From positions 124,001-188,000 of the forward strand of contig NZ_VUYS01000005.1 in the NCBI RefSeq assembly GCF_008389435.1: a stretch of 64,000 bases of DNA. Reading direction: 5' to 3'. The position numbers were made by a program, and so were the translations under genes. This stretch comes from Candidatus Nitrosocosmicus agrestis. GTDB lineage: Archaea; Thermoproteota; Nitrososphaeria; Nitrososphaerales; Nitrososphaeraceae. Under the pieces are notes generated by a model. That model saw only the letters and a list, made by a program, of their open reading frames with translations, was not told the origin of the DNA and did not search any database. Below, piece by piece: positions 1 through 64,000 of the stretch. Positions within the stretch are counted from its first letter, which is position 1, and the number at the start of each line of letters is the position of its first letter.

Positions 1-495
1 GAGCGTTATCACGATATCAGAAATAATATGTATTCAATTTGCCTCTTGATTCGTTAGCAGAATTGGATAAACCAAAAAGAATTTGTTATTAAATTTAGAC
101 GTCTCTTTGTCCCTTTTTGATATCGTCAATTTCGTCTATGGATTTTTTTACTCTTTTTATCCATATTGATCTTTTGTCCGCACAACTCAATTCTAATTTC
201 GACACTCCATATTGAATTCATCATTAAACCTTAACCGGGTATGTAAATCTTTCACTTCAGGGTGAATGTCTTTGGCATTCTTCTAGCATCATCAAGAAAG
301 TCTCTATAGAATCATGATTCTTTATTTGATAATTCACTTTCTTGAACTACCATATGGCAGGAGAATATGATATAAAATAAAAGTTAAAAGTGAAAAGACA
401 TGCCTAATTTGCAGTATGACTCATATTGTTTCTTAATCTAGATGATAGTCTTTTAATTTATTCGGGTTACTCACTTATTGGTTTTATTTTATATG
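1..495. other. Gene-poor leading stretch
   Basis: No convincing gene is seen. The only candidate is a 36-codon minus-strand frame from a GTG at 205 to a stop at 95, with a charged composition (Lys/Asp/Ile rich), but there is no ribosome binding site or recognisable motif. The rest is A+T-rich. Confidence 0.4.
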
Positions 496-855
496 TTAAA
501 TGGTTTGGCCGGATTGGTATTCTTCTGTTGGTCTTAATACGTGGTGACCTCGTAACCAATTATGGACCTTTATATTAATAATGACATGGTTTTCCATGTG
601 TATGTGATTTTCAAAGCCATCGATGGTTATGCCATCTTCCAATGTAAAGTCTGGTGTGGTTCCCCATAGACAAACATGTTTGTTTTTAATTTTCTCATGG
701 CCCTGCATTGACCTGTTGTCGGTAAATTCATCAAGAAGACTAACATCGCCGAACAGTATCAATATCCCTCCTCTTTTTTCATATAGTGAAAGTTTGCCAT
801 TAAATTTCTTGTTTTTTCCAGGAAAAACCCAAACAGTGAATTTACGATAATCCAA
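496..855 (-). CDS. Conserved-looking hypothetical protein, 119 aa
   Basis: I do not recognise this family. The 119-residue product has a normal amino-acid composition, no signal peptide and no membrane segment, and reads like a small soluble beta-rich protein (GGILILFGDV near residue 30). Four His lie close together around residues 84-105, which might bind a metal. The start is a TTG, since no ATG is available at the N-terminus. The opposite-strand frame over 623-850 is Ser/Pro/Phe-rich and looks like a shadow. The gene stands alone, with more than 600 bp of non-coding DNA on the next side. Confidence 0.55.
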   Translation of the reverse strand: MDYRKFTVWVFPGKNKKFNGKLSLYEKRGGILILFGDVSLLDEFTDNRSMQGHEKIKNKHVCLWGTTPDFTLEDGITIDGFENHIHMENHVIINIKVHNWLRGHHVLRPTEEYQSGQTI

Positions 856-1509
856 TTATTTTCAGTATGTAGTTATTACATGGACACATCTAAAAAATTT
901 AAGTTAGTGATTTTACAGGTCAATTATATTATCATTTGGATAATCGTTAATTTACAATTAACCGAATTGTATGATTTTGACAAATAAAAACAATATGTAA
1001 ATTTTACCCGGTAGGATACTTGATATGAATAATGGTTTAGGAGGTAAGCTGTCAACAGACAACCTATATTAAATAATAAATTTACGATAATCAAAATATT
1101 TCTGTTAGGTATTATCCTATTTGTAGCATGTAGTTTAATAATGTACAACAGGTATTTTTCATATGCCTATGGACATTCTAAACGTTATTCTCTATTCTAT
1201 CTCCAAGTTAGATTTTTGAGCGGTCATTTAATTCCTTGCAACATAGTAATGACTTTTAGAGAATGACCTGAGCTTTAAAATATTAAGATAAAAGTAATGA
1301 ATTTCAAAAATGAGCGAATTGATATCCATGACTTGAGATAGGGATTGATTTTTGGCTATTTGCTATAATCAATGTGGTTGGTTAAAGTTTTAGTGATTTG
1401 AGCATTATAAATAAAAATCATCAAAATTCAAAAAACTATTATTTTTCAGTAAAAAAATGAGTGGTATATAAACAATGGTATAATTGTATTTCTGTTCGGG
1501 GAAAAATAT
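856..1509. other. Intergenic region with promoter of the 1510 gene
   Basis: No credible coding frame. A TATA box (TATATAAA, about 1465-1472) lies 38-45 bp before the ATG at 1510. It would place the transcript start near 1495 and give a leader of about 15 nt, short as is usual in these archaea. Confidence 0.45.
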
Positions 1510-2073
1510 ATGTATCATACTCATAATCTAAGTAAAGTAAATCAATTTCCATATACTACTGTAAAGGGAGTTGTATACGACCATGACCAAGATAGTTTAA
1601 CTAAAAATACACAATTAAAATTTCAAAGTCTGGACCGACAGAATTCGTTAATAACAAATTCTAATCATATGCAACAATGTCTTGTACCCAAGGGATTATC
1701 TCAACAAAGGACATTGTTTGTAGAATCAGATGACCAAATATTGTCCCTTTTTAGAATATATTTTGATTTGTTAGGTTTAGAGTCAGATATAATTGATTGC
1801 AAAGATAGGAATATGTCAAAGTATATTCAAATCAGGAGGAATGGAAAGAATTATGCTATGGTAGTTTTAGATACTCATTCGGAAGGAGTTTTAGTAGATA
1901 ATGTAAGAACAAAAATGTCTAAAGACCGTAATTCACAAATGATAATTTTGGTAACGACGATCAAAAAGCAATATTTGCCAAAAGAAATCTTAAATTTAAA
2001 ATCTATCAAAGATAGAAATATTTTGACAATGCCATTTAAACTTTCAGATTTGGCTGAGAAGTTAATACACTAA
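1510..2073 (+). CDS. Degenerate response-regulator receiver protein
   Basis: The 187-residue protein has an unstructured polar N-terminus (about residues 1-66) and a receiver-like domain (about 67-187). Visible landmarks are the acidic pair D74-D75 after strand 1, the putative phospho-acceptor D121 in VVLDTH, and the Thr pair T149-T150 in LVTT. The Lys-Pro motif before helix 5 is changed: the sequence reads TMPFKLSDL, so the Lys position holds Met. Phosphorylation-driven switching may therefore be impaired. There is no output domain, so the protein probably acts through protein contacts. A decayed histidine kinase lies downstream on the other strand, so its former partner may be lost. The receiver fold is clear; the biological role is unknown. 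Confidence 0.7.
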   Translation: MYHTHNLSKVNQFPYTTVKGVVYDHDQDSLTKNTQLKFQSLDRQNSLITNSNHMQQCLVPKGLSQQRTLFVESDDQILSLFRIYFDLLGLESDIIDCKDRNMSKYIQIRRNGKNYAMVVLDTHSEGVLVDNVRTKMSKDRNSQMIILVTTIKKQYLPKEILNLKSIKDRNILTMPFKLSDLAEKLIH

Positions 2074-2202
2074 GTTTGAATTTTACCTGTTATAGGGTAA
2101 GATAAAAGCATCGATTCTAATGTAAAAAACATGTTTAAGTAGGCCAGTTGCTTTGAATAAATAAAATAAATATGTTCGGTCGAATTAACCTGTGATACTA
2201 AT

Positions 2203-2601
2203 TTAGAAGTTAATACTTTTGTTACTATTACTATTATTACCAGACTCAAACCTGGCTACATCCAAAAGATTATTTACTAAAGTATCCAGTCTCAAAGCGA
2301 TTCGTGATATCCCTTCATGATGTTTGTAAAGTTGCCTTAGGAATCTTTCTAATTTCTTATCTAACAAAACATTATTATTCTTAAAAATGTCATCAAACAG
2401 TTCATCGTTCAGTTCTGAATATCCTGTTATTGCTTGAGTTGGGGTTTTAAGTTCGTGAGCAGCAGTATTAACAAACTCCCTTCCCATTTCTTCACTTTGA
2501 ACGAGTTTTTCACTTGATAGTTTTAAATCTTGGAGATTCTTCAAAAACTGACTTGTTTTATCCTTGACTTCATGTTTAAGTTTTTTATTTATTGACAGCA
2601 C
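2203..2601 (-). pseudogene. Histidine kinase remnant (HisKA domain only)
   Basis: The frame begins at the end of a hydrophobic stretch, passes through a coiled coil and contains a clear H-box, AAHELKTPTQAITGYSEL, the phospho-acceptor site of a HisKA dimerisation domain. The second HisKA helix follows (LVNNLLDVARFESG), then a Ser/Asn tail and a stop. The HATPase domain is absent, and a stop lies just upstream of the residual membrane segment, so the gene is truncated at both ends. The best start is a GTG. It cannot phosphorylate itself and is best read as a remnant of a membrane sensor kinase. It lies head-to-tail with another decayed gene upstream. Confidence 0.7.
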
Positions 2602-2626
2602 AATGGCAATAAAACTATATTAAAGC

Positions 2627-3178
2627 TATAAATCCTTCTACCGTAGTTTTAGTAAATATTTCTTTAAATCATTTCCAGTCATTTTCATTTTCATTTTGAA
2701 ATGCTTTTTCCTTCTGATAGTTTATCTTCCATTCGTATTCTGTTACTGCATTTATTCAATTTGTGTAAGCTAATTCTATCATTTTAGGGCCTTCAAGATC
2801 GTTATTAGAAAGAGGAATAGGAGAACCACTGATAAACATTATTGCGTCTACCATGCTGATGTACCTTTTTGCAAAAACAGAATCTATTTCTACCTATGGA
2901 GTGTCCGATTAAAGTGCATTTTACTACCCTTAGATACTTCGTCAGTTTATCCAGATCATCGATTGTGAAATTAAGTTTCTTGCCCTTTTTAGATCTCTAT
3001 GATCATGAAGCTCGTAGGCTATGATTCTGTACCTACTCGTTTTATAGTGTGATATTTGTTCTTTTCATATCGGTATATTTCCACTTAAAGGATGAATCAA
3101 AATATTTGGATAAAGGCCTTCATTTCCACAAGTTTCATAGTAGATTCTGAGACTATTATTTAATAGCAGATAAGGCAT
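2627..3178 (-). pseudogene. Alpha/beta hydrolase pseudogene
   Basis: Conceptual translation from the ATG at 3178 gives a hydrolase-type N-terminus (MPYLLLNNSLRIYYETCGN). In successive frames it then gives TLIGHSIG, the nucleophile elbow G-x-S-x-G of alpha/beta hydrolases, and MVDAIMFISGSPIPLSNND, the usual segment after it. At least two frameshifts and several stops break the gene, and the C-terminal catalytic Asp/His region is not recognisable. The family is secure from the elbow and its surroundings; the substrate is unknown. It runs straight into the kinase remnant on the same strand, so this 1-kb stretch is a block of decaying genes. Confidence 0.65.
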
Positions 3179-3370
3179 GAGTTATCGAATTTATTTTGGT
3201 ATAATAATCCATGACCCGAGGCTACCGTTATGTGCTTTATACCTATTTATCCCTTCTATTCCAAGGCAAATTCATTCACATTGAAGATTGTTAAAAGGGC
3301 TAACAAAAATTCATTTAGTGGACAATATATTGTCTATATTTATTTTTTGTTCTATATTATATTTTTACAG

Positions 3371-4279
3371 TTGACACTACATCCTCAAACATATAGTAGT
3401 CGGTTTGTAGGACAAATTGACAAGATATCTGTTAAAGATATTATATTGCCCGAATTTTGTCTACGAATGTCGTATTCATACTCAGATATCCAGGATATAT
3501 TACTTTCAATAAAAACAGATGGTCTTTTGCAGCCTATTATTGTCAGACCTAAAGATAACGGTTTGTTTGAAATTGTCGCAGGTTGTAGAAGATACCTATC
3601 CTGTAAGTCATTAGGCTGGAAGAAGGTTACCTGCCATATTATGCACTTAAATGACAGACAGGCATATGAAATTGCCTTAATTGAGAATATAAAACGAAAT
3701 TCAATCTCACCTTTGGAAGAAGCAGTTGCTTTTAGAAACTATGTTTATGATAATGGATGGGGTAGTATTACAGAATTGGCCAACAAAATGGGAACAAGCC
3801 CTAGTTATATATCAAAAAGAATCGCTCTTTTGGATTTACCCAATGACATTCATGAGAAAATAGAAAAGATGATCCTACCTCCAAGTTCTGCGGAAGAATT
3901 GCTTCAAATTAAAAATAGTGAAAAGCAGTCCGAATTGGCAAATTTGATTTCTAAGCGACATTTGTCTATCAAACAAATTCGAAAAAAGATAAAAGAAGAT
4001 CCCTATTACTGTGAAAATTCTGAGATGATTGATGTAAGAAGCGAATTGCAGTCATTTAATAAAACTGTGGTAGCTTTAAGGATTGCTTTGAACAGAATTT
4101 CTGATATGATGAATGATGATGATAATAGTGATAAAGAAGATAAGGAAAATTTTTTGATTAATGAGATGTTATCATTTAATGCTCGAGTTTTACGCGATCA
4201 AATAGATTACGTTTTGAGAACAAAGAAAAAATATGCAAAAAATATTTTTAAATGCCACCGTTTAATGACTAAAAATTAA
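3371..4279 (+). CDS. ParB-like DNA-binding protein (paralogue 1)
   Basis: A ParB/Spo0J-type protein with an N-terminal ParB domain (VAGCRRYLSCKSLGWKKV; then IALIENIKRNSISPLEEA), a central helix-turn-helix (ELANKMGTSPSYISKRIALL) and a helical C-terminus that could dimerise. It is a clear paralogue of the protein at 12324-13196, similar from the ParB domain to the end. The frame is open back to an ATG at 3230, but that adds a 47-residue hydrophobic leader from A+T-rich DNA which the paralogue lacks. The TTG at 3371 fits the paralogue's start and sits about 10-20 bp after a TATA-like stretch, so I prefer it. No ParA gene or centromere-like repeat is seen nearby, so it may act as a nucleoid or transcription factor. 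Confidence 0.75.
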   Translation: MTLHPQTYSSRFVGQIDKISVKDIILPEFCLRMSYSYSDIQDILLSIKTDGLLQPIIVRPKDNGLFEIVAGCRRYLSCKSLGWKKVTCHIMHLNDRQAYEIALIENIKRNSISPLEEAVAFRNYVYDNGWGSITELANKMGTSPSYISKRIALLDLPNDIHEKIEKMILPPSSAEELLQIKNSEKQSELANLISKRHLSIKQIRKKIKEDPYYCENSEMIDVRSELQSFNKTVVALRIALNRISDMMNDDDNSDKEDKENFLINEMLSFNARVLRDQIDYVLRTKKKYAKNIFKCHRLMTKN

Positions 4280-6080
4280 AATCTTAAAAGGAAATAGTGA
4301 CAATATTAAAAATTGATGTTTGATTCGATAAATACCTTTATTTTATATAAATATAAATTAAATATATTATTAACTAAACAACATGTTAACTAACTAGGAA
4401 CAGCTGGTTGTATTTTTTTATGTTTGTATAATATGTTAACAGACTCTTACAATATCATAATTAAGATCAATCTAAAAGAATTTTCTACATGTCTCCATAT
4501 TGATTCTAGTGCATTGTTGATTCACCACTAATTCAAAGCAAATAGGTTTATTCCATCTCATCAATTAATAGTGCAGTATCTTATTATTACTTATAAGCAA
4601 TGTTGACCAAGAAAGTCTGAGCAATACTAAAAGTGAATAAAATCAATGATTTGACTACAATATCTATGAATATGTTCTTGCCTTTCAATATTTTTTACTT
4701 GTGGAATACTCTTGGAATGACTGTATTATTCAAAGGATTCATGAGAAATACTTTTCATTAGATTGTAATAGTCATGATAATCGAGATTCTTTCTGATCCC
4801 TGTAATTCTACAAATGTAATACAATCTGATATACAACTTTAGCAATAAATTTTATAATCATCCGTAAAGATCAAAACAATTTTAGAAGTTGTGATATTAA
4901 CAATAGAAATTAACATTTCTTTCATTGTCAAGACTAAATTCTTTCTTCCTTTACTCTAGTCTCACAGAACCAATAATTCTCATGCTTTGATGTGTCCTGT
5001 GGAATGTTCTTGGTAAATATTTTCCATAATGTCCTTTCTGAAGTTCAAGGAATTTTGACAGTCTCGACTTCATAGTTGCACATTGAATTTGAGCTCGAAT
5101 TTACTCGTTAATCCGAGGATTATTGTGATTATTAGTAGGTCATTTTCCTATATACATATAAGATAATTTCAGAGTAATTATGATAGAAGTAGTAAGCAAT
5201 TCTTTAACCAATCAACTATTGTGTTAAAATCTGATTCTCAGAAAAGAAAAGTTGCCAGCTCGATATTAACTATTTGATCAATTTCCTGATCTTCTTTATG
5301 TGAAGATATATTTTTGGCAAAAATGAATACAGTCGCCATACTGCCATATTTCCATGTATGTATTATTTATAGCATCAAAATAAGACTCTGATCATATCGT
5401 AATACAAAAAGGTCAGTAAATGGATGATAATAGTTAACAATCATAACTACTATCTATGCCTTCTCTGAATAAAACCTAATTTAGAAGCAACAAGGACATT
5501 AATTAACTCTTTGTTACCTCATTTTGGTTTTCGTCTCATGCTCTTGTAGTTATATGAAGTTCGTAATAACAATTACAATAATGATAGTTTAGCAGCAGCA
5601 ACAACAATGGACAAGTAGTTTGCGACAGGTCTTAGCCAATATCATTGCTGAAAGCGCTATCAAATTGTCATTACTACTACTTTATTCACATGCAACATTC
5701 TTACATGAATTTTGCCTTTGTTGCTATTTCTATAGGCTATTTTATTTGTGCAAACAAGTTGATAAGTATAATACCATACTTTAGTAATATTAATAAAATT
5801 AACATAAATTGATGATTAAATAAAAGTATCAATATTTCTATTATTTATTAGACTCTGTTGGAAATGAGTCTAAATTTTGTTACTAATTAGTTAGATCTTT
5901 TTCATAATTTGGTGAATTGGTTTTGTTTTATTTTGATTGAACCTAAAATAGGGCTCCACAGAAAGCGATATGTCAAAAAGAATATTGCCATAATGATTCC
6001 AATTTTTAGTCGATTCAACATATGATATTAAATAATAATTAAAAAATCAGATAAAATGCTAAAAATATAGAGATATTTAT
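4280..6080. other. 1.8-kb gene-free stretch
   Basis: All six frames are densely stopped. I see no tRNA, no CRISPR-type repeats and no recognisable protein fragment, only A+T-rich sequence with scattered short tracts. It may be a decayed accessory region or carry unrecognised small RNAs. Confidence 0.4.
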
Positions 6081-6512
6081 CTAGCTCTGTGATGCTGCGT
6101 TGCTACCAGAGTTTTCCTGGTTTTGGACGTTGATGTAGTTACCAGAGCCTATTGTATCTCCACCAGAAACTACATTGCTTGTTTGGCTTGAGGATTGTGA
6201 TTGGCTGATGCTTTGGTCTGCAAAGTTGCCGCCTTGACCACTTTGAGCTAATGCGTTGTTACCAGTATTTTTTTGATGTTGGAAGCTTAGATTATTGCAT
6301 GAGAGAAATGTTGTTCCACCAGAGACACACCCAGCATTTTGACTTGATGACTGCGATTGTGATATAGACTGTTTTGCTTTATTTGCTTTCTTATGCGTTG
6401 CAAAGGCGTCATCGATAGCCACTAGGGGACTTGCTATCAAAGCTAATGCGACCACAATAGCGATTGATGCTGTAATTACGTATTTCTTGTTGTGAATATT
6501 TGTTTTATTCAT
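6081..6512 (-). CDS. Secreted curlin-like repeat protein
   Basis: A 143-residue exported protein. The signal peptide covers about residues 1-40 (hydrophobic ITASIAIVVALALIASPLVA) with likely cleavage after AFA in DDAFATHKK. The mature part is Ser/Gln/Asn-rich and holds two repeat units. Each begins QSISQSQSSSQ, continues with a VSGG..T..S.N segment and ends in Q.Q.N.G.NA..QS. The first unit has two Cys (GCVSGG and LSCNN); the second lacks both. The Q-x-G-x-x-N-x-A spacing resembles curlin repeats of bacterial amyloid subunits. A shorter relative is encoded at 60826-61092 with the same AFAT-K-K junction and Cys pair. The amyloid role is inference; export and the family relationship are seen directly. 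Confidence 0.7.
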   Translation of the reverse strand: MNKTNIHNKKYVITASIAIVVALALIASPLVAIDDAFATHKKANKAKQSISQSQSSSQNAGCVSGGTTFLSCNNLSFQHQKNTGNNALAQSGQGGNFADQSISQSQSSSQTSNVVSGGDTIGSGNYINVQNQENSGSNAASQS

Positions 6513-6850
6513 ATAATTGCTATAATAGAAAAAATATATTGAATTTGCTAACTAGGTGCAATACTCTAATATTCTAGCAGTTTTAGAATTAATCCATAAA
6601 ACCTCCAATAACTAATTACTATTGGGTCCAGGTATACATTAGATATATGATTTTATTATTCATAATTGCACCAAAAAATTAACATTTTCTAGATTTAATG
6701 ATTCTTTAAGTTATTAATTCTTTCATTTTATCACCTTTCACCTAATATATGCTACACTTATACAATCGATTTTAAAGATTCTTTCTTCTTATATCATAAT
6801 AATATCTCATACTAGGAAAATAAACAAGTAATTATCCATTTCTGGTTTTG
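6513..6850. other. Intergenic region
   Basis: A+T-rich spacer between two minus-strand genes. It should hold the promoter of the secreted repeat protein. No gene is seen. Confidence 0.4.
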
Positions 6851-7132
6851 CTAAAACTTTCCAAACCTGTTCTTTAAATCAATTATATATTCATCAATAG
6901 CAAATTCTTTGAATCTGTCAGATCTTAAATTAGACAAGCTGTTTTCTATCTGTCTACCTACTATGTTATTCTTAATATTATTTCTCATACCAGAAATTTC
7001 TACTCCTACGGGCTTGTCGTTTTTATCCAGATCTACATAGATATTTTTGCTTATAGGTTCGGTTTTTACTATTTTGTTATCGGTGAATTTTACGTATCCT
7101 GCATCTAAATCATCATTATAATGAGTACTCAT
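6851..7132 (-). CDS. DUF2283-family small protein
   Basis: The 93-residue protein matches the DUF2283 pattern: HYNDDLDAGYVKFTDNKIVKT at the N-terminus, then YVDLDKNDKPVGVEISG, the paired beta-hairpin signature of this family (a Y-x-x-x-x-D-x-x-Y half followed by V-D-x-D-x-x-G-x-x-V-G-I-E-I). The rest is a charged helical tail. The molecular function of DUF2283 proteins is not established; in bacteria they are small soluble proteins often found near toxin-antitoxin or mobile genes. Here it stands alone, with non-coding DNA on both sides. The ATG start gives the full-length domain. Confidence 0.7.
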   Translation of the reverse strand: MSTHYNDDLDAGYVKFTDNKIVKTEPISKNIYVDLDKNDKPVGVEISGMRNNIKNNIVGRQIENSLSNLRSDRFKEFAIDEYIIDLKNRFGKF

Positions 7133-8122
7133 ATTATATCACACTAAGCTGAACTAGATCGAATCCGACCAATAAAAACATGTCGGAATATTAATTAATT
7201 GATCTGTATGAGGTGTAGCTTCCCAATCCTAAAATCTAAACGATACATTACCTGTGTACTAATATTATTGGTTAACAATGAAGAATTTAGATTTACGGAT
7301 TTATTGTTTGTTAAAGTCTTTACCTTTTCTTGCAATATTATTATCCCAAGACAATTATCTTGTATGTTTATATCTTTGTATCAAATTTTCTCATCTTGCT
7401 TTTCCATATCTTCTATCATCTTTATCATATTAGTTATGAAAATTGCAGTTTTTAATTTGTGGTGGGCTATGAGCATCAACAATGGTAAATATTCTATCAT
7501 CTTCCTAGTTGACTACTTCAAGTGAATAAGATGGTCTGCTAAGGTTGGGTCTGACCTAGTCCATTGTTCTGCAGAATGGTGAAATAACTATAATCCCATT
7601 AAATTCTTTTGATTCAATTTATCATATTATTCGAGATCTTGATGTATAGATGACGATATCGTAAAAGAGGAATGACAAGGGTAGCTTTTTATGATCACTC
7701 GCATGCTGGCTCATAAAAGGTTAGGCAGCCAGTGACTATATCTACCACGTAATTAGACTCTGAACACAAAAACAATAAAATATTTTTTACTATAATAAAT
7801 TTTGTTTGTAATTCTAGTTGTCTTATATTATACTAAATCAAAAATTTTATTCATAGCTAATGAAGATGATACCTTCATGGATAGAATGTCAGTTATCAGT
7901 CTTTTAATATTAGGCCTGTACTACATTATCAATCTAGATTTCTTATATGATTTCTACGAGTATCGGTACAATTGAGAGTAATAATTAATTAAGTTGCTTT
8001 CTCATTTTTATATTAAGAGTATTAGTTCTTGAGCACTCTTTATCAGAATACTTTTAAATATCATTTTGATTCTAGTTGCACAAACAAACTTTAAAACATT
8101 GTATTTAGAGGATAGATATTAT
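7133..8122. other. Intergenic region
   Basis: About 1 kb with no convincing gene. A 108-codon plus-strand frame at 7199-7525 starts at a TTG, is Phe/Ile/Ser-rich with no motif and is probably chance. The promoter of the 8123 gene lies at its right end. Confidence 0.4.
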
Positions 8123-8422
8123 ATGGTTAAAGTAGGATTGTACGTTCAATTAGAAGCAAAAGCCGGTAAGGAAGACGAAGTAGAGCAATTTCTCAAGAGC
8201 GGGTTATCAATCGTTCAAGGGGAGCCAAATACAGTAGCGTGGTTTGCAATTCGATTAGGGCCAACCACATTTGGTATATTTGATGCATTTCCAGATGAGA
8301 ATGGTCGACAGCAGCATCTTTCAGGACAAGTTGCTGCTGCGTTAATGGAAAAGTCTGCAGAATTATTTGGTAGTTCACCTATTATCAAGAAGGTAGATGT
8401 TATTGCATCTAAACTTCCTTAA
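8123..8422 (+). CDS. Antibiotic-biosynthesis-monooxygenase-type (ABM) protein
   Basis: A 99-residue single-domain protein of the dimeric alpha/beta-barrel ABM superfamily: GLYVQLEAKAGKEDEVEQFL as strand 1 and helix 1, a central VAWFAIRLGPTTFGIFDAF strand pair, and HLSGQVAAALMEKSAELF as the second helix. Members include quinol monooxygenases (YgiN), heme oxygenases and many small stress proteins; the substrate cannot be read from this sequence. The frame is open upstream to 8066, but the ATG at 8123 gives the canonical domain start. It stands alone and is probably a cytoplasmic homodimer. Confidence 0.8.
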   Translation: MVKVGLYVQLEAKAGKEDEVEQFLKSGLSIVQGEPNTVAWFAIRLGPTTFGIFDAFPDENGRQQHLSGQVAAALMEKSAELFGSSPIIKKVDVIASKLP

Positions 8423-9103
8423 CTCACTTTACCTCAATTATATTAAATGAATCACAAGAAGGTAGATTAATTGTAGATCGGTTGGCAATCTATGATCTCG
8501 TCTATTAAAAAAATTCAAAATGGATTGTTTCGTAGTCACCTCTATGCAATTGTTGGCAATGGATCTTCGGGGCATAAAATTCAAAGATGGTGTGCAAATA
8601 ACTCTGGATTTGCTAAGGTTTGTCAAATGCTCCACAACATATTCTTGTCTTAAACTTCCATTGTTATATAAAATATTTATGTCAATCAGCATGTCCGTTA
8701 ATTAGATGAAAAATATCAGGAACTTTTGTATTTGTAATATTTTGAACTTTCATCCTATCCGCTTTGATTCATAGGGTTTTTTGAACTTTCATTTTGACCA
8801 ATTATGTTTAGAAGCAATTCTGTGTCTGTCATTCCTATACCAAATAATAGCAATGATACGAATAAAATAGCAATTACCATATCAAATAAGGTTTATTTTT
8901 TCAACATGTCAATAGATTCAATATTGTAATGGTGCGAGAGTATGTTGCTAAAGTGTTTTTTTCTGAACTTAGATTTATACGGTCCTATTTAAGTTATATC
9001 AAGAATGTATTAATTAATTAGTATTATTTTTTGAATTTGAAATTTTATTGTGAATGAGAATTGTGATTTATTACAAAGATGTATTATAAGTTACATCTGC
9101 AGT
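8423..9103. other. Intergenic region
   Basis: Overlapping short frames on both strands at 8438-8705 carry no motif and cancel one another as candidates. No RNA gene or repeat is recognised. Confidence 0.4.
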
Positions 9104-9460
9104 TTAAGAAAAAAGCCAATGATTTATTGCAGCATACAAAATACTATATTGAGATTCTAACCAGAAATTAGGGCCATCCAAAATAGGCAATCTAAACTCG
9201 CTGACTCTTGAGTTTTTAGTTGTATCTTCCACTTCTTTTATTTTGATTTGATATACATGCGTATTTGAGATATCATAAACTACGAATTCAGGTCCATTAT
9301 TGCACCAGGGAGAAATCACCAGAGAAAGAGTGAAAAAGGCAGAAAGAGAGGGAAATAGTGGAATTGTAATTAGCAATGTATAATATAGTAATACTAAACA
9401 TTCCCACTGTATTATTTTGCATATAGTGTTATTTAAAAACCTCAAATAGATCTTGTTCAT
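9104..9460 (-). CDS. Possible small membrane protein
   Basis: A 118-residue frame with one strongly hydrophobic stretch near residues 20-50 and a polar C-terminal part (EFVVYDISNTHVYQIKIKEV) that reads like real protein. I do not recognise a family. If real, it would be anchored by its N-terminus with the C-terminal domain outside. It is divergent from the DM13-protein gene, with 83 bp between them, so they could share a promoter region. It could also be chance. Confidence 0.4.
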   Translation of the reverse strand: MNKIYLRFLNNTICKIIQWECLVLLYYTLLITIPLFPSLSAFFTLSLVISPWCNNGPEFVVYDISNTHVYQIKIKEVEDTTKNSRVSEFRLPILDGPNFWLESQYSILYAAINHWLFS

Positions 9461-9543
9461 CCAATCTTTTCCAAAGTAATTTGGTATAAATCTGGAAACA
9501 ATATGGAAAATCGCTTATAATATTCCAGGGTAGTCTACTTATT

Positions 9544-10197
9544 ATGAACGATAAAAGGTCTTTTAGTCTTTATAAAAAAATTTCATGCCTCGCAATAGGT
9601 ATAGTTGCTGCAATGGTGACATATTATCTGGCTTCACCATTGTTCATATCAACAGAACTAAATGAACCATTTCCACTCAATACTGCTACTTCAATCTCAT
9701 ATGACAAATTTAATAATATGGCTGAGGTTGAACGGGCCGAAGTTGCAGAAAATATGAGCAAAAGTGAGAAAACCCAGTTAATGATTCAATATGCCAACAT
9801 TAGTAGTAGTAGTTCGAATAATAAAATTGATGAATTCATAAACGATACAGCTAGGACATCTGAAATGAATAATTCAATAATTTCAGGGTCTTTTATAGGT
9901 GTAAATGATGGAATCCACAATGCAGAAGGTATTGCAAAAATTATTCCAATTCAGGATGATGCAAATATACTTAGATTAGAAAACTTAAAGGTTACGAATG
10001 GGCCAGATCTTTATGTTTATTTGTCCACAGATAAAAGTGCAACTGACTTTGTTAATCTGGGAAAATTAAAAGCTAATAATGGCAATCAAAATTATAACAT
10101 TCCTGTTGGTACTGACTTATCTAATTATAATACCGTTTTAATCTGGTGTAAAGCATTTTCAGTTCTATTTGGTAGTGCTGAACTCAAGGATACATAG
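9544..10197 (+). CDS. Exported DM13-domain protein
   Basis: The 217-residue protein has a short cytoplasmic N-terminus, one membrane segment or uncleaved signal (CLAIGIVAAMVTYYLASPLF, about 15-34), a polar linker and a C-terminal DM13 domain (about 113-215). The domain shows ISGSFIGVNDGIHNAEGIAK, the central GPDLYVYLST and the final YNTVLIWCKAFSVLFGSAEL, with a single Cys in the last conserved block. DM13 domains are extracellular and have been proposed to take part in redox reactions through that Cys; this is family knowledge, not proof here. It likely faces the pseudoperiplasm. The gene is monocistronic. Confidence 0.75.
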   Translation: MNDKRSFSLYKKISCLAIGIVAAMVTYYLASPLFISTELNEPFPLNTATSISYDKFNNMAEVERAEVAENMSKSEKTQLMIQYANISSSSSNNKIDEFINDTARTSEMNNSIISGSFIGVNDGIHNAEGIAKIIPIQDDANILRLENLKVTNGPDLYVYLSTDKSATDFVNLGKLKANNGNQNYNIPVGTDLSNYNTVLIWCKAFSVLFGSAELKDT

Positions 10198-10348
10198 GAA
10201 GATATTAAAAGTTATTGGGTACAGTAGAATGGGATTCATAGCCATTTAAACGAATAAGATCGTATAGTAGACTTGGTCTAACAATAAGAAAAAAATAATT
10301 TTTTTATAGATTTTCGTATTACCAATCTAAAATAAATTTATGAACTGG

Positions 10349-11425
10349 TTATTTTGCTCCTCCAACTCCTGTTGGCATGCTCATGTTCATATTTCCAGCC
10401 ATGGACTTTGATCCATTTGTAGATGGAAGAAGAGAAAATGTCATCATCCCGTTAGGATCATTTGGATGGCTCTTGTTATATGCGTCGGCTATTTGCAAGG
10501 CTAGAGGTTTGGCAATCATATAATGTACTACGTCCTTAGATTGATTGTTTCCATCAACCATGATGCTGTTGGTTACATCTTTATTATTTGCATATGCGAC
10601 ATAACTACCAGGTTTGGTAAAGATACTAGGTTTCGGAACGTGAACTTCTTCGTGAATAAATACATTATTTTTAGGATCATTGAGTCTTTTGAGATCATAG
10701 TTGAAAGGCATTGTAAAGCTAATTGAATTATTGTTTGGATGGAATGTGGCGTTACCTACTTTATCATAATACGAAATTAACGTAACTGGCATAGGTTTGC
10801 CATCAACATTTAGGTTTACATTATTTGTCGCTCCAATACTCAGCCAACCGTCAAATACAGGTTGTTGGTCATCTGGAATAATGGTACGGGAAAAGTCTAC
10901 CGTGACTATTCTAACATTAAAGTGATATAAACCACCGTCTAAGAATATTGGACCCGATGCCACGACCGGATTAGATTCACTGCTAGTATATGCATTAAGT
11001 ATAGGATCTAGCTCGCCATTTACCCGAACTTGACTTTGATTTCTTGGTTGCATTTCTATCGTAAGATTGCCATCAGGGTTGAAAAACCAGTCAGACATTA
11101 GTGTTTTATCTCCCTTCTCAACTGTAATCAAATACGTTACTTCTTTAAAGTTTTGATCTGTTTTTGAATCAAATAATCGAAATTGTACTGTTGGTTTTTC
11201 ACCCTGTTGCTGAATAGTTTGGGTTGTTACTACTGGAGGATTCATCTTTATCAGCAAATCTGCTTTACGATCACCTAATGATGCTGATAGTTGCTCCATG
11301 AATAAACCATCGCCGTATACCGTGTTTAAGGTAATTGTGTTACCAGTTACTATTGCAATTGTTAACAGTGTTGCAATCAACTGTGTACAATTGATTCTAT
11401 TCACATTATTGATTGATTTTTTCAA
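10349..11425 (-). CDS. Secreted extracellular protein next to amoC
   Basis: A 358-residue exported protein. The signal peptide spans about residues 12-38 (CTQLIATLLTIAIVTGNTIT). The mature chain is beta-rich, with repeated Asn-containing glycosylation-type sequons, no Cys, and a Met/Asn/Gly-rich tail (MAGNMNMSMPTGVGG) that could bind copper. There is no C-terminal anchor. I know of no functional assignment. It is divergent from amoC, and the roughly 155 bp between them holds both promoters, so a link to ammonia oxidation or copper handling is possible but is inference from position and the Met-rich tail only. Confidence 0.6.
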   Translation of the reverse strand: MKKSINNVNRINCTQLIATLLTIAIVTGNTITLNTVYGDGLFMEQLSASLGDRKADLLIKMNPPVVTTQTIQQQGEKPTVQFRLFDSKTDQNFKEVTYLITVEKGDKTLMSDWFFNPDGNLTIEMQPRNQSQVRVNGELDPILNAYTSSESNPVVASGPIFLDGGLYHFNVRIVTVDFSRTIIPDDQQPVFDGWLSIGATNNVNLNVDGKPMPVTLISYYDKVGNATFHPNNNSISFTMPFNYDLKRLNDPKNNVFIHEEVHVPKPSIFTKPGSYVAYANNKDVTNSIMVDGNNQSKDVVHYMIAKPLALQIADAYNKSHPNDPNGMMTFSLLPSTNGSKSMAGNMNMSMPTGVGGAK

Positions 11426-11507
11426 GTATATAATATCTTTTATACCTCATTTTGTGCTAAACTAGATAATAATGGTGTAGTAGATTCTCAAGTTTAGAAT
11501 TTGGTAT

Positions 11508-11540
11508 AAGTATATAAAATTATTGTTACCTAAATATATA
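11508..11540 (+). promoter_or_regulatory. amoC promoter region, two TATA-like boxes
   Basis: Two TATA-type elements lie upstream of amoC: AAGTATATAAAAT (11508-11520) and CTAAATATATA (11530-11540). The first predicts a leader of about 40 nt, the second about 20 nt. Either or both may be used. Confidence 0.5.
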
Positions 11541-11581
11541 TGAAAGGTTCCTCTTCTATATACTAGAATTTTGAAGAATAG

Positions 11582-12154
11582 ATGATCACAATGGCACAAA
11601 TGCCAGCATTAATTCCAAAGGAAGTAGAAATTCAAAGACTGAAAAAGATCTATATAATGGTCATAATGCTAGGATCTATTGCTGCGTCAGTAGAAGTTGA
11701 TAACTTTGTTGATGGATCACTTCATCAGTCTTCCATCAGAGACAGTGCTTTCACACCATCTCACTGGTGGTTATACAGCCACTTTATCGCGTTACCCCTA
11801 GGTTGGGGCATGGTTGCAATGTACAGTAGACGGGTTCCTATTTTAAGAGGACCGAACAATTCAATGAACACAGGTCTGAAGATAACCATTATCGGTTATT
11901 TGGCAACCATGTTCACAATTGGTATCAACGAATTGTGGCACTTTTGGTTTGTAGAAGAAATATTCTCAGTACCTAACCACTGGATGTTTAACATGGGTGT
12001 AGTCGTAGCTTTCATGGGTGCGTTAGCCTTCGTTGTTAGAGTATACGCACGTTTGGTGGAGCTTGGTGCGGAAACGCCTGCAAGAAATCCATACGTAGCA
12101 GAATTGTACAAACTAGCATTAGAAGGAAAACTCTACAGCAGATCAGTTCCTTAA
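11582..12154 (+). CDS. amoC: Ammonia monooxygenase subunit C
   Basis: Clear archaeal AmoC, the membrane subunit C of the copper-dependent ammonia monooxygenase that oxidises ammonia to hydroxylamine. The typical sequence is present: MAQMPALIPKEVEIQRLKKI at the N-terminus, VEVDNFVDGSLHQSSIRDS, SHWWLYSHF, the conserved metal-site helix TIGINELWHFWFVEE, and EGKLYSRS at the C-terminus. Several transmembrane helices are seen and the length (about 190 aa) is normal. The start may be the ATG at 11582 or the one at 11591, which gives the usual MAQ start. No amoA, amoB or amoX lies in the window, so this is a detached copy; extra amoC copies are known in soil AOA. Codon use looks stronger than in its neighbours, as expected for an abundant protein. 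Confidence 0.97.
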   Translation: MITMAQMPALIPKEVEIQRLKKIYIMVIMLGSIAASVEVDNFVDGSLHQSSIRDSAFTPSHWWLYSHFIALPLGWGMVAMYSRRVPILRGPNNSMNTGLKITIIGYLATMFTIGINELWHFWFVEEIFSVPNHWMFNMGVVVAFMGALAFVVRVYARLVELGAETPARNPYVAELYKLALEGKLYSRSVP

Positions 12155-12191
12155 TTTTTTTTTGTTTGTTTACTCTGTTTCTCTTTGTTTA
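12155..12191 (+). terminator. T-rich terminator after amoC
   Basis: A run of nine T begins at the amoC stop, followed by further T-tracts, the usual archaeal intrinsic termination signal without a hairpin. Confidence 0.6.
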
Positions 12192-12293
12192 TATTGTATC
12201 TAGGAATTCTTCGGTTAAATAATTTTGATTAAATTTTATTTTCTAAATTCAAGAATTGTACGATGTAATGATGTGGTAATCGAACGTGCACAG

Positions 12294-12300
12294 TATATAA
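12294..12300 (+). promoter_or_regulatory. TATA box of ParB-like paralogue 2
   Basis: TATATAA lies 24-30 bp before the ATG at 12324. That spacing predicts a transcript starting at or next to the start codon (leaderless), which supports choosing 12324 over the upstream TTG at 12315. Confidence 0.55.
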
Positions 12301-12323
12301 TCATGTGATGTATATTGATAATT

Positions 12324-13196
12324 ATGAACGCTGACATGAGAAATGGTAGTCGCTTGTCAGGCATAATAGAGGATATTCCTATCTCAGATTTGATAATTCC
12401 TTTAAATAATCTGCGAATTTCAAACAAACTAAATATCGATAAAATCTCTCAATCTATAAGGCAACATGGACTGATACATCCACTTACTGTAAGACCAAAA
12501 GATGGCGGCTTTGAAATTGTGGCAGGTTACAGAAGATATTTGGCATGTAAAAATTTAAAGTGGAAAAAAATCCCTTGTCATGTAGTTTATCTTGATGAAC
12601 CGCAATCATTTGAATTAGCGTTAGTTGAAAATATTAGGAGAAAATCATTTACACCCTTAGAAGAAGCAACGGCCTTTAAATCTTATGTGTCTGACCATGG
12701 GTGGGGTAGTGTTGCTAAATTATCTCAGAAAATAGGCAGAAGTCCTAGTGCTATAGTAAGACGTATAGGTTTACTGGAGTTGCCAAATGAAGTATTAGAA
12801 GATATTAGGAATTCTGCTTTAAGCCCTAGCATTGCTGAAGAATTAATTCCAATAAAGGACCCGAAGCGACAATCAGAATTAGCCAGACTTGTGGCTAGAC
12901 GACATTTAACGATTAAACGGTTGCGGAATATCATGAAAGATGACACGTTAACTACAAAAGAGTCAATGGATGTTGAGGACCGAAGTAAGATACAGTCTAT
13001 TGACAAGTCTATTTCTGTACTAAAAATAGCTATGAGTAGGATAATAACTATAATTGAAGAGGATGCAGAAAAGAATAACGACTTTGCGATACAAGAATTG
13101 CTCTTTGAACAAAAGAACAAAATTCATGATCAAATTGATCTCTTATTAAACGCAAGGAAGAAATACTTTAAGAAATATTGCGGTACCGTAAGATAG
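12324..13196 (+). CDS. ParB-like DNA-binding protein (paralogue 2)
   Basis: About 290 residues, with the same architecture as the protein at 3371-4279: a ParB domain (VRPKDGGFEIVAGYRRYLAC; LALVENIRRKSFTPLEEA), a helix-turn-helix (KLSQKIGRSPSAIVRRIGLL) and a helical C-terminus. The ParB arginine-rich box (GYRRYLACK) is intact. In ParB proteins that box binds CTP and drives DNA sliding; whether this holds for these archaeal forms is not shown here. No ParA is adjacent. It lies 170 bp after amoC but has its own promoter. The ATG at 12324 is chosen from the TATA spacing. It is probably chromosomal rather than plasmid-borne, judging by its core-gene surroundings. Confidence 0.8.
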   Translation: MNADMRNGSRLSGIIEDIPISDLIIPLNNLRISNKLNIDKISQSIRQHGLIHPLTVRPKDGGFEIVAGYRRYLACKNLKWKKIPCHVVYLDEPQSFELALVENIRRKSFTPLEEATAFKSYVSDHGWGSVAKLSQKIGRSPSAIVRRIGLLELPNEVLEDIRNSALSPSIAEELIPIKDPKRQSELARLVARRHLTIKRLRNIMKDDTLTTKESMDVEDRSKIQSIDKSISVLKIAMSRIITIIEEDAEKNNDFAIQELLFEQKNKIHDQIDLLLNARKKYFKKYCGTVR

Positions 13197-13595
13197 TTTT
13201 AAGATGATAATAGCCTAATTGAAATTTTGTTGTTAGAACACAAAATATGTTTAGTGTAGTAGGCTGATTCGCTAATTAGACGTAAAAATCTTCATCTATT
13301 GTTAAACTGATTTAATAAGACATTATCCTTCATCAAATCAAGCGTTTCTCGTACATTTTATAACATTTTGATCACACTCAAAAGGATGATTTCATTAACA
13401 AAAGTTTTATATATGTGAATCGAAAAGCACTTGATAAGGGTACAATTGTCCTACCGCAGTTAGTAACATTCTCCATGTAGAGATCAAACATGATGGAGCA
13501 ACTATATCCTAATAAATAAAATAATCAAAAGAAATTTAATCCATTAAAATTTGGATCATTGTTTTAAAGATTTAGTTTTTGTGACATTACCATTT
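13197..13595. other. Intergenic region with an isolated TATA box
   Basis: No gene. A good TATA-like element (TTTTATATATG, about 13403-13413) has no open frame downstream, and an imperfect inverted repeat (CTCCATG ... CATGATGGAG) follows near 13470-13499. This could be the promoter and body of a small RNA, but nothing more supports it. Confidence 0.35.
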
Positions 13596-14576
13596 TTATA
13601 TTTTCTTTTTCCTATATAGTATTATTATTACGACTAGCGAAATTGGCAAAACAATGATTATTGCATACACAATGTATACTAAGGTTAATGGCGATAACAA
13701 TACGAAGGAATTTGACACATTCTGAAATTCACTAGTAACATTATATGGATTTTCGTAAACATACGTACCAAATTGTACAAATGAACTCTTGTTATCGGCA
13801 CTTTCAACCTTAATAATGGTTGGTCCAGTTGAACTGAAGGCAAAAGTCTTTGAAGATGATCCCACCTGAGATATGTCTGAAGTTCTAAAGACTTCGGTGT
13901 TGTTCTGCAAAATCACAAAATTATATGGCCATAAGTGCATTCTAGTGTTTTGAGGATATTCAAAAAAATCCATAATGAAATTTATAGGTACATTTGTTGT
14001 TATGGAGGAAGGCGTCCATGTAAGCCCTATCTCAACTTTACCGTCATCAGTGAAGTTATACAGTGGAAAATCATCAATTTTATTTTGGAACTCATCGACA
14101 GGATATGAAGGAACATTTGTATTATTGCCTTGAACATGTACTATGCCCTCCATCCAAGGATGTATTGTACAAAAATAGTGATATGTTCCTGATTGATTAA
14201 ATTTTATTGTAGTAGTCTTATCAGGGCCAAATAATCCACTATCAAATGTACCATCTGGCTGCCCTTTGGAATTTGACAATAAACTGTTTATTCCACCACC
14301 AATACCACTTGTCACTGTATGAGGTTCTGTATCATTGTTAGTCCATTTTATGGTGTCGTTAACATTAATTGTGACTTCTTTTGGTGAGTACCATTGTTTA
14401 GGAGCCAAATTAGTTATATCGACTTCTGGATTGGCAGAGCCCTTTGGTATTGCAATAACCGTCTCATTTGAATTCCTTTCTTGAGCATAAATTGAATTTG
14501 ATGATTCGATGAAATCATAAAACCAAAAGATACTAACCAATAATAGCAAAATGCAACTTGCTTTTAGAAGAATCAT
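13596..14576 (-). CDS. Membrane-anchored blue copper (plastocyanin-like) protein
   Basis: A 326-residue exported cupredoxin. The signal peptide is at about residues 1-30. The type-1 copper domain (about 45-155) has all four ligands: His in EPHTVTSG, and Cys, His and Met in YFCTIHPWMEG. A second beta-rich domain follows (about 170-285), then a C-terminal membrane helix (VYAIIIVLPISLVVIIILY) and a positive RKKK stop-transfer tail. The protein therefore sits outside the membrane. Blue copper proteins of this kind are thought to replace cytochrome c as electron carriers in ammonia-oxidising archaea. The gene is monocistronic on the minus strand. Confidence 0.9.
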   Translation of the reverse strand: MILLKASCILLLLVSIFWFYDFIESSNSIYAQERNSNETVIAIPKGSANPEVDITNLAPKQWYSPKEVTINVNDTIKWTNNDTEPHTVTSGIGGGINSLLSNSKGQPDGTFDSGLFGPDKTTTIKFNQSGTYHYFCTIHPWMEGIVHVQGNNTNVPSYPVDEFQNKIDDFPLYNFTDDGKVEIGLTWTPSSITTNVPINFIMDFFEYPQNTRMHLWPYNFVILQNNTEVFRTSDISQVGSSSKTFAFSSTGPTIIKVESADNKSSFVQFGTYVYENPYNVTSEFQNVSNSFVLLSPLTLVYIVYAIIIVLPISLVVIIILYRKKKI

Positions 14577-15418
14577 CAGTATAGTTATACTTTGAGATTT
14601 ATATAATTAGCCATAACATAAAAATGGCAAAGTTGAAATTTATAATTTAACTTTTTTTGTATGCGTTAATTAGTACACTAATATATTATTTTAAATTCCA
14701 GATTGCAAATCTCATCAAAAATAATGATTAATACAAGTGCATATCTTAATAACTTGTCATTAGTTGACTCCATTAGTTTTAATCCATCTAATTTTAGCGT
14801 ACTTAAATAAATTTAAATGATATTTTTAAAATATTATTGAACTAGATTCATGATACATATACACCGATTGCTCAAGGTAACAATTTTGTATATCTTGCTA
14901 GAAATATACTAGGTCATTATTGAAGAGGAAATGTAATCAATATCTGCAAATATATGGCTTTGGACTCATCTCTTCTAAAATGTTGACCTTAAAGATCTTG
15001 TCAGTTTCTTTGATAAATTGTTGAATCATTTGACTTGTAGGATATCTATCAAATAAGTCAAGTTTACATCGTTTCTAGCCCTCTTAGGGATGATTGAATA
15101 GTAGGTAAATGAATCATTTCTTAATACTTATTATCGCTGAGATTTATTGATGCTCATTACTCTCTATTGAAAGGATCAATGCCTTTGTGAGCTAATGTAT
15201 GACAATTAGTCGGAACTTTAGATTTTTATAAATTGGTTATAAAGCACCATAAGATCTGTTTATGTCTGGCAATTGAATCTATATCTATCAATGAAAAATA
15301 TGTATAAATTCACATTCTACAGTCAAGATTTTTGATTGGTTTGAAATCTGGTATTAATCTGGAACTGATCTGGAATAATATTTATTATCTAATTCTGGCA
15401 ATCAACTTTTGATATAAA
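14577..15418. other. Intergenic region with a possible gene fragment
   Basis: No intact gene. On the minus strand at about 14937-15077 there is a 46-codon stretch without a start (KRCKLDLFDRYPTSQMIQQF and onward) that reads like protein and may be the tail of a lost gene. The rest is A+T-rich. Confidence 0.35.
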
Positions 15419-15424
15419 TTGTCA

Positions 15425-15787
15425 ATGAATGAGATTTTAGCAAAAAGCTTTAACAAACCTGACGAAGTAAGGACTTTTGAAAAGGGGAAGGTGGAGATAG
15501 TAAACCTAGGCAATATTATAATAGGTAAAGCAACACTTGAACCAGGATGGAGTTGGTCAAAATGCGTAAAACCATTGGTAAATACAGAGAGTTGTCAGGC
15601 CCCTCACACCTCCGTTATTATTTCAGGAAAAATGAAAGTAAGAATGGATGATGGAACAGAACTTGAAGGAGGACCAGGAGATTCTGCCATAATACCACCA
15701 GGCCATGATGCATGGGTAGTAGGTGATGAACCGTGTGTATCAATTGACTTTACTGGAATGGGAGACTATGCAAAGAAAACAGAGTAA
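15425..15787 (+). CDS. Cupin-domain protein
   Basis: A 120-residue single-domain cupin. Motif 1 is reduced (SCQAPHTSVIISGKMKVRMDDG) and motif 2 reads GGPGDSAIIPPGHDAWVVGD. The His of motif 2 (PPGHDAW) and the His in APHTSV could bind a metal, but one of the usual His pair and the Glu are absent, so catalysis is uncertain. Small cupins like this occur widely in soil bacteria and archaea. The ATG at 15425 is chosen; a TTG two codons upstream is also possible. It stands alone, with T-rich sequence downstream. Confidence 0.8.
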   Translation: MNEILAKSFNKPDEVRTFEKGKVEIVNLGNIIIGKATLEPGWSWSKCVKPLVNTESCQAPHTSVIISGKMKVRMDDGTELEGGPGDSAIIPPGHDAWVVGDEPCVSIDFTGMGDYAKKTE

Positions 15788-15997
15788 CTGATATTTGGAT
15801 GATAATGAGAACAAAAACATTTTACTTTTATTTTTGTTTTCTGATAATTCGCTGTAAATTAAGTAAAGGTTGTATTCTTACACGGTTACTTATTTTAATT
15901 ATGTTATCTTTTGTAAAAATATTTTGTTGCTAATCGTTGACCATTACTACACTCTGTCAAGGGTTTATTATATTATATTTCAAATTAGGCAAAAAAA

Positions 15998-16192
15998 TTA
16001 AGAGGTTTTTATAAGTGTTCTAAAGTGATCAATGTTTTTGTTCATTTCTTCGTTGAATGATTCTTCGGTATAGCCATGTACTTCAATTCCATGCTTTTTC
16101 GCATTTTCAAATAACTCTTCCTCAGTTTCGCCATACATGGTATGGGTACAAACAGGATCTCCTGCATCTTTACAGTTTATGCTTAATGTCAT
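15998..16192 (-). CDS. DUF1059-type small protein
   Basis: A 64-residue protein with the DUF1059 pattern: an N-terminal strand INCKDAGDPVCTHTMYGETE, then the helix EEELFENAKKHGIEVHGY and a second helix. The two Cys and the H-T-M-Y-G-E-T block are typical. Function unknown; these proteins are small, soluble and widespread in archaea and actinobacteria. The frame extends 11 codons further upstream, but the Met at 16192 gives the standard domain start. Confidence 0.75.
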   Translation of the reverse strand: MTLSINCKDAGDPVCTHTMYGETEEELFENAKKHGIEVHGYTEESFNEEMNKNIDHFRTLIKTS

Positions 16193-16758
16193 TGATTCCA
16201 ATCTTTTAATTAAGATATTAAGCATATCGCTTTTTATGGCTTAACTTGCGAGTCGTTACTATAGAATAACAAGAATTACATTTTTGTTTCTTATTCGATC
16301 ATTATTTTATATCTGGTATTCTGTTATTTCAAGATCATTAGTTTGTCATGTTGTGTCTAATGATTCATTAATAAAATAATTACAATGTTTGTTTAGATTT
16401 GATGTAACCCAAATTTTGAAAGGTTTAGTAGCCTCACAATAAATATCTATAATACTTGTTGAATTACTATGTAGTTTTGATGTCCTCAATAATGATAAAG
16501 AAATAGGAAAGACGAATAAAGGTAAAAAGATGGAATCAAATTGGTTCGGAGGCTTTGAATTCATGAGGTATATGATAACTGGATTAAATACTTTTTACAT
16601 TAACTGAACCATTTCGTCTGACAACAAAGAAAGAAAAAATTATAATGGATCCTATTGGTTTGGTAATAAATATTATGAGTCCAGTTTTTTAACTTTTTTA
16701 AAATAAATCATGTAGTAACTATTAGATAAGATGAAGATTATTGTTTGTTCTGGCCTCC
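16193..16758. other. Intergenic region
   Basis: No credible gene. A 72-codon minus-strand frame at 16346-16564 is rich in Ser/Phe/Leu without motif and is probably chance. Confidence 0.4.
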
Positions 16759-17121
16759 TTACTTTCTCAAATACTCTTGTTTAATGGCCTCCAACTTTTC
16801 GAGAGAAATGGGCTTCAAACAAACCTCTTTTACACCTATTTCTAGAAATTTTTCTGCATCCTCATCTTTAAATACTGAAGCAGTAAATATGACAATATTT
16901 TTATTTTCTATACATTGTCTTTTTAATTCATTTAATATATCTAATCCTGAATACTCTGGAATTGCAATATCAAGTAAAATCAAATCATAATTATTATTTT
17001 GTATTTCTGTAAGGCCTTCTCGCCCATTATTTACCGAAATACATTCTATATTATCTAATTCAAAAAAGTCTTTTACCACTTCGGTCACGCTTTCATTATC
17101 ATCCACAATTAATACCTTCAT
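16759..17121 (-). CDS. Single-domain response regulator (CheY-like)
   Basis: A complete 120-residue receiver domain with every canonical residue: the acidic pair D7-D8, phospho-acceptor D51 in LILLDIAIPEYSGLDIL, switch T80 in VIFTAS, and K103 in CLKPISLEKL. There is no output domain, so it should act by binding partners, as stand-alone receivers do. The frame opens three codons earlier (17130), but the ATG at 17121 fits the domain start MKVLIVDDN. No kinase is adjacent. The ends are clean and the gene appears intact, unlike the receiver at 1510. Confidence 0.9.
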   Translation of the reverse strand: MKVLIVDDNESVTEVVKDFFELDNIECISVNNGREGLTEIQNNNYDLILLDIAIPEYSGLDILNELKRQCIENKNIVIFTASVFKDEDAEKFLEIGVKEVCLKPISLEKLEAIKQEYLRK

Positions 17122-17360
17122 CAATAGCATATTCTTGGAAAATTTTGTTATTAATACTTATTTACAAAAATGCGAATCTAGTGAAAATTTGAATGACACA
17201 CCATTCCGATAAGCCGGATCGATCCATATTTTTTTACAATGAAACTCTATTATCCATTTACAAAAGGCTTAACTTAAGCCTGATCTATCAATTTTTTTTA
17301 GCAAGCCAGTATCTTTCTGATAGAATTTTTTAAAAAGATTTTATCTCTTTTCTTCATTGA

Positions 17361-17683
17361 TTACCACTTTGTTATCTTCTGTAGTAAAAATTTTTTATTA
17401 ATATTCTTACCAATTTCATTACGATAAATAGTATTAGGTATTGATTCATTAATTCTTATTTTAATAATTTCATTCTCATTGAAAACATGATCTAGTATAT
17501 TATTTACCAATTTATATTACACTTGACTAATTCGGACAGGATCATATGGAACTTTACCGTCCGGATTTATACTTAATTCAAAAGTAATATTTTTTCCTTT
17601 TTTGATGGATCTAATCCAGACTTATCTGTTTCAACTAGTTCATGTTCACAACAAAAACAGATGGATTTAATGATTCCGTTCAT
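17361..17683 (-). pseudogene. Decayed gene of unknown function
   Basis: Translation from an ATG at 17683 gives MNGIIKSICFCCEHELVETD, then a frameshift in a homopolymer A tract near 17600, then NITFELSINPDGKVPYDPVR. A TAA follows, and finally about 50 more open codons in the same frame (NNILDHVFNENEIIKIRINE) to the stop at 17361. The C-x-C-C cluster near the N-terminus may be metal binding. I do not recognise the family. One frameshift plus one stop in otherwise protein-like sequence argues for recent decay. Confidence 0.5.
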
Positions 17684-17734
17684 TATGATATAAATAGATA
17701 TATGTGGTGCAATAGTTCTCCATTTGACGAAATA

Positions 17735-18250
17735 TTATAGCTCGAAGGTATTTTATTCCATGTGTGTCTGCTAGAAATAAAACGCCTCCATAATATTTCT
17801 ATCGGGGCCTGTATTTGTAATTTTCATGCCTATATCTTAGGCTTTGGAGAACCTCTGAGAGGCTATATTTCATAAAGCGAAACCATATTACCATTTGAAA
17901 CTGGATGTAAAATATCATCCTCTAAGAATATTCACATAAAGTAAAAGGATTTCTGAATTCATCGTACTGGTGAAACCTTGATCAAGACTGGCTCAGAATA
18001 CATAACGGTTTTGGATAACAATAGAGCCTAAAAAAGTAAGGAAATTCTCACACTCTTTTTTGCTAAAAATATCCAAGAAACTTCTTTGTTGCCCAAAGAT
18101 TCATTGCTTGCGAGTTTAGTCAAAGTACATCAAAAGCATTATCCAGTTTTCATCGACGGTGAAAGAGTCTAACACCTAACAATGACCTGCAGGTTTTTGA
18201 ATCGGAAACACCATATCTATTCTTTTATTGGCAAAGAAGAGAAGTTTCTT
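17735..18250 (+). mobile_element. Decayed IS6-like transposase copy A
   Basis: About 515 bp that aligns along its length with 20885-21415 on the same strand. Translating the two copies together gives pieces of an IS6/IS240-type DDE transposase: E-T-L-I-K-T, then WLWIAIEP near the first acidic residue, and HYPVF-DGERAWHP near the second. This copy is full of stops and frameshifts and lacks the C-terminal third still visible in copy B. No terminal inverted repeats or target duplications can be recognised. Confidence 0.65.
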
Positions 18251-18277
18251 ATAATTTATTAAAGAAGCCAGCAAACC

Positions 18278-18976
18278 TTACTGACTTTCAGAATTAAATT
18301 CAATAATTTTTCTAGATGGTATTCTATGATCTTTATTCATTCGAGTATGAAATAACGTAAAATCATGATTGATGGTCATCTTCATTACCTCAAAAGCCTC
18401 CATATGTGTAATTTTTGGGTCTAACCTTGTTTGAAATGCCCTGTATTCTGCCAAACCCATTACTGAATTAGAACTAAGGAATAATTTTGACTTTTGTGAT
18501 CCATAAAGTTCGATTATTTTTACCTTTTCATCTATTACATTAGATATATCATTGAAAATTGCTGGTAGAAAATTTCTAGTTGTTGGGTTTTCATAACCCA
18601 AGATATTAGGAGCAAATCTGCCTGCTTCTACAGTTGCTTCAGCTATTGATCTGTGGTCATGATGATTATCTTTAAGTGGATGAGTAAAGATTATATCGGC
18701 ATTCGACTTTTTTATAAAAAACTCGATTGAATTTATTAGTTCTTTAGTGAGGTATACAGCAGAGTCTTCGTAATCATCAATCCACAATGTTTTTGCACCT
18801 ATATATTTTGCTGAATTTATAATTTCATTAGATCTTTTTACAACTGATCCTGCACTTGATCCTCTCGTAACTACATACATGAAAACATTTATACCCTGTC
18901 GGACTGCGTTAAGAAGAGTTCCTCCACATCCAAGTTCGATATCATCTGGGTGCGCGCCTACAGCTAATATATTCAT
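18278..18976 (-). CDS. PIG-L / LmbE-type deacetylase
   Basis: A 232-residue zinc-dependent N-acetyl-sugar deacetylase of the PIG-L family. The family motif A-H-P-D-D is at residues 8-12 (NILAVGAHPDDIELGCGGTL; zinc ligands H9 and D12), and the third ligand lies in HPLKDNHHDHRSIAEA. Members act on GlcNAc-linked substrates in glycolipid, mycothiol/bacillithiol-type or surface glycan synthesis; the substrate here is unknown. Length is normal and the gene looks intact. It sits between two decayed transposase copies and is divergent from the TackOD1 gene, so it may have arrived with them. Confidence 0.88.
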   Translation of the reverse strand: MNILAVGAHPDDIELGCGGTLLNAVRQGINVFMYVVTRGSSAGSVVKRSNEIINSAKYIGAKTLWIDDYEDSAVYLTKELINSIEFFIKKSNADIIFTHPLKDNHHDHRSIAEATVEAGRFAPNILGYENPTTRNFLPAIFNDISNVIDEKVKIIELYGSQKSKLFLSSNSVMGLAEYRAFQTRLDPKITHMEAFEVMKMTINHDFTLFHTRMNKDHRIPSRKIIEFNSESQ

Positions 18977-19125
18977 CTACTTTTCTATTTTTATCCAATT
19001 AACATATATTTATTTAATTCTGTTCCATTTATGGTTACAGAAACAAGACAAAGTTAATTCGTGTAAGAAATTATGTTGGCAAAAATTAATCATTTAAATA
19101 AAAGTAGAATCAAAATTTATACTTC

Positions 19126-20841
19126 ATGCAATATTCGGATGAATATAGTAAGTTTATTACACGATCTATTGATGAATGTTTTATTTTGCTTGATAATCCT
19201 TCATATGAAAATTATAAAAAACTACGCCATGAACTTGACCAGATTATTTCTTATTCTAAACTAGAGGATCATTCAAATATTCAAATTATTACAGATAAAA
19301 TAACGTATATAGTTGACTCATTAGTAGCAGGACATTTAAGCTCATCGATAATTCTGGATATTCTTACCAGAAGTTTAAAAAAAATAAAAGATGACATAAG
19401 CTTTCAAAATCATGTATTGGATTTGGATTTGATTGAAGAAATCAAGATGAATTATAATATTATGAAAGCAGATGAAAAGGATTTTATTTATACAAAGAAT
19501 TTAAAAGTCCTGTTAATATCCGCCGATGAATTTCTCTCTAACCTTATCTTAAAAAATGTCGATACTTCTATTGATTTAACTGTAATTCAAAATTACAACA
19601 AAGCTTTTGACATCATGCACACGACTATTTTTGATATTGTAGTTTGTGATATTTTGGAAGATAGTACATTAACTGAGGATTTTATTATGGGATACTCCAA
19701 AACCATTCCTATAGCAATTTTTTACAGAGCCGGTTATTTACATCTAGTTTTAAAAGCAGCCAAACTTGGGATAAAAAAAATAATATCATTAGATGAAATG
19801 GCGGTAAAATACTTGGTAAAAACACTACATCGAATATATGTGGACTGGACCAAGGAAAAAAAGAAAATTTTACTGAGACCTGTTTTGGAAAACCCAAATA
19901 CGAGGGTAGTCCTAAGTGATATGCTGTTAACTGAATTACCAATTTTTCAAAGAGTAAGAAGTTTTTTTACAAATGAGATTGATATGAATCATGCAATTAA
20001 AGAATCTTATGATTTGAAGATCAATGAGTTGATAAAATCAAATTCAGATATGATAGATTCTTTGGTAAAGGAAAGATTTTTGATTAAACAAAAAGTCAAA
20101 AATGTTTTGGTTTGTCCTAATTGTGATTCTATTGATCTCGATCTGAATTATCAGTGCAATTCATGTGATAATCTGTTATTTACAAAGTACAATGAAGTAT
20201 TTATTCATAGAAGTTGTAATTATGCGGGTCTTAAACATGTCTTCGCAGTAGGAAACAATTTTTATTGTCCTGGGTGTAATAAAAAAATTTCTATTTTGGA
20301 TGACTGTATCAAAGAGCCCTCCTACCATTGTCAAAAGTGTTCTGCATTTTTTACGACTCCCTTTACAAATTATAGATGCAATTTCTGCGACTTCGGGCCA
20401 TTTACATATATACAAGGAAAACTGAAAACGGTATATAGATATGATATTAATCCATTGTTTGAAATGGAATTCAAAAGGAATTTTTTTATCTTACAAAGAT
20501 TAAGTGATTATCTCACCCAATCAGGTTACAATGTTTCTTATAATGAAAAATCAAACAAGAATGTCACAACAGAAACATTCTTTGATTTGGTAGCAAGAAA
20601 AGCAGATCAAACAATGATCTTTGTTATTCTGACATCACATTTAGAATATAATATAGAGTTGCTATATCATATCGAAACACTGCATAGTGGATCTGAGAAT
20701 ATTACTCCTATTGTAATTTCCTTAAATGAGCCTGATCAGCTGATAATTAACTTGCTGTTGAAATTTGATATTTTCCTTATAGTTTCGGATAACGACAAAG
20801 AGATCCTCGCTAAAACAAAGGAATATCTAACAACAATTTAG
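19126..20841 (+). CDS. Receiver plus TackOD1 zinc-domain signalling protein
   Basis: A 571-residue cytoplasmic protein in three parts. Residues 1-115 are helical and may form an HPt-like bundle. Residues about 125-240 look like a degenerate receiver domain (LKVLLISADEFLSNLILKNV, FDIVVCDILED). Residues about 330-430 carry five C-x-x-C pairs (CPNC, CNSC, CPGC, CQKC, CNFC) in the arrangement of TackOD1, the thaumarchaeal output domain. A further alpha/beta region follows (about 440-571). TackOD1 proteins are taken to be outputs of archaeal two-component systems; the target is unknown. The receiver lacks an obvious Lys-Pro motif. It lies between two transposase relics and is divergent from the PIG-L gene. 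Confidence 0.8.
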   Translation: MQYSDEYSKFITRSIDECFILLDNPSYENYKKLRHELDQIISYSKLEDHSNIQIITDKITYIVDSLVAGHLSSSIILDILTRSLKKIKDDISFQNHVLDLDLIEEIKMNYNIMKADEKDFIYTKNLKVLLISADEFLSNLILKNVDTSIDLTVIQNYNKAFDIMHTTIFDIVVCDILEDSTLTEDFIMGYSKTIPIAIFYRAGYLHLVLKAAKLGIKKIISLDEMAVKYLVKTLHRIYVDWTKEKKKILLRPVLENPNTRVVLSDMLLTELPIFQRVRSFFTNEIDMNHAIKESYDLKINELIKSNSDMIDSLVKERFLIKQKVKNVLVCPNCDSIDLDLNYQCNSCDNLLFTKYNEVFIHRSCNYAGLKHVFAVGNNFYCPGCNKKISILDDCIKEPSYHCQKCSAFFTTPFTNYRCNFCDFGPFTYIQGKLKTVYRYDINPLFEMEFKRNFFILQRLSDYLTQSGYNVSYNEKSNKNVTTETFFDLVARKADQTMIFVILTSHLEYNIELLYHIETLHSGSENITPIVISLNEPDQLIINLLLKFDIFLIVSDNDKEILAKTKEYLTTI

Positions 20842-20884
20842 TGCAGTCCATTCAATAGGATCGGCTCTGTTAACCTAATAAAAT

Positions 20885-21560
20885 GATATAGCTTGAAGAT
20901 ATTTTATTCCATGTTTGCTCACCAGAAATAAAACGCCTCCAGAATATGTCTATTTGGGCAGTTTTTGTATTTTTCAGGACTATATCTTAGGCTTGGGAGA
21001 ACCTCTGAGAGACTATCTTATTTCATAAAGCAAAACCATGTTTTATTTGCCAAAAAGTGGAACTAGATATAAAATACCATCCTCTAAAAATATCCACATA
21101 AAGTAAAAGGATTTCTAAATTCATTGTATAGATGAAACCTTGATCAAGACTGACTCAGAATACATATTGGCTTTGGATAGCAATAGAGCCTAAAAAAAGT
21201 AAGGAAATTCTCGCACTCTTTTTTGCTAACAATGTCCAAGAAAAGAAACATGTTTGTTGTCCAAAGATTCCTTGCTTGCTGGTTTAGTCAGAGTACATCG
21301 AAAGCATTATCCAGTTTTCACCGACGGTGAAAGAGCCTGGCACCCAAAAATGATTTGCAGGGTTTTGAATCTGAAACACTATATCTATTCTTTTTTTGGC
21401 AAATAAGAGAAGAGCCCAGGGGATAAAAAGAAAAAGATGCAGTACATAAAGGACAGAACTGAAAGTTTCGATGACTACTTTCCTTACAGAGTAAAGAATT
21501 TCAAACTAAATCGTGTGATAAATTGGTTGAATCTATTTGTATGTAAACACAATAATGATA
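20885..21560 (+). mobile_element. Decayed IS6-like transposase copy B
   Basis: The more complete of two related relics. In shifted frames it reads TLIKTDSEYI, WLWIAIEPKKSKEIL, KHYPVFTDGERAWHPKM, CRVLNLKHYI and, at the 3' end, MQYIKDRTESFDDYFPYRVK with KLNRVINWLNLFVCKHN. The last pieces are the hallmark C-terminus of archaeal IS6-family transposases (KDRTE-FDDYFP, NWLNLF). At least three frameshifts make it inactive. Together with copy A it brackets the PIG-L and TackOD1 genes in direct orientation, like the arms of an old composite transposon. Confidence 0.7.
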
Positions 21561-21743
21561 TAATAGCTTAGTTAGAGCCCTCATTTGTATTTTTTTGAAT
21601 TTATTAACTACAAATGCTTTAAAAATGGATTTGTAATAAGGTAAAGATTCGGCAATTATTAGATTAATACTTTTCTCTAACTCCTTTATTTGCTTGTCAT
21701 TATCAGAAGTGACAGCGATAGTGTAAGTGGTAGTATTCAGCAT
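21501..21743 (-). CDS. Doubtful 80-aa hypothetical protein
   Basis: The first 55 residues (MLNTTTYTIAVTSDNDKQIK and onward) have a protein-like composition, but the last 25 are read antisense through the transposase relic. If a gene existed here, its end was replaced by the insertion. No family recognised. Confidence 0.25.
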   Translation of the reverse strand: MLNTTTYTIAVTSDNDKQIKELEKSINLIIAESLPYYKSIFKAFVVNKFKKIQMRALTKLLYHYCVYIQIDSTNLSHDLV

Positions 21744-21796
21744 TTACTAATTTATTAAATTAAAAAACTCTGCGTCACTACTAATGACTACCACGT

Positions 21797-21843
21797 AGGG
21801 GATGGGATTTCAATCCGTTTCTTGCATTCACGGGTTTATACTT
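21797..21843. repeat. Scrambled relic of the tRNA-Val 3' flank
   Basis: Two pieces of the tRNA-Val locus (32351-32445) recur here within about 45 bp. AGGGGATGGGATTT matches 32374-32387 in the same orientation. CATTCACGGGTTTA, with a few further matching bases, matches the reverse complement of 32351-32366, the tRNA trailer, so one piece is inverted relative to the other. Two 14-nt exact matches this close together are unlikely by chance. It looks like an attachment-site or rearrangement scar. Confidence 0.55.
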
Positions 21844-22068
21844 AATTAGGCAGAAACAAAATTTAAGAAAATGGCTCGATCTTGTTATTATTTACAAATA
21901 ACTAAGTCTATGAGTTCTATTAATCAATTTATGACATATCAATCAACAGAGCATATAGGTCATTGAATAAATCACAAAAGAATTAAGATGATGTAGTATT
22001 CACCGTTTAAATCTGAGTTTGGCTAGAGTCTGTCGAAAATTCCAGATGTTTTTCAGACGGCTTGGCAA

Positions 22069-22353
22069 TTATTCATATATAGAAGAATGATTTCTTTGCG
22101 AAGGATTATTGAATTTTAGACCTTTGGAACTTTCCTTTCTAACATCCTCATTTGTTAATACCTTTTTCTTCTTATGAATTTTATTCTGATTATCTACATC
22201 TGTCGCTCCAGTATTATCTTCTGCTTTCTTACTGTTTAGATAGGTTTTTGCATTTTGAATAGAAGACAAACCGATATCATTTGTTACGAATGTATAACTA
22301 TCATCACTTTTCTGGTTATCTTTTAATACCCTAATTTTTGATTTCTTTTTCAT
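22069..22353 (-). CDS. Small charged protein with NPSQRNHSSIYE tail
   Basis: A 94-residue, Lys/Asp/Asn-rich protein without membrane segments. It shares its two ends with the 82-residue protein at 37199-37447: a basic N-terminus (KKKSKIRVLKDNQK compared with MIKKIRILKNDKK), a KKKKV-N block in the middle, and an almost identical C-terminus (GLKFNNPSQRNHSSIYE compared with GLKYLNPSQRNHSSVYE). The centre is low-complexity and likely disordered. I do not recognise the family. The conserved tail suggests a peptide motif recognised by a partner. The start at 22353 is chosen by alignment with the paralogue; the frame opens seven codons earlier. Confidence 0.65.
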   Translation of the reverse strand: MKKKSKIRVLKDNQKSDDSYTFVTNDIGLSSIQNAKTYLNSKKAEDNTGATDVDNQNKIHKKKKVLTNEDVRKESSKGLKFNNPSQRNHSSIYE

Positions 22354-22609
22354 TATTTTCATCTTTCCGAACAATTTTAGAGTTTCTTAGAATTTGTTTA
22401 GCTGTAGGCAATCAAATTGGAAATAAACCCACTGAAGTTTAATTAACAATGACAATTAGATCACGAACTAAAAAAAATACTAAACAGAAAAATTCAAGGA
22501 AGAAAGTCTAGCAAATTATTCTAAATTGTAATAAATCCAAATATATTTAAAATTTGCTATTTCTTTTTAGATTATACTTTGCTAAAGTTTAAGGTTAGGT
22601 AAATATTGA

Positions 22610-23890
22610 TTGACTAGCGATGAGTATACGGATAACAACGACAAACCGATTAAACTTGGTTTACGTCCAAACATCAAGCAGTTCTTAGTTCTCGTGTTGG
22701 TCAATGCTTTCGTTGGGTCTATGATTGGATTAGAACAAACCGTGGTTCCTCTCATTGGAGCAAAGGAATTCGATATTCAATCAAACGCTCTGATAGTGTC
22801 TTTTATCGCAAGCTTTGGACTAGTAAAGGCAATTCTGAATCTTTTTGCGGGTAAAATCTCTGACAAATGGGGTAGGAAAAATGTGTTAATCCTTGGATGG
22901 CTGTTTGGAATACCTGTTCCTGTTTTATTATTGGCAGCACCGGATTGGAACTGGATAATAATAGCAAACATCTTTCTCGGTATCAATCAGGGCTTGGCTT
23001 GGTCTATGACTGTAAATATGAAGATAGATCTTGTAGGAAAAGAGAAAAGAGGATTTGCACTTGGATTCAATGAGTTTTCAGGATACTTTGCAGTAGCTAT
23101 TGTAGGTTTTATAACCGGATATCTCGCCTCTATGTACGGGTTAAAACCCTATCCGTTTTATCTTGGATTTACTTTTGTTGTTCTCGGACTGTTGATTTCT
23201 TGGTTAATAGTGAAGGATACGAGAGAATTTACTTTTTTAGAAATGAAAACTCAAGATGAAAATAAGACCTTAGAAATCAATAATGGTAATGTAAACAGGA
23301 ATTTGGGGTTTGTTAAAGTATTTTTACAAACTTCTTGGAAAAACCGTTCTTTGTTAGCAATTAGTCAAGCTGGACTAGTAAATAATTTGATATTTGGAGT
23401 TTCATGGGGTTTGTTTACTTTATATTTTTCATCATACGGACTAGGCACAAATGATATCGGATTATTGAAGGCACTGCATCCAGGAATTTGGGGTATAGTG
23501 CAACTTGCGACAGGATTTCTGTCGGACAAAGTAGGACGGAAAATTCTCGTATTTCCAGGACTGTTTATACAGAGCATAGGAATATGGACAATACTATATT
23601 CGCAAGAGTTCTTTGGCTGGGTTGTAGGAATGTCATTTTTAGGCTTAGGAACGGCTTTGGTGTATCCGACTTTACTGGCAGCAATTAGTGATATAGCACA
23701 TCCTAACTGGAGAGCTACTTCCTTAGGAGTATACAGATTTTGGAGAGACATGGGATTTGTTATTGGAGCGATTGTAATCGGATTCATCTCTGATTTATTT
23801 GATATGTTTATTGCAATTCAAATAGTTGCATGGATTGGAGTAGCGTCCGGTATTGTTGTTATATTATTAATGAAGGAAATCAAAACATGA
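22610..23890 (+). CDS. Major facilitator superfamily transporter
   Basis: A 426-residue MFS permease with about 12 transmembrane helices. The MFS signature between helices 2 and 3 is clear (GKISDKWGRKNVLILGW) and a matching one lies in the second half (GFLSDKVGRKILVFPG). The central cytoplasmic loop is hydrophilic (about residues 205-235). The substrate cannot be read. Its position next to an arsenic-resistance cluster suggests efflux of an arsenical or another toxicant, but it converges on that cluster rather than being co-transcribed. The start is a TTG; an ATG is not available at the N-terminus. Confidence 0.85.
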   Translation: MTSDEYTDNNDKPIKLGLRPNIKQFLVLVLVNAFVGSMIGLEQTVVPLIGAKEFDIQSNALIVSFIASFGLVKAILNLFAGKISDKWGRKNVLILGWLFGIPVPVLLLAAPDWNWIIIANIFLGINQGLAWSMTVNMKIDLVGKEKRGFALGFNEFSGYFAVAIVGFITGYLASMYGLKPYPFYLGFTFVVLGLLISWLIVKDTREFTFLEMKTQDENKTLEINNGNVNRNLGFVKVFLQTSWKNRSLLAISQAGLVNNLIFGVSWGLFTLYFSSYGLGTNDIGLLKALHPGIWGIVQLATGFLSDKVGRKILVFPGLFIQSIGIWTILYSQEFFGWVVGMSFLGLGTALVYPTLLAAISDIAHPNWRATSLGVYRFWRDMGFVIGAIVIGFISDLFDMFIAIQIVAWIGVASGIVVILLMKEIKT

Positions 23891-23906
23891 GATTTTAAAT
23901 ATTTCA

Positions 23907-24266
23907 CTATCTAGGGGCATAAAAAATTATTGCAGTACCTATTAGCACAATTGTTCCTCCAATAATCTCATATCTATCGGGTCTTTTCTTATCTATAAGC
24001 AAACCCCAAGCAATTGCCATAACCACAAATATTCCACCATATGCTGCATATACTCTACCAAAATTAGATGGTTGAAGTGTTGGAATTATTCCATAAATAA
24101 AGAGAAAGACACCTCCGATTAATCCAAAACTGATTCTTTTTCTCTCTTTTAACCAAAGCCATACAAGATATCCCCCACCTATTTCCAACAATGCAGCAAA
24201 TACAAAAAGACCTACTGTGGAAAGAATTAATGTGAAGCTATGATCAATTGGAGGAATCGATACCAA
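23907..24266 (-). CDS. YnfA/UPF0060-type small membrane protein (second of pair)
   Basis: A 119-residue, four-helix membrane protein of the UPF0060 (YnfA) family, distantly like small multidrug resistance transporters. Helix 1 has FAALLEIGGGYLVWLWLKE with the membrane Glu, helix 2 has LIGGVFLFIYGIIPTLQ, then RVYAAYGGIFVVMAIAWG. It overlaps the end of the neighbouring YnfA-like gene by 23 bp and probably is translated with it. SMR-like proteins encoded as overlapping pairs often form heterodimers of opposite topology. The operon with the HxlR regulator ties it to the arsenic cluster. Substrate unknown. Confidence 0.85.
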   Translation of the reverse strand: MVSIPPIDHSFTLILSTVGLFVFAALLEIGGGYLVWLWLKERKRISFGLIGGVFLFIYGIIPTLQPSNFGRVYAAYGGIFVVMAIAWGLLIDKKRPDRYEIIGGTIVLIGTAIIFYAPR

Positions 24267-24618
24267 TTTTTTCTTTCTCTTTACGTGGATAATAGAATAT
24301 GATAATTACACCTATCACAGCAACTATAATTCCAATTATATCGTACATATCAGGAATTATTCTTTCAAAAAAATAACCCCAACTAATAGCCATTATGATA
24401 AAAATTCCTCCGTATGTTGCATAGGTTCTATGAAAATGAGTTTTTTGAAAGGTCGGAATCACTCCGTACATAAACAATACAAATCCTCCTAGTACACCAA
24501 AAATCCAACTATAACTTTCTCTTAACCACAACCATACAAGATATCCTCCACCAATTTCACATAACCCTGCAATAAAGAAGAAGAATAAAGAGTACAGGAT
24601 ATCTTTAAACCTAATCAA
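24244..24618 (-). CDS. YnfA/UPF0060-type small membrane protein (first of pair)
   Basis: A 124-residue paralogue of the preceding protein, with the same four helices: FFIAGLCEIGGGYLVWLWLR with the helix-1 Glu, VLGGFVLFMYGVIPTFQ, YATYGGIFIIMAISWGYFF and a last helix followed by a charged tail (PRKEKEKIGIDSSN). It starts at a TTG 32 bp after the HxlR regulator gene and ends inside the next YnfA-like gene, so the three form one operon. The different charged tails of the two partners would be consistent with fixed opposite orientations in the membrane. Whether they pump arsenicals or other cations is not known. Confidence 0.85.
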   Translation of the reverse strand: MIRFKDILYSLFFFFIAGLCEIGGGYLVWLWLRESYSWIFGVLGGFVLFMYGVIPTFQKTHFHRTYATYGGIFIIMAISWGYFFERIIPDMYDIIGIIVAVIGVIIIFYYPRKEKEKIGIDSSN

Positions 24619-24650
24619 TAAACTCAGTTAGTTTTTCAATTTAATGATTA

Positions 24651-25076
24651 TTATTTGTTTGACCATTTTCTCATCCATTGAAGCAGGTTGATTATCGATC
24701 CAACAAGTTCTTGTCCCTTTGGAGTTAATCTATACTCTACTCGAGGTGGAATCTCATTAAAGGATTGTCTGTTTAGAATGCCACTCTTTTCTAGTTCTTT
24801 CAAACGTATTGTAAGAGTCTTACTACTGAAACCTTTCATTGATTTTCTAAATGTGACATATCTTACAGGATCAGTGGAACAACATAGTGGTATCAAGATT
24901 TCTAGAGTTCCTCTTTTAGTAATTATACTTCTCAATTGAGATGTTTCTTTCATTAAACTTTCAATATCATAACCATAGAAATTGCAAGGATTATTATCGT
25001 CCTCAAGTATTGGTAGCTTCGATAATTTTATGGTTGTTTTGGCATGTTCCTTTTCTTTTGGTTTCTGTGATTTCAC
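24651..25076 (-). CDS. HxlR-family winged-helix regulator
   Basis: A 141-residue regulator. The winged helix (about 55-141) has the HxlR pattern: TLEILIPL, FRKSMKGFSSKTLTIRLKEL as the recognition helix, LEKSGILNRQSFNEIPPRVE and YRLTPKGQELVGSIINLLQW. Cys residues are present near residue 31 (NNPCNFYG) and as a pair near 65 (IPLCCSTD) and could sense As(III), which is inference. The start is a GTG. It is divergent from arsM1 with 57 bp between them, and this spacer holds a perfect palindrome (25109-25127) that is the likely operator. It probably controls both directions and arsM2. Confidence 0.85.
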   Translation of the reverse strand: MKSQKPKEKEHAKTTIKLSKLPILEDDNNPCNFYGYDIESLMKETSQLRSIITKRGTLEILIPLCCSTDPVRYVTFRKSMKGFSSKTLTIRLKELEKSGILNRQSFNEIPPRVEYRLTPKGQELVGSIINLLQWMRKWSNK

Positions 25077-25108
25077 TTACTTTACTCTTTTACTCTTACC
25101 AATTTATA

Positions 25109-25127
25109 TAGTTTACCTAGTAAACTA
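25109..25127. promoter_or_regulatory. Palindromic operator at the arsM1 promoter
   Basis: TAGTTTAC-CTA-GTAAACTA is a perfect 8-bp inverted repeat with a 3-bp centre. It overlaps the downstream side of the arsM1 TATA box (ATTTATATAG) and ends 7 bp before the arsM1 ATG, in the spacer shared with the regulator gene. A bound repressor here would block the promoter. A weaker copy lies before arsM2. Confidence 0.7.
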
Positions 25128-25133
25128 AAGGTA

Positions 25134-25943
25134 ATGAGTAAACAATCAAATATAAAAAACAAGATTAAGGAGCAATATGGAACAATAGCATTAGCAGATG
25201 GTTCGCTAACATGTCGTTCTTCATCTTCTGGATGTTGCGGCACCAGTGAGACAGCGGTAGTTTCACCAATAGAATCATCAAAAATAGTCGGGTACAATCA
25301 GAACGATTTGAATTCCATTCCTAAGTCGTCTATCCTAGGTTTGGGTTGTGGTAATCCATCCACCTTCGCTCATCTTAAAGATGGTGATATAGTAGTCGAC
25401 TTAGGTTCTGGAGCAGGTATTGATGTATTTTTAGCCGCAAATATCGTCAAAGAAAAAGGAAAGGTCATCGGTATCGATTTAACAGACGCTATGTTAGAGA
25501 AGGCAAGAAAAAACGCCCAAATTCACGGATACCAGAACGTAGAGTTTAGGAAGGGTGATATAGAGGAAAAAATTCCAGTAGAGGATAATTCTGTCGATGT
25601 AGTTATTAGCAATTGTGTTATCAACTTAACAGAAGATAAGGTCAACACATTCAAAGAAATTCATAGAATCTTAAAACCAAATGGAGTAGGAAAATTGATA
25701 ATCTCAGATGTAGTGACCTCCAGAGAAGTAGAAAAGGCGTTAATCAACGAGGCTAATTGGTGTGGCTGCATTGACGGAGCTTTAACAAAAGATAATTATT
25801 TGGACAGTATTAAGAAAGCGGGTTTTACTAGCATCGAGATCTTAGAGGAGAGACTAGGTAACGTAGTTGAGGATCTAAATGAGGACATTGAAAAGAAGAC
25901 TAGGAATATAACAAGTATTACTGTAAAGGCATTTAAAAATTGA
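25134..25943 (+). CDS. arsM: Arsenite S-adenosylmethionine methyltransferase
   Basis: A 269-residue ArsM. The SAM-binding fold has motif I VVDLGSGAGIDVFLAANIV, then GIDLTDAMLEKARKN and GDIEEKIPVEDNSVDVVISN. The arsenic-binding Cys of the family are present: SNCVINLTEDK (third strand region) and WCGCIDGALTK, with an N-terminal SGCCGTSE pair. It methylates As(III) stepwise to volatile or less toxic species. The leader is short and the palindrome just upstream suggests arsenite-responsive control. It is a tandem paralogue of the next gene; about 150 bp between them carry a duplicated promoter. The family is certain; the preferred product is not. Confidence 0.93.
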   Translation: MSKQSNIKNKIKEQYGTIALADGSLTCRSSSSGCCGTSETAVVSPIESSKIVGYNQNDLNSIPKSSILGLGCGNPSTFAHLKDGDIVVDLGSGAGIDVFLAANIVKEKGKVIGIDLTDAMLEKARKNAQIHGYQNVEFRKGDIEEKIPVEDNSVDVVISNCVINLTEDKVNTFKEIHRILKPNGVGKLIISDVVTSREVEKALINEANWCGCIDGALTKDNYLDSIKKAGFTSIEILEERLGNVVEDLNEDIEKKTRNITSITVKAFKN

Positions 25944-26067
25944 ATAAGCGGATACGAACTTCTTGCACAAATTAAATGAATAATTTCAAATAAACCCTTT
26001 TTTAGACATCCTTCTTTTAGTTTCTGTAACTTCACTTAGTTTACCCCATTTCTCTTACCAACTTAAA

Positions 26068-26086
26068 TAGTTTTTCTAGTAAACCT
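26068..26086. promoter_or_regulatory. Second, degenerate operator at the arsM2 promoter
   Basis: TAGTTTTT-CTA-GTAAACCT keeps the right half and the centre of the palindrome at 25109-25127 and sits at the same distance from the ATG (26093). The flanking bases, including an upstream TTCACTTAGTTTAC block, are also shared, so promoter and gene were duplicated together. The left half is weakened. Confidence 0.6.
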
Positions 26087-26092
26087 ATATCT

Positions 26093-26893
26093 ATGGGTAA
26101 ACCATTACAATTAAAAGATAAAATCAAAGAGCAATATGGAAAAATTGCTTTGGATGGTAATTCTAATTCATGTTGTATGCCCTGTAGTGATTGCTGTGGT
26201 ACTCCGTCTGAAATTTTCTTAACTCCGTTTGAATCATCAAAGGCTGTTGGATATGATCCTGACAAATTGAAGCTCATTCCCGAATCCTCAGTATTAGGAG
26301 TAGGTTGTGGAAACCCTACTATATTTGCAGATATTGACGAAGGTGATACCGTAGTTGACTTAGGTTCTGGAGCAGGTATTGATGTATTTCTTGCAGCCAA
26401 TCTTGTGAAAGAAAGTGGAAAGGTTATTGGAATCGATATGACAGAAAATATGCTCCAAAAAGCAAGAGAAAACGCTGATAAATATGGATATAAAAAGGTC
26501 GAATTTAGATATGGTGATATTGAGAAAAGAATACCGGTTGAAGATAATTCTGTGGATTTAGTTATAAGTAACTGTGTTATTAATCTGACAACCAATAAGG
26601 AATGTACTTTTAGAGAAATTTACCGAATCCTTAAACCTGAAGGAAAAGGAAAAATGGTCATATCAGATTTGGTCACCTCCAAAGAAATTGATGGAGATTC
26701 TGTAAATACAGACAATTGGTGTAATTGTATCGATGGTGCACTAACAAAGGAACACTATATTGATAGTATTAAAAAAGCGGGTTTTACCAACATTGAGATA
26801 TTAGATAAAAAATTATACATGGAATTAGAAGACAAAGAGGATCAAGAAAAAAGACAAATCACTAGTATTTCTATCAAGGCAGTTAAAGAGTAA
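26093..26893 (+). CDS. arsM: Arsenite S-adenosylmethionine methyltransferase (second copy)
   Basis: A 266-residue paralogue of the preceding ArsM with the same order of motifs: VVDLGSGAGIDVFLAANLV, GIDMTENMLQKARENA, SNCVINLTTNK and WCNCIDGALTKEHYIDSIKK. Its N-terminus is richer in Cys (NSCCMPCSDCCGTP), adding thiols that could bind As(III) or glutathione-type thiols. Identity with copy 1 is high in the SAM-binding core and lower in the C-terminal tail, so the duplication is not very recent. It is followed after 30 bp by arsC, which has a ribosome-binding site (GGAGTGA), so arsM2, arsC and the aquaporin may form one transcript. Confidence 0.93.
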   Translation: MGKPLQLKDKIKEQYGKIALDGNSNSCCMPCSDCCGTPSEIFLTPFESSKAVGYDPDKLKLIPESSVLGVGCGNPTIFADIDEGDTVVDLGSGAGIDVFLAANLVKESGKVIGIDMTENMLQKARENADKYGYKKVEFRYGDIEKRIPVEDNSVDLVISNCVINLTTNKECTFREIYRILKPEGKGKMVISDLVTSKEIDGDSVNTDNWCNCIDGALTKEHYIDSIKKAGFTNIEILDKKLYMELEDKEDQEKRQITSISIKAVKE

Positions 26894-26923
26894 AAAGATT
26901 AGCGAGACAAAGGAGTGATTTAG

Positions 26924-27376
26924 ATGACATTTTCATTTGGAAAACGAGATCATGACAAAGATGTAAAAACTGTCCTTTTTGTATGTGTTCAAAATGCTGG
27001 AAGAAGTCAGATGTCTGAAGGTTTTTTTAGAAAATATGCTCCAAAAGGCTACGAGCCTATTAGTGCAGGTACGGTTCCTACTTCTCAAATTAATCAAATT
27101 GCAGTAGAGGTAATGGAGGAAGTTGGAATAGACGTTAGCAAACAAAAACCTAAGGATCTGACAGAAGATATGATGGGAAATGCAACAGCTATTATCAATA
27201 TGGGCTGTATGGATGACAAGTTCTGTCCTGCTTTATATGTTCCAAAAGTTATAGATTGGGGTATTGAAGACCCACAAGATAGACCAATAGAGAAAGTGAG
27301 AGAAATAAGAGATGAAATTGAAAGAAGAGTATTGGAAGTAATTGAATCTGCCCGAAATAATAAGATTCCAATTTAA
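26924..27376 (+). CDS. arsC: Arsenate reductase, low-molecular-weight-phosphatase type
   Basis: A 150-residue ArsC of the thioredoxin-coupled class. The phosphatase-like loop C-X5-R is C21-VQNAG-R27, and the two further redox Cys are C95 and C101 in NMGCMDDKFCPA. The conserved acid lies in DWGIEDPQDRP. The enzyme reduces arsenate to arsenite, passing a disulfide from C21 to C95 and C101 and on to thioredoxin. A ribosome-binding site GGAGTGA stands 10 bp before the ATG. It lies between arsM2 and the aquaporin, the logical order for reduction, methylation and efflux. Confidence 0.94.
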   Translation: MTFSFGKRDHDKDVKTVLFVCVQNAGRSQMSEGFFRKYAPKGYEPISAGTVPTSQINQIAVEVMEEVGIDVSKQKPKDLTEDMMGNATAIINMGCMDDKFCPALYVPKVIDWGIEDPQDRPIEKVREIRDEIERRVLEVIESARNNKIPI

Positions 27377-27431
27377 AATATGTCTATCCAAATCAGTTAA
27401 AGTCATACCCAAACGTAACTAACGAATAGTC

Positions 27432-28121
27432 ATGTCAAAGCAATCTATTTTTGAATCTGTAGTTGACAGACTGACTGTTAACCAAAAAAGATTTCTTGCA
27501 GAACTCACGGGAACGTTTATAGTTGTGGTTTTAGCTACAAGTTCAGTAGTTATCGATGCAAAATTAAATGGTATTCTTGGACTACCTTTTATTGCATTTG
27601 CTCCTTTTGTAGGTGTTGCAATAGGGGTTTATCTTTTTGGAAAAATTTCTATGGCTCATTTTAACCCTGCCGTATCTGTAGGGTTTTGGATATCAAAACA
27701 TATCACAAAAAAACTACTAGGTTTTTACCTTTTAGCTGAGATTGTTGGTGCCTTCCTTGCAAGTCTTTTTGTGAGTATCATAATAGGTCATGAGGCAAAT
27801 TTGGGTGCTAATGCACCAAATTATTCATATCCTTTACCACTAATATTTGGAATTGAAGTTGTAGCTTCAGCTCTTTTGATGGCAGTAATACTGACAGTAG
27901 TTTACACAAAAGGCTTGAAAGGATTTGGAGGTGTCGCTATTGGAGGTATTGTTGGATTAGACATATTTTTTTTTGCTTTTATTTCAGGAGCATCTATGAA
28001 TCCTGCTCGTTCACTTGCTCCGGCATTATTATCTGGAATATGGACTAATCTATGGTTGTACTGGACTGCAACATTTGTGGGTACCTCTGTTATTGCATCA
28101 ATATATAGAAAAAAGGTTTGA
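27432..28121 (+). CDS. Aquaporin-family (MIP) channel
   Basis: A 229-residue six-helix channel with both pore loops: HFNPAVSVGFW after helix 2 and SMNPARSLAPALL after helix 5. Helix 1 carries AELTGTFIVVVLATSS with the family Glu. In arsenic clusters of some bacteria (AqpS type) an aquaglyceroporin with ArsC releases arsenite down its gradient. This gene lies 55 bp after arsC and no ArsB or Acr3 pump is present, so the same division of labour is likely, though a plain water or glycerol channel is not excluded. Confidence 0.9.
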   Translation: MSKQSIFESVVDRLTVNQKRFLAELTGTFIVVVLATSSVVIDAKLNGILGLPFIAFAPFVGVAIGVYLFGKISMAHFNPAVSVGFWISKHITKKLLGFYLLAEIVGAFLASLFVSIIIGHEANLGANAPNYSYPLPLIFGIEVVASALLMAVILTVVYTKGLKGFGGVAIGGIVGLDIFFFAFISGASMNPARSLAPALLSGIWTNLWLYWTATFVGTSVIASIYRKKV

Positions 28122-28701
28122 ATGAATAACAAATATTATCCACTAGTAGTCATATCCAGAATCTGGTCCTCTCATTCAACACGTTCTTTCATATAGATAA
28201 TATTTGAAGTACATGTAATAAGATGAATATTAAATATTAGAGTTGATTAAGATTATTCTGCAATATATTACTTTAACTGTCTTTCTAAAATGGCGAGAGA
28301 TTAATTGATAAAAATTACAACACATATTAATAAAGAGGAACTCGAATCTGCGTCTTTCAAGCATAATCCACATATATTGATATTCTATTGTCAAGGAATT
28401 ATATACAAAAAGGAAGGGATGAGATTTGTTCACGTGTCAGGCAATCATGGGTTTGACTTTTTCATGTTATTAACCGTTCGATTAAGAATTTGAGATCTTC
28501 TCCTGCTCGAATACCGTGTATTGTCTCGCTTTCTTTAGGAAAATAAGATTAGTGTATCACTCTCTCAAATTGTGACATTGTGATTTCCATTCACTCCAAA
28601 CCTTGTTGATCGTAACTGTGTTATCAAGAGCCGTAATTTCATTAGTCAAATCGTTTACTCTATATTTTAGGATTTTAGTTCTGATGCATATGTAACGTAT
28701 C
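28122..28701. other. Intergenic region after the arsenic cluster
   Basis: Two short overlapping frames on opposite strands (28230-28493) show no motif. No gene or RNA recognised. Confidence 0.4.
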
Positions 28702-29325
28702 TTAAATTTTAATTGCGATTTTATGGTGATCTATAATCTTTTTTTTCTGATCTACAGATAATCTGTCAAAATCTTTCTGGTGGTATAAACATATTCCCCT
28801 AAGATTTGCGTCAAATTCAGCAGGGAGAGAAGATTCGTAATCAATCAGACTTTGTATATGATCTTTAAACAAAAATGCACCAGCATCACCTAAAATAGAC
28901 ACTCCTTTTTTGTTCAAAGAATTGGCATACTCTACTAATTCATTATTAGCCTTCAATAAGGACTTTAAATCCAATACATGATTGGAATTTGCATTGTAAT
29001 ATTTTTCTAAAGAGTCAACAAGTATCAACGACTTTTCTTCCTTTTCGTATTTTGCTACATCGATTGACACTTCTCCTCCAGATAAGGAATTTCTTACAGA
29101 ATCAATTGTATCATAGAATGGTGCAACACAAACCAATTCATTTTTTTCCTCAATACTTTTCTTTGCGTACAAGGACCACAAATCTTTTAATTTCGACCTG
29201 TCTGAATAAACAACTAATGCATGTAGTCCAGATAAAGAATCTAAAATAGAATTTATAGCATTATCTACGGTAGTTGAGATAATATTGGAATTAGAATCAT
29301 AATAACCAGACTTGTTGACACCCAA
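28702..29325 (-). CDS. MEDS-domain protein
   Basis: A 207-residue soluble protein matching the MEDS (methanogen/methylotroph DcmR sensory) domain. It has the N-terminal block GLHALVVYSDRSKLKDLWSL, a VCVAPFYDTID strand, the central SLILVDSLEKYY and a C-terminal FDANLRGICLYHQKDFDRLS. These domains resemble P-loop-less KaiC/RecA-like sensors and are thought to bind small ligands. It starts at a TTG because a stop precedes it in frame. A second MEDS protein lies at 53683-54315. No kinase or regulator domain is attached here, so its partner is unknown. Confidence 0.7.
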   Translation of the reverse strand: MGVNKSGYYDSNSNIISTTVDNAINSILDSLSGLHALVVYSDRSKLKDLWSLYAKKSIEEKNELVCVAPFYDTIDSVRNSLSGGEVSIDVAKYEKEEKSLILVDSLEKYYNANSNHVLDLKSLLKANNELVEYANSLNKKGVSILGDAGAFLFKDHIQSLIDYESSLPAEFDANLRGICLYHQKDFDRLSVDQKKKIIDHHKIAIKI

Positions 29326-29687
29326 CTTTAATCCTTGTATAAAAAACTATAATAACTTCATAATTTTGCCATATATTGAGATCTACTTTAAAAAATGACT
29401 TTTTTTGTTGAGATTATTTACAAATTCATTGAATTTAATGCAATAGATAAAAAAACACAAAATAGCAAACCAAAGTTTTTGAATTAACACCGTGCTGGAA
29501 CAGTGGATCAGATAATTTTGTATTTCTAGATGGTAATATCTGTAAAAACAAACTATTCAGACCTTTTATATTGCGTAGAAGAATAAATCCGTTTCTCATA
29601 TTAAAATGTTAGAGTTACCAATTTAGAAAAACAAAAATAATAGTGATTTATTTTACCTCCACGCATAACCATAGTGTATTTCTGAAT

Positions 29688-30553
29688 TTAAGATGAAGGG
29701 ATGACGGGAATTACAATTACCTCTTTTATATTGAATTTCTCAGAAACAGACTTCTTCATCAGTAATCCGTAATGTATTGTCAAGCGTCAATGTGGGATCT
29801 ATTTTGACATATACTTGGGATTCTATCAAATGTCCTAGAGGTCTGATTCTAACATCAGAACTGTATAATTGGAATTTTTCATGGACATATTTTATAATTT
29901 CAGTACTTAGCGTGGGATTGTTAACTGCATCAAGTAAAACCAATGTGGATTCCCTTAATGCAACGTAAGCCATAAAGAAAATATATCCTGCGATAATTAG
30001 TCCACCAACAGCATCCATGTATGGAATCCCAAAGTATCCTGCTAATACACTTCCAAATCCAACGAATGATGCTGATCCGTCTTTAATCGAGTTCTTTGCA
30101 TCAAGATTTAAAGATATAAGATTGTATTTTTTTGCAATGCTTCTGACCCTAAAGGCTCTATGAAGTGATATGGCACCTGCTGCAAGTAATGTAATCATAG
30201 TGATTTCTGGATTTATAGATTCTACCGGATGAAGTATTCTTTCGTAAGCATGATAAGCAAATAAAGATACCTAAAATTATAACGATTATTGCTGCGATAA
30301 ACGCTGCAAAACTTTCTATTTTCCCATACCCATAATGAAACAGTTTTGATTTGGGTTTTTGGATCATAGTTATCCCAAACCAGACTATGAATGAAACTAG
30401 AGAATCAGCTAGAGAATCAAGACCATCAGCTAGTAAGGTTAAACTACCTGTAGTTGTAGATATTACAACTTCGGCAACACCAATACCTAATAAAGTCCAA
30501 ATAGATGACCAAGCAGCCTTTTTTCCTTCTTCAAAGGCCAAATATTTGCTCAA
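29688..30553 (-). pseudogene. Cation diffusion facilitator, broken by two frameshifts
   Basis: The N-terminal half (30553 to about 30260) reads as a CDF zinc/cobalt/iron exporter: EVVISTTTGSLTLLADGLDSLADSLVS (helix 2, with the metal-site Asp) and FHYGYGKIESFAAF. One extra base in TTTATTTGC near 30260 shifts the frame; the next part continues with YHAYERILHP, LDAKNSIKDGSASFVGF and GGLIIAGYIFFMAYVALRES. A second shift near 29755 leads to KFNIKEVIVIPVIPSS, the end of the cytoplasmic domain, and a stop at 29688. Conservation between the shifts is good, so the break is recent or reflects assembly errors. Confidence 0.8.
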
Positions 30554-30912
30554 AAGTTGATCCTTTTAAGTGGTCTCGATCTTATAATCCTTATGTGTGA
30601 AAAATTTACAAAAACTTCATCAAAATATTATCAAGTAGTAACTTAGTTTTGTAATTATTCTATTTATTAGAAAACTTAATTCATTTGGATTTTAATAAAA
30701 CTATCCTGATATATTTGGCTATAAAAAGTGCACAGAGATTACATTCGTTCACAATATAAAGCATTATTATGTATATAAGAATTTTTTATGAATATCTTAA
30801 ATAGATTCCGAGATTAATTACAATAAAAAATGAAAAAATTGCATAGAGGCTGTTTTGGTATATATAAATTCTGAGTATTTTATATAACTTCATTTCTAAA
30901 AACATTTCAAAT

Positions 30913-31155
30913 GCCTACCGAAGAGATCAGAAAAAAATTGTCACCTGGTATAAAAAAATTACTCAAGAACACTACTTCTTTACCACAATAGAGAAAAATC
31001 TGGATAAAATTTACTCGACAAATCTGTTTGATTTGCCCGATGAAGAATTCGCACAGATTTCACTTAGTATTAAAAAACCTGAGGATAACAAATATCACTT
31101 AGCCGCTAATCCATTTACTGCCATATTTCTTGGAGCAACTTGCAAAACAGTATAG
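30913..31155 (+). pseudogene. Possible gene remnant of unknown function
   Basis: A frame without a clear start reads YRRDQKKIVTWYKKITQEHY, FDLPDEEFAQISLSIKKPED and NKYHLAANPFTAIFLGATCK to a stop at 31155. A TATA box lies at about 30857-30866 and an ATG at 30911, but in another frame, so a single frameshift just after the ATG would explain the arrangement. Function unknown. Confidence 0.4.
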
Positions 31156-31674
31156 ATGTAATATCAAATAATTTAAAATCTATAGTGTCTGATTGAATTC
31201 AAACAGAATTTGACAATAGAATGAACAGTAAATGCCTAGATTGTGAAGCCTTAGACTTTAATTATGCAAAATAATTCAATAAATGTGGAAAAGTATTAAG
31301 ATCTGTCGAGTAAGCAAAGTATCAAGGAAAGTTATAACAAAATAATAAATATTCATATATTGAAAATATTGCTATTGCTTTTGTATACCAAACTGCGTTA
31401 GGGCGAGCCAGGTAAGTATACCTGATATCTAGAAGAACTTCATTATAGGGCGGATTGTCAACTGAATCCTACTTTGAGAGATGAGTTGTCAGTTTGCTCT
31501 ATTTTATTTACAAGGTCGAGTAAAAAATGATCTCTTACATTACTCTAGTTTATTAATCATTATACTAAATAAAATCGAATCAAATTAAAACTGCAGAATC
31601 AATAATGCGACTTGAAAAACAAAATATAATATAATATAATATAATATAATATAATAAATTGTAATTTGGTCGGT
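31156..31674. other. Intergenic region
   Basis: No gene seen. The right end holds a short tandem repeat (listed separately) just beyond the stop of the next minus-strand gene. Confidence 0.4.
31622..31656. repeat. 5-bp microsatellite
   Basis: About seven copies of TAATA in a row, just downstream of the gene at 31675-32064, probably non-coding and variable in length. Confidence 0.8.
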
Positions 31675-32064
31675 CTAACCAAATACGTTAGTGATTGGAT
31701 GATCTATCTTGCTCTGGGACGCGTGGGTTGCAAATGAATTAATCGATGCTTGTTCTGACACGGTAAATCCTTCTTGTCCTGTAGCCTTAATCTTTGCAAT
31801 TAGCGCATCTTGGACATCATGTAGATATGCCCAGGTACCACCACCCCAGGCTGTTACTCTGCCCTCGTAATAATATACCTTGCTAATCAAACCCTCAGCT
31901 AATCCAGTTTTAAATAAATTGGTGTTTGCTATCTCGGCTTTTAGCACATCTCCATCATTTTTTAACTGAGTGACTAGTTCATCCATCCCACTCTGAGCAC
32001 TAACTGTCGAAATAAGAGAGGAGGTTGTTATTAGAAATCCTAACGATAACACAATTGTCAACAT
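31675..32064 (-). CDS. Secreted small protein
   Basis: A 129-residue exported protein. The signal peptide (IVLSLGFLITTSSLISTVSA) ends at a likely cleavage site before QSGMDE. The mature part is helical and charged, with a central Gly/aromatic patch (YYYEGRVTAWGGGTWAYLHD) and no Cys. I do not recognise the family. The start is an ATG. It is monocistronic. Its compact size and helical content suggest a structural or binding protein at the cell surface. Confidence 0.65.
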   Translation of the reverse strand: MLTIVLSLGFLITTSSLISTVSAQSGMDELVTQLKNDGDVLKAEIANTNLFKTGLAEGLISKVYYYEGRVTAWGGGTWAYLHDVQDALIAKIKATGQEGFTVSEQASINSFATHASQSKIDHPITNVFG

Positions 32065-32370
32065 AGGTGTTTTTGAGGTATATTGTATCGTTTTGAAAAT
32101 GTGATCATTTATTAATATATTTTTAGTGTAGATTTTCCTATTCGATTTTCCACTTTGTATAATTTTTTATCTCTGCGTATAAGGCAGTTTATTGGACAAA
32201 GTTGTTTGAGTTAGAGTAAGCTCAACAATGTGAGAACTACTACAATTATTGCTATTGAAATTGTGTATAGATCGACCTTTATATTTTTCTTCTATTGACA
32301 TTCTTGAGATGACTGACAAAAACTTTGCTTTTTTAAGATAAAAATATTATGTGTAAACCCGTGAATGGAA

Positions 32371-32445
32371 TGGAGGGGATGGGATTTGAACCCATGACCA
32401 CCTGCGTGTAAGGCAGGTATCCTAACCAGTCTAGACAACCCCTCC
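32371..32445 (-). tRNA. tRNA-Val (UAC)
   Basis: A complete 75-nt cloverleaf on the minus strand. The acceptor stem GGAGGGG pairs with CCCCTCC, with A as discriminator. The anticodon stem CCTGC/GCAGG encloses the loop CTTACAC, giving anticodon TAC. The T-arm is TGGGTTCAAATCCCA. CCA is not encoded and no intron is present. Part of its 3' end and trailer recurs in scrambled form at 21797-21843. Confidence 0.95.
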
Positions 32446-32529
32446 GAAAAATTATTTAGAACTGTATTAAGCCAGTGTTATTAACCTTTGTTTTAACTTG
32501 ACAATCGGCCCTTTTTGTCAAGTATATAT

Positions 32530-33996
32530 TTAAACATCAGCATAAATGGAGAATTCGTGAGGATGAGGTCGTATAGTAACTTCTTGATGGTCTTTTGCCT
32601 CTTGTAAAATTATAGAATCAATGATTTCATCATCAAATATTGGCTTTAGAAATTCTCTATCTATATTTAGCTCTTCATATGCTTCTCTAAGAGATGGTGG
32701 TAATTGTCTGATTCCAAGTTCTCGTCTGCGTTGAGGTGACATCTTGAATATATCTTCATCTATTGGGTCAGGAATAGCTGTCTTTTTCTTTATTCCGTCC
32801 AAACCAGCTGAAATTATGGCTGAAAATGCCAAATATGGATTACAAGACGGGTCAGGAGCTCTGAATTCTATTCTCTTCATATGCGCAAATCTTTCTCCTT
32901 TATAATGTGCAGGATTTCTAATTATTGCAGACCTATTGCCAGTACTCCATGCTATGTAAACGGGAGCTTCGTATCCTGGTACCAGCCTTCTATAAGAATT
33001 GGTGGTTGGTGCAACAATTGCAGCCAAGGCCGATGCATGATTTAAAATTCCAGCAGCAAAGTATCTGGCCAACTGCGACATTTCCGCATAAGAGTCGTTA
33101 ATATCGTAAAAGAGATTTTTCTGATCATCCCACAAACTAACATTTACATGCATACCTGAACCATTGTCAAGTGCAATTGGTTTGGGCATCATAGTAGCTA
33201 TTTTGCCCTGTTTTTTTGCAATGTTTTTTACAATGTATTTATAGCTTTGTACAGAGTCAGCAGCATTTACCAAAGTATCAAATCTGATATCGATTTCACA
33301 CTGTCCAGCCGTAGCAACTTCATGATGATGTGCATCACAAATAATTCCAAAATTGTTACTCAAAACATCAACACATTGGTTGCGATACTGCATTAAGGTA
33401 TCGCCTGGGGCACTGGGCAAATAACCTTCCTTTAGTCTCAATGCATAGCCTACGCCTTCTGTGGACCATGGGGCCTCCTTGGAGCTTATGCTATAACTTT
33501 GTGATCTATAAGGTGTCATTGTATTTACTTCTAACTTGTCAAAAACAAAAAATTCTACCTCTGGACCCCAAAACGAATTGTGGAATCCCTGTGCTTTAAC
33601 ATATTCTTCGGCTCTTCGAGCAATACCTCTCGGATCCTTTTTGAACTGGGTTCTATTTTCGCCGCCTCCCAATATATCGCAAATCAGTCTTGCAGTTTTG
33701 TATTCTTCTATCCAAGGAATAATCGCGTAAGTTGAGGGATCAGGTCTTATTATCAGATCGGATTCATGGATTTCAGTAAAACCTCTAATTGAAGAACCAT
33801 CTAACTTTGGCAATCCGTACTCGAAATCTTCTTTTTTAAACATATTTGCGGCCATTGTCGTGTGATGGAACCTACCAGTCAAACCTGTAAATTGTAAATC
33901 TAGAAATTTAATTTCCTCATCCTTTAATCTCATCATAATTTGTTCTGCGGTAAAATTTAATGATTCTATTTTACCATCTATGACTTTATAAGGCAA
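32530..33996 (-). CDS. glnA: Glutamine synthetase, type I
   Basis: A 488-residue GS-I that makes glutamine from glutamate, ammonium and ATP, the main route of ammonium assimilation. Visible motifs: the beta-grasp N-terminal region (LTGRFHHTTM), the substrate and metal-site segment EVEFFVFD, the ATP-loop NGSGMHVNVSLW, the Glu-loop region GYEAPVYIAWSTGNRSA and the C-terminal MKRIEFRAPDPSCNPYLAFS. Length is normal. Adenylylation is not expected in archaea. It is divergent from the GINS gene with a 60-70-bp shared promoter region, in which a TATA-like TTTTATTTTA faces glnA. tRNA-Val lies just downstream on the same strand. Confidence 0.96.
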   Translation of the reverse strand: MPYKVIDGKIESLNFTAEQIMMRLKDEEIKFLDLQFTGLTGRFHHTTMAANMFKKEDFEYGLPKLDGSSIRGFTEIHESDLIIRPDPSTYAIIPWIEEYKTARLICDILGGGENRTQFKKDPRGIARRAEEYVKAQGFHNSFWGPEVEFFVFDKLEVNTMTPYRSQSYSISSKEAPWSTEGVGYALRLKEGYLPSAPGDTLMQYRNQCVDVLSNNFGIICDAHHHEVATAGQCEIDIRFDTLVNAADSVQSYKYIVKNIAKKQGKIATMMPKPIALDNGSGMHVNVSLWDDQKNLFYDINDSYAEMSQLARYFAAGILNHASALAAIVAPTTNSYRRLVPGYEAPVYIAWSTGNRSAIIRNPAHYKGERFAHMKRIEFRAPDPSCNPYLAFSAIISAGLDGIKKKTAIPDPIDEDIFKMSPQRRRELGIRQLPPSLREAYEELNIDREFLKPIFDDEIIDSIILQEAKDHQEVTIRPHPHEFSIYADV

Positions 33997-34069
33997 ATGA
34001 AATAATCGATATAGTAAAATAAAAACCTCTAATTAAGCTTATCATGTATAGATAACTAAGGTGAAGCTG

Positions 34070-34693
34070 ATGGACCAAGATGAGACACAAAATCTGATAA
34101 CCATAGATGAAATTCATAATATTTTAAAAAAGGAAATTCAGCTTCCCAATGGACCCCAACCTATTCCTCAGAATCTTTATCAAAATATAGCCAAACTAAT
34201 TTACTTGCTAAATGAACAAAGTGAAGTAGATTATCTAGAACTACCAGACGAGGATGATACCACCAAGGAAATATCTGCAGAAATTAAATCCAATTTGATA
34301 ATTGTTCTTACCAAATTAACTACTTTGCTTTTTACTATAAGATGCAAGAAAATTTTTAACAGCTCCAATTCCTCATCAGATGTATTTGACTATTCCAACC
34401 TTACTGACGAAGAAAAATATGTATTCTTTGGCAATCGAGAAAGAGAAAAGCGAATTGAAGTTATTTTGAAAATGTTGCTTAAAGGTAAACCAAAAACTCT
34501 AGAAAGAATTGTTTCTTCGGTAAAGGAAAATTTCGTCCTTGTAAGGTTTCTTGATTCGATGGATAAATTTGTTGGAGTAAATATGAGTAATTATGGTCCA
34601 TACAAAAAAGACGATGTGGCGATTTTGCCATTCGAAAATGCAAGATCTATGATAGAAAATAATAAAGCTAGAGAAATACGTAGAATGGTCTAG
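34070..34693 (+). CDS. GINS complex subunit (Gins51/GINS15-like)
   Basis: About 207 residues. The N-terminal helical A domain covers about 1-145, and the C-terminal B domain (about 155-200) has the GINS pattern: NFVLVRFLDSMDKFVGVNMS, then YGPYKKDDVAILPFENARSM. That order of A then B domain is that of Sld5/Psf1-type subunits, so this is the archaeal Gins51 type. GINS binds MCM and the RecJ-like Cdc45 homologue to form the replicative helicase. The frame opens at a GTG at 34061, but the ATG at 34070 has an AGGTG ribosome-binding site, so I choose it. The N-terminus carries an acidic linker typical of these proteins. Confidence 0.75.
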   Translation: MDQDETQNLITIDEIHNILKKEIQLPNGPQPIPQNLYQNIAKLIYLLNEQSEVDYLELPDEDDTTKEISAEIKSNLIIVLTKLTTLLFTIRCKKIFNSSNSSSDVFDYSNLTDEEKYVFFGNREREKRIEVILKMLLKGKPKTLERIVSSVKENFVLVRFLDSMDKFVGVNMSNYGPYKKDDVAILPFENARSMIENNKAREIRRMV

Positions 34694-34734
34694 TAGGTGG
34701 TCAGATGAATACACAGATTTTAGTTGGCGTTTGC

Positions 34735-34908
34735 TTAGATTTTTTTGTCCTCTTGAGTTTTTCCTATATAATATTCAGCAATTTTTTTTGAATAACATTT
34801 GCTACATAAAACTCCTGAAACGTTCCATTGCTTCATTGGTTCATATTTGAAATCGCCTATCTTTTCATTGCATATGCTGCAATTGATCCGTTCCCTCCGA
34901 CTAAGCAT
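34735..34908 (-). CDS. 57-aa zinc-ribbon-type protein
   Basis: A short gene in the gap before the cupredoxin. The product begins MLSRRERINCSICNEKIGDF and later has SGVLCSKCYSKKIAEYY, so two C-x-x-C pairs 23 residues apart would bind one zinc. The tail is charged (KTQEDKKI). It resembles the small zinc proteins common in archaea. It converges on the GINS gene. No family name can be given, but the spacing of the Cys pairs and the start at an ATG are convincing. Confidence 0.65.
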   Translation of the reverse strand: MLSRRERINCSICNEKIGDFKYEPMKQWNVSGVLCSKCYSKKIAEYYIGKTQEDKKI

Positions 34909-35061
34909 TATCTCGTAGGAATGAAAATATCAGGAATAAAAGTTATATCATTCGATTAGTTCCTTGATAATATATAATCAGAATCTTGTCAATAAACTGA
35001 ATTTTTGACTTTGTACATAAAAGACATTAATAGGGGCGATCCAATACATTTTCTTGTCAAA

Positions 35062-35574
35062 ATGGCTGATAAGACCGACAAGAGAGCATTTATTGCACTA
35101 ATGGTGTTGGCAGTTATAACTGGGATAGTTACCTTTTATGCATTCGGAGCGGTTACTCCAAAATCCGGCGTTGTTGATTCTATTTACCGACAAGAATTAC
35201 CACCTGAGGCCACGGCTTCTGAAGATGCTGCAGCAGGTGCAGCAGGTGCAGCAGTAGATGAGTCTGCATATGCCAATAAAGTTGAAATTAAAATCTTAAA
35301 GGGTTCTTCTACACAGGGTAATCCATCATACGATCCTAATCCTGGATCTGCTTCAAGTGATGCATTAGTTACATGGGTTAACGACGATACTGTCCCTCAC
35401 ACAGCAACTAGCGGAGCTGGACCCTCCGACCCTGAAAGCGGTAAATTATTCGATACAGGAATCATAATGGCAGGTGATAAGGCTAGTGTCCCGGCAGAAA
35501 AAATAGGTGCAGGCGAACACGATTATCATTGTACTGTTCACCCCTTCATGCAAGGAAAAATCACAATTACCTAA
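35062..35574 (+). CDS. Membrane-anchored blue copper protein
   Basis: About 170 residues: MADKTDKRAFIALMVLAVIT begins the N-terminal membrane anchor (about 9-31), then an Ala/Glu-rich linker (EDAAAGAAGAA) and a C-terminal cupredoxin domain (about 75-170). All copper ligands are visible: His in TVPHTATSG, then Cys, His and Met in YHCTVHPFMQGK. It should sit outside the membrane and carry electrons. The frame opens at a TTG at 35005, but the ATG at 35062 gives a normal anchor; a TATA box (TATATAATC, about 34971-34979) predicts a transcript from about 35003. It is the simpler of the two intact cupredoxins in the window. Confidence 0.9.
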   Translation: MADKTDKRAFIALMVLAVITGIVTFYAFGAVTPKSGVVDSIYRQELPPEATASEDAAAGAAGAAVDESAYANKVEIKILKGSSTQGNPSYDPNPGSASSDALVTWVNDDTVPHTATSGAGPSDPESGKLFDTGIIMAGDKASVPAEKIGAGEHDYHCTVHPFMQGKITIT

Positions 35575-35711
35575 TTTCTTTAAAAATTTAATTTCTTTGC
35601 ATTTATTTTTTTAATAATTTCATAAAAATATCAGATTTATTATAATACATTTAATATTAATATATATGTCATATAAATTTTATAATTATAACAGCGTTAT
35701 TCTGACGAATA

Positions 35712-35720
35712 TTTATATAA
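35712..35720 (+). promoter_or_regulatory. TATA box of sufC
   Basis: TTTATATAA lies 22-30 bp before the sufC ATG, so the transcript should begin at or just before the start codon (leaderless). Confidence 0.6.
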
Positions 35721-35741
35721 TGTATTCGTACATAAAATTTT

Positions 35742-36524
35742 ATGTCTTTCTTAACGATAAAAGATCTAAATGTCAATATTGATGATAAAAAAATTCTAAA
35801 CGGTGTTAATTTAGAAGTAAACAAAGGTGAAGTCCATGCCATTATGGGATTAAATGGCTCAGGAAAAAGTACCTTGGCAAATGTTTTGCTTGGACATCCA
35901 CGGTATTCTGTAACTTCAGGTGATATACTTGTAAACGATGAAAGTATAGTCGACCTGAAGACAGACGAAAGGGCAAAGAAAGGGCTATTTCTAGGATTCC
36001 AATACCCTACCGAAGTTTCTGGTGTGGGTTACAGTCACTTTTTACGTAATGCATATAATTTACTAAGCAAATCCCTCGGTGAAGAGCAAAAAGATCGTGA
36101 GGTATTCATTACGGTAAAAGAGTTCCATGAGTATCTGAAACGAAATTTGGATAATGTTGGATTGGATCCAAGCTTTTTAAGTAGATATTTAAATGAAGGA
36201 TTTTCAGGTGGAGAAAAGAAGAGGTCTGAAGTAATGCAGATGCTAGTTCTAAGACCCAATTTGGCAATACTGGATGAACCCGATTCGGGGTTAGATATTG
36301 ATGCGGTAAAAGCTGTGGCTGAGGCCATAAATAAACTCATAGAAACGGGTGCAGGCGTAATAGTTATCACACACTATGCTAGGATCTTGCGATATCTCAA
36401 TAAACTTGATAAGGTACATGTCATGTCAAAGGGAAAAATTATAAAAACAGCAGGCAAGGAACTTTCAGAAGAACTGGAATCTAAAGGCTATGCATGGTTA
36501 GGACTATCTGACGATACCAAGTAA
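35742..36524 (+). CDS. sufC: Fe-S cluster assembly ATPase SufC
   Basis: A 260-residue ABC-type ATPase of the SUF system. Walker A is GLNGSGKSTLANVLLGH, the Q-loop lies in LGFQYPTEVSGVGY, the ABC signature is FSGGEKKRSEVMQML, Walker B is LAILDEPDSGLDIDAV and the switch His is in VITHYARIL. All are typical of SufC. It normally works with SufB and SufD as the scaffold for Fe-S cluster assembly, but neither is within this window, and no gene follows on the strand for 670 bp, so sufC is separate here. The promoter appears leaderless. Confidence 0.95.
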   Translation: MSFLTIKDLNVNIDDKKILNGVNLEVNKGEVHAIMGLNGSGKSTLANVLLGHPRYSVTSGDILVNDESIVDLKTDERAKKGLFLGFQYPTEVSGVGYSHFLRNAYNLLSKSLGEEQKDREVFITVKEFHEYLKRNLDNVGLDPSFLSRYLNEGFSGGEKKRSEVMQMLVLRPNLAILDEPDSGLDIDAVKAVAEAINKLIETGAGVIVITHYARILRYLNKLDKVHVMSKGKIIKTAGKELSEELESKGYAWLGLSDDTK

Positions 36525-37198
36525 TTTCCTTCTTTTCTTTGAGCATTAGAAGTTCGAGTAAGGCCAAAAGATAAGGATCTGCCAGTCTTAATTTCATTTC
36601 TTGTTTGTCAACCAATACATGCAAAATGATATGTTGCTTGCGTAGAGCGCCATAAATAAGGATGATGAGAAATCAATAACCAATACAGGATAAAGAGACA
36701 GAATATTCTAAACTGTCTTAACTAAATACTCTTGTATCCGTAAAATATGTTTGTATATAAGAATTTTGTCAAGATTGCGAAATTTCCGGTCTATTTTAAT
36801 AGTTTGGTATCTTATATCTTATATCTTATATCTTATATCTTATATCTTATATCTTATATCTTATATCTTATATCTTATATCTTGCATTTTTACATTTTTT
36901 TCTAAAACCTGTATTGTTATGATCGTCAGCAATTGAAACAATAACAATAACAATAACAATAGCAGTAAAAAACTGACAACTCCCTACCTCCTAATCCAAA
37001 TAATCTATCTGCTTTGACTGGACTTTCAATGTGTTCTGTCAAAGCTCAGACTCACAGAGCTAGATATTACAACAAGGCATCTACCCGAATCATAATATTT
37101 ATTTCTTGTATTGTATTATAAGCACACAAACTCGTACCATTGATGTATAGGAAAGGACTAAACAAGCGGGTAGTGTTTGATTTGAAAATTGAGTTGAA
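36525..37198. other. Intergenic region with simple repeats
   Basis: No gene. It holds a 7-bp tandem repeat (36808-36883) and a shorter run of AACAAT units near 36940-36965. A frame through the repeat (36751-36936) is an artefact of the repetition. Confidence 0.5.
36808..36883. repeat. 7-bp tandem repeat, about 11 copies
   Basis: Perfect head-to-tail copies of TATCTTA over 76 bp, in the gap between sufC and the small-protein gene at 37199. Perfect identity implies recent slippage, so copy number should vary between strains. Each unit holds a TATA-like core, so it may also affect transcription. Confidence 0.9.
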
Positions 37199-37447
37199 AT
37201 GATAAAGAAAATTAGAATACTAAAAAATGATAAAAAAGTGGGTTATGGAACCTTTCTAAATGAGATGGATCCACAATCTATTCAAACAGTAAATGATCCC
37301 AAAAATAACTCTATTGAACAGATGAATGATGGTGAACCTAATGACAAGTATAAAAAGAAAAAAGTTATGAATAAAAATAATGTATCTAATAGGGGGTTAA
37401 AGTATTTGAATCCGTCACAAAGAAATCACTCCTCAGTTTATGAATAA
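37199..37447 (+). CDS. Small charged protein with NPSQRNHSSVYE tail
   Basis: An 82-residue protein, paralogous to the one at 22069-22353. Shared parts are the basic N-terminus (MIKKIRILKNDKK), the KKKKV-N-N block and the C-terminal GLKYLNPSQRNHSSVYE. The middle is Asn/Asp-rich and poorly conserved, as expected of a disordered linker. No known family. Both genes stand alone, and the conserved tail with a terminal acidic residue looks like a binding or degradation signal. The ATG matches the alignment of the two proteins. Confidence 0.7.
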   Translation: MIKKIRILKNDKKVGYGTFLNEMDPQSIQTVNDPKNNSIEQMNDGEPNDKYKKKKVMNKNNVSNRGLKYLNPSQRNHSSVYE

Positions 37448-37590
37448 TTTGTAACCTTTAGATAAATAATAAATCATTTCAAATATCAAATAAACTATCT
37501 ATTTTGAAATAACAATGACATCTTGGGAGGAAAATCTGTTCTCCAGTAGACATGTTAAACTATTTATTAATTTAAAATCCCAAGAAAATC

Positions 37591-38481
37591 ATGAGAAAAA
37601 AGAACAAGGATTCGACAGAAACTAATGGTTTATCTAATGCTAATCAAAATAATAATACCCATAATTCTCTTCTTTCCTCTTCTGACAAAAACACCGATAA
37701 CGAATCTATCCGCAATCCTTCTTCCAATCCTATATCTACTACAGTCACTGATAATGGTGCTCAACTTAATAATCACAGTCACTCTGTTGGTGAAACAAAT
37801 ATCAAAAAAAATGACAATCCTGAAGTTTTTTTCACATTTACATTTTATAAGGTCGATCCGAAATGGCGCTGGCTTAATGAGATGGGTAAAGATGAAGCAT
37901 CACGTGAATTTTCTGAATTACTTGATGCAGCAAGTAAGAGAATGAAAATTAGAACGTATTCTACCTTGGGATTACGACATGAAAGTGAATTTATGATTTG
38001 GACCATTTCACAATCTCTAGAAAACATTCAGGTACTTGCTTCAAAGATTTATACTACGATCTTGGGAAAATACATCGAACCAACTTCTACCTATCTCTCT
38101 TTGACTCGAAAGTCCGTATATTCGAATCAAATCAAACGTGGATATGAACTAGATGGAGATCCGTTGCAATATGTAGTGGTGTATCCATTCATTAAATCTC
38201 GGGACTGGTATCTCTTGCCCTTTGAAAAAAGAAAAGAGATGATGGATGAGCACATCCAGGTTGGGAGAAAGTATCCTGGAATTTTGCTAAATACCACCTA
38301 TTCATTCGGTATAGATGATCAAGACTTTATGTTAGCATTTGAAACAAACTCACTTTCAGAATTTCAAAACCTTATCATGGAACTACGGGAAACTGAAGTC
38401 AGTAGATATATAGTCAAAGATACTCCTATGATTCCTTGCGTTAGAAAGAATATAGATGACATTGTAAAGAGCTTGGGATAA
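37591..38481 (+). CDS. Chlorite-dismutase-family (HemQ/ChdC-like) protein
   Basis: A 296-residue protein. The first 75 residues are Asn/Ser/Asp-rich and probably disordered. The rest is a Cld-family dimeric barrel: EVFFTFTFYKVDPKWRW, YVVVYPFIKSRDWYLLPFEK, then RKEMMDEHIQVGRKYPGILL and TTYSFGIDDQDFMLAFETNS, ending with LRETEVSRYIVKDTPMIPC. The His in DEHIQVGRKYP aligns with the proximal heme ligand. In the coproheme decarboxylase (ChdC/HemQ) branch the product is heme b, and in chlorite dismutases chlorite is split; the Y and K positions of this sequence do not settle which. A fused siroheme decarboxylase lies 2.7 kb away, which favours heme synthesis. Confidence 0.8.
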   Translation: MRKKNKDSTETNGLSNANQNNNTHNSLLSSSDKNTDNESIRNPSSNPISTTVTDNGAQLNNHSHSVGETNIKKNDNPEVFFTFTFYKVDPKWRWLNEMGKDEASREFSELLDAASKRMKIRTYSTLGLRHESEFMIWTISQSLENIQVLASKIYTTILGKYIEPTSTYLSLTRKSVYSNQIKRGYELDGDPLQYVVVYPFIKSRDWYLLPFEKRKEMMDEHIQVGRKYPGILLNTTYSFGIDDQDFMLAFETNSLSEFQNLIMELRETEVSRYIVKDTPMIPCVRKNIDDIVKSLG

Positions 38482-39230
38482 CAATCTTGTCTAAAGAATG
38501 AGAATGAAGGATACATGATTGAGTTTGCTGAATCATTTATCAGCAATAAATTAATTTTTTGAATTAATGTATTGTTTATAATTTGAATTGTATGACTCTG
38601 ACTAATAGTATTTATCCACAATCTCAATATGCTTATATATAATTCGTTATATAGATATATTAAGGGTGATTAATTCTACTTTTGTGTCTCAAGTGACACA
38701 GGTATTTTACCCAGAAAAATTAAAACTGTGAAGCAATAATAATGACAATACTATTGATATATTATCTCTGATATACAATTTAATATATTAATATATTAAT
38801 AAAAATACAACAAAACCAAAACAATGTATGATATATTGCGTAGTCTACTACCTATCGAATAAAACAAAAATTGTTTCTTGTTATCCGGTTTTACAAAATG
38901 TCGAATATTTTGCAGCCAATTACAAATAATGTAGTAAAATCTTAAATCCATGATAAGGTTTCACCTTATGTCGAAAATAATTTTTGATTATGATTATATA
39001 TCCCGTGTGGATAAATTCCACACGGAATCAAACGATGCCCACACAGAGTTTCAGACGACAAAAAACCAAGTAAAACATTGGATATCGATTTAGGCAGGTT
39101 GGAATATGGGTAATACCAGTCAAAATTTACCGGGAAGCAAGATGAAAGGAAGGAAGCAGTCATTAGTAGTTCAAATAAAGTTAACAAAATTTATTTAGAA
39201 TCAAAGTGAACTGTAAATACAGGTGCTTGT
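38482..39230. other. Intergenic region with a perfect palindrome
   Basis: No gene. A 73-codon minus-strand frame at 38966-39187 crosses the palindrome and is probably chance. The region holds a TATA-like element at about 38989-39001 and the 23-bp palindrome at 39003-39025, both upstream of the DUF1802 gene. Confidence 0.45.
39003..39025. promoter_or_regulatory. Perfect 9-bp inverted repeat
   Basis: CCGTGTGGA-TAAAT-TCCACACGG, a perfect 9-bp palindrome with a 5-bp centre in otherwise A+T-rich DNA. It begins just after a TATA-like sequence, about where transcription of the DUF1802 gene would start, so an operator is the most likely reading; a stable RNA hairpin in the leader is an alternative. 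Confidence 0.55.
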
Positions 39231-40109
39231 ATGGTTTCTAATTCTCTATTAGGTGATGTCATGAACAATTTTGATTACATCGGGAGATCCTTATTGTCAA
39301 TGCATAATAATACCGTCCATTCTGAAAGTTTGCCTTCGACATCTTCTAACGCTTCTAGTAGTCCATCCTCCTCCTCACCCCATTCCCACAATGACAGGAT
39401 ATACCATAACTTAAGCAATGGCAGTAGTGCAGGTAAACAATCGTCATTGCAGCCAGAAAATGATTTCTTTGGTGCCCTAAAGGAATGGGCTATTGTTTGT
39501 AAGGCCATCGAGGAAGGAGATCAGGTTTTGTTATTTAGAAAGGGTGGGATAATGGAATTCCGAAAGGGTTTTGAGCTAAAATTCAAGAATTTTTTCTTAT
39601 TCCCTACATTTGAGCATCAAACCAAAGAGTCTGTTCGACCAGAGTATCAGACCGCACTGGATCAATTGGAAAGAGAAAATAATGCTTCTAATAATAATGC
39701 TGACGTATCAAACAGCAGCAGCAACAATATTACCGAAATTTCTTCATTTGTTGAAATAACTTATTTTAAAGAAGTTCCGAGTTTAGATAGTCTAAAGGAA
39801 TTAGAGCAGTTTCAAATTTGGACCGAAGATTATCTTAAAATGCGCTTTAACTATAATCCAAAAAAACCCCTATACATGCTATTGCTTAGAGCATACAAAT
39901 TGAACAAACCCATTCAAATGGTAAATAAACCCCAGTGGGTTGGCTGCAAATCTTGGATTCAAATTGATTCACATGACCAGGACCTAAGTGCATATTTTGA
40001 ACATAACCTGCCCAATAATCCATTTGATTATCTAAGGTCCATTAGTAAACCTTGTATAGACGACGATAAATTCAATAGATTATCTGAAAAAGTGAGGAGT
40101 GTAATTTAA
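39231..40109 (+). CDS. DUF1802-family protein with Ser-rich extension
   Basis: A 292-residue protein. The N-terminus (about 1-80) is Ser/Asn-rich and looks disordered; within it is the stretch SSNASSSPSSSSPH. The conserved DUF1802 domain follows: LKEWAIVCKAIEEGDQVLLF, then FKNFFLFPTFEHQTKESVRP and later VEITYFKEVPSLDSLKELEQ and QMVNKPQWVGCKSWIQID. DUF1802 function is unknown. Its stop overlaps the ATG of the aldo/keto reductase (TAATG), so the two are translationally coupled. The start codon may be the one at 39231 or one further in, since the extension is not conserved in character. Confidence 0.75.
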   Translation: MVSNSLLGDVMNNFDYIGRSLLSMHNNTVHSESLPSTSSNASSSPSSSSPHSHNDRIYHNLSNGSSAGKQSSLQPENDFFGALKEWAIVCKAIEEGDQVLLFRKGGIMEFRKGFELKFKNFFLFPTFEHQTKESVRPEYQTALDQLERENNASNNNADVSNSSSNNITEISSFVEITYFKEVPSLDSLKELEQFQIWTEDYLKMRFNYNPKKPLYMLLLRAYKLNKPIQMVNKPQWVGCKSWIQIDSHDQDLSAYFEHNLPNNPFDYLRSISKPCIDDDKFNRLSEKVRSVI

Positions 40110-41101
40110 TGAAATATCGCAATTTGGGAAATACCGGGATGAAGGTAAGTGAAATTGGTTTTGGCACTTGGACATTGGCTTTAGATTGGTGGGGGAAAAA
40201 ATTAGAGGAAGATGAGTCAATAAAGATGCTAAAACATGCATATGACTTGGGCATCAACTTTTTTGAAACTGCAGACATGTATGGCAAAGGAAAAAGTGAG
40301 AAACTTTTGGCAAAGGCCTTTAAAGATATGCGTAATGAGGTTATCTATTCCACGAAATGGGGATACGATATGTATGGCGAACGACAAGTAGGTCACGGTG
40401 AGATTCCTCAAAAACATAATACCGAATTTCTAGAATACGCATTATCTGAGAGTCTAAAGAGATTGGAAACTGATTTTGTCGATGTTTATAGTTTACATAA
40501 TCCTAAGATGGATGCAATTGAAAATGATGCCTTATTTAACAGATTAGACGAATTTGTAAAAACCGGTGAGATCAAGAGTCATGGGGTTGCACTAGGTCCT
40601 GCAATTGGATGGGAAAAGGAAGGACTGTATGCAATAGAAAATAGAAATATTGTATGCTTGCAGACAGTTTACAATATTTTAGAACAGGATCCAGGTAGAG
40701 TATTTTTTAATGCAGTTAATAAGAAGCATAATTCGGTGGGCATTATGGTTAGAGTACCGGATGCTTCTGGTGTTTTAACAGGCAAAGTCAACGAGAAGAC
40801 GGTTTTTGATAAAAATGATCATAGAAACAACAGGAAAAGAGAGTGGATTGTACAGGCAATGAAGAAAATAGAAAAGCTCAAACCTATAGCTGATGCACAC
40901 GGATGGAATATTACCGAGATCTCTATGAAATATATCTTATCTCAAAAAGAAATCTCTGTGCTTTTACCCACAGTGACGAGTCTTGAAGAGATTGATCTTT
41001 TTGCTCAGATATCTGATGGAAACTATTTGAGTGAAAATGAGAAAAACCAAATAGAAAAAATGTATGAAAATAACTTTGATGAGCCAAAATTGGTGGCATA
41101 A
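40109..41101 (+). CDS. Aldo/keto reductase
   Basis: A 330-residue AKR with the (alpha/beta)8 barrel signatures: GFGTWTLALDWWGKKLEEDE, INFFETADMYGKGKSEKLLA with the catalytic Asp and Tyr, VIYSTKWGYDM with the Lys, and VDVYSLHNPKMDAIEN with the His. The C-terminal NADPH-binding region (LLPTVTSLEEIDLFA) is present. It reduces a carbonyl substrate with NADPH; the substrate is not evident. It is translationally coupled to the DUF1802 gene upstream. Confidence 0.93.
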   Translation: MKYRNLGNTGMKVSEIGFGTWTLALDWWGKKLEEDESIKMLKHAYDLGINFFETADMYGKGKSEKLLAKAFKDMRNEVIYSTKWGYDMYGERQVGHGEIPQKHNTEFLEYALSESLKRLETDFVDVYSLHNPKMDAIENDALFNRLDEFVKTGEIKSHGVALGPAIGWEKEGLYAIENRNIVCLQTVYNILEQDPGRVFFNAVNKKHNSVGIMVRVPDASGVLTGKVNEKTVFDKNDHRNNRKREWIVQAMKKIEKLKPIADAHGWNITEISMKYILSQKEISVLLPTVTSLEEIDLFAQISDGNYLSENEKNQIEKMYENNFDEPKLVA

Positions 41102-41153
41102 CTAATTATTTTTATTTTCAAAACTGCTAACAAAAAAAGTAGTAGTAGATTTT

Positions 41154-42146
41154 TTATTCGAAATACTTTACTCTGTCCTTTTTAAATTCTCTAGAGCTAA
41201 ATAATATTCTGTATTTGTCTATCTTGATTATTTCTGAAATTTCTTTTGCAATTTTTTCTGCAGCATCTATCGATCTTGCATGAATCATACTAAACACATT
41301 AAACTGCCAGTCAGGGTATATCGGACGTCTGTAACAATGACTGACCTGCGGAAACGATGCAATCTTTAATCCGACTTCATCTATGTTTTCTTCTGGGATA
41401 TTCCAAACGATCATACCGTTTGCAGTAAATCCTGCTTGCCTGTGCCTCAAAATAGCGGCAAATCTTCTCATTATCCCAATGTCTTGGTATTCTTTTACTT
41501 TGCTAAATAGTTCTTCAAGAGTTATTCCAAGATTATCAGTCATTGACTTGAATGGTTCTTTGACAATTTCAATGTCTTTTTGTAGCTGTCTGATGTAATC
41601 TTTATCTGTCTCTGATATTTTTTCTGCTTTTCCCTCCAGTTTCTTTACGCTGTCTGTTGGTGTTGGTTTTTCGGCATCCGCGTTTACCATATCTAGTTTA
41701 ACGCCAATCTTGTACATCTTCAGCGTAGGAAGTACTCTGTATTTTATGACTCCATCCAAAGCAGCCATTTTATCTAGGTCTGCTTTCATATCAGCATCGG
41801 GTGAAACTGCCAAGGTAAACCAAATGTTGTACTCATGATTTCTTTCATAATTATGGCTTACACCTGGATGTTTGTTTATCTCATTAGCGACATAATCTAT
41901 CTTGTTGTTTTCAACTGAAAATGCTACTAGAGCGCTTTTGTAGCCGAGTTTACGGGTATCAAATATCGCACTTATCTGTCTAATTATACCAATATCCTTT
42001 AGTCTTTGGGTTCTGTTAAGCACTTCGGTCTCGGTTAGATTGTATTTGTTTGCCATCTCAAGGAAGGGTCTTTCGACCAAGGGAAATGACCACTGAATAT
42101 CGTTTAATATCTGCTTATCTATGACGTCTAGTTCATTAACCAGCAT
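41154..42146 (-). CDS. Fused siroheme decarboxylase (AhbA/AhbB- or NirD/NirL-like)
   Basis: A 330-residue protein of two tandem AsnC/Lrp-like units. The first has LVNELDVIDKQILNDIQWSF, a winged helix and IGIIRQISAIFDTRKLGYKS; the second, after a linker of charged residues, has YQDIGIMRRFAAILRHRQAG and FTANGMIVWNIPEENIDEVG, the hallmark of AhbB/NirL. These enzymes decarboxylate siroheme to didecarboxysiroheme in the alternative heme pathway of archaea and in heme d1 synthesis. A single-chain form with both halves is seen in thaumarchaea. It could be mistaken for a plain Lrp regulator, but the R-H-R-Q-A-G block argues against that. A Cld-family protein is encoded 2.7 kb away. Confidence 0.85.
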   Translation of the reverse strand: MLVNELDVIDKQILNDIQWSFPLVERPFLEMANKYNLTETEVLNRTQRLKDIGIIRQISAIFDTRKLGYKSALVAFSVENNKIDYVANEINKHPGVSHNYERNHEYNIWFTLAVSPDADMKADLDKMAALDGVIKYRVLPTLKMYKIGVKLDMVNADAEKPTPTDSVKKLEGKAEKISETDKDYIRQLQKDIEIVKEPFKSMTDNLGITLEELFSKVKEYQDIGIMRRFAAILRHRQAGFTANGMIVWNIPEENIDEVGLKIASFPQVSHCYRRPIYPDWQFNVFSMIHARSIDAAEKIAKEISEIIKIDKYRILFSSREFKKDRVKYFE

Positions 42147-42691
42147 AAGTGATGTGCTATAGAGTAATGTTTAATTATTAAAGTGTATCCTTCAACGATT
42201 ATTTTATCAGACATAACTGTTTATCTACAGTTAATGCTAATTGTGATCGAATATCCCCTCGACATTTTACTCGTTGATATCCTAAATGACAGAAAAATAA
42301 AATCACAGTCACGATTTGCTAGCCGAATGTTTTAATCAGTAATTTCTTATTATTCAAAATACAGGGAAAAATTCTTGCAATTTTGAAAACATAAAAGGCG
42401 AATCTCCATCAAATAAGTTTTTTGTCGCGTAGTCCCATAAGTAATGCTACACAATTGTCATTTATGCAATTTCGACATGAGTTTCCCATAAAATATAACT
42501 CTGGTAGTGCCAAGAAAAAGATATCCCAGTAGATATGCCTAATACGTATTAACCATGCAAAATCAGGTATTTTAACAAGATTACCTCCATAAAATTTTTT
42601 ATGCTTATAAGTAAAACTGACCCGAATAGGCAGAAAACGTAACTTGCTATTTCCTTAGGTTTAAAAATGAGGCATATTCTAGATAAAACGA
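42147..42691. other. Intergenic region before tRNA-Pro
   Basis: About 540 bp with no gene or RNA I can name. It holds the promoter of tRNA-Pro. Confidence 0.4.
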
Positions 42692-42782
42692 GGGGCTATC
42701 GTCTAGCTTGGCAGGATACCATCCATTTTTGGGTATAAGCCCGGGGCGCTGGCGGTCGAGGGTTCGAATCCCTCTGGCCCCA
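42692..42782 (+). tRNA. tRNA-Pro with a probable non-canonical intron
   Basis: The acceptor GGGGCTA pairs with TGGCCCC, discriminator A. The D-arm is GTCTAGCTTGGCAGGAT and the T-arm GAGGGTTCGAATCCCTC. The anticodon arm only folds if about 17 nt (42722-42738) are removed: CCAGC-CCGGGGC-GCTGG then forms a perfect 5-bp stem with a 7-nt loop and anticodon GGG, giving a 74-nt tRNA. The intron would lie in the anticodon stem (about position 29/30), a non-canonical site. Loop position 33 is C rather than U, which is unusual and leaves the exact splice sites open. An integrase gene follows at once. Confidence 0.8.
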
Positions 42783-42826
42783 CATCAATATTGTCGCTTT
42801 AATAGGCACCGCTTTCTATAGAGGAT

Positions 42827-44113
42827 ATGTCAAATTCCACCGTTGAACTAAATTCTTTGACGGGTAGTGAAGGCAACAATTATTTGACAAGTGCATACAG
42901 AATGTTTGTATTTTCAATCAGATCTGAAGTCACTAGGAAATATTATGAAAGACGACTTAGACATTTCTTTAATCATATCAATTTTGACTTGGAAAATAAT
43001 ACCAATATGGAATTAAGATGCAATAATTTTTCCAATAAAGGAAAAAATGATGCTAATTGGGCTGTTGCACAGGTGATAATATTTTTACAATTTCAAAAAG
43101 AAAGAGTCCAGAACGGAGAAATAACTGCGTCTACATTAAGGAACTTTATTAAGGCAATAAAATTATTCTGTGATTCCTCAGACCTTAATATCCCTTGGAG
43201 GAAACTGATGAAAGGCCTTCCACGCGCAGTACAAGCTGCAAATGACAGAGCACCCACAATAGAAGAAATCCAAAAACTTGTTGAATATCCCGATAGAAGG
43301 ATTAAACCTATTGTTTATACTATGGTATCATCAGGAATACGATTAGGCGCTTGGGATTATCTCAAATGGAAACATGTAACTCCTATCTACGACCATGATG
43401 ATAAAACAGTAGTAGTAGCGGCCAAACTAAAGGTTTACGAAGGTGATGTTGAAGAATATTTTTCTTTTATTACTCATGAAGCCTATAAGGCATTAAAGGA
43501 TTGGATGGATTTCCGTGCCTCATATGGAGAGGACATAAATGGCGAGAGTTGGCTAATGAGAGATCTCTGGCAAACAACTAATGTAAGATATGGTGCTAGA
43601 TGGGGACTTGCTACCATACCTAAAAAAATTAAGAATACTGGTATAAAGAGACTATTAGAACGAGCACTATGGGATCAAGGTATACGAAATAAACTCAAAG
43701 ATGGAACAAAAAGACATGAATTTAAAGCAGCACATGGTTTTAGGAAGTTTTATAAATCAAGAGCAGAGCAAGTTATGCGACCTATTAATGTAGAGATTAC
43801 CATGGGTCATAATATTGGTTTGTCTGATTGTTACTATAGACCTACAGAAAGAGAAGTCTCAGATGATTATCTAAAGGCTGTTGATTTGCTTACGGTAAAT
43901 TCAGATGGTATTACTTTAAAGAAAGAAGTTCAACAGCTTAGAGAAGAAAATCAAAATAATGAATACGTAATAAAAGGAAAACTTCGGGAAAAAGACGAGG
44001 AAATACGGATATTAAAGGAGCAAAACTTACAAAATAATGATACTCTGTTAATGCTATCTGACAAAGTCCAGATATTGATGGATAAGATGAGTAAATCAGA
44101 TAAACTTCCCTAA
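42827..44113 (+). CDS. Tyrosine recombinase (integrase) of an element at tRNA-Pro
   Basis: A 428-residue integrase. The N-terminal core-binding domain covers about 1-150. The catalytic domain shows R172 in VSSGIRLGAWDYLKW, H303 and R306 in AAHGFRKFYKSRAEQ, then TMGHNIGLSDCYYRPT with the nucleophile Tyr (336 or 337). A coiled coil forms the C-terminus (REENQNNEYVIKGKLREKDE). The gene starts 44 bp after tRNA-Pro and reads away from it, the usual layout of an element integrated at the tRNA 3' end. Its last 18 bp overlap the convergent gene downstream. Confidence 0.9.
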   Translation: MSNSTVELNSLTGSEGNNYLTSAYRMFVFSIRSEVTRKYYERRLRHFFNHINFDLENNTNMELRCNNFSNKGKNDANWAVAQVIIFLQFQKERVQNGEITASTLRNFIKAIKLFCDSSDLNIPWRKLMKGLPRAVQAANDRAPTIEEIQKLVEYPDRRIKPIVYTMVSSGIRLGAWDYLKWKHVTPIYDHDDKTVVVAAKLKVYEGDVEEYFSFITHEAYKALKDWMDFRASYGEDINGESWLMRDLWQTTNVRYGARWGLATIPKKIKNTGIKRLLERALWDQGIRNKLKDGTKRHEFKAAHGFRKFYKSRAEQVMRPINVEITMGHNIGLSDCYYRPTEREVSDDYLKAVDLLTVNSDGITLKKEVQQLREENQNNEYVIKGKLREKDEEIRILKEQNLQNNDTLLMLSDKVQILMDKMSKSDKLP

Positions 44114-44491
44114 ATGCTCTTTTCTTCTGGATAGTCTCTTTTCTTCTGATAAATTTAATAAAATATTTTTCTTATTGCTTCCTTCATCCCATGATTCTTC
44201 ATAGAACTGTTGTAATTGATTGTAAATTACTGGATACAAATTTTTAAAAGCTTCCTTTGTTATTACTTTCTTTTTATCTGATTTAGTAAGATGCAAACTG
44301 TTTTTCTCAATATGTTTCATAACTTCTTTCTCTTGGTTGTCTTTCAAATCATGTAACAAAACTGATTTTAAAAATTTGTCATATGTTTCTAATGTTTTTT
44401 CGTTAAGGGCCGCCTTTAACCACTCTATTCCTTCGCTTTTCAAAGGCCTGTATATGTCATCTTTTTCATGATAATTCTCAAAAGTTTTCAA
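44096..44491 (-). CDS. Hypothetical helical protein of the element
   Basis: A 131-residue soluble, charged, helical protein (EGIEWLKAALNEKTLETYDK at the N-terminus, then EKEVMKHIEKNSLHLTKSDK). It has no membrane segment or Cys. I do not recognise it. It converges on the integrase with an 18-bp overlap, and lies with the HTH gene on the minus strand. The W-L-K-x-A-x-x-x-K-T-L-E-T-Y-x-K-F-L stretch resembles the start of a recombinase core-binding domain, so a regulator or excision factor is one guess, not shown. Confidence 0.6.
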   Translation of the reverse strand: MKTFENYHEKDDIYRPLKSEGIEWLKAALNEKTLETYDKFLKSVLLHDLKDNQEKEVMKHIEKNSLHLTKSDKKKVITKEAFKNLYPVIYNQLQQFYEESWDEGSNKKNILLNLSEEKRLSRRKEHLGKFI

Positions 44492-44580
44492 GAAAACAAA
44501 AATACTATAAGAGCCGATCTGATTAACAAATTCAAAAATAATCCTTTCTAGGAAACTCTTAAACTGAGGGTTTATAAATT

Positions 44581-44991
44581 TTAAGTATCTTTATCCACTA
44601 TTCTCTCCGAATATTCTATCTGTGCTTTTTCGGTATTAGTCTTTCCTGTATATAGCATTTGAGAAGTATAGGCAGAAGTAAACGTAACCGATGAAGCAGA
44701 TCCTAATAGTTTATTTACAAATAGTGACTTTAAGCCATTCCCTTTAATAATTTCGTCATTAGATATTTCTGGTAAGATATAATAATTTCCTCTCTCGCCG
44801 TATCTTTTTACTATGTCATAGTTTTGTAATGACTTTATATGTCTTCGAAGAGTATCCCTATCTATTTTCAACTTCTTTGCTAGTTTGAAATGCGCGATCC
44901 CCACTGTTCCGGTAATCTCTATTTCTTTCAGAATTCTATTGTCTAACTTTTGGATTTTGCCTTCAAGAAGTAACTTATCGTAATTGGCCAT
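44581..44991 (-). CDS. Winged-helix regulator of the element
   Basis: A 136-residue protein. The winged helix lies at about 15-75: LDNRILKEIEITGTVGIAHF, then KLAKKLKIDRDTLRRHIKSL as the recognition region and YDIVKRYGERGNYYILPEI as the wing. The C-terminal half is polar and unassigned. It is divergent from the AbrB-like gene (45050), and the roughly 58 bp between them probably hold both promoters. This arrangement is typical of a maintenance switch in mobile elements; the role is inferred. Confidence 0.7.
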   Translation of the reverse strand: MANYDKLLLEGKIQKLDNRILKEIEITGTVGIAHFKLAKKLKIDRDTLRRHIKSLQNYDIVKRYGERGNYYILPEISNDEIIKGNGLKSLFVNKLLGSASSVTFTSAYTSQMLYTGKTNTEKAQIEYSERIVDKDT

Positions 44992-45049
44992 GGCGTAACA
45001 AGGCGTATAATCCTTCTCTACTATATATCTTAATTATGGTTTGTATCTT

Positions 45050-45241
45050 ATGGAAAATAGCGAGTCTATCTCTGAGAATCCGCCTCGTGAGATAGCATAT
45101 AGAAAAATACAAGGATTAGTAGGAGACTACTCATTTTCTTTAGTTCTCCCAAAATCATACGCAGTTAACCTGGGCATTGGCAAGGGAGACTTTGTAAAAG
45201 TATTCCAAGAAAATAACAAGATTATCATAGAAAAAGCTTAA
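45050..45241 (+). CDS. AbrB/SpoVT-type DNA-binding protein
   Basis: A 63-residue protein with the swapped-hairpin AbrB fold: YRKIQGLVGDYSFSLVLPKS, YAVNLGIGKGDFVKVFQENN and KIIIEKA. These bind DNA as dimers and act as transition regulators or antitoxins. It starts the plus-strand run that includes the 397-aa protein six bases downstream, so the two are probably one operon. The frame opens at a TTG three codons earlier; the ATG at 45050 is preferred. Confidence 0.8.
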   Translation: MENSESISENPPREIAYRKIQGLVGDYSFSLVLPKSYAVNLGIGKGDFVKVFQENNKIIIEKA

Positions 45242-45246
45242 GTGAG

Positions 45247-46440
45247 ATGAAAAACTTGGAAAAAGAAATTTCTAACAATAACAACAATAATCCTTCAAAG
45301 AATAACCCTTTCACCGATCCTATTGCTTTTAAAATCAACAAGAATACATTTGGGTTCGCTGTTAATGATACATTACGAAATATACTCATTCATTCTCTTA
45401 CCATAACTACATATCATATCATCATTGAGACTGGTGAAGGAAAAATTGAAATTGAATTAAGTGATTGTGAAAATGCTTTTGATTTTATCAAGCAGGTTGA
45501 AATTGGATTAATAAATAATGATCAGTTCATACGACCTGAGGTTGTTCATACGATAACCGAGTATCTTAACAAATATCCTAAATCCATCGAGAAAGTTTTG
45601 TCATATTTCAAACGGAAGGGTATCAATCCTGAGAATGATAACGACGAAAGTAAAGCAGTTGACGAAGTATTAAATATTGAGATACAAAATAGAAATCAAT
45701 GTGAAAATAATCAATCAAAAGGCTTTTCCATTTTTAAGCAGCAGAACGAGCAAAAAATAGCGTCTTTATGCAATCATATACTTACCTACGGTACTAGAAT
45801 AAATAAGAAAGGAAATAGGGTAATAAATACAAAGCTCATTTATCCTAACAGGCTTCCAGGTTCTGGAAAAATAGATGAGGATAACTTTAAAGCATTCGTT
45901 AATCATTCTCTCTTTAAAGCCTGCCCTTCATTATTAGAAATGTTACTTGCATTTCCAGTTTATGAGAGGTCTGAGATAATTCGTATGGCCCTTGAGAATG
46001 CTGTTGCTCATAATATAAATTACAAAGTCGAAGTTGACCTAGAAGGTATTCCCTTTTTCTTAATAGACGATGCGGTAAAGAAAACCTACCAATATGATAT
46101 AGAAAAAGATGACTTAATTTGCTCTGCTTTGAATTATATTCATAGATTTGGTATAAAAACGGATAAGAAGGGCAATCGCATTTTGGATTCTAATCATATA
46201 GTCACAGACAACTCACAGATACTGATTAACCCTTCATTTTTTGAAAAAGATGTCTCTCTCTTATCCGCCTTAGAAAAATTGCCAAAAGAAACTAGAGAAA
46301 TCTTTTTTCAATTGGTCCTTGATGCATTATTTTGTGATGGTGTAAAACCAAAGAAAGACCCGGTTTTTACAAAAAACGATTCAGACAATAACGACGGCAA
46401 GTCATCATCGCAGGACAAAGACGGGAGCGATAGCGATTAG
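45247..46440 (+). CDS. Hypothetical protein with an internal duplication
   Basis: A 397-residue soluble protein of unknown family. After an Asn-rich start and a region near 30-120, it holds two related units of about 85 residues. One is around 175-265 (LCNHILTYGTRINKKGNRVI ... LLEMLLAFPVYERSEIIRMA) and one around 295-375 (ICSALNYIHRFGIKTDKKGN ... LLSALEKLPKETREIFFQLV). The C-terminus is Asp/Ser-rich. It lies between the AbrB-like gene and the replication ATPase with short spacers, so it is probably a replication accessory protein such as a primase partner. This is inference from position. Confidence 0.6.
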   Translation: MKNLEKEISNNNNNNPSKNNPFTDPIAFKINKNTFGFAVNDTLRNILIHSLTITTYHIIIETGEGKIEIELSDCENAFDFIKQVEIGLINNDQFIRPEVVHTITEYLNKYPKSIEKVLSYFKRKGINPENDNDESKAVDEVLNIEIQNRNQCENNQSKGFSIFKQQNEQKIASLCNHILTYGTRINKKGNRVINTKLIYPNRLPGSGKIDEDNFKAFVNHSLFKACPSLLEMLLAFPVYERSEIIRMALENAVAHNINYKVEVDLEGIPFFLIDDAVKKTYQYDIEKDDLICSALNYIHRFGIKTDKKGNRILDSNHIVTDNSQILINPSFFEKDVSLLSALEKLPKETREIFFQLVLDALFCDGVKPKKDPVFTKNDSDNNDGKSSSQDKDGSDSD

Positions 46441-46477
46441 ACAAGAATTCTGAGAATTACATACGGGGCAGATACTG

Positions 46478-48355
46478 ATGAATCATGACTCAAACGATAA
46501 AAAAACCAGTTCAGAGTTATTAATGGAAGTAGCATTAGAGAAAATTGAAACCTTGTTTAAGGATCAATTTGGTGAAGGTCATGTTAGAGTATTTGTAAAT
46601 AATGATCACCTTGAAATAATTCCTATAAACAGCAACAAATTCACCAGATTTATCTCAAAGTCGTTTTATGATACTTATGGCCATGTATTAAGCAGAGAAA
46701 CGATAAAGGATGTGTCTCAGATACTTCAAGCCAAAGCCGAATTCGGAGGTACAAAATACGACTTGTTCCTAAAGGTGGCAAAATACAATGATGATTTGTA
46801 TTATGACCTGACCAATGATAAACATCAATCTATCAGAATATTTAAAAATAAAGAGAAAGGCATAGCTGAATGGGAGATATTAGATAAAACTCCAGTTCCC
46901 TTATTCAGAAGGTATAATCAAATCCCTCAAGTGTTACCAGTTGTTGCTAATGATTTAGACACTTATCAAGAACATGTTTATGAACATTCGCAGGACAAAA
47001 ACAAGAAAGATGCTTTAGACATTTTCTTAGATAATTTGACCAATATCAAAAATAAAGAATCAAAATTATTGGTAAAAATATCTTTGATATCGTACTTTGT
47101 TCCGGATATTCCACACATTGTCATGCTAGTTCATGGAAGCAAGGGAAGTGCAAAGTCAACCTTTCAGTATATGATAAAAAGCATTGTAGAACCAGCAAAA
47201 CCATCTCTTTTAACCCTGCATAATAATTCAGGCGAGTTTATCCAGCAATTATCTCACTACTATTTACCAGCATATGATAATCTAAAATACAATCCAAAGT
47301 GGCTATCTGACGAAGTATGTAAGGCAGTAACAGGTGTGGGTCAAACAAAAAGAGCCCTTTATACCAATGATGAGGACAAAATATATGAATACAAACATTG
47401 TTTTATTTTTAACGGAATCAACGTCGCCTTTTCAGAACCCGATGTATTAGACAGAAGTATTATAATCAAGCTTGAAGAAATAGACAACAAGAACAGAAAA
47501 ACAGAAGAAGATATACTTAACGAGTTTAACAATTTAAAACCCTGGATTCTCAAAGTCATTTTTGACACTTTGGCAAAAGCCATGACTATCAATTACGATG
47601 TCAAGTATAGGCTGAAAAGAAAGGGAATACTACCAAGGATGTCAGACTATGCTGTTTGGTGTGAGGCCGTATCTCAATCTCTTGGAAATAAAGAAGGACA
47701 GTTTCTAGACATATATTATGAGAATTTAAATCTGCAACTTGAAGAAATAATAGAATCGTCTGTAGTTGCTAAAGTCCTAATTGAATTCATGGAGGGTAAA
47801 GCTGAATGGAATGGATCAGCAACCGAACTGCATTCTACATTGACATCTGCTTTAAGCGACAAAGACGAAAGACTTGCAAGAAGCAAATCATGGCCAAATT
47901 CTTCTAATTCGCTTTCAAGAAAAATCAACGAACTATCGTCCACTCTGAAAAATAGAGGTATTGAAATTTCTCATGGCTATGATAACAAAACAAAAAGTCG
48001 GGTTATCCGAATTACAAATACAGAAAAAATACCGTCGTTATCGTCGTATCGTAGTAGTGACCGTGAGTCTGGTAAAACAATAACTGAAATGAACGTTTTT
48101 AATTTCACAAATTCAGAGAACATAGAAATAGAACGAAAGTCCGAATTAAGACATAGAGGCCCAAACTCTGATAATAAAATTCCCGATGTCCATGACAATG
48201 ACGACAAGAATATCAACAGAGTAATCAACATATATCAAATCGCTGATAGAATTCATGAACATAGCGATATTTGGAAATGCAAACGCTGTGATCATAGAGG
48301 AGACAAATGGGATCTGTTAAGTCACTATCCTAATTGCAGGAATAATAACAATTAA
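46478..48355 (+). CDS. SF3-like replication helicase/ATPase with a C-terminal zinc finger
   Basis: A 625-residue protein typical of plasmid and virus replication proteins. Residues 1-180 are a variable N-terminal part that could bind or prime DNA. The ATPase core has Walker A at about 220-228 (HGSKGSAKSTFQYMIKS), an aspartate-containing Walker B-like HYYLPAYDNLKYNPKW, and the later sensor CFIFNGINVAFSEPDVLDRS. The extreme C-terminus holds a zinc finger (WKCKRCDHRGDKWDLLSHYP then C). The size and domain order fit the initiator helicase of an integrated element. It is the strongest sign that this region can, or once could, replicate on its own. Confidence 0.75.
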   Translation: MNHDSNDKKTSSELLMEVALEKIETLFKDQFGEGHVRVFVNNDHLEIIPINSNKFTRFISKSFYDTYGHVLSRETIKDVSQILQAKAEFGGTKYDLFLKVAKYNDDLYYDLTNDKHQSIRIFKNKEKGIAEWEILDKTPVPLFRRYNQIPQVLPVVANDLDTYQEHVYEHSQDKNKKDALDIFLDNLTNIKNKESKLLVKISLISYFVPDIPHIVMLVHGSKGSAKSTFQYMIKSIVEPAKPSLLTLHNNSGEFIQQLSHYYLPAYDNLKYNPKWLSDEVCKAVTGVGQTKRALYTNDEDKIYEYKHCFIFNGINVAFSEPDVLDRSIIIKLEEIDNKNRKTEEDILNEFNNLKPWILKVIFDTLAKAMTINYDVKYRLKRKGILPRMSDYAVWCEAVSQSLGNKEGQFLDIYYENLNLQLEEIIESSVVAKVLIEFMEGKAEWNGSATELHSTLTSALSDKDERLARSKSWPNSSNSLSRKINELSSTLKNRGIEISHGYDNKTKSRVIRITNTEKIPSLSSYRSSDRESGKTITEMNVFNFTNSENIEIERKSELRHRGPNSDNKIPDVHDNDDKNINRVINIYQIADRIHEHSDIWKCKRCDHRGDKWDLLSHYPNCRNNNN

Positions 48356-48508
48356 TAAATTCTAGATAGATAACCTCAAATAATTACGACGATACTACGG
48401 TTACTACGATATATTTCCTATTATTTAGAAATTTAGATGACCACCGTTTCAGACCATGCAATATCTTTATAGCTTTGAACTTGATTAAATGCAATATCTG
48501 CAATCACT

Positions 48509-48961
48509 ATGTCAGCCAATAATAACACAAACAACAAGTTAATTGTTGAAAGAAGAGAAAAAGTTATGGTCTTGGTGACAAAAGGGCTTAAGGGATATCA
48601 GATAGCTCAGCAGCTGAATATCGACCCCTCAACTGTAAGTCGTGATATTCAATACTTGTCAAAAGAATCTAATAATGCTCTTAATTCTCTTGCAAAGGAA
48701 ACCTTACCATTTATGTATCAAAGTTCAATAGAAGGAATAAGAAGTATTCTAAAAGAGTCTTGGAAAATATATAATAATGAAGAGAAAGATCTGGAATTAA
48801 CCTGGTCCCATAGACTGAAAGCATTGGAGATAACAAAGTCTTGCTATGAGTCTATGTTCAAACTGGTATCAGAAGGTCCATCGTTGGTTTACATGAAGGC
48901 GCTGGAAGAGAGAGTAGAAAAAATATCTTCTGCTTTTGCTAACGAAGATGAAAATCGATAG
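48509..48961 (+). CDS. HTH protein, possibly terminase-small-subunit-like
   Basis: A 150-residue protein with an N-terminal helix-turn-helix (VTKGLKGYQIAQQLNIDPST then VSRDIQYLSKESNN) followed by a long helical part (IEGIRSILKESWKIYNNEEK, ALEITKSCYESMFKLV) and a C-terminal coiled coil. This layout recalls small terminase subunits or replication-fork-type regulators of archaeal elements, but no large terminase is nearby, so regulator is the safer call. Its stop overlaps the start of the next gene, so the two are coupled. Confidence 0.65.
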   Translation: MSANNNTNNKLIVERREKVMVLVTKGLKGYQIAQQLNIDPSTVSRDIQYLSKESNNALNSLAKETLPFMYQSSIEGIRSILKESWKIYNNEEKDLELTWSHRLKALEITKSCYESMFKLVSEGPSLVYMKALEERVEKISSAFANEDENR

Positions 48962-49580
48962 ATATCTAGACAAATTCAATAAGAAATTAGGTAAAATAGA
49001 AAAAGATAGAAAAGAGGAGTTAGGGAAGGCCGAAAAGATAAATGAGGTTGATCTTTTGGTAAAGTTTGATGGTTATAAGCCTCTCAAGTTTGAGCGATTA
49101 AAAAAGCATGGTCAGATTATCTGGGATCATGCATTAGACGCATACGAAATGACTCCTGATGAATTTGAGTATTACTTGGCGCGTTATTTGTACGAAACTA
49201 CGCCGGAAGAACGTTATGACAAAGCCAAATCTGAATGGTTTGTCCATGAGCATACGACGTATGGTAAAGTCGGAATAGCTCATCTGAATATTGATATTAA
49301 TCATGATGTTGTTATCCCTATTAGTAAAGCATATGGATGTACAGGAGACAAATGTGTTCCTGAATGTAAATATTATAATAGAACTGGAATGATAGAGGAT
49401 GATAAAGTAATACAGGAATGGATGGAAAAAAAGACGATAGTAGATCTCGATCAATACAAGGAAGAACTGGGTGAAGAACTGTTTGACAAGATAATTCGAG
49501 ATGATGATAGTTATGATAGAGAAAGGATGCGACAAGAGTGCATTGATCATTACTGTAAGTTATTGTATGAAAAGTGGTGA
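48948..49580 (+). CDS. Hypothetical protein with a Cys cluster
   Basis: A 210-residue soluble protein coupled by a 14-bp overlap to the HTH gene. It begins with a coiled coil (DRYLDKFNKKLGKIEKDRKE). The middle (YYLARYLYETTPEERYDKAK) is helical, and a later segment has Cys at CTGDKCVPECKYYNRTG, a C-x4-C-x3-C cluster suited to a zinc site. The Asp/Glu content is high. I do not recognise it. The frame opens at a TTG at 48936; the ATG at 48948 is preferred. Confidence 0.65.
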   Translation: MKIDRYLDKFNKKLGKIEKDRKEELGKAEKINEVDLLVKFDGYKPLKFERLKKHGQIIWDHALDAYEMTPDEFEYYLARYLYETTPEERYDKAKSEWFVHEHTTYGKVGIAHLNIDINHDVVIPISKAYGCTGDKCVPECKYYNRTGMIEDDKVIQEWMEKKTIVDLDQYKEELGEELFDKIIRDDDSYDRERMRQECIDHYCKLLYEKW

Positions 49581-49667
49581 ACCATCCCGAATAGCAAGGT
49601 TCAATAGTATTTGAATAAAGATAATTTTAACTATAAATGTAGCTATTTGTCTTGATTTATCATTTGA

Positions 49668-50549
49668 ATGATTGTACCGCAGAAATTAGAGGACTGGAAT
49701 CTTAAAGTGATAGAAGAACTAGTTACTGCCAAAATCAATGAAAGCGATCGACACGATTTCAAACTTATCCTTCCAGAGGCAGAAACTCTTACCAAAACAT
49801 GTTGTGCTTACGCTAATACAAATGGAGGCTTTATTGTATTGGGAATAGGGCAATCGAATAATGAGTGGAAAATAGTGGGCATAAATAATCACACTGAATT
49901 GGCCCATCAATTTGGTCAAAAATTAGTCAACGCCGAACCATCCTTGCCTTTTAACCTGCCGAAAATAATAAAACTACCAAGTTCGGATAAAGTCATAGCC
50001 ATTTTTCATATACCTTTGAGCGATGAAAGGCCCCATATACCATCGGTTTCAGATAAGAGAAAATTTTGGAAAAGAACAAACAAGGGAAACGTTGAAATGA
50101 CTTATCAGGAAATTAGAATGTCTTTTCAACGATATGAAGAACGAAGAGAAAAAATTAAATTACTTCATATAGAGCTATTTCTAAATTTAGAAACGTTGAA
50201 AGGAATTAGAGAATATTATAATAATGGTATTCCTGACAGCAATTTTTACCAATTTATTTTGGATTCAACAACCATTACATCATTAGTTTCTGACTTATTT
50301 AGTATCCTAGGAAAAGATCCAGGAATATTACGGAATCTAATTCTAATTAGAAAAGAAATATCTCGAATGAACCTAGAAAATGAATTATTTAATTCTAGAA
50401 TTATTCTTCCACAATCAAACCAAAGACAAATTGTAATTGATCATAACATTTTTATCAATCAAACTGCCGCAGAGTTGATTCCTCATGTCGAGGTCACTAT
50501 TCAAAGAATCGAAAATCAATTTCAAATTAAAAATCCACTTCTGGAATAG
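49668..50549 (+). CDS. AlbA_2 (Schlafen-like) DNA-binding protein
   Basis: A 293-residue protein. The N-terminal AlbA_2 domain (about 8-145) shows NESDRHDFKLILPEAETLTK, the core CCAYANTNGGFIVLGIGQ and PHIPSVSDKRKFWKRTNKGN. AlbA_2 domains bind nucleic acid and occur in Schlafen-related proteins and in bacterial and viral defence or regulator proteins. The rest (about 145-293) is helical, with no recognised domain. It is the first gene of the right half of the element, which also contains an AvcD-like gene, so a defence role is possible. Start at ATG 49668. Confidence 0.75.
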   Translation: MIVPQKLEDWNLKVIEELVTAKINESDRHDFKLILPEAETLTKTCCAYANTNGGFIVLGIGQSNNEWKIVGINNHTELAHQFGQKLVNAEPSLPFNLPKIIKLPSSDKVIAIFHIPLSDERPHIPSVSDKRKFWKRTNKGNVEMTYQEIRMSFQRYEERREKIKLLHIELFLNLETLKGIREYYNNGIPDSNFYQFILDSTTITSLVSDLFSILGKDPGILRNLILIRKEISRMNLENELFNSRIILPQSNQRQIVIDHNIFINQTAAELIPHVEVTIQRIENQFQIKNPLLE

Positions 50550-50671
50550 ACCATGCTCGTTTTTTTACAATTTGGCATTTTATTGTAGATCACTTACCAT
50601 CGAAATTCAATGACAATTAGAGATAGGTGTATGAAATTGTCTTCACTAATTCATTGAAGCATTTCTGCCAT

Positions 50672-50875
50672 TAGTTTGTGAATTTTTGGTCTTGGCTATA
50701 ATAAGAATTTATCAATTTCATTTTTGTTATAATTACAGGTAGCTTAGATGTATCAGGAGCTAAATCCTTAATCGCGTAATATTGATCCTTTGACAGATCT
50801 TCTACACGGAGATTTATAATAGATGGATATTTCCAAAACTGTTGATGGATATATTTTAGAAATAATTAATTTTTT
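50672..50875 (-). pseudogene. Gene remnant without a start codon
   Basis: On the minus strand a protein-like stretch reads FWKYPSIINLRVEDLSKDQY, then YAIKDLAPDTSKLPVIITKM and INSYYSQDQKFTN before a stop at 50672. There is no usable start; the frame is closed upstream by a stop near 50878. It follows directly the gene at 50888 on the same strand, so it may be the lost C-terminus of that gene or a separate truncated one. Confidence 0.45.
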
Positions 50876-50887
50876 TATTTTCTGATA

Positions 50888-51133
50888 TTAACTCTGCTTT
50901 TCGTGATCAAAATATACAAAATCGCACCTACCACATACAACCGCAATAGGAGTTGTCATACCCAAGGCTATAGGATTGTAAGAGCAATTTTGGTCACAAT
51001 CAGTACAAACTATTTTCGGTAAAAAATGATAATATTTTCCAACATGACCATATAGAGACTGATCTTTTAGATAAGTATGCATAATTTCTATTGAATTTGG
51101 ATCCTTTTTGGAGACTGGAATTACAAAAGACAT
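50888..51133 (-). CDS. 81-aa zinc-ribbon-type protein
   Basis: An 81-residue protein. The N-terminus (MSFVIPVSKKDPNSIEIMHT) has no recognised fold; the C-terminal half has Cys pairs at KIVCTDCDQNCSYN and AVVCGRCDFVYFDHE, giving two C-x-x-C knuckles of a zinc ribbon. Function unknown. It lies on the opposite strand from its neighbours in the element, with gene debris on both sides. Confidence 0.65.
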   Translation of the reverse strand: MSFVIPVSKKDPNSIEIMHTYLKDQSLYGHVGKYYHFLPKIVCTDCDQNCSYNPIALGMTTPIAVVCGRCDFVYFDHEKQS

Positions 51134-51224
51134 ACTACTAATTCCGCTATTAAAGTATATTAAAGAATCGCAGGGTATGATTTTGGGTCTCTATTCTCCT
51201 TTCACATTTCTCTATTTGTAACTT

Positions 51225-51612
51225 ATGTCTAGTAATAACTCTGGGGGCATGGGAGGAATATAGGAGGCGTTTAAGCCGGAAGCCCTAATAGATCTTATGC
51301 CGGCTATTAAGCAAGATATAAAATTGGAAATGAAATTCAGTCAAGTGAGGAAACAGATGAAAATTGTATTTAATAAGAAAGAAAATGCTTAATGATATTT
51401 CGAAGAAAATAGATAAGGCCGAAGAAAATGCAAAAGAGATTGAAGCAATTAATCTGGAGCAGCGTGTTCAAAAATGAAATAATTGATGTTTAGATATGGT
51501 GATTGACGTATTCATAAAGAGTACAGAGATATTAGAAATTGAGAACTACAATAAGGAATTTGGGAACCGGTGGCCCATCTGATCATTAGAGGATGCTATC
51601 ATCAAGAACTGA
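51225..51612 (+). pseudogene. Chain of three tiny overlapping frames with in-frame stops
   Basis: Frame 1 (51225-51392) reads MSSNNSGGMGGI, then TAG at 51261, then EAFKPEALIDLMPAIKQDIK to a stop. Frame 2 (51385-51477) overlaps it and encodes a 30-residue helix (MLNDISKKIDKAEENAKEIE and on). Frame 3 (51496-51612) reads MVIDVFIKSTEILEIENYNK and then has a TGA at 51580 before a few more codons. All are polar and protein-like. They lie directly upstream of the AvcD-like gene, and may be eroded small genes of the same system or a leader region. Confidence 0.35.
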
Positions 51613-51701
51613 CTATATAATAATCTATATTCGGGTATGTTTCTATAAAACAGAATTGCAAAATCTAAATAAAGGTAGTTAAGTTAAATATGGCAAAGTA
51701 A

Positions 51702-53177
51702 TTGGAATTATTTTTAGGACTAATTGGTCCAGCTGGGACTAATCTTGAAACTGTTTTGTCTGTTCTTACTTCACTATTTCATAATATACAATATGAAACC
51801 AAAGAGTTCAAAATAAGTAGAATATTGGGTGAATTTCCCGAAGCGAAAAAGATCAATTCATCGATGGAATTTGAAAGAATTAATGGTTTCATGAATCTGG
51901 GTAATTCTATAAGAAAAGAAAGCAAGATGGATGATATTTTAGCCAGATTGTCGATATATAAAATAAGAACTTATAGAAATAACATTCTAAATGACTTAAA
52001 AAAGCCCCTCGAAAGAACTGTATATATAATTAATTCTCTTAAGCATCCATCAGAACTAAAATTCTTGAGAGATGTGTATAAATCGTCATTCTATGCTATA
52101 TCCGTTTATACCTCCCGAGAAAAAAGACTATATCATCTTTCTCAAAAAATGAGCCTATCCGAGTTTAGTCAACCATATGACAGAATGAATGTAAAAGCTG
52201 AAGAATTGATTCAACGTGATGAATCGGAGAAAGAACGAAATCCTCATGGACAAAATATAAGGGACACATATCCTGAAGCGGATGTATTTATTGATGCTAC
52301 AACTGATCAAACCTTAAAACAATCGCTGAAGCGTTTTATCGAAATTATTTTTGGCAATACGTTTCATATTCCTACAAATGATGAATTTGGAATGTTCAAT
52401 GCCTATTCAGCCGCACTGCGTTCAAGCTCATTGGCACGTCAAGTGGGGGCCGCAATCACTAATCAAAACGGAGACATACTTTCAACTGGGATGAATGATA
52501 TTCCATTAAGTAATATAGACATTCAAAACAACAACTATGATGAAAGAAGCTATACCTCAAGTTATGATACAAGTGATGAAAAAAAGCTTCTCGTTTTGGG
52601 AGATCTACTTCGCAAATTGAATGAATTAGAATTGTTAAAACAGTGTTACAAGGATAATGAATTTGCTGATTTGATTAAAAAAATCAAACCTGATTTAAAG
52701 AATTCCCAAATTATGAATATTATTGAATACAATAGAGAAATACATGCTGAAATGTCTGCAATACTTTCTCTTACAAGAAATGGTATGAGTACTAATGATT
52801 GCAAATTATTTACTACTACATTTCCTTGTCATAACTGTGCAAAACACATTATTGAAGCAGGTATAGAGCAGGTCATTTACATAGAGCCATATCCAAAAAG
52901 TCTGACAGCAGATATGTATTCCGACTATATTCAAATAGGTAGCGAATGCAATAACAAAGATAAGGTATACTTTAAATCTTTTATTGGAATTTCTCCAAGA
53001 AAGTATATCGAATTATTCAGAATGATGCAACGTAAGGATGATGACGGAAAAATAATTTCATGGAATAGAACTCATCCTAAATTAAGATACTCTGAAATCC
53101 CTGAATTTTATATATCGAGAGAAGCCAACGAAGTCATTGAGGCAGTTGATTTTCTAAAGAAGAAATTAGCAGAATAA
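51702..53177 (+). CDS. AvcD-like anti-phage (d)CTP/dCMP deaminase with P-loop domain
   Basis: A 491-residue two-domain protein. The N-terminal nucleotide-kinase-like part begins LFLGLIGPAGTNLETVLSVL, a P-loop variant typical of the AvcD family. The C-terminal deaminase has the zinc motif H-A-E at residue 348 (NREIHAEMSAILSL) and P-C-x-x-C at 375-379 (TTFPCHNCAKHII). In bacteria such proteins deaminate deoxycytidine nucleotides and starve phages of dCTP. Start: the frame ATG-GCA-AAG-TAA precedes TTG-GAA, so codon 4 of the natural start (51690) is a stop, and the TTG at 51702 is the first usable start. Archaeal examples are little known. Confidence 0.85.
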   Translation: MELFLGLIGPAGTNLETVLSVLTSLFHNIQYETKEFKISRILGEFPEAKKINSSMEFERINGFMNLGNSIRKESKMDDILARLSIYKIRTYRNNILNDLKKPLERTVYIINSLKHPSELKFLRDVYKSSFYAISVYTSREKRLYHLSQKMSLSEFSQPYDRMNVKAEELIQRDESEKERNPHGQNIRDTYPEADVFIDATTDQTLKQSLKRFIEIIFGNTFHIPTNDEFGMFNAYSAALRSSSLARQVGAAITNQNGDILSTGMNDIPLSNIDIQNNNYDERSYTSSYDTSDEKKLLVLGDLLRKLNELELLKQCYKDNEFADLIKKIKPDLKNSQIMNIIEYNREIHAEMSAILSLTRNGMSTNDCKLFTTTFPCHNCAKHIIEAGIEQVIYIEPYPKSLTADMYSDYIQIGSECNNKDKVYFKSFIGISPRKYIELFRMMQRKDDDGKIISWNRTHPKLRYSEIPEFYISREANEVIEAVDFLKKKLAE

Positions 53178-53212
53178 TGATATATACTCCCTTACACTGA
53201 GTTTGTGTAGGT

Positions 53213-53356
53213 ATGTTCAAGGCTAATTGGGAATGTGAAGTAAGTATGAAAGAAAAGGAGTTAACGTTAAAGGAAGAAATGAATAGAGAAATAGAAAATT
53301 TTAAAGAAATTCCACCGTGGTTAAAGATCTATAAAAAAGATAAACCAAAAGAGTAA
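53213..53356 (+). CDS. Possible 47-aa basic/acidic small protein
   Basis: A short ATG frame directly after the deaminase gene: MFKANWECEVSMKEKELTLK, then EEMNREIENFKEIPPWLKIY and KKDKPKE. It is helical, highly charged, and has a Pro-Pro-Trp motif near the end. A small inverted repeat (ACAC...TGTG) lies just before it. No recognised family. If real, it could be a partner or inhibitor of the deaminase, but only its position suggests this. Confidence 0.4.
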   Translation: MFKANWECEVSMKEKELTLKEEMNREIENFKEIPPWLKIYKKDKPKE

Positions 53357-53682
53357 TCTGTTCATCCATTTAACAATATTTTAATGAATTTCATCGACTA
53401 ATAATTCTATTTGATCCTAGAATAAAGATACATTTGGATTATCGTGCATTGGCGATAGCCCTGGTACTGTTAAGTGAAATGATCTATCGTCTTTTAACCT
53501 CACCATTTCCTAACCGCTCTATTTGAATGAAAGAGTTTGGACCATATCTCCTATGTCTAAAAGTAATGCTATTATATTAACTACGGTTAAATCATAACGA
53601 TAAATCTTGTTGTATTCTCCAAATTTCATGTCTATCCCAATATCGACACATGAACTAGTGGGAATGAAAAAAGGAGAGAAAG
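53357..53682. other. Intergenic region
   Basis: No gene seen. It ends with a purine-rich ribosome-binding region (GGAGAG) for the MEDS gene. Confidence 0.4.
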
Positions 53683-54315
53683 ATGAGTAATCAATTCATA
53701 TCCAAACACAATGATGAAAACATTCTTCTCAGCCCTACCGCTAATGCACATATAATCCTAATTCATGAAAATCAGTTTGATTTAGATACAGCAATAGCGA
53801 CTTATATTAATGAAGGACTAAAGAGAGGTCAACTATGCATTTATGCTTCGGTTAGTTTAGCAAATGAAGGTTACTTGGACGATTTTTCGAAGCGAATTAC
53901 AAACTACAAAGAAAATCTAGAGGAAGGAAATTTGATTCTTATAGATATGAGACCTCATTATGTTAATGCAATGGCAGGAAACTTAGAATCTTATGATGAA
54001 TTGAAAGAAGCAATAACAAATATTGTCAGTAAGGACAAAAATAGATCTGACAAGTTTATTCGAATAATTGGCGATTGCACAACGTTGTTACTCCAAAATA
54101 AGCATTTAGAACAATGTATTCAAGTTGAACAATGGTGTAACCAAAATCCATTAGAAGGTTCTATTCTTTGTGCATATCCAAAATCATTATTGAATCAGTT
54201 TCCAATTAATGTCTGTCTTTCTAGATTATTTAATTGTCATGATATAATAGTCAACAGCAGTGGAAAACTAATTCCCAAGTTTGCTAGACAATACATGTTC
54301 GAATTCAAGTCATGA
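53683..54315 (+). CDS. MEDS-domain protein (second)
   Basis: A 210-residue MEDS-type sensory protein: ANAHIILIHENQFDLDTAIA, then TYINEGLKRGQLCIYASVSL, LEEGNLILIDMRPHYVNAMA and FIRIIGDCTTLLLQNKHLEQ. The order of strands matches DcmR-type sensory domains. It is shorter and has no attached HTH or kinase domain. Related to, but not a close copy of, the protein at 28702-29325. The ATG is preceded by GGAGAGAAAG, a good ribosome-binding site. Signal and partner unknown. Confidence 0.75.
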   Translation: MSNQFISKHNDENILLSPTANAHIILIHENQFDLDTAIATYINEGLKRGQLCIYASVSLANEGYLDDFSKRITNYKENLEEGNLILIDMRPHYVNAMAGNLESYDELKEAITNIVSKDKNRSDKFIRIIGDCTTLLLQNKHLEQCIQVEQWCNQNPLEGSILCAYPKSLLNQFPINVCLSRLFNCHDIIVNSSGKLIPKFARQYMFEFKS

Positions 54316-54444
54316 GATAAATAAGCCAAATTTTATTAATCTATTAGTCTATTTTATAAAAGCGAGTATTAACGTTAACTTAAAGAACTAACAATGTTAT
54401 AAAAATACTCAATCTTAATATGGAACATTTTTCTGTAACAGTTT

Positions 54445-55161
54445 ATGAATAATATAAAGACTATTTTCTTATTATTATTCCTATTAATAGGAACAACATG
54501 CTTAAATGAACCTTTTATGCCTCTCAGTAATGCCAGTAGTAATTCAAATGATGAAGATGATTGTGATCCTGAGGATAGGGAATTCTTTGGAGACGACTGG
54601 TGTAATGACTTTGGCTCCTCTTCAGAAGCCAATGATGATATTGATGCCAATGACGATGATTGTGATCCTGAGGATAGAGAATTTTTTGGAGACGACTGGT
54701 GTAATGACTTTAGTTCAAGTTCCGACGATAGTAGCGATGAACAAGATGATTCAGCAATAACAGATAATGATGATGGAGATCTAGCCTCTCAACCTTCATT
54801 AGAACCTGAAGAACAAGAACAGCAAGACAATTTCCAATCTATCCCTGATACTCCTGAAAATGATAACCTTCTTCCTGCTCAAGAATCTGGCAAGGGATTA
54901 AATGATAATTGTTTAAAATCAGGATTTAGCCAGGAGAGATGTAATAACATGCTATTTTCTGATGATCCTGGGGGATACTGCACAACACTTAAGATGGGTG
55001 GTTTGCCTTGTCCTAAAATACAGGATCCAGCATTCACTTATGGGAATCCAGAGGCAGCAAGGTTTCAATCAGAACAGCAAATTGAAAATACGGAACGTGC
55101 GATACAAGAATTTGATGATGCAGTACCAAATGACTTAGGCCAAGGGTTTGCAGATAATTAG
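54445..55161 (+). CDS. Secreted acidic protein with a Cys-containing repeat
   Basis: A 238-residue exported protein. The signal peptide is at about 1-22 (IFLLLFLLIGTTC). The mature part is strongly acidic and holds two nearly identical 19-residue repeats (DDCDPEDREFFGDDWCNDF) near residues 38-56 and 72-90, each with two Cys likely to form a disulfide. A central Ser/Asp/Glu linker and a C-terminal domain with more Cys (LNDNCLKSGFSQERCNNM, GGYCTTLKMGGLPCPK) follow. It may bind calcium. Together with the next two genes it forms a plus-strand run of surface proteins. Confidence 0.65.
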   Translation: MNNIKTIFLLLFLLIGTTCLNEPFMPLSNASSNSNDEDDCDPEDREFFGDDWCNDFGSSSEANDDIDANDDDCDPEDREFFGDDWCNDFSSSSDDSSDEQDDSAITDNDDGDLASQPSLEPEEQEQQDNFQSIPDTPENDNLLPAQESGKGLNDNCLKSGFSQERCNNMLFSDDPGGYCTTLKMGGLPCPKIQDPAFTYGNPEAARFQSEQQIENTERAIQEFDDAVPNDLGQGFADN

Positions 55162-55391
55162 CGTTTATCAGGTTCACTTAATTTTTTATAATTATTTATT
55201 TTCCACATATGTTTAACCAGTCTGAAGTTATTGTCTTTTCATTATTTCCAAAGTATGGACTATGCTTAACATGCAAACTATATTATCGGACCATATTCAT
55301 TTACTCACAATATGTTAATTATAATAGTTAATGATAATGGAGTTGATTGCAAAAATAAAGATTTTTAAATAACCTGCAATTCAATGATGTA

Positions 55392-55988
55392 ATGAATAAG
55401 CATTTAATTATAATTTTAGTTATCCTTTCGTTAGGATTGATGCTTTTCCCTTATAGTGCAAATGCTCAGACGCAACTCGAAGACTTAACAAATACGTTTA
55501 ATGATAACTCTACAGGTTTTACCATACATTATCCATCAGATTGGCAAGTTGCATCCAATCAACAATTAGAAACTATATTCGGTCCTGCTATAGAAGAATT
55601 GCAAGATAATAATACTGATATGACTATCGAAGAAATTGGTAAACCATTATTAATTCTATATCCAAAGCAACCAACTGGAGCTAATATTATGGTAATGTAT
55701 CAACAACTTCCTTCCCCCATGACATCTCATTCTTTCATGAATTCTTCATTAATGTCTTTACCTGTGGATATTATAAAACCGAGTAATATTTCGTCGACTT
55801 CAATAGGGGGATTAGCAGCATTTAAAGTTGACTTAACCGATATAGTTAGCAATACGGTATTGACTCAGCTGTATGTTACAAAAAATAGTACTAATGGGTT
55901 TATTATACAATATCCTGCAAATGATGAATTAGAACTACAGGAAATACAAAGTATAAATTCAATAGTTGGATCAATTAGATTCAATTAA
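55392..55988 (+). CDS. Secreted PsbP-like protein
   Basis: A 198-residue exported protein. The signal peptide (IIILVILSLGLMLFPYSANA) ends before QTQLED. The mature domain resembles the PsbP-like fold common in thaumarchaea: FTIHYPSDWQVASNQ, ANIMVMYQQLP, and the C-terminal GGLAAFKVDLTDI, TNGFIIQYPANDEL and INSIVGSIRFN. Asn sequons are frequent, as expected for a glycosylated surface protein. Function unknown. It lies between the acidic repeat protein and the large repeat protein. Confidence 0.75.
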   Translation: MNKHLIIILVILSLGLMLFPYSANAQTQLEDLTNTFNDNSTGFTIHYPSDWQVASNQQLETIFGPAIEELQDNNTDMTIEEIGKPLLILYPKQPTGANIMVMYQQLPSPMTSHSFMNSSLMSLPVDIIKPSNISSTSIGGLAAFKVDLTDIVSNTVLTQLYVTKNSTNGFIIQYPANDELELQEIQSINSIVGSIRFN

Positions 55989-56134
55989 TTTTTATCGAAT
56001 GTAGTTATTTAGAATTATAAATTTTTCAGTAAGATTGTATTTGCAATTGAGTTGTTGGAGAAGAATGTTTGAATTTGAGCTTAATTGGCATGCGGTAAGG
56101 ATAAATACCACAAATGTAAATGCTCTCATAGTGA

Positions 56135-58549
56135 ATGAAAAAAAATAATCATTTGTTTGTATTTGGCTTAACACTTTTTTTAGTAATTTCATTATTAGTT
56201 TCTCCATCTCTCGTGGGTATGAATGTCATGGAGAATGTATATGGTCAATCTTCTGGAGAATCAGATCCAAAAATTCGAACTGGGCCGCCTGCAGATGAAT
56301 TTATCTCTAAGGATTTTCCTATTTCTGAACAAAATCCTACTAATGCTGAAATCCACGGGGATACAAAAGTAACAACAACAACTCCCACCCCTCCTACTAA
56401 TGCTGAAATCCACGGGGATACAAAAGTAACAACAACAACTCCCACCCCTCCTACTAATGCTGAAATCCACGGGGATACAAAAGTAACAACAACAACTCCC
56501 ACCCCTCCTACTAATGCTGAAATCCACGGGGATACAGTTAAGATATCAACTCCTGAACCGCCTTCTTCAGTAGTAAAAAAGAATCCTTTTAAGATTTTCA
56601 AAGGATTGAAAACAATTGTTCCAATCTTCGCAGTTGCTGGGTTGTTACTAACAGCGCAGAGTGCTCATGCTGCTTATCAAAATGGAGATTATGGTACGGC
56701 TATAGGCGATTCTATGCAAGTATTAGGTGATTCTATTGCTATAGCTGGCGTTGTTACTGTGCAGCCGGAAATAGTGGCGGCCGGAAAGGTGCTAAGTTAT
56801 GGTGGACTAATTGTAAGTACTGCCTTCTTCTTTTTTAAGGGCGGGTTAAAGATGATGGATTCGTTGAAAGCTGAAGCCAAAAAAGCTCCTTTCGTCTCTA
56901 ATTCCAACCCCATTACAAGAGTAAGTGATACTAGAAGCAGTAATAACGAGGACAATAGTCCCAGATCTGTAGTAGAATCGGTATCAGCCAGAATTTGTGA
57001 TAGTGCCTGTCTTGCTGAAAATAATGATGTGGATCCAGATAATCCAGATAATCCAGATAATCCAGATAATCCAGATAATCCAGATAATCCAGATAATCCA
57101 GATAACGTCGGAAGTCTCCCTCCAATTTGTAATCCTGGTCAAATTCTAACATTTGAGGGTTGTGTACCTGAGACTCCAACATGTGGTGAAGGCGAGGTCT
57201 TGGAGAATGGCCAATGTGTACCTGAGACTCCAACATGTGGTGAAGGCGAGGTCTTGGAGAATGGCCAATGTGTACCTGAGACTCCAACATGTGGTGAAGG
57301 CGAGGTCTTGGAGAATGGCCAATGTGTACCTGAGACTCCAACATGTGGTGAAGGCGAGGTCTTGGAGAATGGCCAATGTGTACCTGAGACTCCAACATGT
57401 GGTGAAGGCGAGGTCTTGGAGAATGGCCAATGTGTACCTGAGACTCCAACATGTGGTGAAGGCGAGGTCTTGGAGAATGGCCAATGTGTACCTGAGACTC
57501 CTCCAATACCCCCGTGCACCTCTGAAAACGTGGGCTCAGGTAATTGTAAATCTGATAATGCAGAATGTACGCAGAATCCTGTACTTCCTGCTGCTGTTAA
57601 TTGTAATTTTACCGATAGTGAAGGTAACACTCATCTTTACACTTATTGGAATGGTGTTTTACACGGTTATTGTGCGCCAGGTGGAGGATGTGTCTCTACT
57701 CCCATAACAGGTCCTCCAGTTGACGCCCCTCCGCCACCACTCTCCACAACTGAAACTGCCACACTAGCAACAACTGAAACTGCCACACTAGCAACAACTG
57801 AAACTGCCACACTAGCAATAAGTACAGTTGCACCATGTGAAAGTTTGACATCTATTAAATCTAATTGCTCTAGCGTGGTATCCTTACCTTCTACTTTAAC
57901 TCCTTTTATCACTACAACTGAACAGCCTACAGCCGAATCTACTACAACTGAACAGCCTACAGCCGAATCTACTACAACTGAACAGCCTACAGCCGAATCT
58001 ACTACAACTGAACAGCCTACAGCCGAATCTACTACAACTGAACAGCCTACAGCCGAATCTACTACAACTGAACAGCCTACAGCCGAATCTACTACAACTG
58101 AACAGCCTACAGCCGAATCTACTACAACTGAACAGCCTACAGCCGAATCTACTACAACTGAACAGCCTACAGCCGAATCTACTACAACTGAACAGCCGCT
58201 TTCAGACTCTGATGATAGGCTTGACAATTCTCAATCTAGTGACAATATTAGTGATGACAACGGCGGAAGTGATGACAACGGCGGAAGTGATGACAACGGC
58301 GGAAGTGATGACAACGGCGGAAGTGATGACAACGGCGGAAGTGATGACAACGGCGGAAGTGATGACAACGGCGTAAGTGATGACAACGGCGGAAGTGATG
58401 ACAACGGCGGAAGTGATGACAACGGCGGAAGTGATGACAACGGCGGAAGTGATGATAGTCAAAGCGGTAGTGATGACAACGGCGGAAGTGATGACAACGG
58501 CGGAAGTGATGATAGTCAAAGCGGTAGTGATGACAACGGCGGTACCTAA
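56135..58549 (+). CDS. Large surface protein built of five kinds of tandem repeat
   Basis: An 804-residue exported protein. The signal peptide is near residues 1-38. Then come: three full and one partial TNAEIHGDTKVTTTTPTPP unit; a hydrophobic stretch (about 150-245) with two possible membrane helices; a PDN run; six TCGEGEVLENGQCVPETP units; three 8-residue ATLATTET units; nine full TTTEQPTAES units; and about 14 DDNGGS-type units to the end. The Cys-rich units look like small disulfide knots, and the Asp/Gly/Asn tail resembles calcium-binding repeats. Thr/Ser-rich regions are likely glycosylated. An adhesin or matrix protein is the best guess. Confidence 0.75.
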   Translation: MKKNNHLFVFGLTLFLVISLLVSPSLVGMNVMENVYGQSSGESDPKIRTGPPADEFISKDFPISEQNPTNAEIHGDTKVTTTTPTPPTNAEIHGDTKVTTTTPTPPTNAEIHGDTKVTTTTPTPPTNAEIHGDTVKISTPEPPSSVVKKNPFKIFKGLKTIVPIFAVAGLLLTAQSAHAAYQNGDYGTAIGDSMQVLGDSIAIAGVVTVQPEIVAAGKVLSYGGLIVSTAFFFFKGGLKMMDSLKAEAKKAPFVSNSNPITRVSDTRSSNNEDNSPRSVVESVSARICDSACLAENNDVDPDNPDNPDNPDNPDNPDNPDNPDNVGSLPPICNPGQILTFEGCVPETPTCGEGEVLENGQCVPETPTCGEGEVLENGQCVPETPTCGEGEVLENGQCVPETPTCGEGEVLENGQCVPETPTCGEGEVLENGQCVPETPTCGEGEVLENGQCVPETPPIPPCTSENVGSGNCKSDNAECTQNPVLPAAVNCNFTDSEGNTHLYTYWNGVLHGYCAPGGGCVSTPITGPPVDAPPPPLSTTETATLATTETATLATTETATLAISTVAPCESLTSIKSNCSSVVSLPSTLTPFITTTEQPTAESTTTEQPTAESTTTEQPTAESTTTEQPTAESTTTEQPTAESTTTEQPTAESTTTEQPTAESTTTEQPTAESTTTEQPTAESTTTEQPLSDSDDRLDNSQSSDNISDDNGGSDDNGGSDDNGGSDDNGGSDDNGGSDDNGGSDDNGVSDDNGGSDDNGGSDDNGGSDDNGGSDDSQSGSDDNGGSDDNGGSDDSQSGSDDNGGT
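56339..56535 (+). repeat. 57-bp coding repeat, 3.5 copies
   Basis: Near-identical 57-bp units encoding TNAEIHGDTKVTTTTPTPP inside the large surface-protein gene. The DNA identity is essentially perfect, including silent positions, so the expansion is recent. Confidence 0.9.
57179..57502 (+). repeat. 54-bp coding repeat, 6 copies
   Basis: Six 54-bp units encoding TCGEGEVLENGQCVPETP, each with two Cys, identical at the DNA level. A diverged seventh unit (CNPGQILTFEGCVPETP) precedes them and may be the ancestor. Confidence 0.9.
57911..58198 (+). repeat. 30-bp coding repeat, 9 full copies plus one partial
   Basis: Perfect 30-bp units encoding TTTEQPTAES; the last is cut to TTTEQPLSD. A Thr/Ser/Glu/Pro stalk of this kind is typical of glycosylated surface proteins. 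Confidence 0.9.
58253..58546 (+). repeat. 18-bp coding repeat, about 14 copies
   Basis: Units of GATGACAACGGCGGAAGT encoding DDNGGS, with one GVS variant and two DDSQSGS insertions, forming the C-terminus of the large surface protein. Confidence 0.9.
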
Positions 58550-58710
58550 TATGCGAACAAATCCCATCCCTCCATAGTATTATGAAGAATGTGGAAAGAG
58601 TTGATCTACTTGAATATAAATCCAGAATTATTTGACCTTATACTAGCAATATCCCAATCCGTTCTAGGCCAGTATATAGACAAATAATTAAAAAAGAATC
58701 CGTCATTTGT

Positions 58711-58748
58711 GTCAAATTTGTTTCACAAACCTCTGGCCCATTGATCAT
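58711..58748 (+). repeat. Direct repeat copy 1, left of the phosphatase gene
   Basis: GTCAAATTTGTTTCACAAAC followed by CTCTGGCCCATTG. It is repeated at 59564-59601 with about 80 percent identity. The CCTCTGGCCC core also matches the 3' end of tRNA-Pro (42771-42780), so it could be a degenerate attachment site. Confidence 0.5.
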
Positions 58749-58843
58749 ACTAAATTGAATCTTCGATATCGAAAAAAATTTGAATTGACTTGAGTTTATG
58801 ATTTTGTCTATTGTCTTTAAATTTTTAATGTTGTAAGAGATCC

Positions 58844-59401
58844 ATGAATAAGGTATACGAAATTAACTCGAATATTCTCCTACTTGCTAATATTGCAATA
58901 GTAATTCCTTTAAAATTAGAAAGGATAGATGGATTAATATCTAATTATTATAACAAACAATGTAGGGATCTACAGATGACTATCTCCATCATAATACCTG
59001 ATAAATTATCTACTGCAGGCATGGGTGAATATCATTACTCATTTCTACAAGAGGGACTTTATCAGCCTGATCAAGATTCTCCTGAAAGTTGGAGAGTAGT
59101 CAGTGTTAGACATCTAGTTGATGATGACTCAAACAGCCTACAAGAGTATGAGAAATGTATTGATACGGCTATAGCCACAATTAATCAGCATGGAAAGGTA
59201 GTAATTTGTTGTAGTTATGGTATATCACGTAGTAACGCTATTGCTGTAGGTGTACTTGTAAAACATTTTGGAATGGATTTTGATAATGCGGTAGAATTAG
59301 TAAAAAAAATGGTCAGCAAAGCAAATATCAAAAATGCACATATAATAAAACTAAAAGAACTATTCGGAATTAACAATAGCAAAACCTTTGTCTCCACTTG
59401 A
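58844..59401 (+). CDS. Dual-specificity protein phosphatase
   Basis: A 185-residue phosphatase. The active-site loop is C-X5-R in KVVICCSYGISRSNAIAVGV (nucleophile in the second Cys, then S-Y-G-I-S-R). The general acid is probably in RHLVDDDSNSLQEYEK. The loop is followed by a helix (LVKHFGMDFDNAVELVKKMV). Its N-terminal part (about 1-45) is not recognised. It removes phosphate from Ser, Thr or Tyr of an unknown protein. It lies alone, flanked by the two direct repeats (58711 and 59564). Confidence 0.85.
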   Translation: MNKVYEINSNILLLANIAIVIPLKLERIDGLISNYYNKQCRDLQMTISIIIPDKLSTAGMGEYHYSFLQEGLYQPDQDSPESWRVVSVRHLVDDDSNSLQEYEKCIDTAIATINQHGKVVICCSYGISRSNAIAVGVLVKHFGMDFDNAVELVKKMVSKANIKNAHIIKLKELFGINNSKTFVST

Positions 59402-60825
59402 TGTTTTAAAATTACAAATAATCTTAGTTGTAAACTGTCGTCAAAGTGTGTGCTTGTAAATACGCAATACGAATTGAAATCTCCTACTTTTCGGCCTTTT
59501 CAGTTATGCTAGTCTACTCAAGATTCTGTATATATGAGTATATGGAAAAATTAATCCATGATGGTCAAATTTGTTTCACCACTGTCTGGCCCACTGTTAT
59601 ATTGCTACTTTCTTAATATTCACAAATAAAACAAAAGATGAAAGAAAAATTTGGAATTAGAAGCACAGAAACAAGTTTTAATGTTCATGTTTTTATTTGT
59701 ATTTAATATAGGTAGCTTCAACTATAGTTATGACCTAGAACAAGTAGGAGATTTCTTTGATAATGTTGTTTCTTTCCTATTTAAGATATCGTAAAAAGAT
59801 GTGAATTTCTATAAAGATGAAAAAAGTATCTTTGGATGGGGACTTTAACAGTATTATGATATTTTTGCAATACTCATTCTTGATCGAGTGTTTAGCTCAC
59901 AATTTTGCAGAGGTGTACTAAATAACGCTAATTACAATAAAGACCTATTCTCTATGGAGGAACATATGAAACTGAGATGTGTATTGATTCATAACTCTAA
60001 TCATATCTAATAAGATTACTAAGGAATGGAATATTGATGATTGCAAGATATTGATGAACATGTAATTGATTTTAATAACAAGTCTTTAGTATCAAAATGT
60101 TACTGAGAGAGAAATAATTATAGGTTAGATAGATTTCTTCTTAAAATGATATCCTTTTACCACACGTACAATATGAGTGAAAAATTCTTCTGTTGACTCG
60201 ATCTTTGCAAAGTGAATATTAAATATGACGATTTTTTTTGATTAATGATGAATATGTCTCATAATGACTAAATTCAGTTTCTAGCTTCTCTTAATAGTCA
60301 TTTCGAAACCGAAACCTCGAGGCTTTGGAACTATTTTATTTTCTTTATTTTTTTATTATTGAAAAATGCAGTATTTTTAGAACTTGTATAACCGTCTAGC
60401 AATAAGTAATATATATTTTACAAAAAAATAATGCGGTCAAACTATTTGTACACAAAAAGATGAGATCTGTTTATCCCTTTGGTAAATGAACAAATAAGAT
60501 ATAATTTTTGTTCCAAATAATACGTATTTAAATTAGTAGTTATTCCAACTGTGCTTCAAATAATGACTGGAAGTGGATGAAGCAAATCAAGGAGGAGACA
60601 CAGCAGTCTTGTTAACGCGTATAGAATGGATCTTTTAACTTTATTGATGTTTAGATTATATCTTTTTTACAAGTCATAGTCAAAAAAAATTAATCAATAA
60701 TTTTGTTAAACTCTAGTAGAAAAATCAATCTATTAATTAATGTATAATATTATTATAAAAAAAGAATTCAGAATCAAATATCCAAACTATGATAAGTTAT
60801 TTTTCAATTATACATTATGATTATA
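59402..60825. other. Gene-poor region with decayed coding traces
   Basis: About 1.4 kb with no intact gene. Scattered stretches (for example near 59950-60160) read like fragments of protein between stops, but none can be named. The right half of the direct repeat (59564-59601) lies here. The promoter of the curlin-like gene is at the right end. Confidence 0.4.
59564..59601 (+). repeat. Direct repeat copy 2, right of the phosphatase gene
   Basis: GTCAAATTTGTTTCACCACT followed by GTCTGGCCCACTG, the partner of 58711-58748. With it, the phosphatase gene is bracketed by about 38-bp imperfect direct repeats. Confidence 0.5.
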
Positions 60826-61092
60826 ATGAGTAACGTAACAAAAAACCATAAAATGGGCATAGTAGCAATCTTTGTTGCCGCAGCTTTAGTAGGTTCAGTA
60901 GTTGCATTCGGTAACGACAATATGGCATTTGCCACAAAAAAACACAATGACGCTGAGCAAGAAATTGAACAAGGACAAGCAAACGAACAGAATGCACAAT
61001 GTGTTTCTGGAGAATTTACCTTAGCTTCATGCAATAACGTTGGAATACAATTACAAGAACAGCTTGGTAATTTGGCTTTAGGCCAACGATAA
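60826..61092 (+). CDS. Secreted curlin-like protein (short member)
   Basis: An 88-residue exported protein related to the one at 6081-6512. The signal peptide (MGIVAIFVAAALVGSVVAFG) leads to the junction NMAFATKKHN, closely like DDAFATHKK of the first. One repeat unit follows: EQNAQCVSGEFTLASCNN with the same Cys pair, then QLQEQLGNLALGQR. The Ser/Gln tract of the longer protein is replaced by a Glu/Gln-rich one. The frame opens at an ATG at 60817; the one at 60826 is also usable. Confidence 0.65.
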   Translation: MSNVTKNHKMGIVAIFVAAALVGSVVAFGNDNMAFATKKHNDAEQEIEQGQANEQNAQCVSGEFTLASCNNVGIQLQEQLGNLALGQR

Positions 61093-62106
61093 ACTTTTTA
61101 TTTTTAAAATAAAAATTAATTATTATTTTTACTGCCAATTATAATATTACTATTTTAGTGACTTTCATTTTAAATAAATGTACAATGTCCATTTCACATG
61201 AAATAAAGAATAACTACTGCGTATTTGAGAAAAAAATGAGAATCTGCTGACATTCGCCTTTGTGAGCATACTGATATTTAGTTAACATATGTAACATTAC
61301 ATTGGTTATATCATTCATTAAAATATAAGTTACCTCAGCTGTTTGATTGTGTTGATTTGGCCTGTTTTTTATCCGGATAAAAACTTACTATTGGCTATCA
61401 AAACAGATGGGAAACATATGTCCAATCTACTGTGAATAAGTCTGCAAAAAGTTGTCCGCAAAAGAATTAATACTTTTTCATCCATTCTGTGCAGGGCATA
61501 TTAACAAATTTGGTAAGGCAAAAAACCATGTTATTTGTTTACATGGTTCCAATTCTTTCCATATTTATTACAATACTTTACATCTGTAAGGTTTAGATCT
61601 TAACATCTATACATTTGCTTCATAGGCTGTTGTCAAATTCCCACTGAATTCGATTAGATTTTGCTGTATCCATATTATTTGAAACTCATCTTTATTCATC
61701 CACAATACACACATATCAGTTTCCAGATCTCCATAGTGAATATGAATTGACCTAGTAGGGATCAAGCATACTGTAGACAATTTGTATGGTAACAATATCG
61801 TGTTAACTTTTCATCCATTGGATTTCGAAATAGATAGTGGGAAGAATAGAAAACGCAATAAACAAAAAAAGAATTTATCTATTATCTAACATAGTTAAAA
61901 CAAGGGATTGAGTCGTTAGAGATTTTGATTATTATTACTGCTTTATTCTGCCGTCGCTGATTTAGATATTTATCTCATATGCCTTATTATTTTTCCATTG
62001 TGCAAAATTTTTCTGAAATTATATGAAAGAAAAAGAATCTTTTCATAGTAATTCATCCAAAATACCATCTAAAGTCAAAGGTCAAGTAAATGAATGAATA
62101 CCTTTA
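61093..62106. other. Intergenic region
   Basis: A 62-codon minus-strand frame at 61607-61795 (IHIHYGDLETDMCVLWMNKD) has some protein character but no support otherwise. The rest is A+T-rich and without recognised genes. Confidence 0.35.
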
Positions 62107-62896
62107 ATGTTCATCCTTTTGACCGCATTTGCTGTTTCGTGTATTTTTTAAGCAATACAAATGAAGATAATCTTGCCGTGTTGCAGTCAATATTACTTCG
62201 ACAACAACCAAACTTCAATTAATGTTGGGGAAGTATACGACCAAAAAACAATACAAATTGAAAATACCTTCATAATGTTGTAATCCTTATACCAACTGAA
62301 GCCTACGAATCAATTAATCAAAAGAAAAGTCAGCGGCCATTGGCCATTGGCCATTGCGTCCTAAATTCCACAAAACTTGTTAGTTAGTAAAGATACAGCC
62401 GTAACCTGGCATAACGTAGGTGTGGATTATGACCCTATAATAAAATTTGTAAGCCCGGTAAATGAAATATTTTTGAACCTGAAACGTTTCCTTATTTAGG
62501 GTATATTACAGTAGTTTTTAATAAAGCGGACAATATCCTTATTTTGAAGATGGCGACCTTAACGATGACAAATCATTCAAGATGACGGGTACAGTGCATG
62601 TTATAGAGTCTACTAATGGCACTGAAACTAACAAACAGCCTCCTATAAAGAAGGCTGGATACTAGAAGGTGCCATCAAAAGACTCGGATGCAATAACTTC
62701 CTCGTGGACTAGTGATGGTTATTAGGTGCTTGGAAGTCATGCTTTTAATGATGTAAAATGCGGACAAAAGGGAGCCGGTCCTACACAGACAAGAATAGTA
62801 TGGGACTCTGATAAAGATAATGTGGAACAACTGCTTCAGCCGATTGTAGATATAACGAAGGAATTCCATATAGTTAAAAGAATTCTATATCTGTAA
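62107..62896 (+). pseudogene. Decayed exported cupredoxin-like gene
   Basis: Translation from the ATG at 62107 gives a signal-like start (MFILLTAFAVSCIF) and then TSINVGEVYDQKTIQIENTF and LLVSKDTAVTWHNVGVDYDP, the typical first half of a cupredoxin domain. Shifted frames give FEPETFPYLGYITVVFNKAD and then FKMTGTVHVIESTNGTETNK. The same frame runs on through two stops to HAFNDVKCGQKGAGPTQTRI and a final stop at 62896. At least four stops and two frameshifts are seen. A TTGGCCA triplet repeat sits at about 62335-62356. Confidence 0.6.
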
Positions 62897-63165
62897 TTTC
62901 ACTAAATGGAAATATTTTACTTCTTGAAAATACTATGCAGTTAGAAAATGTTCACTGTATTATTCCTTCAACGATATCGGATCATGTATTTTTTTGATTA
63001 TGTAGAGCCGACAAACATGATAAATATATGCTTACAAAGAATATTGATTGTTCATCTGTTTTTCAATGTTTCCTATTAGTCTGTTTGTTATACTTGGAAA
63101 AGCAATTGAACTGATAAAGTGTTATGCAAGAGAGATATATGTGATATGAGAAATTAATTAATTAA

Positions 63166-63531
63166 TTAAGATGCTTTTTTTACAATTGATAAAAAGAACA
63201 GACTTAATATTGCTAATGTTATTGACGTATGGAATAGATCTTGTAAGAGATAGTTAGAATAGTAGTATTTTTCCATTATTAATTCTACAAATACATCAAA
63301 TGCAAACAAACCAAAGGCAATTGCAGCATACTTGATGTTTTTTACACCTGTCTTTCGATAAGAAGACAGTGAAAGCACCAAAAGTGCGATTGAAATAACT
63401 CCTATCAAAATACTTTCTAAACTCTCAACTGTTATCGCGATGTCAGCTTGAAGCAAAAAATCACCGAAATTTAGATTATTAACCGAATTTAAAAGTAAGG
63501 AGGAAGAAGGTAGTTGTATAAATTCAATCAT
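63166..63531 (-). CDS. Small membrane protein, three helices
   Basis: A 121-residue protein with three predicted membrane helices: ILIGVISIALLVLSLSSYRK, IKYAAIAFGLFAFDVFVELI and LFHTSITLAILSLFFLSIVK. The N-terminus (about 1-35) lies outside or is a loose extension. Similar small membrane proteins are common in thaumarchaea and often stand near cupredoxin genes, as here beside a decayed one. Function unknown. It starts at an ATG. Confidence 0.7.
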   Translation of the reverse strand: MIEFIQLPSSSLLLNSVNNLNFGDFLLQADIAITVESLESILIGVISIALLVLSLSSYRKTGVKNIKYAAIAFGLFAFDVFVELIMEKYYYSNYLLQDLFHTSITLAILSLFFLSIVKKAS

Positions 63532-63905
63532 ATATCAAATTCTTTTCCTTGATTCCTATTGACTAAAGAACTGGATAAAATATTTCAATGTTTTTGTACA
63601 AACCTCTATCTGATTATTTTTTATTCTAAAGAATCTTGGCAAAACATTTAGTTAATTGTATCATATTTTTTTTAAGTCAGGAAAGTTTTACCATGTTTGA
63701 ATCCTTTGAATAAAAACAATGATTACAAAAATTCATGTTTTTGTTCTATTATTCCATTTTATCAATATTCCTCAGAATATGGATGTTATATTGTTTCGTG
63801 TATGTTCAGTTTGAATATTGCCTCTAGATCATTTTCTAAACCAAACTTGCAAAATTTCGCCGACATAATCGGTATCAATGCTAATAGAAAAATTAGGTGA
63901 ATCAG
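63532..63905. other. Intergenic region
   Basis: A 67-codon TTG-started plus-strand frame at 63697-63900 is Ser/Cys/Phe-rich and doubtful. No other signal. Confidence 0.35.
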
Positions 63906-64000
63906 ATGGAAAATGACTTTCGCATATTTAATAGAAATCCTGTTTATCTTAAAGTATTCATTGTTGAACCAATTCTTGTATCGTGTATTGATAAGACTTT
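63906..64000 (+). CDS. Partial frame running off the window
   Basis: An open frame from an ATG at 63906 (MENDFRIFNRNPVYLKVFIV and on) continues to the end of the window without a stop. Too short to assign. Confidence 0.3.
   Translation, partial: MENDFRIFNRNPVYLKVFIVEPILVSCIDKT

Follow-up and report, generated by a model that had tools for sequence, protein, structure and literature searches.

The 64,000-nucleotide stretch of Candidatus Nitrosocosmicus agrestis DNA analysed here (the window) carries an AvcD-type anti-phage deaminase gene that seems moderately likely to be a defence gene that is attenuated or has recently begun to decay, and not one in full working order. This reading is drawn from four observations taken together: a stop at codon 4, the loss of a conserved GG.Y loop, a decayed neighbouring gene, and broken copies of the same gene elsewhere in the order.

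Judged by its sequence, the window protein belongs to the AvcD-type family and is full-length. It is encoded by an open frame that runs from a TTG codon (51702..53177, forward strand; 491 codons, with the stop at 53175–53177). The protein matched the NCBIfam profile NF041025 (anti-phage dCTP deaminase, AvcD) with 448.2 bits (E 3e-134), above the curated cut-off of 400, with residues 2–443 aligned to profile positions 1–434 of 437. It also matched the PADLOC dCTPase model (E 1.2e-146) and Pfam PF00383 (60.8 bits). An earlier note on this DNA had called the protein AvcD-like, and the NF041025 and PADLOC matches confirm that assignment. The same note had described the family motifs as all intact, which is correct for the three motifs that it named: the P-loop variant GLIGPAGT of the kinase-like domain (51717..51740, forward strand; residues 6–13), the HAE motif with a zinc ligand and the catalytic glutamate (52743..52751, forward strand; residues 348–350) and the PCHNC motif with zinc ligands (52824..52838, forward strand; residues 375–379). 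It does not hold for the conserved GG.Y loop, which has been lost. H348, E350, C376 and C379 are identical in all 148 relatives compared and in the window, and G12 is a G in 145 of the 148.

A structure model built with 72 aligned sequences gave a mean pLDDT of 92.8 and a pTM of 0.91, with a pLDDT of 97 for residues 1–10. In this model, residues 3–217 resemble the adenylate-kinase-related structure 3lw7 (Z 16.5, rmsd 2.5 over 169 residues), with which they share the fold, while the usual P-loop lysine is absent from the sequence of the window protein. Residues 224–437 share the fold of the dCMP deaminase 2hvv (Z 17.8, rmsd 2.1 over 143), the dCMP/dCTP deaminase 7fh4 (Z 16.4, rmsd 2.6 over 136) and 1vq2 (Z 15.1), but these three are single-domain enzymes of nucleotide metabolism, unlike the two-domain window protein. 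Fold families missing from the VIA-align listing were not counted as evidence. The model, the fold matches and PF00383 agree on a kinase-like domain followed by a zinc deaminase domain, a feature that we used for family membership. With AvcD of the AvcID system (Vibrio cholerae VC0175, V. parahaemolyticus) the window protein has in common the kinase-like and dCMP-deaminase-like parts and NF041025; it differs in being archaeal, in its codon-4 stop and in its lost GG.Y loop.

Directly upstream of the TTG, positions 51690..51701 (forward strand) read ATG GCA AAG TAA, exactly as the earlier note had recorded. This stretch is likely the ancestral start together with its first codons; a stop at codon 4 closes it. 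We compared the leaders of 155 relatives collected by protein match, and counted those that matched from residue 3 or before and had an upstream sequence that was not cut off. In all 142 relatives that qualified, at least nine open codons precede residue E2; in the window gene, which has no such open leader, the TTG alone precedes it. This leader is our own observation rather than a published criterion, and we did not use it for membership. In addition, the archaeal relative L190 starts MARTPELFIGL and aligns without a gap to MAK*LELFLGL of the window, and relatives within the order begin at positions matching the window ATG. Because of the 142 open leaders and the gapless match to L190, the ATG at 51690 is probably the ancestral start. 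The note's view of it as the natural start is thus supported. With the ATG frame taken as ancestral on these grounds, the TAA most likely reflects either a true nonsense change or an error in the reads.

The earlier note had also suggested that the TTG may rescue translation. The profile match places the beginning of the core at residue 2 and the model places the first strand at residues 3–8; since the model and fold matches cover residues 3–217 and 224–437, a protein started at the TTG is predicted to have the complete kinase-like and deaminase core. Re-initiation at a TTG directly after a stop is possible by analogy with archaeal termination-reinitiation, as described for overlapping genes in Haloferax volcanii (PMC6728339). 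Among 78 sampled genes, start signals consisted of a TATA-like peak at -31 to -27 before the start, with few Shine-Dalgarno-like motifs, and neither deaminase start clearly fits these signals.

The sequence upstream of the gene was also searched for an antitoxin RNA. AvcD of the AvcID type III toxin-antitoxin system is described as acting on dCTP and dCMP and as having an RNA inhibitor, AvcI (PMC10511110; PMC12409362). Upstream of the window gene there was no Rfam match, and no AvcI-like RNA was identified. Folding z-scores for 20 windows near the gene, and for the regions upstream of six other copies, showed no consistent signal; the five bacterial controls, mostly flat as well, did not clearly differ, leaving the folding test without power.

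The second departure of the window gene from its family lies within the deaminase domain. For the conservation alignment, seven of the 155 relatives were dropped as fragmentary or broken (L005, L055, L080, L174, L179, L181 and L185), leaving 148 full-length sequences. Sixty-four columns are conserved in at least 90% of these, and the window protein keeps 61. The three lost columns all belong to one loop: G272 (G in 148/148, I in the window), G273 (143/148) and the following Y (141/148). This altered loop, GG.Y in the compared relatives, spans 52506..52538 (forward strand; residues 269–279). GG follows the GxN motif in each of the 150 relatives in which the pattern could be located (it was not located in 9 of 159), and T4 dCMP deaminase has GG at the matching place. 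The number of departures is not extreme, as the median is 1 and values reach 10. The window protein alone departs at G272, an otherwise exceptionless column, and six other relatives are each alone in departing at some other exceptionless column. The blocks that hold the loop have pLDDT values of 84 and 63 in the window protein (63 for residues 271–280); the corresponding values for L188, an intact archaeal relative, are 90 and 88.

The GG.Y loop is likewise our own observation; we know of no published definition of the family that requires it, and we did not use it for membership. In human CDADC1, an Asn is described as contacting bound dCTP, and the loop that follows it, the substrate response loop, as reordering when substrate binds (PMC12088426). 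By analogy, we infer that this loop corresponds to the GG.Y region. Since the lost loop lies next to the deaminase pocket, activity is likely reduced or altered; the change could also be an adaptation.

The gene probably resides in what, by sequence comparison, is an element inserted at a tRNA gene. The tRNA gene (42692..42783, forward strand; tRNA-Pro by eye), which has an interrupted anticodon stem, is the integration site, and it is followed at 42827..44113 (forward strand) by a gene that we take to be integrase-like and that gave no Pfam or PHROGs match. An 88% relative of this gene occupies the same site in genome G354, and three further element genes at 46478..49580 (forward strand) are common to the G354 element, encoding a 625-aa protein (33% identical), a helix-turn-helix protein (62%) and a 214-aa protein (33%). 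In G215, G326 and G401, the integrase-like gene is absent after the same tRNA and other sequence is found there; the element is thus absent from that site in three of four relatives checked. These comparisons support insertion at the tRNA. None of the 12-base words of the tRNA recurs within the window, there is no downstream copy of the tRNA 3' end, and this end occurs once in the genome at up to one mismatch. Two words from inside the integrase start do recur in the window, which we read as chance. These searches did not locate the right end of the element.

Some 7.5 kb past the end of the integrase-like gene lies the deaminase gene, which is probably cargo of this tRNA-linked element. Just upstream of it, at 51364..51564 (forward strand), lie remains, broken by stops, that represent a second copy of an element gene; their relative in the G354 element is a 180-aa gene. 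They match the G354 protein with 58% identity over residues 1–31 (E 9e-7) and 50% over residues 144–167 (E 1.5e-4). The surroundings include a Schlafen AlbA_2 domain protein between the element genes and the deaminase (49668–50549; PF04326, 55.7 bits), a lysine-rich 47-aa frame just after the deaminase (53213–53356), which among 15 genomes of the genus was found only in that of the window, and an 804-aa protein consisting mostly of short tandem repeats (56135–58549). The host is by gene content an ammonia oxidiser: the archaeal AmoA family is found in the same genome at 392 bits, in accord with the note's description of its host.

The stop and the loop also admit other explanations. The TTG could be the natural start of a fully working AvcD defence gene, with the upstream ATG and stop present by chance; nothing essential is lost by starting there, the frame is long and of normal codon composition, and 61 of the 64 conserved columns are kept. 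However, none of the 142 relatives has so short a leader, the MA[KR] match to L190 runs without a gap, and the lost GG.Y loop argues against full function, so we regard this explanation as unlikely. We consider it rather more doubtful that the gene starts normally at the ATG and that the stop reflects a miscalled base or an error of assembly: a single base separates the stop from many sense codons, and the starts of relatives in the order agree with the ATG in position, but an error of this kind leaves the loop loss unexplained. It is very improbable that the stop, the adjoining TTG and the rewritten substrate loop have been kept for a purpose, as a low-level re-initiated deaminase with an altered substrate response that needs no RNA antitoxin. 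Recombination beside the decayed element gene, whose remains end about 125 bases before the ATG, could have replaced the upstream end, removing the old leader and leaving an unrelated ATG frame in its place, but the MA[KR]xxEL start matches L190 in spacing, and we give this idea hardly any weight.

Copies elsewhere in the order bear on the attenuated or decaying reading. The NF041025 cut-off was exceeded in 3 of 398 genomes of a phylum sample and in 1 of 70 of the host's own family. A protein search found the gene in 5 of 400 genomes of the order, and in the same five among 400 genomes of the class. These five genomes hold seven copies: that of the window and L188 to L193. Three of the seven have in-frame stops, and the breaks in the other two lie at places other than the window's: L189 (also L005/L055), from a Nitrososphaerota archaeon, has a single in-frame TAA separating the kinase-like domain from the deaminase domain, and L190 has one TGA and a non-matching stretch that by eye is out of frame. 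Unlike the window copy, L188 and L191–L193 have open frames and the GG.Y loop, the latter three all in one genome of the order. Three of the six other copies were scored with NF041025, and L188 (434.5 bits) lies above the cut-off of 400 while L191 (362.5) and L192 (370.5) lie below it. The intact copy of G625 stands near a second, stand-alone gene that we take to be deaminase-like (L194:7586–8170; a weak match), and the G094 copy (L201:9467–10839) is preceded by two genes that, as we read them, resemble dUTPase and dCTP-deaminase relatives.

The window copy and the other copies of the order are alike in falling into one supported group with a single Acidimicrobiia sequence, L062 (FastTree support 96 on 155 rows; IQ-TREE 98/83 on 57 of the 155 rows). 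L004 comes from another group of the phylum and has a different position in the tree. The nearest proteins are about 40% identical to the window deaminase; one protein scan each of genome contigs and of viral contigs gave no close relatives, and megablast of the gene DNA against plasmids gave no match. Literature searches turned up no report of an AvcD-type gene in ammonia-oxidising archaea, and in a 2026 survey of archaeal immunity a term search of the main text returned neither 'deaminase' nor 'dCTP' (PMC12988326). The archaeal setting is nevertheless not unique, as the gene also occurs elsewhere in the order and dCTPdeaminase is listed among the systems more frequent in Asgard archaea (PMC11291487).

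If the gene is decaying, the decay is recent. In the 491-codon frame, 239 of 4,410 possible single changes create a stop, and the frame without further stops bounds unconstrained change, at 95%, to about 55 neutral substitutions, or 3.8% per site. Dating by dN/dS was not possible, as the searches above gave no close relatives. Counting against decay are the 491 open codons, a codon-position G+C like that of the neighbouring genes, and the intact catalytic motifs. Faster evolution of the broken copies was also considered, as their end branches look longer at first sight, but root-to-tip sums in the IQ-TREE tree are alike, and within the archaeal group these lengths, as we read the tree, give no sign of faster evolution in the window copy.

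We therefore propose the following for the attenuated or decaying gene. An AvcD-type deaminase, cargo of a tRNA-linked element integrated in the genome of an ammonia-oxidising archaeon, would, by analogy with bacterial members, starve viral DNA synthesis during infection by turning dCTP into dUTP and dCMP into dUMP. A nonsense change would have closed the ancestral ATG frame at codon 4. The TTG after the stop may still start the whole core, probably at a low level, either through direct initiation at this non-AUG codon or through re-initiation once the four-codon frame has ended, and the loss of the GG.Y loop by the deaminase pocket would likely leave activity reduced or altered. We infer that the window copy is poorly expressed and weakly active.

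AvcD-type nucleotide-depletion genes exist, as a rare group, in ammonia-oxidising archaea and in related genomes of the order, and several copies are broken. The loop lost from the window copy marks a conserved region of the family that can be tested for its role in intact members. If active, the window gene would provide a nucleotide-depletion defence open to testing, in a group of archaea about whose antiviral systems little is known.

Follow-up and report, generated by a model that had tools for sequence, protein, structure and literature searches.

What kind of protein does a reading frame built in good part from tandem DNA repeats encode in the ammonia-oxidizing archaeon Candidatus Nitrosocosmicus agrestis, and by what process has it grown? 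The frame lies in a stretch of 64,000 nt (hereafter, the window) on contig 18 (207 kb) of the 43 that make up a genome of 3,224,501 bp, and its start, end, strand and frame are exactly those given by an earlier note on this DNA (Table 1). TRF recovered, all in frame, the five arrays with units of 57, 54, 30, 24 and 18 bp described there, together with a sixth that had been overlooked, the 9-bp array coding for (PDN)n. The six arrays occupy 1269 of the 2415 bp of the ORF, a share far beyond that expected by chance, and every period is a multiple of 3. Copies show no mismatch in five of the six arrays, third codon positions included, and the sole array with variants is the 18-bp one, in which a G-to-T change marks one copy (GGCGTA) and SDDSQSG breaks the tract twice. 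Elsewhere in the window, the same cut-off returned one other array, a perfect and non-coding 7-bp repeat, (TATCTTA)10.9, at positions 36808-36883. The diverged Cys unit ahead of the 54-bp array, as judged from its alignment to the latter, is the probable ancestral or seed copy of that array.

Table 1. Features of the repeat-protein locus and of the neighboring integration site (positions within the window)
Feature	Position	Strand	Description and basis
Intron-bearing tRNA, integration hotspot	42692..42783	+	Synteny with sister genomes ends at tRNA 3' end
Tyrosine-recombinase-like integrase	42827..44113	+	R..HxxR..H..Y motif by eye; no Pfam match
Possible archaeal TATA box (ATAAATAC)	56101..56108	+	~30 bp before ATG; sequence reading only
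Repeat-protein ORF	56135..58549	+	804 aa; no Pfam match
Signal-peptide-like N-terminus (MKKNNHLFVFGLTLFLVISLLVSPSLVG...VYGQ), residues 1-38	56135..56248	+	Hydropathy
57-bp array × 3.5	56335..56536	+	Unit (P)TNAEIHGDTKVTTTTPTPP; copies 100% identical; TRF
Unique core, residues 134-300	56534..57034	+	Hydropathy; AF2 single-sequence model
9-bp array × 8.1	57033..57105	+	(PDN)n; copies 100% identical; TRF
Diverged first Cys unit CNPGQILTFEGCVPETPT	57128..57181	+	Alignment to 54-bp unit
54-bp array × 6.3	57161..57501	+	Unit CGEGEVLENGQCVPETPT; two Cys per unit; TRF
Unique Cys-rich domain, residues 456-530, 6 Cys	57500..57724	+	Predicted beta-rich
24-bp array × 3.0	57746..57818	+	Unit TTETATLA; TRF
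30-bp array × 9.6	57911..58197	+	Unit TTTEQPTAES; TRF
18-bp array × about 16	58250..58542	+	Unit SDDNGG; C-terminal polyanionic tail to stop codon; TRF

Such perfection could in part be a product of the assembly. The genome of Ca. N. agrestis SS (43 contigs, 3.22 Mb) was sequenced on HiSeq X Ten from ~400-bp fragments and assembled with metaSPAdes using 127-mers, followed by GapCloser (PMC8573960), and four of the arrays (202, 341, 287, and 293 bp) are longer than k=127. Both the copy numbers and, in part, the perfection are therefore estimates that depend on the assembly, and we see a substantial, albeit minority, chance that arrays collapsed in the 127-mer graph were rebuilt by gap filling, in which case true lengths and variants may differ. 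The same weakness is evident in another secreted repeat protein of this genome, whose 27-bp array encloses a 98-base N run (L136:13254-13351); no other unfilled gap was present in the unmasked portion of the 766 kb sampled. The reading frame of the unit changes across the run, so that the length of this array in the assembly is provisional. However, the six units of the ORF all differ in sequence, one frame is kept across all joins, and the 18-bp array retains variant copies. Furthermore, closed single-contig sister genomes also have 100%-identical arrays, exemplified by those of 48 bp × 6.7 and 39 bp × 4.2 in G013, and the perfect-array pattern was seen in a second closed genome (G006) as well. 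The existence of the arrays and the sequences of their units are thus solid, whereas the copy numbers are not.

We surveyed stretches of six genomes for arrays of at least 50 bp, at least 2.9 copies, at least 90% match and a period of at least 6, covering 766 kb of the 3.22 Mb of the agrestis genome and 260-400 kb of each control genome. In-ORF arrays numbered 24.8 per Mb over all agrestis stretches, a sample partly picked for repeat hits (arbitrary contig-start stretches alone held 6 arrays in 305 kb, that is, 19.7 per Mb), and 17.5, 12.5, and 5.0 per Mb in the sister genomes G013, G006, and G004, respectively. Outside the genus, G064 of the same family had 5.0 per Mb and G033 of the same order had 0, so that a modest test set 13.3 per Mb for the genus against 3.0 for the latter two pooled (p about 0.02). 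The period of in-ORF arrays was divisible by 3 in every case and every genome. A signal- or TM-like N-terminus was called in all ten array proteins of the agrestis genome, one of which (L028) may be spurious, as compared with 31.5% of the other ORFs (p=1e-5), and in 20 of 24 array proteins of the pooled genomes over a background of 29% (p=6e-8); signal-peptide calls throughout this work follow a simple hydropathy rule rather than a trained predictor. Residues S, T, P, N, D, Q, E, G, and A make up 88% of the array units, which are mostly acidic. Unrelated secreted proteins with perfect or near-perfect in-frame arrays were recorded at L024, L025, L027, L029, L032, L127, L136, and L138 in the agrestis genome, and at L043, L045, L058, and L060 (G013) and L069, L070, L073, and L079 (G006).

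Arrays also differ between orthologs. One conserved secreted protein, present in 15 of 15 genus genomes, carries its array between the flanks GPxCC and DFSF, with units of 54 bp in agrestis, 54 bp of other sequence in G004, 48 bp in G006, 33 bp in G009, 42 bp (× 14.6) in G013, and 39 bp in G002, yet the arrays are Asp/Ser/Asn-rich in all six species. A second secreted family has 39 bp × 4.2 in G013 versus 27 bp × 3.4 in G006. These two families thus reveal that arrays are gained and lost between species while composition is kept, and the turnover in the ortholog family provides indirect support for growth by repeat expansion. The agrestis gene is species-specific and the process is genus-wide, since many unrelated secreted proteins of Nitrosocosmicus bear independent arrays alike in kind. 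The assertion of the earlier note that such a design is rarely described in ammonia-oxidizing archaea agrees with the literature, where a few searches turned up no account of one, but within the genus such arrays are not rare. It is this secretome-biased, genus-wide expansion that is worth following, and the agrestis ORF is its most extreme example here.

The genomic setting raises the question of whether the gene belongs to a mobile element. The region left of the intron-bearing tRNA is syntenic with the sister chromosomes, and beyond the tRNA come the integrase and then replication-type genes. G013 carries this integrase at the corresponding tRNA, with DNA 89% identical, and other species have different genes at this place. 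The neighbors at 54445 and 58844 are near species-specific, being absent from nearly all sister genomes, and a PsbP-like neighbor has distant relatives in six of them. Because synteny stops at the tRNA and integrase and these neighbors are near species-specific, the gene can be placed next to an integration hotspot, in a region specific to the species. The exact break of synteny, the genes that follow it, the G013 integrase, and the absence of the gene and its neighbors from nearly all sister genomes would all be explained if the ORF were cargo of an element extending from 42.7 kb onward and served that element, for example in surface exclusion or virus shielding. Nonetheless, we regard this as unlikely: no exact repeat of at least 14 bp marks a right-hand attachment site within the window, 12 kb separate the gene from the integrase, viral contigs and phages gave no match, and array-bearing secreted proteins are spread over the genome instead of being confined to the element region.

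Several other genes were noted around the locus. The upstream neighbor (54445-55161) encodes an acidic secreted protein, in which CDPEDREFFGDDWCNDF occurs twice and whose sole relative in the genus is a paralog in the same genome (G000:C12:111143-111490). Downstream, a dual-specificity-phosphatase-like gene (58844-59401) has its sole genus relative in G005, where it is interrupted by an internal stop codon. A large open frame with a signal-like start (L154:3-3689; at least 1229 aa) lies near the corresponding integrase element of G013. Lastly, a family of small secreted proteins occurs in several copies close together (6081-6512, 60817-61092, and L027:5246-5755), with the motifs CVSGG...SCNN and a QNQxNxGNNAL(A)Q-like stretch.

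Searches with the whole protein, its core or its Cys domain detected no homologs in 14 sister species, 40 relatives, 70 family genomes or 400 class genomes, nor in GTDB contigs, viral contigs and phages. A weak match in G218, to an unrelated secreted protein, was rejected because it was limited to a signal-peptide-like stretch, as were matches in G006 and G000:C37/C12, which are composition-driven repeats in unrelated proteins. The CxxGxxxxxGxC two-Cys repeats of the archaeal secreted proteins L003 and G032 are alike in their C-x-x-G...G-x-C spacing (47% identity over 81 aa), but these are diverged single copies as opposed to the six identical copies of the agrestis protein; the kinship, for which the evidence is a short low-complexity match (E=5e-4), is unproven. 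The lack of a homolog in any collection searched and the low-complexity composition would be expected of a young orphan gene whose repeats expand neutrally, without a selected function. We give this explanation little credence, since six arrays of differing period leave the frame open, periods are divisible by 3 in 19 of 19 in-ORF arrays of the agrestis genome, and only 3 of 22 arrays lie beyond the ORFs of 100 aa or more, even though these amount to just ~61% of the sampled sequence. Indeed, the bias toward secreted proteins and the amino-acid composition that non-homologous arrays have in common speak for selection.

The protein itself has a net charge of −103, 24 Cys, and three N-glycosylation sequons, by their number too few for heavy N-glycosylation. 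The TATA-box candidate, if used, would possibly give a leaderless mRNA. Residues 4-33 are hydrophobic, as expected of the signal peptide of an exported protein, which would be cleaved after VYG. The unique core is laid out as a K-rich flank, a hydrophobic helix (~154-181, ending AHA-A), a helical region, and a second K-rich amphipathic helix; its AF2 single-sequence model has a mean pLDDT of 58 and helices at 19-49, 53-76, and 86-117. Hydropathy and this low-confidence model make a membrane hairpin possible, albeit with K-rich flanks that would agree poorly with the positive-inside rule, should both arms lie outside. A VirB2/TrbC-pilin-like core, suggested by the AHA-A ending followed by two helices, was rejected, as a profile search gave it no support. 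Pfam and PHROG searches with the protein and its segments yielded nothing above the curated Pfam cut-off, S-layer domains included, and sequence and fold searches of the PDB returned no meaningful match.

Two structural attributes proposed earlier did not withstand this scrutiny. A cystine knot comprises at least six Cys forming three interlocked disulfides per module, and none was recognized: the 54-bp unit contributes two Cys and was modeled by AlphaFold2 (single-sequence, pLDDT ~80) as one small beta-hairpin, and the separate six-Cys domain had no cystine-knot match or any other above the Pfam cut-off, no plausible sequence relative, and no fold match in the PDB. Likewise, what had been taken for a calcium-type tail is an acidic Ser-Asp-Asn-Gly tract, in a protein that matched neither GGxGxDx nor DxDxDG patterns (RTX, thrombospondin-3/EF-type) and no Pfam domain; a specific calcium site is unsupported because the tail has no DxDxDG or RTX motif, though such a polyanion may bind cations. 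These attributes had implied a canonical calcium-dependent adhesin or S-layer-type protein, a reading that is most improbable: the acidic Asp/Gly tail and stalk-like Thr/Pro repeats that speak for it are outweighed by the absence of DxDxDG, RTX, and other Pfam domains and by the reported absence of S-layer and adhesion-protein genes from the genus (PMC11559005, PMC12448741).

Other parts of that description, namely Thr/Pro repeats in a modular exported protein of an ammonia-oxidizing archaeon, with arrays recently expanded or homogenized, are borne out by the present data. The hypervariability that it also proposed is a candidate trait of this gene, supported by analogy with the array turnover in the ortholog family; the collections searched held no second allele or ortholog of the gene itself. 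The reading that we favor, with a probability of roughly 0.6, is that the ORF encodes an exported, strongly acidic, and mostly disordered protein of the envelope or extracellular matrix, which owes its length to slippage or unequal recombination. Nitrosocosmicus cells have a glycocalyx-like coat and no S-layer. The gene slp is reported absent from the genus (PMC11559005), whose members have no S-layer genes, display hair-like surface structures, and form biofilms without known adhesins, the adhesion proteins of other ammonia-oxidizing archaea being absent (PMC11559005, PMC12448741), and cells of Ca. N. agrestis are embedded in an extracellular matrix (PMC8573960). In an archaeon with hair-like structures and with neither S-layer nor known adhesion proteins, a matrix or coat protein is the most likely role.

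We infer from these features a surface location, in which the signal peptide would take the chain out of the cell and the hydrophobic, K-rich core (residues ~150-255) may anchor it there. The Thr/Pro spacers, a row of small disulfide-closed hairpins, and the polyanionic tail would then project outward, the latter perhaps engaging cations, polyamines or matrix polymers in a matrix role. Replication slippage or unequal recombination would lengthen and shorten the in-frame arrays, and with them the protein, so that the agrestis gene may vary; the same events would maintain the identity of copies, with selection retaining multiples of 3 and removing frame-breaking lengths.

Intragenic VNTR surface proteins of bacteria and yeast, such as those of the Legionella repeat genes and FLO11, are secreted and Thr/Ser/Pro-rich, and tandem copies set their length. 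The agrestis protein is alike in all these respects, and no shared domains were found. The large adhesion proteins of Nitrososphaera viennensis and Nitrosopumilus maritimus are likewise extracellular in ammonia oxidizers, with a possible role in attachment, but they span ~1000-3000 aa, co-occur with an S-layer, and are reported absent from Nitrosocosmicus (PMC12448741). The closest described case, by likeness in workings, is that of the aaTR proteins of Borg elements of Methanoperedens (PMC9879509). In both, the DNA repeats are perfect, in frame and head-to-tail, their periods are multiples of 3, and their units favor disorder-promoting residues (P/T/S, D/N/E); both are enriched in exported proteins, and the arrays of homologous proteins are alike in composition. 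Indeed, the agrestis ORF contains arrays of the kind that define Borg aaTRs, with three or more perfect units that lie in frame within an ORF and span 50 nt or more, and the density of arrays in ORFs is similar (~20 per Mb in agrestis, ~23 per Mb in Borgs). However, only 44% of Borg arrays are in ORFs, and aaTR arrays are virtually absent from the host chromosome (PMC9879509), whereas those of agrestis are nearly all in ORFs and reside on the cellular chromosome of an ammonia oxidizer. The ORF does not share the extrachromosomal location of Borgs, as its 207-kb contig of the 3.22-Mb genome is syntenic with sister chromosomes left of the tRNA.

Tentatively, and with less confidence than in the nature of the protein itself, we propose that Nitrosocosmicus chromosomes run a Borg-like repeat expansion aimed at the secretome, in which in-frame arrays would recurrently emerge and turn over in unrelated acidic exported proteins. 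This would provide cells lacking an S-layer with a fast-evolving, strain-specific, disordered protein coat, the six-array orphan being its extreme case. The cell covering of Nitrosocosmicus is an open question (PMC11559005, PMC12448741), for which exported, acidic, disordered proteins that differ rapidly in length and sequence from species to species would be a concrete and testable candidate. If the proposal is true, perfect in-frame expansion, described as a hallmark of Borgs, would also occur, with a strong bias toward the secretome, in an ordinary archaeal chromosome.
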